IMG/VR virus record: IMGVR_UViG_3300046009_006732
Location: 1-26,071 of that record
Strand: one strand, 5' to 3'
Source of the DNA: a virus
Length of the DNA stretch: 26,071 bases
The translations under genes and the position numbers were made by a program. This document shows positions 1 through 26,071 of the stretch, piece after piece (positions within the stretch are counted from its first letter, which is position 1; the number at the start of each line of letters is the position of its first letter). Below the pieces are notes generated by a model. That model saw only the letters and a list, made by a program, of their open reading frames with translations, was not told where the DNA came from and searched no databases.

Positions 1-2
1 GT

Positions 3-2141
3 TCATTTTCAGTGCCTACAGGTTCAACATTTTATTATATAGCTGATCCTGCCGCAAGTGGTGTTCGTGCTTTATCATATTACAGAACATTATTAGCAAC
101 AACAGATTCACCTACTATATTTTCATCATCATTAGACATTCATTATGCTAATATAGGATATTATCCATTCCAACAACCAGCGGTAAACGGACAATGTCAA
201 GATGGTGTATATAACAGATATTGGGCATACTACATTAACTCATTATATGACATAGATGCGCGTTTACTAACGTGTAATGTTGTATTAAATCCCGCAGACA
301 TAAAAAATATCAAACTCAATGATAAAATTTTTATAGACGGACATTTATACAGAATAAACAAAATACAAGGTGCTAACCTAATACAACAAGAATCAACACA
401 AGTTGAATTGATTAAATTACCTACTCGCACTCAACCATTTACAGGCAGACGTAGAGTACCTACAGGTATGGGTGCTGAGGATTATATTGATGTAATTACT
501 AATGGTTTTAGTGATAATGGTTCAGTTAGTTATGTTAAGTATGATGACGGAACACCTGTCACTGATACTGCTGTATTGAGTTATGCTTCTACATTAGATT
601 ATTTTGAGGCATATGGTGGTGAGGTAAGTTGGAATACACAACAACCAACCAACGTAAATGCTAGTATAATTGTATTAGGTAATTCTAAATACAATGAAAC
701 ACAAAACAATGTTATTGTAGTAGGTTCAGGTAATACATTGCCTGATAATCTATATGGTACAAGCATATTTGGAGACAATAACGATATTAATTTAACACAA
801 CCTACTTCATCACTAGTAGAACAAAATTTTGAAGTTGCCAATAACGTGATTATGGCTTCAAATGCGTCTATAGTTGATTCTAATGGTATAGTATTAATTC
901 AACCTTCGGGTTCACGTAGTGTGGTGAATTCACAGAATAACGTGTTATTAAACCCTATAAACAACATTACAAGTGCTGACCCTACAGGTTCAGTATATAC
1001 AGGTAATTTACGAAATCAAGGCACAGCAGATTTTAAACAAGGTGCTGATTTCACAGGTTCAGTAAATGTAACAGGTTCATTCTGTGTAAATGGAGTATGT
1101 TTCCCATTCCCAACAGGTAGTGGAGGAGGAACAGGTAGTGCTGTTTTATATAATTTTGCTTTTGGAACTGATCCTAATAATGTTACATTTGTAACTATAC
1201 CTAATCCAACAGGTTCAAATAGGACATTTGCTTTAGAATATACTTTAACTTCAGGTTCAGTAGGTATTAACTCAGGCCAATTACAAATTAACACTGATGG
1301 AAATAGTGCGGCATTTGTTGATGTTATTGTTCAACGTAATTTAACAGGTGCTCCAACAGCATCATTTACAGCCACGTTTAATAATGTAGTTCCTCCAACA
1401 TTAGATGTTAAAGCAACATTTTTAGGAACAAGTTATATAATTTCAGGTTCATATGTTCCAATTAGTGGAATATATGGAAATACAGGACCTCAAGGACCAG
1501 CAGGACCTTCAGGTTCAGTAGTTAATACAGGTTCATTTGCTACTACTGGTTCAAATACGTTTATAGGTAATCAAACAATAACAGGTAGTTTAGCTATAAC
1601 AGGTTCAGCAACATTAGATGGAACACAGCTTCAATTTATAGGACCTTCAAATAGTCCTTTTGTAGTACCAAATTATACTATTACTCCAACAGCATCAGTT
1701 ACACAAGATATTATGATTTCTCAATCAGGAATTTATGATATAGATTTAGTAAATATGACTGCTGGATTATCTTGTAGTGTTAACTTTTATTATTGGTTAG
1801 ACCTTATCCCAAGTAATTCAGAAGCACAACTAGTAATTAATGTACCTTCGGGAAGTGGTAATGCTATAAGTTATAGAACATTAGTAACCTGTTCTAATGC
1901 AACTGAATATTTTGTTGCTGGATTTGCTACTTCAGTGACACTACCTGGATCAAATACTAGTACAATTCTTAAAAATAGTAGTTACCCTAGAAGAAATTAT
2001 GTAGGTGCAAACACTTCTGTTTTTCACCAAGTAGTTAATTCTCCTTATGGAATTTATTTAAATCGTACCTTTACTTCGAATTCGAATATTGATGATACTT
2101 TTTATTATAAAGTAACTGGTTCTGTTGGAACTCCAATTTAA
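3..2141 (+). CDS. Tail protein C-terminal domain fused to TGS-repeat tail fibre (5' partial)
   Basis: The reading frame is open to the window edge, so the gene is 5' truncated; the GTG at 12 is only the first in-window start codon and I do not think it is the real start. Counting from it, residues about 70-136 (a segment with YINSLYDIDARLLTC and LNDKIFIDGHLYRINKI) resemble the conserved C-terminal part of a large tail/baseplate protein of Bacteroidota phages. After that come beta-roll-like repeats (VLGN, VVGSGN, IFGDNN), many TGS motifs, a short collagen-like stretch near residue 490 (GPQGPAGPSGS), and a beta-rich C-terminus of about 140 residues that could be a receptor-binding knob. The tape measure gene follows after 25 nt. 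The missing N-terminus is probably the family seen at 25061-26071. Family assignment is by memory and is moderately sure; the fibre nature is clear from composition. Confidence 0.75.
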   Translation, partial: SFSVPTGSTFYYIADPAASGVRALSYYRTLLATTDSPTIFSSSLDIHYANIGYYPFQQPAVNGQCQDGVYNRYWAYYINSLYDIDARLLTCNVVLNPADIKNIKLNDKIFIDGHLYRINKIQGANLIQQESTQVELIKLPTRTQPFTGRRRVPTGMGAEDYIDVITNGFSDNGSVSYVKYDDGTPVTDTAVLSYASTLDYFEAYGGEVSWNTQQPTNVNASIIVLGNSKYNETQNNVIVVGSGNTLPDNLYGTSIFGDNNDINLTQPTSSLVEQNFEVANNVIMASNASIVDSNGIVLIQPSGSRSVVNSQNNVLLNPINNITSADPTGSVYTGNLRNQGTADFKQGADFTGSVNVTGSFCVNGVCFPFPTGSGGGTGSAVLYNFAFGTDPNNVTFVTIPNPTGSNRTFALEYTLTSGSVGINSGQLQINTDGNSAAFVDVIVQRNLTGAPTASFTATFNNVVPPTLDVKATFLGTSYIISGSYVPISGIYGNTGPQGPAGPSGSVVNTGSFATTGSNTFIGNQTITGSLAITGSATLDGTQLQFIGPSNSPFVVPNYTITPTASVTQDIMISQSGIYDIDLVNMTAGLSCSVNFYYWLDLIPSNSEAQLVINVPSGSGNAISYRTLVTCSNATEYFVAGFATSVTLPGSNTSTILKNSSYPRRNYVGANTSVFHQVVNSPYGIYLNRTFTSNSNIDDTFYYKVTGSVGTPI

Positions 2142-2166
2142 TAATAACAATATAATATAACAACCG

Positions 2167-4461
2167 ATGGCGGATAAAACAATAAGAATAAACATACAAA
2201 GTGATGCTGATTTAACAATTAAATCGGTTGAGGATTTAAAATTAGAATTAAAAGCATTAGAAACACAGTTTGAAACTGTAGCTGTAGGTTCTAGTGAATT
2301 TACTAGATTAGGTAATGAAATAAAGAAAACTCGTTCTCAATTAAAGGACATTGACTTACAATTTGAGGGTTTAGATAAAGAACAACGTGCTACTGCCTTA
2401 GTAGATACATTTAATGGTTTAACAGGTGCTGTAGGTGCTGTTAGTTCAGCGTTTATAGCATTTGGTGCTGAATCAGGTGCTATTGAGGATGCTGAAAAGA
2501 AATTATTAGGTATAATTGGTGTTGTAAGCGGATTACGTGATGTATCTAATGCTACAGTAGCGGCTAATAAATTATTAGGTGATTCATTCTCAAAAGCATT
2601 TACAGATGCTACAGGTGCTATTAATGGAACTAAAGTAGCTTTAACATCATTAGGTATTGGTGCTCTTATAGCAGGTGTAACTTTATTAGTTACTAATTTT
2701 GATGCCTTAAAAGAAGCAGTATTTGGTGTAGGTGAGGGATTTGATTTTACAGATACTCAATTACAAGAACTTAGTAAGGATGCTGCTAAAAATATTGCTG
2801 AAGTAGAGGTACTAACAGCAACAGTTCAAGATCAAACATTAGCAGAAAAAGACAGACAAGCGGCTTTAAAACAATTACAAGATCAGTACCCTAATTATTT
2901 CAAAAACTTAGGTGATGATATTAATAATACTGGTTTATTAGATAATGCTAAAAAGAGATTAATTGATACCTTAATTAGAGAAGCCAAAATTAGAGCAGCT
3001 ACATCTAAAATAGAGGAAATAGCAACTAAAAATATAGAGGACAGATTAGAAATTCAAGCCGACATAGATGAAGCAAACGCTGATATCCTAAAAAACGAAC
3101 AGCTTATTGCTAAAGCAAGAGCTGGATTTGCTGCCACTGGATTAACAGCAGAACAAACATTACAAGGTGCTTTAAATGATAGAGAAGCATTACAATCCAG
3201 ATTAGGTGTAGTACAAGGAACCTTAAATAAATTAAATGCTGAAGAAACAGCTGAAATTAAGAAAGTAACAGATGCTATAAACATCGAAACAGCCGCAATT
3301 GAGAAAAACGGAGGTACTACTAAAAAAGTAACTGAAATTAAAAAGGAGGCAGTTAAAGAAGATAAGGAAGTTCTTAAAGCAGCAGAGGATTTACGTAAAC
3401 AACAAGAATTAGCAGCTCAATTAGCAAAAGATAATGCTGATGAGGTTGCTGAAATATTATTAACTGCTAGACAAAAGGAAATTGAGGATATTAAAGATGC
3501 TAACCAAGAAAAATTTGAGTTATTAGTTAAAACCTTTGGTATTGAAAGTCAGGAAGTTAAAAACCTAACCATACTCCAAAATACAGAAATAGCAGACATT
3601 AATGCCAAATATGATGCTGAGGAATTAGCTAAAATTGAAGAAAAAGAACAAAATAAAAAGGATTTAATTAGTAGAATTGCTGAAGGTGTTGCTGTATCGG
3701 AAGAACAAAAACGTATATTAGAGAGAGAAAAATTAATTCAATATTATGATGATTTAATTGCTGATGCTACTAAATTTGGTCTTGATACAACAGCATTAAA
3801 TAAAGCAAAAAATGATGCTTTAACAAAACAAAATACGGAATTTATTGATGAGGATAAAGCTAAACAAACAGCATATAGAGAAAATCTACAAGATTTAGTC
3901 CTTGATTCTGCTACATCATTACTTGGTGATTTAAAGCAATTAAATAGTATATTTGATAGTGATAATGAGGAAGCAGCTAAAAAAGCATTTGAACGAAATA
4001 AAAGTATATCAATCGCTGAAACAATTATTTCAACATACTTAGCAGCTCAAAAAGCATATACATCACAACTAACATTAACTCCAGACTCACCTATTCGTGC
4101 CCAAATTGCTGCCGCAGTTGCTATAGCAAGTGGTTTAGCAAGAGTTGCTGTCATTAAATCTACAAAGTTTGATGGTGGTGGTTCCGCAGGTGGTGGAGGA
4201 GCAGCTGGTGGTTCAGCAGGTAGTGTTGGAGGAGGTGCTGGTGGAAGCATATTAAATCCATTTGGCACTGAAGGTGGAGGAACAAATATATTACCTCCTA
4301 GATTAGCACCCCCAAGTGGTGGTGGAACACAAGCCGATACTACAGGCAGATTTGATCAAGGCATAGGACAGACACCAATTATAAGAACATATGTTTTAGC
4401 TGGTGATGTTACTGATGCTCAAGTAGCAAATGAAAAAATAAACCAAAAACGTAAATTCTAA
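2167..4461 (+). CDS. Tail tape measure protein
   Basis: This 764-residue protein is the longest complete one in the window. It is mostly charged alpha-helix with extended coiled-coil character (long E/K/Q/A-rich tracts, about residues 180-620). It has hydrophobic segments near residues 85-105 and 157-178 (LGIGALIAGVTLLVTNF), and a glycine-rich stretch near residues 665-720. Long helical proteins with one or two hydrophobic patches in a tail gene cluster are typical tape measure proteins, which set tail length and leave the tail during DNA injection. It lies directly after the tail/fibre gene and before the protease gene. At about 0.15 nm per residue the length would fit a tail of roughly 110 nm, which is an inference. 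No lytic transglycosylase or peptidase motif was noticed. Confidence 0.85.
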   Translation: MADKTIRINIQSDADLTIKSVEDLKLELKALETQFETVAVGSSEFTRLGNEIKKTRSQLKDIDLQFEGLDKEQRATALVDTFNGLTGAVGAVSSAFIAFGAESGAIEDAEKKLLGIIGVVSGLRDVSNATVAANKLLGDSFSKAFTDATGAINGTKVALTSLGIGALIAGVTLLVTNFDALKEAVFGVGEGFDFTDTQLQELSKDAAKNIAEVEVLTATVQDQTLAEKDRQAALKQLQDQYPNYFKNLGDDINNTGLLDNAKKRLIDTLIREAKIRAATSKIEEIATKNIEDRLEIQADIDEANADILKNEQLIAKARAGFAATGLTAEQTLQGALNDREALQSRLGVVQGTLNKLNAEETAEIKKVTDAINIETAAIEKNGGTTKKVTEIKKEAVKEDKEVLKAAEDLRKQQELAAQLAKDNADEVAEILLTARQKEIEDIKDANQEKFELLVKTFGIESQEVKNLTILQNTEIADINAKYDAEELAKIEEKEQNKKDLISRIAEGVAVSEEQKRILEREKLIQYYDDLIADATKFGLDTTALNKAKNDALTKQNTEFIDEDKAKQTAYRENLQDLVLDSATSLLGDLKQLNSIFDSDNEEAAKKAFERNKSISIAETIISTYLAAQKAYTSQLTLTPDSPIRAQIAAAVAIASGLARVAVIKSTKFDGGGSAGGGGAAGGSAGSVGGGAGGSILNPFGTEGGGTNILPPRLAPPSGGGTQADTTGRFDQGIGQTPIIRTYVLAGDVTDAQVANEKINQKRKF

Positions 4462-4480
4462 TGATTAATATTTATCAAAA

Positions 4481-5938
4481 ATGAAAATAGTAGAACTTAA
4501 AATAGATGATTCAGTAATTTCAGGATTTGATGCTACAGCATTAGTTGAATCACCTGCTATAGAGGAAAATTTTATCGCATTCAATAAAGTCAATATGGCA
4601 GAAATGACATATAATGACTATCCACAAGCAGCAGTTGATGCAGCTAAACGTGGTATTGAATTAAATAAAGAAAACAATATGAAATGTGCCACTCAAGTAG
4701 GTAAAGTGAGGGCTCAACAACTAGTGAACGGAGAAAAACTATCACTAGATACAATTAAACGTATGCGTTCATTTTTAATCCGTCAAAAGGGTAATTTTGA
4801 ATTAGCAACTAAACGTAAAGACTATAATGCTTGTGGTTATATCTCATACTTGTTATGGGGTGGAGAGGCAGCATTACCTTGGGCTGAAAAGAAATTACGT
4901 CAAGCAGGTATTGAATTTTCAGCATATGCTGTTTATAACAATGAGGGTTTACTCGAATCATATGCTGAGGTAGGTCCTAGAGGTGGAATTAAAGAATCAC
5001 CTAAAGCACCTAAAAGCGATACACCTAATCCTAATCCAAAAGGTAGAGGCACTGCTAAAGGTGATGCTGGAACAACTCGTGGTGCTGAGGTTGATAAAGC
5101 AACTGAGGAATCATTACAGAAAAAAGCAGACGAGTTTAATGAAAAATATAAAGATAAATTAGGATATGGTGCTAACATAGGTGCCCTAAAATCCGTTTAT
5201 CAACGTGGATTAGGTGCCTATAACACATCACGTTCACCTTCAGTAGCAGCACGTGGAGGTGCTAAACAATGGGCTATGGCACGTGTAAATGCTTATTTAT
5301 ACTTGTTAAAAAACGGACGTCCACAAAATAAAAAATATGTTCAGGATAATGATTTATTACCTGCTAAACACCCTAAAAAAGATGAATTCAATTCTATAAT
5401 CGAGGATATAATTGTTGATTATTTAATTGCTGATTTATTAGGATTAGATGATGAGGATTTTGACATCAATGTAGCACAATTACCTAACTTTATTAATGAG
5501 GCATCATCAGGTAAAAAACGTAATTTCGCAGCCGAGTTAGCAGACAAACAAATGTTAGTAGGTCCGTTAATGACACCAGGCAAATTAATACCTCGTAAAG
5601 ACGAGGATACAGGTGAGGAATACCAAGTATTTTTTAGCGCTGAAACAATTGAAAAAATTGCCTATAAAATGATGCAGGATAAATTACTTGATTCAGTTAA
5701 CATTGAACACGATGGTGCTGTAAAAATTGATGATGCCTATTTAGTTGAAACTTGGATTGTTAAAGATCCAGAACACGACAAATCTACATTATATGGTTTT
5801 CAACCTATGACAGGACAATGGTTTGGTATATACCGAATTGGTGATGGTCGTGTTTGGAATGAATATGTAAAAACAGGTAAAGTTAAGGGTTTTAGTGTTG
5901 AAGGATACTTTTATAACAACGTACTTACTAAAAAATAA
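4481..5938 (+). CDS. XkdF-like prohead serine protease with extra N-terminal domains
   Basis: The C-terminal third (about residues 345-478) matches the pattern of the XkdF-like putative phage serine protease (S78-type): a QMLVGPLMTPGKLIPR entry strand, NIEHDG with a likely catalytic His near residue 410, and KGFSVEGYF with a likely nucleophile Ser near 472. The N-terminal part holds a helical module (about 95-140, MRSFLIRQKGNFELA ... YLLWGG). A middle module near residues 235-305 has SPSVAARGGAKQWAMARVNA and YVQDNDLLPAKHP, a pattern I associate with a phage DUF family. The protein would mature the prohead by cleaving scaffold and capsid. The head module starts downstream, interrupted only by the minus-strand endonuclease gene, whose 3' end overlaps this one by 11 nt. 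Protease family is fairly sure; the role of the N-terminal modules is unknown. Confidence 0.8.
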   Translation: MKIVELKIDDSVISGFDATALVESPAIEENFIAFNKVNMAEMTYNDYPQAAVDAAKRGIELNKENNMKCATQVGKVRAQQLVNGEKLSLDTIKRMRSFLIRQKGNFELATKRKDYNACGYISYLLWGGEAALPWAEKKLRQAGIEFSAYAVYNNEGLLESYAEVGPRGGIKESPKAPKSDTPNPNPKGRGTAKGDAGTTRGAEVDKATEESLQKKADEFNEKYKDKLGYGANIGALKSVYQRGLGAYNTSRSPSVAARGGAKQWAMARVNAYLYLLKNGRPQNKKYVQDNDLLPAKHPKKDEFNSIIEDIIVDYLIADLLGLDDEDFDINVAQLPNFINEASSGKKRNFAAELADKQMLVGPLMTPGKLIPRKDEDTGEEYQVFFSAETIEKIAYKMMQDKLLDSVNIEHDGAVKIDDAYLVETWIVKDPEHDKSTLYGFQPMTGQWFGIYRIGDGRVWNEYVKTGKVKGFSVEGYFYNNVLTKK

Positions 5939-6350
5939 TAGGATTATAGAGAGGATTTAATTGTTGTCTCCAATATAATTCTCTATCTTTGTGATTATCA
6001 CATTCCTCAATTATTCTAATTTCTACATTAGGATATTGTTGTAAAGCTTCATAAAGATATTTTTGATCTGGGCTTGCTATATTTGGATTTTTAATAAACG
6101 ATTTATGTTTACTTATTCTAGCATTAAGTCTACTACTTTCACCCACATATAAACTTAGTTCATTATAAAACATCCCATAAACTCCTTTAGTTTTAGTAGC
6201 CCAAGTTTTATATAACATAGATTGGACTGAAGGATTAGTTATTTGTTTTTTACATTTTTTACACCAGTGCATTAAACCATCTTTAAAAGTTTTATTTTTA
6301 CTAAATTTACTTACAGGTTTAGTTTCTTTGCATTTATTACATTGTTTCAT
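5928..6350 (-). CDS. Zinc-finger GIY-YIG homing-type endonuclease
   Basis: The 140-residue protein begins with a four-cysteine zinc finger (C4, C7, C30, C33) and continues into a GIY-YIG nuclease domain with GVYGMF (56-61), YVGES (68-72) and arginines 74 and 78. A conserved C-terminal part includes IRIIEECD and NPLYNP. Such free-standing nucleases cut DNA of related phages lacking the gene and so spread themselves. It is encoded against the surrounding operon, between the protease and scaffold-like genes, and overlaps the protease 3' end by 11 nt. Its stop is TAG, unusual here. A TTTGG-N19-TATATT promoter on the minus strand ends 6 nt before the ATG, so the message is probably leaderless. The sequence is clearly related to the protein at 17907-18413. 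Cleavage site and activity are not visible from sequence. Confidence 0.88.
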   Translation of the reverse strand: MKQCNKCKETKPVSKFSKNKTFKDGLMHWCKKCKKQITNPSVQSMLYKTWATKTKGVYGMFYNELSLYVGESSRLNARISKHKSFIKNPNIASPDQKYLYEALQQYPNVEIRIIEECDNHKDRELYWRQQLNPLYNPIIF

Positions 6351-6356
6351 AATATG

Positions 6357-6386
6357 AATATAATGACAAAGAACAATAATTCCAAA
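6357..6386 (-). promoter_or_regulatory. Bacteroidota-type promoter for the minus-strand endonuclease gene
   Basis: On the minus strand TTTGG (6382-6386) is followed by exactly 19 nt and TATATT (6357-6362). This matches the Bacteroidota -33 TTTG / -7 TAnnTTTG architecture and has the same spacing as four other sites in the window. The start codon of the endonuclease gene begins 6 nt after the -7 box, so transcription would start at or within a few bases of the ATG. Confidence 0.75.
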
Positions 6387-6444
6387 TTTAACTTAACAAC
6401 AATAAGAATATATTTATAAACAAATATACAATAACATTATAATT

Positions 6445-7161
6445 ATGGACAAATCACAATTAAAAGAGTTGGTAAAACAACATTTTGGTCTCGTTGATAG
6501 AACCCCCATTGTTACCGAAGAATATTTTGGAGAAGTATTTGATGAAAATAAAGCTTTCAAAATTGTATTCCCAGGCGACACATTAGAGGTTGGAGATGAG
6601 GTTAAAGTTGTAACCACAGACGGACAGACGTCTTTAGCTCCTGACGGGCTACATAAGCTTGAGAACGGTACTACTATCAAAACTGAAGGTTCTTCAGTAG
6701 TTGAAATTATCTCACCTGAAGGTGAAAAGGAAGAGAAAATGAACGAAGAAGATGGTTTAGGTACTATCGAGGAAAAGATTAAAGAGGAAGTTAAAGAAGC
6801 ATTTGCTGGTCCTAAAGAATCAATTTCACAAGTTGAAGGTACTACTCCTCAAAACGCTGTAACTACAACTGATGTTCCAGTATCTACATTGACTGGTCCA
6901 GTTAAAACTGAAGCTGAAGTTGAAGCCGAAAATATGGCTAAAATGAAAATGGCTGTAGATGAAGCTGTTGCTTCTGCTATTACTGGTATCAAAGAAGAAA
7001 TGAAATCTATGAAAGATAAATTCGAGGAATTCATGAAATCACCTGCTAAAGACAAAACTATGATGTCTGCCGACGTTAAAAAAGATATATTCGGTGGAGA
7101 TTCATTAAAAGCTAAACAAATGAATGTTATGGCTGAATTATTAAAAACAAAACACAAATAA
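6445..7161 (+). CDS. Putative head scaffolding protein
   Basis: The first 85 or so residues form a beta-rich unit (FPGDTLEVGDEVKVVTTDG, then PDGLHKLENGTTI and VVEIISPEGE) resembling a small domain found in proteins next to capsid genes in Bacteroidota phages. The rest is highly charged and helical, rich in E, K and M, ending in a predicted coiled coil (about residues 160-215). Position directly between the protease and the major capsid gene, together with that composition, points to a scaffold or a delta-domain-like assembly protein that the protease would remove. No catalytic motif is seen. The start is the first ATG after a 94-nt intergenic region shared with the divergent endonuclease gene. 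Function is inferred mainly from context. Confidence 0.6.
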   Translation: MDKSQLKELVKQHFGLVDRTPIVTEEYFGEVFDENKAFKIVFPGDTLEVGDEVKVVTTDGQTSLAPDGLHKLENGTTIKTEGSSVVEIISPEGEKEEKMNEEDGLGTIEEKIKEEVKEAFAGPKESISQVEGTTPQNAVTTTDVPVSTLTGPVKTEAEVEAENMAKMKMAVDEAVASAITGIKEEMKSMKDKFEEFMKSPAKDKTMMSADVKKDIFGGDSLKAKQMNVMAELLKTKHK

Positions 7162-7183
7162 AAACAATTAAATAACTACAACT

Positions 7184-8122
7184 ATGTCATTAAACGTATC
7201 CGCCCTAGCCGATTTCAACAACCAGATTGCTGGTGAGTTGATTATCAAAATGGTTTACGCTGGTTCAACTATGGAATACATAACTATTCAAGAAGGTGTA
7301 AAATTCCAAGAGCCAATTAACCTATTCGAAGTTAGCCTTTACATGCAAAACGGTACTTGTGTATCAAGTGCATCTGGTTCAGCTACCTTTACTCAACGTA
7401 CTATCGAGGTTTGCCCTCGTACTTCATTCGACGCATTGTGCTTGAAAGACTTAGACAAGAAATACTTAGGTATCTCTGCTTTGGCTCCAGGTTCATACAA
7501 CGAAACTTTCGCATTAGCTACTCAATACAGTGAGTTGTTAGTAAACCAATTCCAAAAAGCAAATGACCAATTCATTTGGGGTCAAGTATCAGGTTCAGCC
7601 TCTACATTCGGTGGAACTTGTGCTGTAAACGGTTTGGCTACTATCATCAGTTCTTCAACTGCAGGTGTTGTTCCAGTATTAATTAACGCTGCTTCTAGCT
7701 CAGCTTCAAACATTTTGACCACTATGGACACTATGATTGCTACCTCAAGCGCGGATGTTGCTGATCGTGATGACTTAACGTTCTTCATGTCAGTTACTTT
7801 ATTCCGTAACTACTTGACTGCTTTGCGTTTAGCTAACAATTTCTACTTTGATCCAGCTTCAGTAACTAATCGTCCTGGTTTATATGAAATGAAATACCCA
7901 TTCCAGCCGAACGTAACCGTAGTTGGTACAGTTGGTTTACAAGGTTTCAATCGTATATTCTTCGGTCCTGCCAAGCAAATCGTTGCTGGTACTGACTTGA
8001 TGAGTGACTTTACAGAATTCCAATTGTGGTATGACATTAATACAGACACATTACGTCACCGTATCTCTACCAAATTAGGCGTTAACATTGCCTACCCTGA
8101 GTTCTGGGTTAGTGCTCAATAA
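7184..8122 (+). CDS. Major capsid protein
   Basis: This 312-residue protein lies immediately after the scaffold-like gene. The segment with ADRDDLTFFMSVTLFRNYLTALRLANNF (split here as ADRDDLTFFMSV and LFRNYLTALRLANNF) resembles HK97-fold major capsid proteins of Bacteroidota phages, and the C-terminal part (KQIVAGTDL, FQLWYDINTDTLRHR) fits the usual capsid pattern of strand-rich P-domain sequence. Codon use differs from the neighbours: Phe is almost always TTC and many codons end in C, as expected for the most abundant virion protein. It contains SGSA motifs shared with other virion proteins here. Identification rests on position, size, codon bias and remembered family motifs. Confidence 0.85.
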   Translation: MSLNVSALADFNNQIAGELIIKMVYAGSTMEYITIQEGVKFQEPINLFEVSLYMQNGTCVSSASGSATFTQRTIEVCPRTSFDALCLKDLDKKYLGISALAPGSYNETFALATQYSELLVNQFQKANDQFIWGQVSGSASTFGGTCAVNGLATIISSSTAGVVPVLINAASSSASNILTTMDTMIATSSADVADRDDLTFFMSVTLFRNYLTALRLANNFYFDPASVTNRPGLYEMKYPFQPNVTVVGTVGLQGFNRIFFGPAKQIVAGTDLMSDFTEFQLWYDINTDTLRHRISTKLGVNIAYPEFWVSAQ

Positions 8123-8154
8123 TTTGTTTAACAATTTAAAAACTAGATAAAATT

Positions 8155-8709
8155 ATGCCATGTGATATTACCTCAGGATTTCAACTCGGTTGTCGTGACA
8201 ACACGGGTGGATTAAAAGCAATTTATATTTTATCTGGTTCGATTAGCAGCATTTCTGGAAGCCAAGGTTTAATTACCTCAATTTCAGGTTCAGGTACTTT
8301 CTATCAATTCCAATTATTCCGTCAAACGTCTAATTATTCAGAGGAATTAGTAGCAACTCCAGAAAACGGAACCATCGTTTACAATCAATCAGCAAACGCC
8401 GTGTTCTTCAAAATGCAAACAGCTACTCGTAACCAAGTAAGAGTATTAGCTCAAAACCCTAACTTAAAAATCATCATCGAAACACAAAACGGTAGCGAAA
8501 CAGGTGCCGCACGTTGGTTCTTGATGGGACAAGTTAACGGTGCTCAGTTGTTAAGTGGTACCTCTCAAACAGGAACAGCATTTAGCGACTTAAACGGATA
8601 TAACTTAGTATTTAGTGGAAACGAGCCTAACCCCGCAAGTGAGGTTAGTGGTTCAGCTACTACATTTACAAGTTCATTGAGTGGTATTACCATTACTCAA
8701 TACGCTTAA
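8155..8709 (+). CDS. Virion protein, probably major tail tube protein
   Basis: The 184-residue product starts with MPCDITSGFQLGCRDNTGG and has YQFQLFRQTSNYSEELVATPENGT, then a C-terminal part with WFLMGQVNGAQLLSGT and DLNGYNLVFSGNEPNPASEV. I recall this pattern from conserved structural proteins of Bacteroidota siphoviruses, where it is placed as tail tube or similar abundant virion protein. Beta-rich composition without charged helices supports a tube or decoration protein. It follows the capsid gene after 32 nt, shares its C-ending codon preference to a lesser degree, and is followed by a strong stem-loop (8722-8765). A head decoration protein is the main alternative. Confidence 0.6.
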   Translation: MPCDITSGFQLGCRDNTGGLKAIYILSGSISSISGSQGLITSISGSGTFYQFQLFRQTSNYSEELVATPENGTIVYNQSANAVFFKMQTATRNQVRVLAQNPNLKIIIETQNGSETGAARWFLMGQVNGAQLLSGTSQTGTAFSDLNGYNLVFSGNEPNPASEVSGSATTFTSSLSGITITQYA

Positions 8710-8721
8710 TCTTAAAAAACA

Positions 8722-8765
8722 AACCAAATGGGGGTTACACTAATGTGTTAACCCCCTACTTGGTT
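8722..8765 (+). terminator. Strong intergenic stem-loop (attenuator or mRNA stabiliser)
   Basis: AACCAA (8722-8727) pairs with TTGGTT (8760-8765), GGGGG (8730-8734) with CCCCC (8752-8756), and TTA plus CAC inside pair with TAA and GTG, leaving a TAAT loop. No T-run follows on the plus strand, so it is not a classical intrinsic terminator; partial termination or protection of the upstream capsid/tail mRNA 3' end is more likely. A T-rich run does follow the stem when read on the minus strand, but there is no minus-strand gene here to terminate. Confidence 0.6.
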
Positions 8766-8776
8766 GAAAGTAAACT

Positions 8777-9229
8777 ATGCTTCAACTAAACGTTTCTTCC
8801 ACAGCAAATTCAAGTGCGGTTTACCCTGATGCAACAGCATCACTTGGTACAACTCAGGTTTTACTTGATTTTACCCAATCATATGACTATTCTAAAAAGG
8901 CTGATGTAATTGCTACTTTAATTAATGCCCCAAGTGCTACTAATCCTTGGTTAGTATTTCAAGTATCAGGTTCTACATTACCAACAGCCTCAGGACAATA
9001 TGATGTTAACATTTATCAATTTACAGGAGCACCTGAGTTATTAACTTGGGCAACACAAAATACATTATGGAACGCTACTGCTCAAACTTGGAATAGTTCA
9101 AATGATTTTATTAAAACACAATTACTATCAACCGAACGTGCATTTATTTCAGGTAGCAATGGAGTAGATACAACCACATATTTATTACCGACAAACGGAG
9201 GTACGTATACTACCTATAATTATCCATAA
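8777..9229 (+). CDS. Hypothetical virion-module protein
   Basis: I do not recognise this 150-residue protein. It is low in charge and rich in S, T, A, N and Q, with the QVSGST and FISGSN motifs typical of the virion proteins around it, and no transmembrane segment. It lies between the tail-tube-like and portal genes, starts 12 nt after a strong stem-loop, and ends 3 nt before the portal gene. A structural role (head decoration, connector or tail component) is likely from context only. The codon pattern returns to the T/A-ending preference, unlike the capsid gene. Confidence 0.6.
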   Translation: MLQLNVSSTANSSAVYPDATASLGTTQVLLDFTQSYDYSKKADVIATLINAPSATNPWLVFQVSGSTLPTASGQYDVNIYQFTGAPELLTWATQNTLWNATAQTWNSSNDFIKTQLLSTERAFISGSNGVDTTTYLLPTNGGTYTTYNYP

Positions 9230-9232
9230 AAA

Positions 9233-10483
9233 ATGAGTCAAAAATATACATTTAAAACTATCCCACGCAACAATGATACTAATAAACGTATTAGTTTAAT
9301 TGAACGCAAAAATCAATTCTATATTAGTTTTGGTGCGGATAATGGTTTTCCTAATAAATTAATTGATTTGATGAATTACTCATCAATTCACGGAACTTGT
9401 ATCAATGCCACAGTTGATTCAATTGTAGGCAATGGTTTAACAAGTGATAAACCCGAGACATTAGATTTTGCTAACTTAGAAGGTGAATCATGGAACGATT
9501 TGCTTAAAAAAGTAGCTAAAGACTTAAAACTATTTGGTGGATTTGCTTTAGAGGTAATTTGGAGCAAGGACAGAACCAAAATAGCGGAAGTATACCACAT
9601 TGATTTTTCATACTTGCGTGCTAAAGAGAAAAACTTTAGAGGCAAGGTACCAGGTTACTACATTTGGGACGAATGGAATGGTATTAACTCGTATGTTAAC
9701 CAATCATTAGAGGACATCCCATTTTTACCTGTATATAATCCACAGAAAAAAGCCGATGAACCATCACAACTATACGTTTACTATGACTACAGACCAGGTA
9801 TGAAATACTATCCTGTGCCTGATTATGTTGGTGCTTTAAAAGTAATAGAATTAGATGCTCAAATCGATACTTTCCACCTTAACAACATCAGTAATGGTGC
9901 TGTTCCCTCATTAGCAATTACTACATTCACTAATGCCAACGAGGAGGAAAGAGAGGCAATCGAAATTATGCTTCGTAACCAATATGGTGGAGCAGAAAAT
10001 GCGGGTTCGCTCATTTATATGGACGTTGATAGTCCAGAAAATTCACCAGTCATAACCCCTATCGCCTCAAACGGAACAGATGAATACTATACGTCAATAA
10101 ACGACTTAGTAACGCAGAAAATATTAACTGCTCATCGTATTACCTCACCTATGATGTTAGGTATTAAAACCGAAGGACAATTAGGTGGTAGAACAGAAAC
10201 AAGTGAGGCATATTTGCTGTTTACAAACACAGTAATTAAGCCATTCCAACAAGCAATCCTAGATTGTTTTGATGAAATATTAAAAATCAACTATGGTGAT
10301 GACTATATTTTAGGTATTCAGCAATTGAACCTATATAGTGATAGTGAGGAAGTTGTTGATGTGGTTACAGGACAAGAAAGCGAAATAGGAGAAGATAATT
10401 TACTTGAGGCACAAATCGAACGTGCTGACAGATTAAATAATCCTAACATCAATCAAGCAGGACAAGAACAACCAATAAATTAA
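9233..10483 (+). CDS. Portal protein
   Basis: The 416-residue product has the layout of phage portal proteins: an N-terminal beta-rich wing (ISFGADNGFPNKLIDLMNYS, then HGTCINATVDSIVGNGL), a central region with DAQIDTFHLNNISNGAVPSL, a crown/stem helix region with REAIEIMLRNQYGG, and a C-terminal part with HRITSPMMLGIKTEGQLGG and a long helix (LLFTNTVIKPFQQAILDCFD). The protein forms the dodecameric ring at one capsid vertex through which the terminase packages DNA. The gene sits after capsid and tail-tube-like genes and far from the terminase genes at 18433-20108, an unusual order. The start is an ATG 3 nt after the previous stop. Confidence 0.85.
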   Translation: MSQKYTFKTIPRNNDTNKRISLIERKNQFYISFGADNGFPNKLIDLMNYSSIHGTCINATVDSIVGNGLTSDKPETLDFANLEGESWNDLLKKVAKDLKLFGGFALEVIWSKDRTKIAEVYHIDFSYLRAKEKNFRGKVPGYYIWDEWNGINSYVNQSLEDIPFLPVYNPQKKADEPSQLYVYYDYRPGMKYYPVPDYVGALKVIELDAQIDTFHLNNISNGAVPSLAITTFTNANEEEREAIEIMLRNQYGGAENAGSLIYMDVDSPENSPVITPIASNGTDEYYTSINDLVTQKILTAHRITSPMMLGIKTEGQLGGRTETSEAYLLFTNTVIKPFQQAILDCFDEILKINYGDDYILGIQQLNLYSDSEEVVDVVTGQESEIGEDNLLEAQIERADRLNNPNINQAGQEQPIN

Positions 10484-10495
10484 AAATATAAAACT

Positions 10496-11194
10496 ATGCC
10501 AATCACAGTAATCAGCGGAACCACACCCGCAAATACAGGACAATTAGCTACTCCAGCAACTACTAATTTTAGTATTGCTTTTGTTTCAGGTAGCTACACA
10601 GATACTTACGTATCATCATCAGCAACTGCCTCATTAAGAGAAGCAGCTATTACAGCATTTTCGGTAGAAGGTGTTAGAGTTGTATTCTATTCAGGTTCAG
10701 CAGCTCAAACAAATACAGCAGATACTATTTTTATTAATTCAGTACCATTCAATACTAGTGCTGCTAACTTTACAGCTACTGCCTCTGCGGTATTTAATGC
10801 TAGTGCTTCAGCCGCAAATAGTGCTACTGATTATTCAGCAATACAAGGTATTACAAGTGCTGTTTCAGCATCAACTGGTTTGTTGTTTTCAATCGGGGCA
10901 ACAGGTAGCTATGATAATGCTTATAACTTAAACACTCAATATACAGCAATATCAGGTAGTACAACAAAAACATTTAGTGGTGCTACAATGTTTGGTCCTG
11001 CTGGTTCAGGCGTAGTAACAGGTTCATTTAGTTCAATTACTGCTACTGCTGATGCTAACCTTACTATTTCAGGTTCATCAATTGGTGTATCTGGATTTGT
11101 ATTACCTAGAGGAACTACATTTACTGCTGTTACAGCAAGTACAATCCAAGCTATTACAGTTAATAACCCACAAGGTACTGTTGTAGCTCAATAA
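10496..11194 (+). CDS. Ser/Thr/Ala-rich virion protein with SGS/TGS motifs
   Basis: This 232-residue protein is extremely rich in S, T, A and G, has almost no charged residues, and carries repeated SGS and TGS motifs (FVSGSYTD, FSIGATGSYD, ISGSTTKTFSG, VVTGSFSS). There is no signal peptide or hydrophobic helix. Composition suggests a beta-structured surface protein such as a head fibre, decoration or minor tail protein. It is placed between portal and head-tail connector genes, 12 nt after the portal stop. No homologue is recognised with certainty. The C-terminal part (VLPRGTTFTAVTASTIQAI) resembles the end of surface-exposed phage proteins in a general way. Confidence 0.6.
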   Translation: MPITVISGTTPANTGQLATPATTNFSIAFVSGSYTDTYVSSSATASLREAAITAFSVEGVRVVFYSGSAAQTNTADTIFINSVPFNTSAANFTATASAVFNASASAANSATDYSAIQGITSAVSASTGLLFSIGATGSYDNAYNLNTQYTAISGSTTKTFSGATMFGPAGSGVVTGSFSSITATADANLTISGSSIGVSGFVLPRGTTFTAVTASTIQAITVNNPQGTVVAQ

Positions 11195-11212
11195 TAACTA
11201 ATAATTAAAACA

Positions 11213-11848
11213 ATGACTGATGTATTCATAATCAGTGAAGAAAACCTACGTCAATTCACTGACATAAACAATAACGTAGATAGTAAATTACTTAAGAATG
11301 CTGTTCGTGAGGCACAGGACATTGAAATACAGCGTGTATTAGGAACTAAATTATATAATACTATTTTAGATAAAATTGAAACCAACACATTAGCAGGTAA
11401 CTATCAAACATTAGTATTAGATTGGATACAAAATGCTTTGTTATATGCTGCTTACTATTATTCACTTGAGGACATTTATTTACGTCCTCGTAACAATGGT
11501 TTGTTATCGCCTACAGGTGGTGAAAACAGCGAGAAAGTAGATGGCACTTATTATAACAGAAAAAGACAATCTGTTCAAAATAAAAAGGAATTCTACGAGG
11601 AACGCCTAACAAATTACTTAATTCAAAACCAAGGTTTATTTCCAGAATTAAATGGAAACGTTCAATTACAAGAAATGTATCCTGACTTTGGAATTCAATA
11701 CAAGTCACCAATTGTTATGAGACGCAATGGTAGAGGTTTTCACGCTGGACAAGCACGTGAATGTGGTTTACCAATTTATGATTCACGTTATCCACAATTT
11801 CCACAATACCCTTACAGGTCGTATCAAAACAATGTATCTAACTTTTAA
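11213..11848 (+). CDS. Head-tail connector / adaptor protein
   Basis: The N-terminal 110 residues (ISEENLRQFTDINNNVDSKL, then AQDIEIQRVLGTKLYNTIL and LVLDWIQNALLYAAYYYSL) match a helical family I associate with DUF6712-type proteins of Bacteroidota phages, which are adaptor-like and sit next to portal/capsid genes. A glycine/asparagine segment with NNGLLSPTGGENSEKV follows, then a helix (KKEFYEERLTNYLI). The C-terminal 60 residues are rich in Y, P, R and Q and look disordered. It would bind the portal ring and join the tail to the filled head. Position in the head module supports this. Confidence 0.7.
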   Translation: MTDVFIISEENLRQFTDINNNVDSKLLKNAVREAQDIEIQRVLGTKLYNTILDKIETNTLAGNYQTLVLDWIQNALLYAAYYYSLEDIYLRPRNNGLLSPTGGENSEKVDGTYYNRKRQSVQNKKEFYEERLTNYLIQNQGLFPELNGNVQLQEMYPDFGIQYKSPIVMRRNGRGFHAGQARECGLPIYDSRYPQFPQYPYRSYQNNVSNF

Positions 11849-11856
11849 TATATAAC

Positions 11857-13365
11857 ATGGGACGTAATTTATCCACTTTATTCATTAGCCAATCGTATCA
11901 ATTTCTAACACAAATAAGTGGTAGTGAATTACAAGATGGCTTAGGAAACACTATAACAGGTAGTTTAGCAATTACCTCATCACGAGCAGATAATGCTACA
12001 TCAGCATCATTTGCTACAACCGCCTCATTTGCTTTAAATGTTGTACCTCAATCAACAGCATCATTATTAACTACTGCCTCAGCAACTAACAACGTAATTA
12101 CATTTACAAAAGGTGATGCCTCAACATTTAATGTTACTGTAGCAACTGGTTCTGCTGTATCTACAGGTTCATTTGCAACTACAGGTTCAAATACGTTTAT
12201 AGGTAATCAAACAATAACTGGTTCAGTTAACATTACTGGGTCAATTGTTATGGTTAACGGTGCTGATATAGTAACACACCACGTTAAAGCACCTGCTGTA
12301 AACGGAGTTGAAATACAAAATAATGCAGCAGGAGTTGTTGCTTTATTTGGTGCTGGAGGTGGTTTAGGTACTACATTCTACGGACAAATAAATGGTACAG
12401 TATTTTCAGGTTCAGCAGTTACTGCTTCATTATTAGGTACTGCCTCATTTGCAGTATCAGCATCTCAAGCACAAAATGCTGTTTCAGCTTCATTTGCCCC
12501 AGCAAGCAGTCCATTCCCATTCACAGGTTCAGCAGTTATTACTGGTTCATTAACAATAACAGGTTCAATAGTAACAGGTCAACCTGGTAATACAGCTACA
12601 GGAGCTAATAGTGCTGTTATAGGTGGTGGTGGCTCAGGTGGAAATAACCAAGCAAATGGCACGAATTCAGCAGTGGTTGGAGGATATCTAGGTAATGCTA
12701 CTGCGGTTAATAGTTTTGTGGGTGGTGGTGGTAACTCTAGAATTACTGCTGGTGACAGGCACGGAATGGTAGGAGGATTTGATAACCAAATTACTGCTGG
12801 GGATGCGAATTTTATAGGTGGAGGAGAAATCAACTTGGCTAGAGGGTCATATAGTGCTATTGTAGGTGGTAGGGCTAATACATTAGATACCAGTGGCACT
12901 TATAATGGTATTATTGGTGGAAACGGTAATACAATTGGTAATTTTACAAATACTGTTATTTTAGGTGGTTCAAATATTACAGCAGCAGCTAGTAATACAG
13001 CTTATGTTCGTAACTTTAATACTACAGGTTCAGCAGTATTTACTGGTTCAGTAAGAGGTAATGTAAGTGCTTTATCAATTAGCTCAAACACAGCATCACT
13101 TGATTTATCAAGAGGTAATTTCTTTACAGTTCAATTAGTATCAGGTTCAAACACATTTATTAACCCATCTAATATCCAACCAGGTCAAACTGTAAACATT
13201 AGAGTAAATACAACAGGTTCGGCTACAGTAAGTTTCCCATCATCAGTATTACAAACAAGTGGTTCAGCTTATGTACCAACTACAACTACAGGAACTGATA
13301 TTATTACATTTATATCATTTGATTCAACTAATTTGTATTTAAGTAACATTAAGAACTTCGTATAA
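11857..13365 (+). CDS. Tail fibre with TGS repeats and YadA-like beta-roll region
   Basis: This 502-residue protein has an N-terminal segment with ASFATTASFAL-type repeats and TGSFATTGSNTFIGNQTITG, then a glycine-rich left-handed beta-roll-like region (about residues 245-385) with units such as SAVIGGGGSGG, SAVVGGYLGN, SFVGGGGNSRI and AIVGGRANTL. These resemble the head repeats of trimeric autotransporter adhesins. A C-terminal beta domain of about 110 residues ends with ITFISFDSTNLYLSNIK. It should be a trimeric fibre that binds host surface or carries the adhesin encoded next (13369). A 35-nt block at 12184-12218 is identical to 1548-1582 in the other fibre gene. No intramolecular chaperone motif was identified. 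Confidence 0.75.
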   Translation: MGRNLSTLFISQSYQFLTQISGSELQDGLGNTITGSLAITSSRADNATSASFATTASFALNVVPQSTASLLTTASATNNVITFTKGDASTFNVTVATGSAVSTGSFATTGSNTFIGNQTITGSVNITGSIVMVNGADIVTHHVKAPAVNGVEIQNNAAGVVALFGAGGGLGTTFYGQINGTVFSGSAVTASLLGTASFAVSASQAQNAVSASFAPASSPFPFTGSAVITGSLTITGSIVTGQPGNTATGANSAVIGGGGSGGNNQANGTNSAVVGGYLGNATAVNSFVGGGGNSRITAGDRHGMVGGFDNQITAGDANFIGGGEINLARGSYSAIVGGRANTLDTSGTYNGIIGGNGNTIGNFTNTVILGGSNITAAASNTAYVRNFNTTGSAVFTGSVRGNVSALSISSNTASLDLSRGNFFTVQLVSGSNTFINPSNIQPGQTVNIRVNTTGSATVSFPSSVLQTSGSAYVPTTTTGTDIITFISFDSTNLYLSNIKNFV

Positions 13366-13368
13366 TAT

Positions 13369-14115
13369 ATGTTTACACCATTCGCGTTTGTAAAAACAAT
13401 TTCAACATCACTTCCTGCTAGCTTTATAAGTGCTTCAGGTGGTACTATAACTACTAGTGGTGATTATAAAATACATACGTTTAGTTCAGTTGGTAATACA
13501 AATTTTGTAGTTACTGATGCTGGTTCATCTCCAAATAATACTTTAGATTATCTAATTTTAGGTGGAGGTGGTGGTGGTTCTGGTGGAAAAGCAGAAACAC
13601 GTTTTGGTGCGGGTGGTGCCTCAGGAGTTGTTAGAACAGGTAGCTTCTCACCAAGCGTTACTACTTATGTAATGACAGTTGGAGCTGGTGGTGCTGGAGG
13701 TGCCCAAAATTTTAATGGTGTTTCTGGTAGTAGTTCATCTGCCTTTAGTATTACAGCAACCGCTGGTGGTGGAGGTTTAGAAAGTGGACCAGGTGGTTCA
13801 AATGCTGATTTTGTTGGAGGCACATTCTCTGGACTTTTTTCTGGAGCTGGAGCAGGTGCTAGAGCAAATGGTGGTGCTTCAGGTGGTAATGGTGGTAATG
13901 GTTTACAATCCTCAATTAATGGAACTTCTAGTTATTATGGAGGGGGTGGTGGTGGAGCTAATGGTGGATTAGGTGGTTTAGGTGGAGGAGCTGATGCTTA
14001 TCCAATATTATTAAATGCTGGACCCTATGGTTCAGGTGGTGGAGGAAGCTCATTCAATAATCCTGGAACTAGTGGTTCAGCTGGTGTAATTATAGTAAGC
14101 TATAAATTTCAATAA
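13369..14115 (+). CDS. Glycine-rich receptor-binding adhesin
   Basis: The 248-residue protein has about 50 N-terminal residues of ordinary sequence, then LDYLILGGGGGGSGG and many glycine tracts (GAGGAGGAQNF, GGGGLESGPGG, YYGGGGGGANGGLGGLGGG) and ends with GSAGVIIVSYKF. Such proteins form stacked polyglycine-II helices at fibre tips, as in the gp38-type adhesin of T-even-like phages, and the variable loops between the glycine runs bind the host receptor. The position directly after the fibre gene (3 nt gap) supports a tip role. The ORF overlaps the next gene by one base (TAATG). Confidence 0.75.
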   Translation: MFTPFAFVKTISTSLPASFISASGGTITTSGDYKIHTFSSVGNTNFVVTDAGSSPNNTLDYLILGGGGGGSGGKAETRFGAGGASGVVRTGSFSPSVTTYVMTVGAGGAGGAQNFNGVSGSSSSAFSITATAGGGGLESGPGGSNADFVGGTFSGLFSGAGAGARANGGASGGNGGNGLQSSINGTSSYYGGGGGGANGGLGGLGGGADAYPILLNAGPYGSGGGGSSFNNPGTSGSAGVIIVSYKFQ

Positions 14116-14243
14116 TGGCTAAAGCAACTAAATCTATAGGTGTTAGTTTATATAAAACTAAGCCAAAGAAAAAAGGAAAAGCCTTTAAACAACAAGGTCC
14201 AAAGGCAACTCCTACTAAGCCCTACAATCGTCAGGGCAAATAA
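14115..14243 (+). CDS. Small basic protein (42 residues)
   Basis: An ATG overlapping the previous stop (TAATG) opens a 42-residue frame beginning MAKATKSIGVSLYKTKPKKK and ending KPYNRQGK. It contains about 13 Lys/Arg and no acidic residue, so it probably binds nucleic acid or a polyanion. Short Lys-rich proteins beginning MAKxxSIGVxxYK occur in many aquatic phages next to structural genes; I recall the pattern but no proven function. It is translationally coupled to the adhesin gene and ends 3 nt before the 3' end of the convergent minus-strand gene. Confidence 0.65.
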   Translation: MAKATKSIGVSLYKTKPKKKGKAFKQQGPKATPTKPYNRQGK

Positions 14244-14246
14244 CTT

Positions 14247-14777
14247 TTATTTTTTACTTTTACTAACTCGATTTTTAGGTTTTCTACCTAATATTGGTGA
14301 ACCTTGTATGACTGTAGGTTGTTTATATGTTGATGTTACTTGAGTATATGTTCCATTACCAGCATCAATTCTTGTTGTTGGTTTTTCTATGTGTAAAGCA
14401 GATGCTACACCAATTAATGTTTGTTCAGGCAATACATTTAATTGAGCAGGATCACAACAATCATTCAAATAAAATAACATCCAACCATCATTAAAGCATT
14501 CCATATAGAATACATTCATACCTTGGCTTACCATTCCGTATAAATGATAAAAGTGCGCGTTTTCTATCATTATCCCAGTTTGATCTCTATTATTATCCTT
14601 AATAGATAATTCTTTAGCTACATTAAGATAAATGTAATATTCCTTATCCTCATGATCTTTCGCCACAAAAGAAATTGGTGCTGTATCTGGAGATGCTATC
14701 TCAAAAGACTTAAAGCGCTCACCTAAAAAGTCGTGGAAAATCTTCGCTTTTTCCTCATTACTAAATATTGTTTTCAT
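14247..14777 (-). CDS. Orphan minus-strand protein, function unknown
   Basis: I do not recognise this 176-residue protein. It is mixed alpha/beta, with KEYYIYLNVAKELSIKD, MIENAHFYHLYGMVSQGMNV and a CC-containing segment (YLNDCCDPAQ), and it ends in a basic tail (GRKPKNRVSKSKK). There is no membrane segment or signal peptide. It is one of only two minus-strand genes. It has its own TTAGG-N19-TATATT promoter whose -7 box ends 6 nt before the ATG, so the mRNA is probably leaderless. It is divergent from the structured RNA candidate and convergent with the adhesin operon. A nuclease-like fold or regulatory role is possible but no motif supports either. An early-expressed accessory gene is the best guess from the promoter class. 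Confidence 0.75.
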   Translation of the reverse strand: MKTIFSNEEKAKIFHDFLGERFKSFEIASPDTAPISFVAKDHEDKEYYIYLNVAKELSIKDNNRDQTGIMIENAHFYHLYGMVSQGMNVFYMECFNDGWMLFYLNDCCDPAQLNVLPEQTLIGVASALHIEKPTTRIDAGNGTYTQVTSTYKQPTVIQGSPILGRKPKNRVSKSKK

Positions 14778-14783
14778 ATGTCG

Positions 14784-14813
14784 AATATAAATACAATTTC
14801 TGAATGTTCCTAA
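14784..14813 (-). promoter_or_regulatory. Promoter for the minus-strand orphan gene
   Basis: On the minus strand TTAGG (14809-14813) is followed by 19 nt and TATATT (14784-14789). It differs from the other four sites only by TTAGG in place of TTTGG. The ATG of the minus-strand gene begins 6 nt past the -7 box, exactly as at the endonuclease promoter at 6357-6386. Confidence 0.65.
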
Positions 14814-14828
14814 TTAAAATTATTTTCC

Positions 14829-14874
14829 TTTTTTTTATTTTAATTTGGCTGTCCTGACTTTTATCATTATATTT
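14829..14874 (+). repeat. Upstream copy of a duplicated T-run/promoter segment
   Basis: A T-run, an AT-rich stretch, AATTTGG, a TGAC near the middle, and ATTATATT recur in the same order and spacing at 15195-15240. The two copies flank the structured RNA candidate and are too alike over about 46 nt to be two independent promoters. Confidence 0.5.
14844..14873 (+). promoter_or_regulatory. Promoter of the structured RNA candidate
   Basis: TTTGG (14844-14848), 19 nt, TATATT (14868-14873). The same spacing is found at four other sites. No protein gene starts within 380 nt downstream, so the transcript would begin near 14880 with the structured noncoding stretch. Confidence 0.75.
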
Positions 14875-15200
14875 ATTGATGACATAAGGTTATTCTAATG
14901 GGCAATAACCTGAAACGATAGAGAGAGTGCGACGCGTAGGAGGTAATGCCGAGCTAACTCAGTACCTCTCCCTCAATGTCCGGAGTGCTGAACTTATATA
15001 TAATAAGGTCTCCGTTAGATGTTCTGGAATATTGTAGTAATAGGGATTAATGAAATTACCCGCCGTATTATATAGAGCCTGAGGCGGTATCTATATAAAT
15101 TAGCGACCAGGCTACAAGAATAATCAGCAACATTGTAAAACTGATATTGTCAGGTTAAGCTACGGGTTTTTTACCTGGGCTATCATTATGTTTCTTTTTT
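14874..15200 (+). ncRNA. Candidate structured noncoding RNA (no known family recognised)
   Basis: No open frame of useful size exists here, the base composition is visibly less AT-biased than other spacers, and helices are dense: AGGTTATT 14887-14894 with AATAACCT 14904-14911; GAGGTA 14940-14945 with TACCTC 14963-14968 capped by GAG/CTC 14951-14960; CGGAG 14981-14985 with CTCCG 15010-15014 enclosing CTTAT/ATAAG; TTGTAG 15032-15037 with CTACAA 15112-15117 closing a junction; TAAT 15038-15041 with ATTA 15055-15058; CCGCC/GGCGG and TATATAGA/TCTATATA crossing at 15060-15097; ATCAG 15123-15127 with CTGAT 15141-15145; CAGGT 15151-15155 with ACCTG 15173-15177. A dedicated promoter ends at 14873 and a T-run at 15195-15200 may mark the 3' end. 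I compared it from memory with RNase P, tmRNA, SRP, group I intron and T-box features and found no match. Exact ends are uncertain. Confidence 0.65.
15060..15113 (+). other. Pseudoknot or alternative-helix switch inside the RNA candidate
   Basis: CCGCC (15060-15064) can pair with GGCGG (15083-15087), TATATAGA (15069-15076) with TCTATATA (15090-15097), and AGCCTG (15076-15081) with CAGGCT (15108-15113). The first two pairings interleave, which is a pseudoknot arrangement; the loop linking GGCGG to TCTATATA is only 2 nt, so they may instead be mutually exclusive. The third pairing shares base 15076 with the second. Confidence 0.5.
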
Positions 15201-15240
15201 ATTATTTAATTTGGTTTTTTGACACTTGATTATTATATTA
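15195..15240 (+). repeat. Downstream copy of the duplicated T-run/promoter segment
   Basis: This segment parallels 14829-14874: T-run, AT-rich stretch, AATTTGG, a central TGAC, then ATTATATT, with the TTTGG and TATATT elements at the same distance. Confidence 0.5.
15210..15239 (+). promoter_or_regulatory. Promoter of the sigma-like operon
   Basis: TTTGG (15210-15214), 19 nt, TATATT (15234-15239). The first gene starts at 15262, 22 nt after the -7 box, leaving a short AT-rich leader. It probably drives 15262-16728 and perhaps further. Confidence 0.75.
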
Positions 15241-15261
15241 CCGCATATTAATTAATTAGTT

Positions 15262-15651
15262 ATGCCTAAAGATAGATTCAGTAAATTCAAACCAATTAAC
15301 TGGAATAGTGATTGGAAGAAAACAGGAAGTTTTGGTTCACAATATAATACATTGGAACGCAAAGATGCTTATGATGCTTATGCTAAAAATGCTGAGTTAA
15401 AGCAACAAATAACAATCCAGAAACAGCAGAAACAAGCATCTGTTAAATCTAAGAAAACAATTAGAACACCTGAGCAAACAAATAAATTAGAACTCCAGTA
15501 TAGTATGGTTAAAACTTATTTGAATGAATGGGAAGATAGTTTCTTTAATACACTTTTATCACATCAGTTTTCACTTTCTGAAAAACAATCAGAAATTATA
15601 AAGAAAACTTGGTTAAAGTATAGAAATCAGTATTTCAAAGATAATTATTAA
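15262..15651 (+). CDS. Hypothetical basic protein, first gene of the sigma-like operon
   Basis: I do not recognise this 129-residue protein as a whole. The N-terminus (MPKDRFSKFKPINWNSDWKK) is basic and aromatic, the middle is a Gln/Lys-rich helix (QQITIQKQQKQASVKSKKTI), and the C-terminal 45 residues (VKTYLNEWEDSFFNTLL, then FSLSEKQSEIIKKTWLKY) look like a compact helical module I have seen at the ends of various phage proteins. It starts at the first ATG after the TTTGG/TATATT promoter and ends 9 nt before the sigma-like gene, so the two are probably co-expressed. A nucleic-acid or polymerase-binding role would fit but is only an inference. Confidence 0.7.
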   Translation: MPKDRFSKFKPINWNSDWKKTGSFGSQYNTLERKDAYDAYAKNAELKQQITIQKQQKQASVKSKKTIRTPEQTNKLELQYSMVKTYLNEWEDSFFNTLLSHQFSLSEKQSEIIKKTWLKYRNQYFKDNY

Positions 15652-15660
15652 TAGTTATTA

Positions 15661-16233
15661 TTGATGAATTTAACTGATACAGAAAAATGGGAGTATATTA
15701 AAATCCAGATTACCAAGGATTATCCTAAGTTAGTTGCTGATGCTAAACGTATTACCAGCTACAATGCCGAACAATTCGAAGACCTTCTACCTTTCTGTAT
15801 CACAGAATTACTTACTAAAAAACCACTTACTTATTTATACAAACTCATAGTATTAGACAAAGCATTACCAAATTATATGGGTAAATCAATGTCATTAAAT
15901 ATTCGTTCCTCAACATCACCATTCTGGAGTAAATACAGAAAACAAATGTATAACAATAGAGGTGTTTACTTAGCAGAAACTGAGGATGCTTATGTGAATG
16001 GACAATACGATGAAATAGAGATAAGTGAGGATAGTAATTATGAATGTATGATGGAACAACTTAATAAAATGAATTTCTACAATCAGGCAATCCTAACAGA
16101 TTACTTTATATATGAAATGACATACCAGCAACTAAATAAAAAATACGGCATATCACTTAATAATCTCAGGAAAGCAGTGGATGAAGGGTTAGCAATTATA
16201 AGGGATGCCTGTAAACAATCACAAAACATATGA
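15661..16233 (+). CDS. Sigma-factor-like helix-turn-helix protein
   Basis: The C-terminal part of this 190-residue protein (about residues 140-185) has the layout of sigma region 4: a helix ending YFIYEMTYQQLNKKYGIS followed by the recognition-like helix LNNLRKAVDEGLAIIRDAC. The preceding part is helical with a region-2-like size, including LPFCITELLTKKPLTYLYK and an acidic linker (DEIEISEDSN). Proteins of this kind in Bacteroidota phages could redirect host RNA polymerase to late genes, which fits the absence of the TTTGG/TATATT element before the virion genes. It could also be a simple DNA-binding protein or a packaging factor. Start is the ATG at 15661 or the overlapping ATG at 15664. Its stop overlaps the next start (ATATGAAC). 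Confidence 0.55.
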   Translation: MMNLTDTEKWEYIKIQITKDYPKLVADAKRITSYNAEQFEDLLPFCITELLTKKPLTYLYKLIVLDKALPNYMGKSMSLNIRSSTSPFWSKYRKQMYNNRGVYLAETEDAYVNGQYDEIEISEDSNYECMMEQLNKMNFYNQAILTDYFIYEMTYQQLNKKYGISLNNLRKAVDEGLAIIRDACKQSQNI

Positions 16234-16481
16234 ACACATTATATTTTATTACTATCGTCATTACAGCAGGACTTAGCGTTCTCACCACTATGTTCGCCCC
16301 TCGAATTATCCGCGTTATTAGACAATTAAAAACGCGTAAAAAACATCTTAACCAACGTGTGGACTGGCTAGAGGAACAAATCGAAATAATGGGCAATGTT
16401 GTTCACAACAGAGAGAAAAACCAACGAGATAAAATCCGTAAGGAGGTAAACCTGTATTTGGAGGAACTAAAGAATGATTGA
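16230..16481 (+). CDS. Small membrane-anchored coiled-coil protein
   Basis: The 83-residue protein has one N-terminal membrane segment (about residues 4-23, LYFITIVITAGLSVLTTMF) followed by a basic stretch (RIIRVIRQLKTRKKH) and a charged helix likely to form a coiled coil (about residues 40-80). The topology resembles an inner-membrane spanin or a small phage membrane protein, but no lysis gene is recognised nearby, so this is only a possibility. It overlaps the sigma-like gene by 4 nt and the next gene by 8 nt, so the three are translationally coupled. Confidence 0.6.
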   Translation: MNTLYFITIVITAGLSVLTTMFAPRIIRVIRQLKTRKKHLNQRVDWLEEQIEIMGNVVHNREKNQRDKIRKEVNLYLEELKND

Positions 16482-16728
16482 GTTATTAGGGTTAGCAGTA
16501 TTAGGGGTAATGATTAGCGAATGGTTCCAACCATTACAATGGATAAAAAACTATTTTAAGTTATACAACTACAAAGTAACCAGCTGGTTATATTGTGTAA
16601 AGTGTGTTTGCTTCTGGTTAGGATTAGCTATCACACTTAGTTTGGTAAAGGCAGGAGTTGTTTGTATATTTGGATATATTATAAGTTATCTAATTGACAA
16701 ACTAGATGTAGACAGATATGGACACTAA
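16474..16728 (+). CDS. Small membrane protein with CVKCVCFW motif, possible holin-like
   Basis: The 84-residue protein has an N-terminal hydrophobic segment (LLGLAVLGVMISEWF) and a second hydrophobic region (about residues 45-75) that begins with CVKCVCFWLGLAITL. A CxxCxxFW motif opening a membrane helix recalls DUF1360-type small membrane proteins of phages and bacteria. Holin function is possible because of the size and two membrane spans but is not shown. It overlaps the upstream membrane protein by 8 nt, and its 3' end overlaps the start of the GIY-YIG gene by 11 nt. Confidence 0.6.
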   Translation: MIELLGLAVLGVMISEWFQPLQWIKNYFKLYNYKVTSWLYCVKCVCFWLGLAITLSLVKAGVVCIFGYIISYLIDKLDVDRYGH

Positions 16729-17131
16729 ACAATGTACTAAATGTGGTGAAATAAAATCACTAACGGAATTTAATAAAGATAAATCACGTTTGTCAGGTTA
16801 TACTTATTATTGTAAAACCTGTTTTAGGGTTAGAGTAGATAGTTTCCATAATAGTTGGGGTTCAGGTGTATATAGAATTATAAATAAAATTACTAATGAA
16901 TCTTATATTGGGCAATCAACTCAATTACGTAGACGGAAATGTGAACATTTTACCTTAGGTAGACAATTACAAACTACAAGTCCTTTATTAGAGGCAAATA
17001 TTAGGCAATATGGTAAACGTAATTTTGATTTTATTATATTAAATAAATGTTCAGTTGATGAATTAGAACAATTAGAAAAACAATATATTCAAGAATTAAA
17101 ACCAACATTAAATAACAGTGATAAACTTTAA
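16718..17131 (+). CDS. Zinc-finger GIY-YIG homing-type endonuclease
   Basis: This 137-residue protein has a four-cysteine finger (C6, C9, C32, C35) and then a typical GIY-YIG nuclease: GVYRI (50-54), YIGQS (63-67), arginines 71-73, H77, and a later ELEQLEKQYIQEL helix with the expected catalytic-type glutamate. It is embedded in an operon with overlaps on both sides (11 nt with the membrane protein gene, 14 nt with the next gene, which starts with GTG). The nuclease is less similar to the other three, so it probably arrived independently. No separate promoter was seen. Confidence 0.9.
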   Translation: MDTKQCTKCGEIKSLTEFNKDKSRLSGYTYYCKTCFRVRVDSFHNSWGSGVYRIINKITNESYIGQSTQLRRRKCEHFTLGRQLQTTSPLLEANIRQYGKRNFDFIILNKCSVDELEQLEKQYIQELKPTLNNSDKL

Positions 17132-17396
17132 TCCAGAACTAACACAAGAACAAGCACGCTACATTATTGAGGAAGTGTTCCCTAAAGCCGGCTATAGAAT
17201 AGACCATACAACATTAAGTTGGTGGATGAAAGCTCATAATTTTGCGTTCCGTGAGCAAGTAGGAATTCCAAGCTGTGGGTGCGAATACTTAGCAACATAT
17301 AATGTATGGCGTTCACGTTTAGGACAATATGCTACACAAATTGAGGACATAGCTTATCCTCCAGCAAAACCAACACGTGGGAGAAAAAAACAATAA
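17118..17396 (+). CDS. Hypothetical protein with GTG start
   Basis: I do not recognise this 92-residue protein with certainty. It reads MINFNPELTQEQARYII, then WWMKAHNFAF, then IPSCGCEYLATYNVWRSRL and ends in a basic tail (PTRGRKKQ). The CGC pair and the compact helical layout suggest a small DNA- or protein-binding domain; similar small genes occur near terminase genes in Bacteroidota phages as far as I recall. The frame has a TAA at 17109-17111 and no ATG before codon 36, so GTG at 17118 (or ATA) must be the start. This start lies inside the endonuclease gene. It overlaps the next gene by one base (TAATG). Confidence 0.65.
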   Translation: MINFNPELTQEQARYIIEEVFPKAGYRIDHTTLSWWMKAHNFAFREQVGIPSCGCEYLATYNVWRSRLGQYATQIEDIAYPPAKPTRGRKKQ

Positions 17397-17836
17397 TGGG
17401 AATAACACATTATAATAGCTCTATGTTTCATACCTACTTGGATGGGGATAAAGCATGGGACTTGATTGAAAAAAAACTAATGGGATATAATGTTGATGTG
17501 GATGACTTATACCCAGAACATTTTAAAACCGAACAAACATCACTTGTATATGAGGATAACCTCAAATCAATGTTATTGGAGGGTGAGCAATACCATTTGT
17601 ATGATGGAATGAAAGACAATTATTGTATCACCTCATTTGGTAGGGTAATAAACGCTAAATACAAAAACCAAAATTGTGTATATTTTGGCTTCAATAATAT
17701 AAGTGTCACTATTAGAATGATAAAATTTCATATGGCGGATGAGTTTATGACTTATGGATGGTATTTTAATATAGACAAAATCAAACAGATATATGACAAA
17801 AATAAATGGGAATACAAATGGAAAGGCAGAATATAA
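17396..17836 (+). CDS. Hypothetical protein with NUMOD-like segment
   Basis: This 146-residue protein is acidic in the first half and rich in Tyr. A central stretch, YCITSFGRVINAKYKN (about residues 76-91), resembles the I-x-x-x-GRV pattern of NUMOD4-type DNA-binding modules found in homing endonucleases, but no HNH or GIY-YIG catalytic motif follows. The C-terminal part (FHMADEFMTYGWYFNIDKIKQIY) is helical. It starts on the TAATG overlap with the previous gene. It might be a degenerate endonuclease-related gene or an unrelated phage protein whose strand-turn happens to match; I favour neither. Confidence 0.6.
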   Translation: MGITHYNSSMFHTYLDGDKAWDLIEKKLMGYNVDVDDLYPEHFKTEQTSLVYEDNLKSMLLEGEQYHLYDGMKDNYCITSFGRVINAKYKNQNCVYFGFNNISVTIRMIKFHMADEFMTYGWYFNIDKIKQIYDKNKWEYKWKGRI

Positions 17837-17906
17837 AATTAAACGATCTTAAATTTACTGGTAGGTATATATCATTTAAATTCAGGGAATATTATTATAA
17901 TAAACT

Positions 17907-18413
17907 ATGGAAACTATGAAAACGTGTAATAAATGTAAGGTTGAAAAAGAATTTATTAATTTTAGTAAACATAAACGAAATAAAGATGGTTTACATAGCT
18001 GGTGTAAGTCTTGTGTAAATAACGGAGTTAAAAAATATTTTAAAACAGAAGAAGGTAAAAAAACACTTAAAAAACACAGACAAGCATACATTAAAACAGA
18101 AAAATCTAAACAATTACATAAATCACGTATGACTAAAAGTATTGGTGTTTATGAATGGTTTGATAATGATATATCCTTATATATTGGACAAAGTAGTTGG
18201 TTATATTCAAGAATTTGTAGTCATAAATCTTGGTTAAAAAATCCATTATCCGCCCCTAAATCCTCACAATATCTTTATCCCTTACTACAACAACATCCTA
18301 ATGCGTCTATACGCGTAATAGAGGAATGTTCGCGTGAGGTATTGCTTGAACGTGAACAGCATTATATAGACACTAAAAAACCGCTATATAACAAATATGT
18401 ACCAACAACATAA
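17907..18413 (+). CDS. Zinc-finger GIY-YIG homing-type endonuclease with helical linker
   Basis: The 168-residue protein has a four-cysteine finger (C7, C10, C33, C36) and a basic helical linker (about residues 43-75, YFKTEEGKKTLKKHRQAY and a second KTEKSK unit) of the type that binds DNA between finger and nuclease. The nuclease part has GVYEWF (80-85) and YIGQSS (92-97). The C-terminal half (SHKSWLKNP, YLYPLLQQHPN, IRVIEEC, LEREQHYI, KPLYN) is clearly related to the minus-strand protein at 5928-6350. The gene sits directly upstream of the terminase genes, a common location for free-standing homing nucleases. The start is ATG 17907 or 17916. No promoter of the TTTGG/TATATT class was found upstream. 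Confidence 0.9.
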   Translation: METMKTCNKCKVEKEFINFSKHKRNKDGLHSWCKSCVNNGVKKYFKTEEGKKTLKKHRQAYIKTEKSKQLHKSRMTKSIGVYEWFDNDISLYIGQSSWLYSRICSHKSWLKNPLSAPKSSQYLYPLLQQHPNASIRVIEECSREVLLEREQHYIDTKKPLYNKYVPTT

Positions 18414-18432
18414 TATATAAAAAACATATAAG

Positions 18433-18843
18433 ATGGCTGGAAAAAAACTAACAAAAAACGAAACTGACGCACGTGTAGAAAAATGCTACGCGTTAAGGTA
18501 TAATAGTGACAATAAATTAGGATTCAAAGAATGGATACAATATTGTCACAAAACATATAATGACAAAAGTGAACAACAATATTCAGCGTATTGGGCTTCA
18601 GCTACTGAATTATACCAAGAACATTGGAGGGAAAAATTATCTAAACAATTAGACCCTGCTGTAAATACATTAATTGAATTATTAGCTGATGAGGATGCTA
18701 AAGTAAGACAACGTGCTGTAGATCAAATTATGAAGTATTCAGGTAACGATATTCAACAAATTGAGGCAAAAATACAAGGTGAGGTAAAATTAAGTTGGGG
18801 TAATGAATTATCACCTGACTTTGGACAAACAGAGATATTGTAA
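18433..18843 (+). CDS. Terminase small subunit (probable)
   Basis: The 136-residue protein is charged and helical. The N-terminal half (LTKNETDARVEKCYALRY, then FKEWIQYCHKTYNDKSE) looks like a helix-turn-helix DNA-binding unit, and the middle (LDPAVNTLIELLADEDAKVR, then QRAVDQIMKYSG) an oligomerisation helix pair. This is the layout of phage small terminase subunits that recognise the packaging site. It overlaps the large subunit gene by one base (TAATG), which strongly supports the assignment. Sequence motifs alone would not prove it. Confidence 0.75.
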   Translation: MAGKKLTKNETDARVEKCYALRYNSDNKLGFKEWIQYCHKTYNDKSEQQYSAYWASATELYQEHWREKLSKQLDPAVNTLIELLADEDAKVRQRAVDQIMKYSGNDIQQIEAKIQGEVKLSWGNELSPDFGQTEIL

Positions 18844-20108
18844 TGTATATTCAGTTGTTCTCTCCACATTTCGGGCAGAAAAAAATTATAGATGGGTTTG
18901 CTGATAGTGAACATAAATTTGCTGTTGTAGCCTGCGGACGTCAATTTGGTAAATCGTTATTAGCACAAAATTTAATGATTTATTGGTTACTACAAACAAG
19001 TAATCAAAAAGGGGCTTGGGTTGCTCCTGTATATAATCAGTGTAAGAAAATATTTGACGAACTTACAAACGCAGCACATTCATTAGTTGCTAAACAAAAT
19101 AAAGCAGACCTTACAATTACATTTATCAACGGGTCTACTTTACAGTTTTTATCAACAGACAATTATCAAACAATTAGGGGATTTTCATTTAATTATATGG
19201 TTATTGATGAGGCAGCTTATATTAAAGATATTGCTATTAATGAGGCAGTATTACCTACATTATCAGCATTAGGAAAAAAATGTTTGATGATTAGTACTCC
19301 AAAATCTAAGAACTGGTTTTATGAATGGTTTTTACGTGGTAACACGTCTAACAACACCTATATATCATTCAAAGCTATTTCTCGTGATAACCCGTATGTT
19401 TCAAAGGATTTCCTTGTAGAACAACATAAATCACTACCACGCGATATATACTATCAGGAGTTCCTAGCGGAATTCACTGATGCTGGAAATGATGTATTTA
19501 CAAACCTAGATTTAGTATGTATGTTAGATGAATGGGGAATACCAACAAGAACTGAACGATATTATATTGGAGTCGATACAGGTATATCTAACGATTTTAC
19601 AGTTTGCGCTATCCAAAGCGAATCCGGACGAGTCGAAAAAATTGTTAGAGCTAACGGACGAACTTTTGAGGAACTTGGAAAGGATATCGTTCATGAATGC
19701 CGTAGATGGAATATCGTGGGAGGATTTTGCGAAACAAATGGGATTGGATTAGCAATGTTTGAGCTATTAAAACCACATATTCGCAAACTACAAGCATTTA
19801 CAACTACTCAAGATAGCAAAACCAAGGGCGTTCGCAAATTAATCTATGATTTACAAGAGGGTAAAGTTGAATTACCAAGCAAAAAATTAATGCCTGAGGT
19901 ATTTAATGAAATGAGTGCTTACACGTTTAAATACGCGGCTAATGGTAATATATCATTTACACACCCAAATGGAATGCATGACGATATTGTGGATGCTATT
20001 ATGTTAGCTAATTTAGCACGTAATGAACAAGCATTCAGCAAATCAAAAATTTATATAGGTAATAAAAATAAACAACAAACAACACAACAATATGCCAATA
20101 GAATTTAA
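18843..20108 (+). CDS. terL: Terminase large subunit
   Basis: The 421-residue protein has the full two-domain terminase layout. The ATPase part has a Walker A-type loop ACGRQFGKS (residues 30-38), Walker B YMVIDEAAY with D122/E123, and the coupling motif MISTPKSK (149-156). The nuclease part has a RNase H-like fold with YIGVDTG (D245), FCETNG (E297) and HDDIVDA (D380, D381, D384) as likely metal ligands. It packages DNA into the prohead through the portal and cuts concatemers. The start is the ATG overlapping the small-subunit stop. It overlaps the next small gene by 17 nt. All key residues appear present. Confidence 0.95.
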   Translation: MYIQLFSPHFGQKKIIDGFADSEHKFAVVACGRQFGKSLLAQNLMIYWLLQTSNQKGAWVAPVYNQCKKIFDELTNAAHSLVAKQNKADLTITFINGSTLQFLSTDNYQTIRGFSFNYMVIDEAAYIKDIAINEAVLPTLSALGKKCLMISTPKSKNWFYEWFLRGNTSNNTYISFKAISRDNPYVSKDFLVEQHKSLPRDIYYQEFLAEFTDAGNDVFTNLDLVCMLDEWGIPTRTERYYIGVDTGISNDFTVCAIQSESGRVEKIVRANGRTFEELGKDIVHECRRWNIVGGFCETNGIGLAMFELLKPHIRKLQAFTTTQDSKTKGVRKLIYDLQEGKVELPSKKLMPEVFNEMSAYTFKYAANGNISFTHPNGMHDDIVDAIMLANLARNEQAFSKSKIYIGNKNKQQTTQQYANRI

Positions 20109-20310
20109 AACAGAAGAACAAAGAAATCCTACAACTCCAGTGGTTGTAGAGGAGGATTTAACACAACCCATTTTCACTGAGGATGAGGAACAAAAATTAG
20201 CAATTCAGTTCCTTGAGGAAACAGGTTTATATGCTAAGTTCCTATTATGGTGTGGAATACAAGAGCAGTTAAAGTCTCTTAAGGATAGCTTGGCTATCAC
20301 AAACGAGTAA
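20092..20310 (+). CDS. Small acidic hypothetical protein
   Basis: This 72-residue protein (MPIEFKTEEQRNPTTPVVVE..., then TEDEEQKLAIQFLEETGLYA) is acidic with a C-terminal helical half that includes KFLLWCGIQEQLKSL. I do not recognise it. Its start lies 17 nt inside the terminase gene, so it is translationally coupled to it. It is the last gene before the structured intergenic region and terminator (20311-20475), so it closes the terminase operon. A small terminase-associated or packaging-accessory role is only a guess from position. Confidence 0.6.
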   Translation: MPIEFKTEEQRNPTTPVVVEEDLTQPIFTEDEEQKLAIQFLEETGLYAKFLLWCGIQEQLKSLKDSLAITNE

Positions 20311-20325
20311 ATTATATTTATGGAT

Positions 20326-20364
20326 GTTGGGTTTTTAGTCACTGCCATTACTTTTTGTCCCAAC
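20326..20364 (+). other. Intergenic stem-loop 1
   Basis: GTTGGG (20326-20331) pairs with CCCAAC (20359-20364), with AGT/ACT possible inside. It lies in the 3' untranslated region of the terminase operon. Confidence 0.4.
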
Positions 20365-20381
20365 GTTTGTTTCTTTAATTT

Positions 20382-20445
20382 GATGTACAATAGGGGGGTA
20401 TAGCAGTATTTGCTCTTCTTTCATAAAATAATTCCCCCCTACATC
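20382..20445 (+). other. Intergenic bulged stem with G6/C6 helix
   Basis: GATGT (20382-20386) pairs with ACATC (20441-20445) and AGGGGGG (20392-20398) with CCCCCCT (20434-20440), leaving a 5-nt bulge on the 5' side. The 35-nt loop can itself form AGCA/TGCT. Such a GC block in a very AT-rich spacer is unlikely to be chance. It could protect the mRNA 3' end, act as a small RNA, or bind a protein. Confidence 0.55.
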
Positions 20446-20449
20446 ATTT

Positions 20450-20475
20450 AATCCTCGAAAGAGGATTTCTTTTTT
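20450..20475 (+). terminator. Intrinsic terminator closing the terminase operon
   Basis: AATCCTC (20450-20456), GAAA tetraloop, GAGGATT (20461-20467), then a T-rich run with six consecutive T. Seven perfect base pairs with a GNRA loop and a T-tract are a textbook Rho-independent terminator. Confidence 0.85.
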
Positions 20476-20485
20476 CGCAAATAAA

Positions 20486-20515
20486 TTTGGCTTTCCAAGA
20501 GGCATTTCGTATATT
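20486..20515 (+). promoter_or_regulatory. Promoter of the lipoprotein cassette
   Basis: TTTGG (20486-20490), 19 nt, TATATT (20510-20515), starting 10 nt after the terminator. The lipoprotein ATG lies 25 nt after the -7 box. It insulates the cassette from the terminase operon. Confidence 0.78.
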
Positions 20516-20540
20516 CACGGCATAGAAAAAAATAAAAGTT

Positions 20541-21005
20541 ATGAAAAGAATAGGTTATTCATTGTTATTAGTTTTAACATTAGCAAGTTGTCAAAAAGAA
20601 CAACCTATTACACCTACACCACGTGCTAATACAAAATTACCTGTAGTAACAACATATGGTTATTTTATTCCAAGTAATGCTAAAAAAGATACAACTATTT
20701 GGATTAGTAATATATTAAAAGAAACCTATAAAAATTGTTATATAAATGGTGTTCTGTGGAGAGAGGAATTATATAATTCAGAGATATGGGGTATTGATAC
20801 TCTTTATGTTGTTAAAGTAGAGGCATATACAGGTGCTGATTCACATAGAGAAGATATTATTAATATTAAATCAACTAGAGGATTAGATTTACAAATGGTT
20901 AAAGTTAGTAATAACATTATACATTTTGATACAGCACAACAAGTTTTAGTAATGAAACATATTTTAAATCCAACTTACACCGATTATTACACTTATAAAA
21001 AATAA
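20541..21005 (+). CDS. Phage-encoded lipoprotein
   Basis: The N-terminus MKRIGYSLLLVLTLASC is a lipoprotein signal peptide with lipobox LASC and lipidated Cys17, followed by QKEQ and a Pro/Thr-rich linker. The mature part (about 135 residues) is beta-rich, with TKLPVVTTYGYFIPSNAKKD, then NCYINGVLWREELYNSEIWG and TLYVVKVEAYTGADS, without a known motif. Exported phage lipoproteins often alter the host surface and block superinfection, but that is family-level analogy. The gene has its own promoter just after a terminator and is followed by two small genes before another terminator, the layout of a moron-type cassette. Target and function are unknown. Confidence 0.75.
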   Translation: MKRIGYSLLLVLTLASCQKEQPITPTPRANTKLPVVTTYGYFIPSNAKKDTTIWISNILKETYKNCYINGVLWREELYNSEIWGIDTLYVVKVEAYTGADSHREDIINIKSTRGLDLQMVKVSNNIIHFDTAQQVLVMKHILNPTYTDYYTYKK

Positions 21006-21010
21006 AAGTT

Positions 21011-21226
21011 ATGAAAACACAAACAACAAGTTACAGAACACAACTCTTAACTACTAAGGGTGAAACCATTAGAACATTCATTTCAGCATCTAAACCTGCT
21101 GTTCGCTTTGGAAGCGAAGGAACTGAAATCAACTATCAAGACAGCGATACTAGCTTTACCATTTTAGGTAGCTGGAATTGTGTTATTGAGAAAGTAGATA
21201 ATGAACTTCTCTATGAAAACGTGTAA
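21011..21226 (+). CDS. Small hypothetical protein of the lipoprotein cassette
   Basis: This 71-residue protein (MKTQTTSYRTQLLTTKGETI, then FGSEGTEINYQDSDTSFTIL and WNCVIEKVDNEL) is soluble, beta-rich and has no recognised motif. It lacks a signal peptide, so unlike its upstream partner it should stay in the cytoplasm. It begins 5 nt after the lipoprotein stop with the same leader (AAAATAAAAGTTATGAAAA) repeated, which suggests co-translation or a small duplication of the leader. Its 3' end overlaps the endonuclease gene. A partner or immunity role to the lipoprotein is conceivable but unsupported. Confidence 0.65.
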   Translation: MKTQTTSYRTQLLTTKGETIRTFISASKPAVRFGSEGTEINYQDSDTSFTILGSWNCVIEKVDNELLYENV

Positions 21227-21620
21227 GTTATGTAATATTGAAAAACCATTAACTGAATTCAATACAAGACAAAATAAAATAAATGGATCTATTTATTATG
21301 AACCTTATTGTAAACCTTGTCGTATTAAAAAAGTAGCAAAACATCGAAAAGATAATTGGGATAATTATCTTCAACAGAGTAAAAAATATTACTATAAAAG
21401 AAAACTTGATTATTGGGTTGTATACCTAATACCAAGTATTAATTATGTAGGCAAAACTAATTTCCCAGAACGTAGAATGGCTACACACAGGAGTGAATCT
21501 AATATTGATACAACAGGATGGAAAATATTACACACTAATTTGACTGAAAGTGAAGCTTTAAAAATTGAAAAGGAATATCATACTAATGGATATACAGGAT
21601 TTAAAAATTGGAAAAAATAA
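21201..21620 (+). CDS. Zinc-finger GIY-YIG homing-type endonuclease (divergent)
   Basis: The 139-residue frame has a four-cysteine finger (C8, C11, C37, C40), a basic helix (about 42-68), and a divergent GIY-YIG nuclease: WVVYLI (72-77), INYVGKT (80-86), R91/R92 and H96, with a later EALKIEKEYH helix carrying the expected glutamate. The likelier start is the ATG at 21213, because it puts the finger at the very N-terminus (MKTCKLC) as in its relatives. It overlaps the previous gene and closes the lipoprotein cassette, just before the terminator at 21650-21671. Strict GIY is replaced by VVY, so activity is less sure than in the others. Confidence 0.8.
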   Translation: MNFSMKTCKLCNIEKPLTEFNTRQNKINGSIYYEPYCKPCRIKKVAKHRKDNWDNYLQQSKKYYYKRKLDYWVVYLIPSINYVGKTNFPERRMATHRSESNIDTTGWKILHTNLTESEALKIEKEYHTNGYTGFKNWKK

Positions 21621-21649
21621 TTCTGCAATATGCTCGTATCACAGCAATT

Positions 21650-21671
21650 GAACCCCGCAAGGGGTTCTTTT
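21650..21671 (+). terminator. Intrinsic terminator after the lipoprotein cassette
   Basis: GAACCCC (21650-21656), GCAA tetraloop, GGGGTTC (21661-21667), then TTTT. Seven perfect pairs with a GNRA loop, the same design as the terminator at 20450-20475. Confidence 0.85.
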
Positions 21672-21716
21672 GTCTAATTTACTTTCAAAAACGTTCAATC
21701 CACATATTTATCATAG

Positions 21717-22466
21717 ATGCAAGTAGAAATTACAATACCAGAGTATTTCAATATCAAGCACTATAAGGCATTAGCCCATATATCCTCGCTTGATGAAACA
21801 CAACAAATGGTTCACACTATATCAGTAATAACAAATACTGAGGCGGGTGAGGTTATGAAATGGAGTTTACCCTCGGTTATAGACGTGTATAAACACATAA
21901 ATAACATGATTGGTAGCCAAGAACAATCGTTCCATCCTATAATTGAATGGAATGGTGTTTTATATGGTTATCGTCCAATGGGTAAAATGACATTAGGTGA
22001 ATACATTGACTTAGATGGTTTATGTAAGGACGTAGACAAAAACCTAAATCAAATATTGGCATTATTGTATCGTCCAATTACCAGCAAAAAAATAGATGAG
22101 GGTAAATTCATTTACAAATCAACCATTAAAGCAATGAAATATGAGGTTGAAAATGTATTTGATTATTATGAGATAGAGGAATATGACCCTACCAAATGTA
22201 AAACCATATCATCTAAATTTGATGAGTTCCCAATCGACATAGCTTTAGGTGCTATGGCTTTTTTTTTAGATACCAAAGCAATGTTATTAAGCGATTCTCA
22301 AATATATTCCCTCAAGCACCTCGAGACAGCGATAAAGGAACAGATGAAAACCCTACCGAAGAGAAAACAACGATTGCTGAACACTACGGCTGGTTATATA
22401 CACTCTACTCGCTTGCTGAAACCAATATCTTATCAATCACAGGCGATAAATGCCTTACAGACTTAA
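21717..22466 (+). CDS. Tail assembly chaperone, unshifted product (249 residues)
   Basis: Read in one frame this gene gives a 249-residue protein: an N-terminal part with VEITIPEYFNIKHYKALAHI and LPSVIDVYKHINNMIGSQEQ, a central part (MGKMTLGEYIDLDGLCKD, then NQILALLYRPITSK), and the conserved-looking FPIDIALGAMAFFLD (about residues 173-187), a pattern I recall from tail chaperones of Bacteroidota siphoviruses. Such proteins coat the tape measure before tail tube assembly. The tail position and the -1 frameshift site at 22262-22268 strongly support the call. It follows a terminator, so its promoter should lie in 21672-21716, but I see no clear one. Confidence 0.78.
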   Translation: MQVEITIPEYFNIKHYKALAHISSLDETQQMVHTISVITNTEAGEVMKWSLPSVIDVYKHINNMIGSQEQSFHPIIEWNGVLYGYRPMGKMTLGEYIDLDGLCKDVDKNLNQILALLYRPITSKKIDEGKFIYKSTIKAMKYEVENVFDYYEIEEYDPTKCKTISSKFDEFPIDIALGAMAFFLDTKAMLLSDSQIYSLKHLETAIKEQMKTLPKRKQRLLNTTAGYIHSTRLLKPISYQSQAINALQT

Positions 22467-22558
22467 ACGTGATATTTGTTTTTAACTACATGTCACTACA
22501 ACACGAAATAGTACAAGAAAAAAACCAAGAACAACAATATGGAAAATTTAGAAAATAA
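21717..22558 (+). CDS. Tail assembly chaperone, -1 frameshift product (about 280 residues)
   Basis: A -1 shift on the slippery site at 22262-22268 continues in an open frame to the TAA at 22556-22558, adding 96 residues to the first 184. The new tail includes RYQSNVIKRF and a linker rich in D, T and E, then AEHYGWLYTLYSLAETNIL, which looks like the helical W-x-Y-x-x-x-Y-x-L-A unit found in tail chaperone extensions, and ends EQQYGKFRK. This frame cannot start alone because it lacks an early ATG. The pair would be the functional equivalent of lambda gpG and gpGT. It overlaps the following small gene by 20 nt. The region 22268-22466 would be coding in two frames. Confidence 0.72.
22262..22268 (+). 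promoter_or_regulatory. Programmed -1 frameshift slippery site U UUU UUA
   Basis: T TTT TTA lies in the right phase (zero-frame codons TTT at 22263-22265 and TTA at 22266-22268) within a nine-T run. It is the X XXY YYZ heptamer type used by tail assembly chaperones and the exact heptamer of HIV-1 gag-pol. I see no convincing downstream stimulatory stem. Confidence 0.75.
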
Positions 22559-22736
22559 CGACTTAACACCAGCTAAAAAGACTAAACAAGCTGAGTTAAC
22601 CTCATTAGAGGCACAAGTATTATCACGCAGAGAGGATTTGAACTTCCCTGCCTTACAATCAATGTTTGAATTGACGGAAACCGAATTACAAGCAATTTTA
22701 GACAAATTACCACCTGCTGACTGCACAACCTGTTAA
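22539..22736 (+). CDS. Small hypothetical tail-module protein
   Basis: This 65-residue protein is hydrophilic and helical (NNDLTPAKKTKQAELTSLEA, then SRREDLNFPALQSMFELTET) and ends with a Cys pair (DCTTC). No motif is recognised. It starts inside the 3' end of the -1 frame of the chaperone gene, so ribosomes finishing the frameshift product could reinitiate here. It precedes the tail-completion-like gene by 2 nt. Its place between chaperone and tail completion genes suggests a tail assembly accessory role, by context only. Confidence 0.6.
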   Translation: MENLENNDLTPAKKTKQAELTSLEAQVLSRREDLNFPALQSMFELTETELQAILDKLPPADCTTC

Positions 22737-22738
22737 TT

Positions 22739-23206
22739 ATGGCTGATTTTCCTTCCTACCAATATATAGTTGAAGAATTTAGAACCGCGTGTGATGAACA
22801 CCTTGCTATAAACTCGTTTGGTGAGGGAAGTATTGACAGGCTAGATTCACTAACTCAAAATGTAAAATACCCATTAGCATTTTTACGTCCATTAAACTCA
22901 CAAGGTATGGTGTTAAATCAAAATGGTGTTTCAGGTGCTAGAGCACTTAACTTTGAGTTTTTTATGTTAGATGTTCCACAATTAACTGACACTGATGTTT
23001 TAAAACTACAATCACAAACCGAGGTTTATATATACGATGTGATTGCTTATTTTAACTTAGGTGCTGACCAACAAGAACAATACATAACTTTAAATAGCAT
23101 TACCCCATTATACGAGTCATTCAATGATAGAGTATGTGGTTGGAACGCTAATATTACTGTTAACACATACGGAACATTAGATTTCTGTAATTATCCTAAA
23201 TTATAA
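22739..23206 (+). CDS. Tail completion / tail terminator-like protein
   Basis: The 155-residue protein (FPSYQYIVEEFRTACDEHLA, YPLAFLRPLNSQGMVLNQNG, LNFEFFMLDVPQL, then LYESFNDRVCGWNANITVNT) has the mixed alpha/beta layout of a small tail terminator/completion protein; the final WNANITVNTYGTLDFCNYP pattern recurs in such genes of Bacteroidota phages as I recall. These proteins cap the tail tube and join it to the head. It overlaps the next gene by one base (TAATG). The assignment is by position and remembered pattern. Confidence 0.6.
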   Translation: MADFPSYQYIVEEFRTACDEHLAINSFGEGSIDRLDSLTQNVKYPLAFLRPLNSQGMVLNQNGVSGARALNFEFFMLDVPQLTDTDVLKLQSQTEVYIYDVIAYFNLGADQQEQYITLNSITPLYESFNDRVCGWNANITVNTYGTLDFCNYPKL

Positions 23207-23664
23207 TGGTTAATTCAATTGATGAGGCACTAAACGTATTAGGACAACAATTTGTTGACTCGCTACGTGATGAGCTACAATCAAAAGGAATTAACGCATC
23301 AGGTAATTTATCACGTTCAGTTAGATACGAGGTTGTAGGACAAGGTGCTGAAATTGGATTAGCATTATTTTGGGATGAATATGGTGAGGCAGTTGATGAG
23401 GGTAGAAGCCCAAGTAAACGAGGCGGTCCTAAACAAAATTGGAGAAACAAGATTGAGGGCTGGATACGATTTAAGGGCATAGCACCTCGTCAAGGTGTAT
23501 CACGTGAACAATTAGCATTTTTAATTACACGTAAAATCAATAGAAAAGGATACAAGGCAAAACCTTGGATTCAACCAGCATTAGACAGAGTATTAAACCA
23601 AGATTTCACACAAATATTTGCTGACGGAATAGCAGCAGAAATAAACACAATATTAAATAAATGA
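23206..23664 (+). CDS. HK97 gp10-like head-tail or tail component
   Basis: The 152-residue protein resembles the HK97 gp10-type family of head-tail joining proteins: an N-terminal helix (IDEALNVLGQQFVDSLRDEL), the typical strand segment SGNLSRSVRYEVVGQGAEIG and YGEAVDEGRSPS, then a basic region (KRGGPKQNWRNKIEGWIRFK) and a C-terminal helix (KPWIQPALDRVLNQDF). The YGEAVDEGR and KPWIQPAL blocks are the best-known parts of that family. It sits between the tail completion-like and a large tail protein gene, overlapping the next start by 4 nt (ATGA). Confidence 0.75.
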   Translation: MVNSIDEALNVLGQQFVDSLRDELQSKGINASGNLSRSVRYEVVGQGAEIGLALFWDEYGEAVDEGRSPSKRGGPKQNWRNKIEGWIRFKGIAPRQGVSREQLAFLITRKINRKGYKAKPWIQPALDRVLNQDFTQIFADGIAAEINTILNK

Positions 23665-25061
23665 GCCAAATAACAATCCAGCAAGCAGCAGCGCAATTAA
23701 ACCTTGCTAACAGCGATATGCTATGGGAACTTACTTCCGTATCATCATCCGCACCACAATTTCAATATGTGTGTGCCTTACAAGATGGCTGTGGTACTGT
23801 ATTAACAACAATAAAACAACAACCTAACCCTTCAGGTAAAGGTGTATTTAACTTAGGACGTATTGTAAAACAATATTTGGACTATGATAACCACGCTTTA
23901 ACAATTGGAGACACAGGTAGCTTGTTTAATAAAAACTCTCAAACAGCTAAATTCTTTAAAGTAGCATTTGGTGAGGAATTTGGCACATCAACTACCTCAT
24001 CTGTAGTTAGTTACTCGGGTGTAGGTAATGCTACTGGTTCGGCAGCATTTACAGGTTCTATTCCTTATTATTATTTAATTAATGGTACATTAGACCCTAA
24101 TTCAGGTGATTGGAACTGGGCTACTGGTTCATATTTTAAAATGGAGGCAATACCATATACTGGTTCATTTGCTTATCAAGTAGCATTAACAGATGCCCCA
24201 CGTACTCAATATGTTAAAGCCGCAGATTACGCGTCTATAAGTGTCTTAAACGGCAATCTAAATCAAAGCACATCATCCGCACAAGATATAGCTTTCGTTG
24301 AATATAACGTTTATACTGCGGGAGTAACAGCATCATACCTATTTGATAACTTAAATAATACAAACACAATTTATTCAGGTGGTCCTAGGACAGGTTCTAT
24401 AACTAATCCGTTCCCTGGCACAATCCAGCCTTGTAGTTCCTCAGCACAACCATTTCAAACATCAGGTAGTTTATTACTTCACATTGGTGTAGGTCCTCAA
24501 AACTTAATTGACAATGGTAATGTTCCAGCAATTACAGGTAGTTGGGACAAATATACAGTTAAATTACATCCACGTGGTACATCAAGTGCTAACATAAATG
24601 CCACTTGGGATTTATTTACATTTGAAAAACAAACAAATTGTGCTTATGATGGTAAACGATTTGCCTTCATAAACGATTATGGTGTATGGGATTATTTTAA
24701 TTTCACGTTAGCAACAAATCAAACCACAGCATTAGACTATGGTTTATACAAGCAAACATTTGTTCCGTATAATACAACAACCAATAATGTTCCGTACAAT
24801 CGCGAACGTAGGGGAACAAATGGTTATTATACAAATATAAGCGAGAATTTCCAAGTGTATAGCGATTGGCTAACACAAGCGGAAGCCGATTGGTTAGGAC
24901 AATTATTTTTCTCACCAAACGTATATGTTCAAGAAGGTAATATTTGGTTGCCTATCATTATTACTGATACTCAATTCCAAACCAAAACAAACCCAAGAAC
25001 ACAGAAAAACTTTAATTACGTAGTTAACTTTACATTAGCAAATAACAAGAGAAGCAGATAA
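23661..25061 (+). CDS. Large virion (tail) protein
   Basis: This 466-residue protein is beta-rich with few charges and several TGS motifs (ATGSAAFTGSI, ATGSYF, YTGSFAYQ, RTGSIT). I recognise no catalytic motif. Segments such as KFFKVAFGEEFG, YDGKRFAFINDYGVWDYFNF and YTNISENFQVYSDWLTQAEA look like a distal tail or baseplate protein of Bacteroidota siphoviruses, where a similar protein precedes the large tail protein seen at 25061. It overlaps both neighbours by a few bases. Position and composition support a structural role; exact role is uncertain. Confidence 0.65.
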   Translation: MSQITIQQAAAQLNLANSDMLWELTSVSSSAPQFQYVCALQDGCGTVLTTIKQQPNPSGKGVFNLGRIVKQYLDYDNHALTIGDTGSLFNKNSQTAKFFKVAFGEEFGTSTTSSVVSYSGVGNATGSAAFTGSIPYYYLINGTLDPNSGDWNWATGSYFKMEAIPYTGSFAYQVALTDAPRTQYVKAADYASISVLNGNLNQSTSSAQDIAFVEYNVYTAGVTASYLFDNLNNTNTIYSGGPRTGSITNPFPGTIQPCSSSAQPFQTSGSLLLHIGVGPQNLIDNGNVPAITGSWDKYTVKLHPRGTSSANINATWDLFTFEKQTNCAYDGKRFAFINDYGVWDYFNFTLATNQTTALDYGLYKQTFVPYNTTTNNVPYNRERRGTNGYYTNISENFQVYSDWLTQAEADWLGQLFFSPNVYVQEGNIWLPIIITDTQFQTKTNPRTQKNFNYVVNFTLANNKRSR

Positions 25062-26071
25062 TGAGTAATCAATTTCAAGTTATATTACGCGCAATCAATG
25101 ATAATGGGGCTAAATTTGATTTAGAAGTCGTTGATAGCCCTGATTTTCTATTAGATATTTCAGCAATTGAGATAGGCACAATAGGAAGTGTATTTGGTAT
25201 TTCATCACAAACATTTACATTACCAGGCACTGACACTAACAACCAATTTTTTAACAATGTATTTGATTTAGGAACTACACCATCTGTAGCATTAAACAAG
25301 TCAGTACCTTGTCAGGTATTAGTTGATGGTGAGGCAGTGTTTACAGGTAAATTATACATTAATGACTTAGTAAGTGATGAATACAATAATGTAATTTACA
25401 ATTGCGTAGTAACAAACGAGACAGTTGATTTTAGAGTATTAACAGAAAACCAAGGTTTAAGTGAATTAAATTGGGCACCTTACTCTCACTCATACTCATA
25501 TGCCTCAATTTCACAATCGTGGAACGACCAATTATTTAGCGGTTCCATATTTTATCCATTAATTAATTATGGTGCCAATCCATTAGACTCTCAATCACCA
25601 GGTTTTGAATTCGGTGGTGCCAAGTATCAAATGGATAATCCAACAACACCATTAAAAGTATCTCAATTCAAACCTGCTATTCAGGCAAAAACAATTGTAG
25701 ATGAGATATTCAATAAAATAAATTACAAATACACATCATCGTTTTTTGAGTCTCAATTATTTAAGGATTTATATTTTTTAAATTCTGTGGATGATAAGGA
25801 CGGATTAGCATTTGTTACCCCTAGTAGTGGCTCGTATGTGTTTACAAACGCAACCCAATCAGTTGCCTCTGGATTCACTACATTAGCACCCGCTAAATTA
25901 GTATTTAACCAAAGTGTATTTAATGCTGGTAATAATTTTGATTTAGCTACTGATGCTTATACGGCTGATTTTACAGGCAATCATATTATAAACGTAAACA
26001 TACCATTTAGTATTACCTCTAATTTTGGACCCTTAGTTCAAACAAATAAAGGTAGACAATTTGTATTGTAT
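25061..26071 (+). CDS. N-terminal part of a large tail protein (3' partial)
   Basis: The ATG at 25061 overlaps the previous stop (TAATG) and the frame stays open for 337 codons to the window end. The N-terminus (FDLEVVDSPDFLLDISAIEI, then SSQTFTLPGTDTNNQFFNNV, VPCQVLVDGEAVFTGKLYIN) shows the pattern of a large tail/baseplate hub-like protein of Bacteroidota phages, in which the LPGT-x-x-NN-x-x-F motif is characteristic as I recall. The matching C-terminal domain of this family appears at 3-420. The two fragments therefore probably belong to one gene split by the map linearisation, with some sequence missing between them. Confidence 0.75.
   Translation, partial: MSNQFQVILRAINDNGAKFDLEVVDSPDFLLDISAIEIGTIGSVFGISSQTFTLPGTDTNNQFFNNVFDLGTTPSVALNKSVPCQVLVDGEAVFTGKLYINDLVSDEYNNVIYNCVVTNETVDFRVLTENQGLSELNWAPYSHSYSYASISQSWNDQLFSGSIFYPLINYGANPLDSQSPGFEFGGAKYQMDNPTTPLKVSQFKPAIQAKTIVDEIFNKINYKYTSSFFESQLFKDLYFLNSVDDKDGLAFVTPSSGSYVFTNATQSVASGFTTLAPAKLVFNQSVFNAGNNFDLATDAYTADFTGNHIINVNIPFSITSNFGPLVQTNKGRQFVLY

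Follow-up and report, generated by a model that had tools for sequence, protein, structure and literature searches.

A conserved noncoding RNA candidate with its own promoter in a hypervariable slot of a tailed phage

Whether a gene-free stretch of a phage genome is a mere spacer or the source of a functional RNA was the question raised by a locus in an IMG/VR virus record. The window, i.e., the whole stretch of 26,071 bases that was analysed, is from a tailed phage and encodes a portal, a tape-measure protein and TerL. A region flanked by the leftward gene m176 (176 aa) and the rightward gene p129 (129 aa) had been proposed in a sequence-only reading to encode a structured noncoding RNA of no recognised class, driven by its own promoter. 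The features of this locus are as follows.

14247..14777, minus strand: m176, left border of a hypervariable slot, outside the cassette; conserved in relatives whether or not they carry the RNA.
14844..14875, plus strand: promoter of the RNA, with TTTGG at 14844-14848, a 19-nt spacer and the -7 box TATATTTA at 14868-14875.
14880..15190, plus strand: the whole structured noncoding RNA, with predicted start and approximate 3' end; homologues in L002/L003, L076, L004/L020 and L078/L096.
15210..15239, plus strand: separate promoter of p129, of identical geometry, conserved in L004 and L078.
15262..15651, plus strand: p129, a small basic protein (pI 9.7) and candidate RNA partner.
15661..16233, plus strand: Q190, right border of the slot, outside the cassette; a sigma-factor-like regulator.

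The claim that about 320 nt here contain no plausible gene was borne out, as no ORF of at least 60 aa was found within the RNA region and the longest small frames were of 36, 24 and 21 codons. The region was also less AT-biased than the spacers, as had been read, with a GC content of 0.36-0.43 against 0.26-0.29 in the adjoining spacers. Similarly, the reported failure to match known RNA classes held in an Rfam scan even at permissive E-values, with no match in the window at gathering scores or at E<=5 and none in L076 at E<=2; weak matches to MtlS (20 bits against a gathering score of 80 bits) and SNORD48 were dismissed as chance. A literature search returned only general papers and no published RNA fitting this description.

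The window contains five exact copies of the pattern TTTGG-N19-TATATT, where shuffled sequences would lead one to expect 0.08. One copy (14844) precedes the RNA and the other four (15210 before p129, 16641, 20486, and 6386 on the minus strand) each lie upstream of a gene, so that the exact geometry said to be common to the RNA and four genes was confirmed. Both promoter boxes are retained in L076 despite a diverged spacer, and the own promoter of the RNA is thus both statistically exceptional and conserved. The primary sigma factor of Bacteroidota recognises TTTG near -33 and TAnnTTTG at -7 (PMC7366714; PMC9723704), which the promoter resembles; the host type is suggested by the promoters alone. 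In flavobacteria the -7 box spans positions -12 to -5 (PMC9723704), which puts the likely 5' end of the RNA at 14880. The promoters at 6386 (minus) and 16641 precede two GIY-YIG endonuclease genes, and that at 20486 precedes a small gene with a lipoprotein-like N-terminus; genes bearing this promoter look like autonomous cargo. The window holds four GIY-YIG-like genes of one type with Cys-rich N-termini (5928-6350 on the minus strand, 16718-17131, 17907-18413 and 21201-21620), two confirmed by Pfam and two by eye, and two of them share the exact promoter of the RNA. The small gene at 20486-21005 combines a lipoprotein-like signal (LASC) with the same promoter and seems to be a further piece of autonomous cargo.

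Homologues were sought in IMG/VR through the neighbouring genes and exact patterns, and were recovered. The RNA is present in the near-identical phages L002/L003; L076 carries it at full length minus the last bases, and L004/L020 and L078/L096 carry its 3' half on contigs that start inside the RNA. The set amounts to about four different sequences; three of the contigs stem from a single metagenome, and no genome is complete. The breaking of these three contigs inside the RNA may reflect assembly behaviour at a segment common to several genomes. Over the core (14965-15157) the window and L076 agree at 96.8% of positions, and the part from 15050 to 15157 is 99.0% identical to that of L020, against 60-77% in the flanking genes (m176 71%, p129 77% and 60%, Q190 60-62% nucleotide identity) and 80-88% in the more distant genes for MCP, portal and TerL. 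A covariance model of the core found no further copy in approximately 780 kb of loci or in 21 whole RNA-lacking records; its matches of 7-15 bits in relatives (L040, L014, L130-L135) are at chance level, and further exact-pattern matches (L080-L089, L111-L125) showed no similarity outside the pattern and were likewise set aside as chance. Cultured phage records gave only a 44-base AT-rich match, plasmids contained no homologue, and in bacterial and archaeal genomes (GTDB) neither the RNA pattern nor relatives by a TerL profile were found.

The helices that had been read from the letters are real. The junction and interleaved helices exist, but the minimum free energy of the whole RNA (14880-15190) is no better than that of dinucleotide shuffles (z -0.60), and that of the L076 RNA likewise equals its shuffles. 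Perfect helices are moderately in excess, with 4 of at least 8 bp against 0.7 +/- 0.9 in shuffles and 6 of at least 7 bp against 2.8 +/- 1.6. Single-sequence folding was therefore rejected as proof of structure, the helix list by itself is weak evidence, and the claim of more than chance structure rests on the comparison of homologues. The predicted elements are given below.

14887..14911, plus strand: P0, the 5' hairpin AGGUUAUU/AAUAACCU; local z -2.9.
14906..14913, plus strand: 5' strand of P1, UAACCUGA, with 8 perfect pairs to 15150-15157; identical in L076.
14921..14965, plus strand: variable domain; the L076 sequence differs and yet also folds as an arm.
14981..15014, plus strand: P3 hairpin, CGGAG/CUCCG (14981-14985 with 15010-15014) and CUUAU/AUAAG (14993-14997 with 15003-15007).
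15018..15134, plus strand: P4, a long-range helix (15018-15027 with 15124-15134; 15032-15038 with 15111-15117); domain z -1.7.
15060..15098, plus strand: P6, UUAUAUAGA/UCUAUAUAA (15068-15076 with 15090-15098).
15150..15157, plus strand: 3' strand of P1, UCAGGUUA, identical in all homologues.
15158..15181, plus strand: 3' hairpin of 9 pairs with one bulge; local z -2.3 and, in a separate calculation, z -3.5.

The P1 pairing UAACCUGA/UCAGGUUA would close the whole core. The junction-closing helix noted earlier (15032-15037 with 15112-15117, TTGTAG/CTACAA) proved to be part of P4, which is present and invariant in L076. The interleaving was also confirmed, as CCGCC/GGCGG (15060-15064 with 15083-15087) interlocks with P6 in a possible pseudoknot, and the P6 region is unchanged in L076, L004 and L078 except for a one-base gap at one P6 pair. 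P1, P4, P6 and the CCGCC/GGCGG pseudoknot are thus plausible candidate pairings, invariant in the homologues. The 3' end of the RNA is probably at or beyond the hairpin 15158-15181, which is a weak terminator candidate; a T-rich stretch begins about 10 nt past it.

The substitutions were examined in P0, P1, P3, P4, P6 and the 3' hairpin. Compared with L076, 11 substitutions outside the variable domain broke none of 51 pairs and one was compensated, C-G becoming A-U at 14993/15007 in P3; in P0, two A-U pairs changed to G-U with none broken. The joint chance of the L076 pattern was approximately 0.001 in a random-placement simulation. In the 3' hairpin compared with L004, two pairs were compensated and two were kept through G-U with none broken (chance approximately 0.00015). 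Both probabilities are approximate because some helices were chosen while viewing these same sequences. In total, three pairs changed on both sides and yet remained paired, four took G-U steps, and no tested pair was broken. The near-invariant core, the lack of an Rfam match and the compensatory and G-U-tolerant changes on the plus strand together supported the reading of an unclassified structured RNA, and the region very probably represents a real, conserved and functional RNA.

The RNA is missing from close relatives that retain the remainder of the region, and their slot between m176 and Q190 holds other ORFs. The three RNA-bearing types whose right flank is known all carry p129, which none of the RNA-lacking relatives has. 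The approximately unbiased (AU) test rejected the RNA carriers as one clade with TerL (p=0.0004), Q190 (p=0.0045) and m176 (p=0.02), and Q190 of the window is closer to that of the RNA-lacking L092 and L018 than to that of the RNA-bearing L020. The co-occurrence and the AU tests together indicate that the RNA and p129 move or are lost jointly and independently of their neighbours. A link of the RNA to p129 is suggested by three right flanks and adjacency. The p129 protein has a disordered N-terminus with a KDRFSKxKP motif, which persists even where the remaining sequence has changed, and a C-terminal domain modelled with confidence as three helices; its fold gave no confident match among solved or viral structures, and neither p129 nor m176 matched a Pfam family above cut-off. 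A 104-aa basic slot protein in L029 (7014-7325) and L106 (371-682) has a C-terminal SxKQxxxLxxLxxK-like pattern in common with p129 and is perhaps a distant counterpart without the RNA. L012 and L055 are a single 31-kb contig (IMGVR_UViG_3300020042_010889) with two TerL genes, 93% and 64% identical to that of the window, which points to a chimeric assembly or to duplication of the packaging module.

The best solved-structure matches of Q190 are ECF sigma factors (Foldseek E 1e-3, with a model pTM of only 0.42), and weak PHROG matches were to sigma and Q-like antitermination families. Encoded upstream of the packaging genes, Q190 resembles a sigma factor of the ECF type and is possibly the late transcription regulator of the phage. 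The main rival explanation is that the RNA is a cis-acting leader, comparable to the leader of the lambda late promoter (6S RNA) or put of HK022, which would head the downstream operon and govern whether transcription continues into p129, Q190 and the packaging genes. The place of the RNA upstream of such a regulator and of the packaging genes fits, and P0 and P1 have bases in common, which makes them mutually exclusive in a switch-like manner. In addition, the slot of some RNA-lacking relatives carries unrelated units of promoter, short structured RNA and terminator. Such promoter-proximal structured noncoding stretches were seen in L018 (6483-6590), L101 (3296-3375) and L107 (3012-3130), two of them with clear intrinsic terminators (GGGGAAC..GUUCCCC-U8 and AAGGGCCCUU..AAGGGCUCUUUUU); these three had no Rfam match and were not homologous to the RNA of the window by covariance model. 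Against a leader role, a conserved promoter belonging to p129 separates the RNA from the operon, the inheritance of Q190 does not follow that of the RNA by the AU test given above, and the 3' hairpin has no directly adjacent U-run and was not flagged by a terminator scan. As p129 has its own promoter and the RNA is not co-inherited with the regulator, the leader explanation is weakened and we consider it rather unlikely.

Recent homologous recombination among co-occurring phages might conserve the segment by youth and not by function. L020 and L096 share 141 of 141 RNA bases and 66 of 68 spacer bases before identity falls to approximately 60% inside p129, which could partly reflect exchange, and the presence of the RNA is incongruent with the flanking trees. 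However, the differences of the window from L076 and L004 are not scattered; they cluster in one arm, in hairpin loops and in compensated pairs, and conservation by youth is improbable.

The inverted repeats and the strong conservation of primary sequence would also suit an element acting as DNA, such as a replication origin or a packaging or recombination site. All four one-sided changes, however, keep pairing by G-U only as plus-strand RNA, and they would be A-C mismatches on the other strand and G-T mismatches in cruciform DNA; plus-strand RNA is therefore favoured. A promoter exactly at the 5' edge and the absence of the segment in close relatives whose region is otherwise retained also speak against a DNA element, which we regard as very unlikely. 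A messenger for a tiny peptide, alone or as a second function of the RNA, was considered because a 36-codon GTG frame (14927-15037) has its C-terminal half in common with a 31-codon frame in L076. The start codon and the first half differ between the two frames, each of the three codons that differ in the shared half encodes another amino acid, and the first and the last of these differences fall on opposite strands of the P3 pair that was compensated; the peptide-coding reading was rejected, and there is scarcely any likelihood left for it. A distant relative of RNAs already described (the guide of a mobile nuclease, such as HEARO/omega RNA or Cas12f-like, retron/DGR RNA, tmRNA or RNase P) is just as poorly placed: size and possible pseudoknot are similar and Q190 matches a subunit of an RNA-guided transcription complex, but only at rank 21 amid many ordinary sigma factors, Rfam gave no match, ARAGORN and Rfam found no tRNA or tmRNA in the window, no nuclease partner was seen beside the RNA, and no reverse transcriptase (RVT_1), the partner of a retron or DGR RNA, was found in the five records searched, all incomplete genomes.

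The conserved core, the kept structure, the exceptional promoter, the restriction to the slot, the co-occurrence with p129 and the phylogeny-independent presence are computed observations. The explanation that we prefer, an autonomous plus-strand structured RNA of about 300 nt carried as moron-like cargo and acting in trans with p129 as partner, has as a whole about an even chance of being right. The primary sigma factor of the host would drive transcription of the RNA, starting at about 14880 and ending at the 3' hairpin near 15181. The transcript would fold around the long-range P1, with a compact core made of P4 with P6 and the possible pseudoknot. It may then work in trans as the scaffold of a ribonucleoprotein or as a decoy, with p129 as the likely protein partner; this trans action linked to p129 is, taken separately, a tentative proposal somewhat short of even. 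As an exchangeable cargo, the RNA would most likely target the host, through regulation, takeover or counter-defence, and not function inside the virion, a host-directed accessory role being likelier than a packaging role because of the cassette organisation. A minor possibility is that the RNA represents a new phage class forming a ribonucleoprotein with the co-inherited p129, exchanged as a two-part anti-host or counter-defence cassette.

ROOL and GOLLD are phage-borne structured RNAs with pseudoknots, of unknown function and with no obligate protein gene (PMC12286853). The RNA of the window is also phage-borne and structured with a possible pseudoknot, but it has no Rfam match, is approximately 300 nt long compared with more than 800 nt for many GOLLD members, and does not lie beside tRNA genes, none being present in the window. 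The earlier proposal of GOLLD, ROOL and HEARO as precedents thus survives as an analogy and not as a match to those Rfam families. HEARO/omega RNA, also structured and some hundreds of nt long, accompanies mobile DNA; unlike it, the RNA studied here has no IscB-like gene seen alongside. The leader of the lambda late promoter (6S RNA) and put of HK022 are short phage RNAs that have a promoter to themselves and precede a regulator and late genes. The own promoter and the position upstream of a regulator are common to the window RNA, whereas here the next gene has its own promoter, the presence of the RNA is untied to the regulator and the sequence constraint is far stronger. The closest organisation is that of phage moron cassettes: an autonomous promoter was found, together with an exchangeable slot and a presence independent of the flanking genes and their phylogeny, the difference being a cargo of RNA plus a small protein gene instead of protein genes only.

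To our knowledge, there are few structured phage RNAs of unknown function. If the preferred explanation is true, this RNA would be a new family, compact and near-invariant, travelling as cargo, and the adjacent protein gene would give an immediate handle for a partner search. Single-sequence folding statistics miss such an RNA and a few homologues reveal it, and the slot around it may prove a generally useful site in which to look for more phage RNAs.
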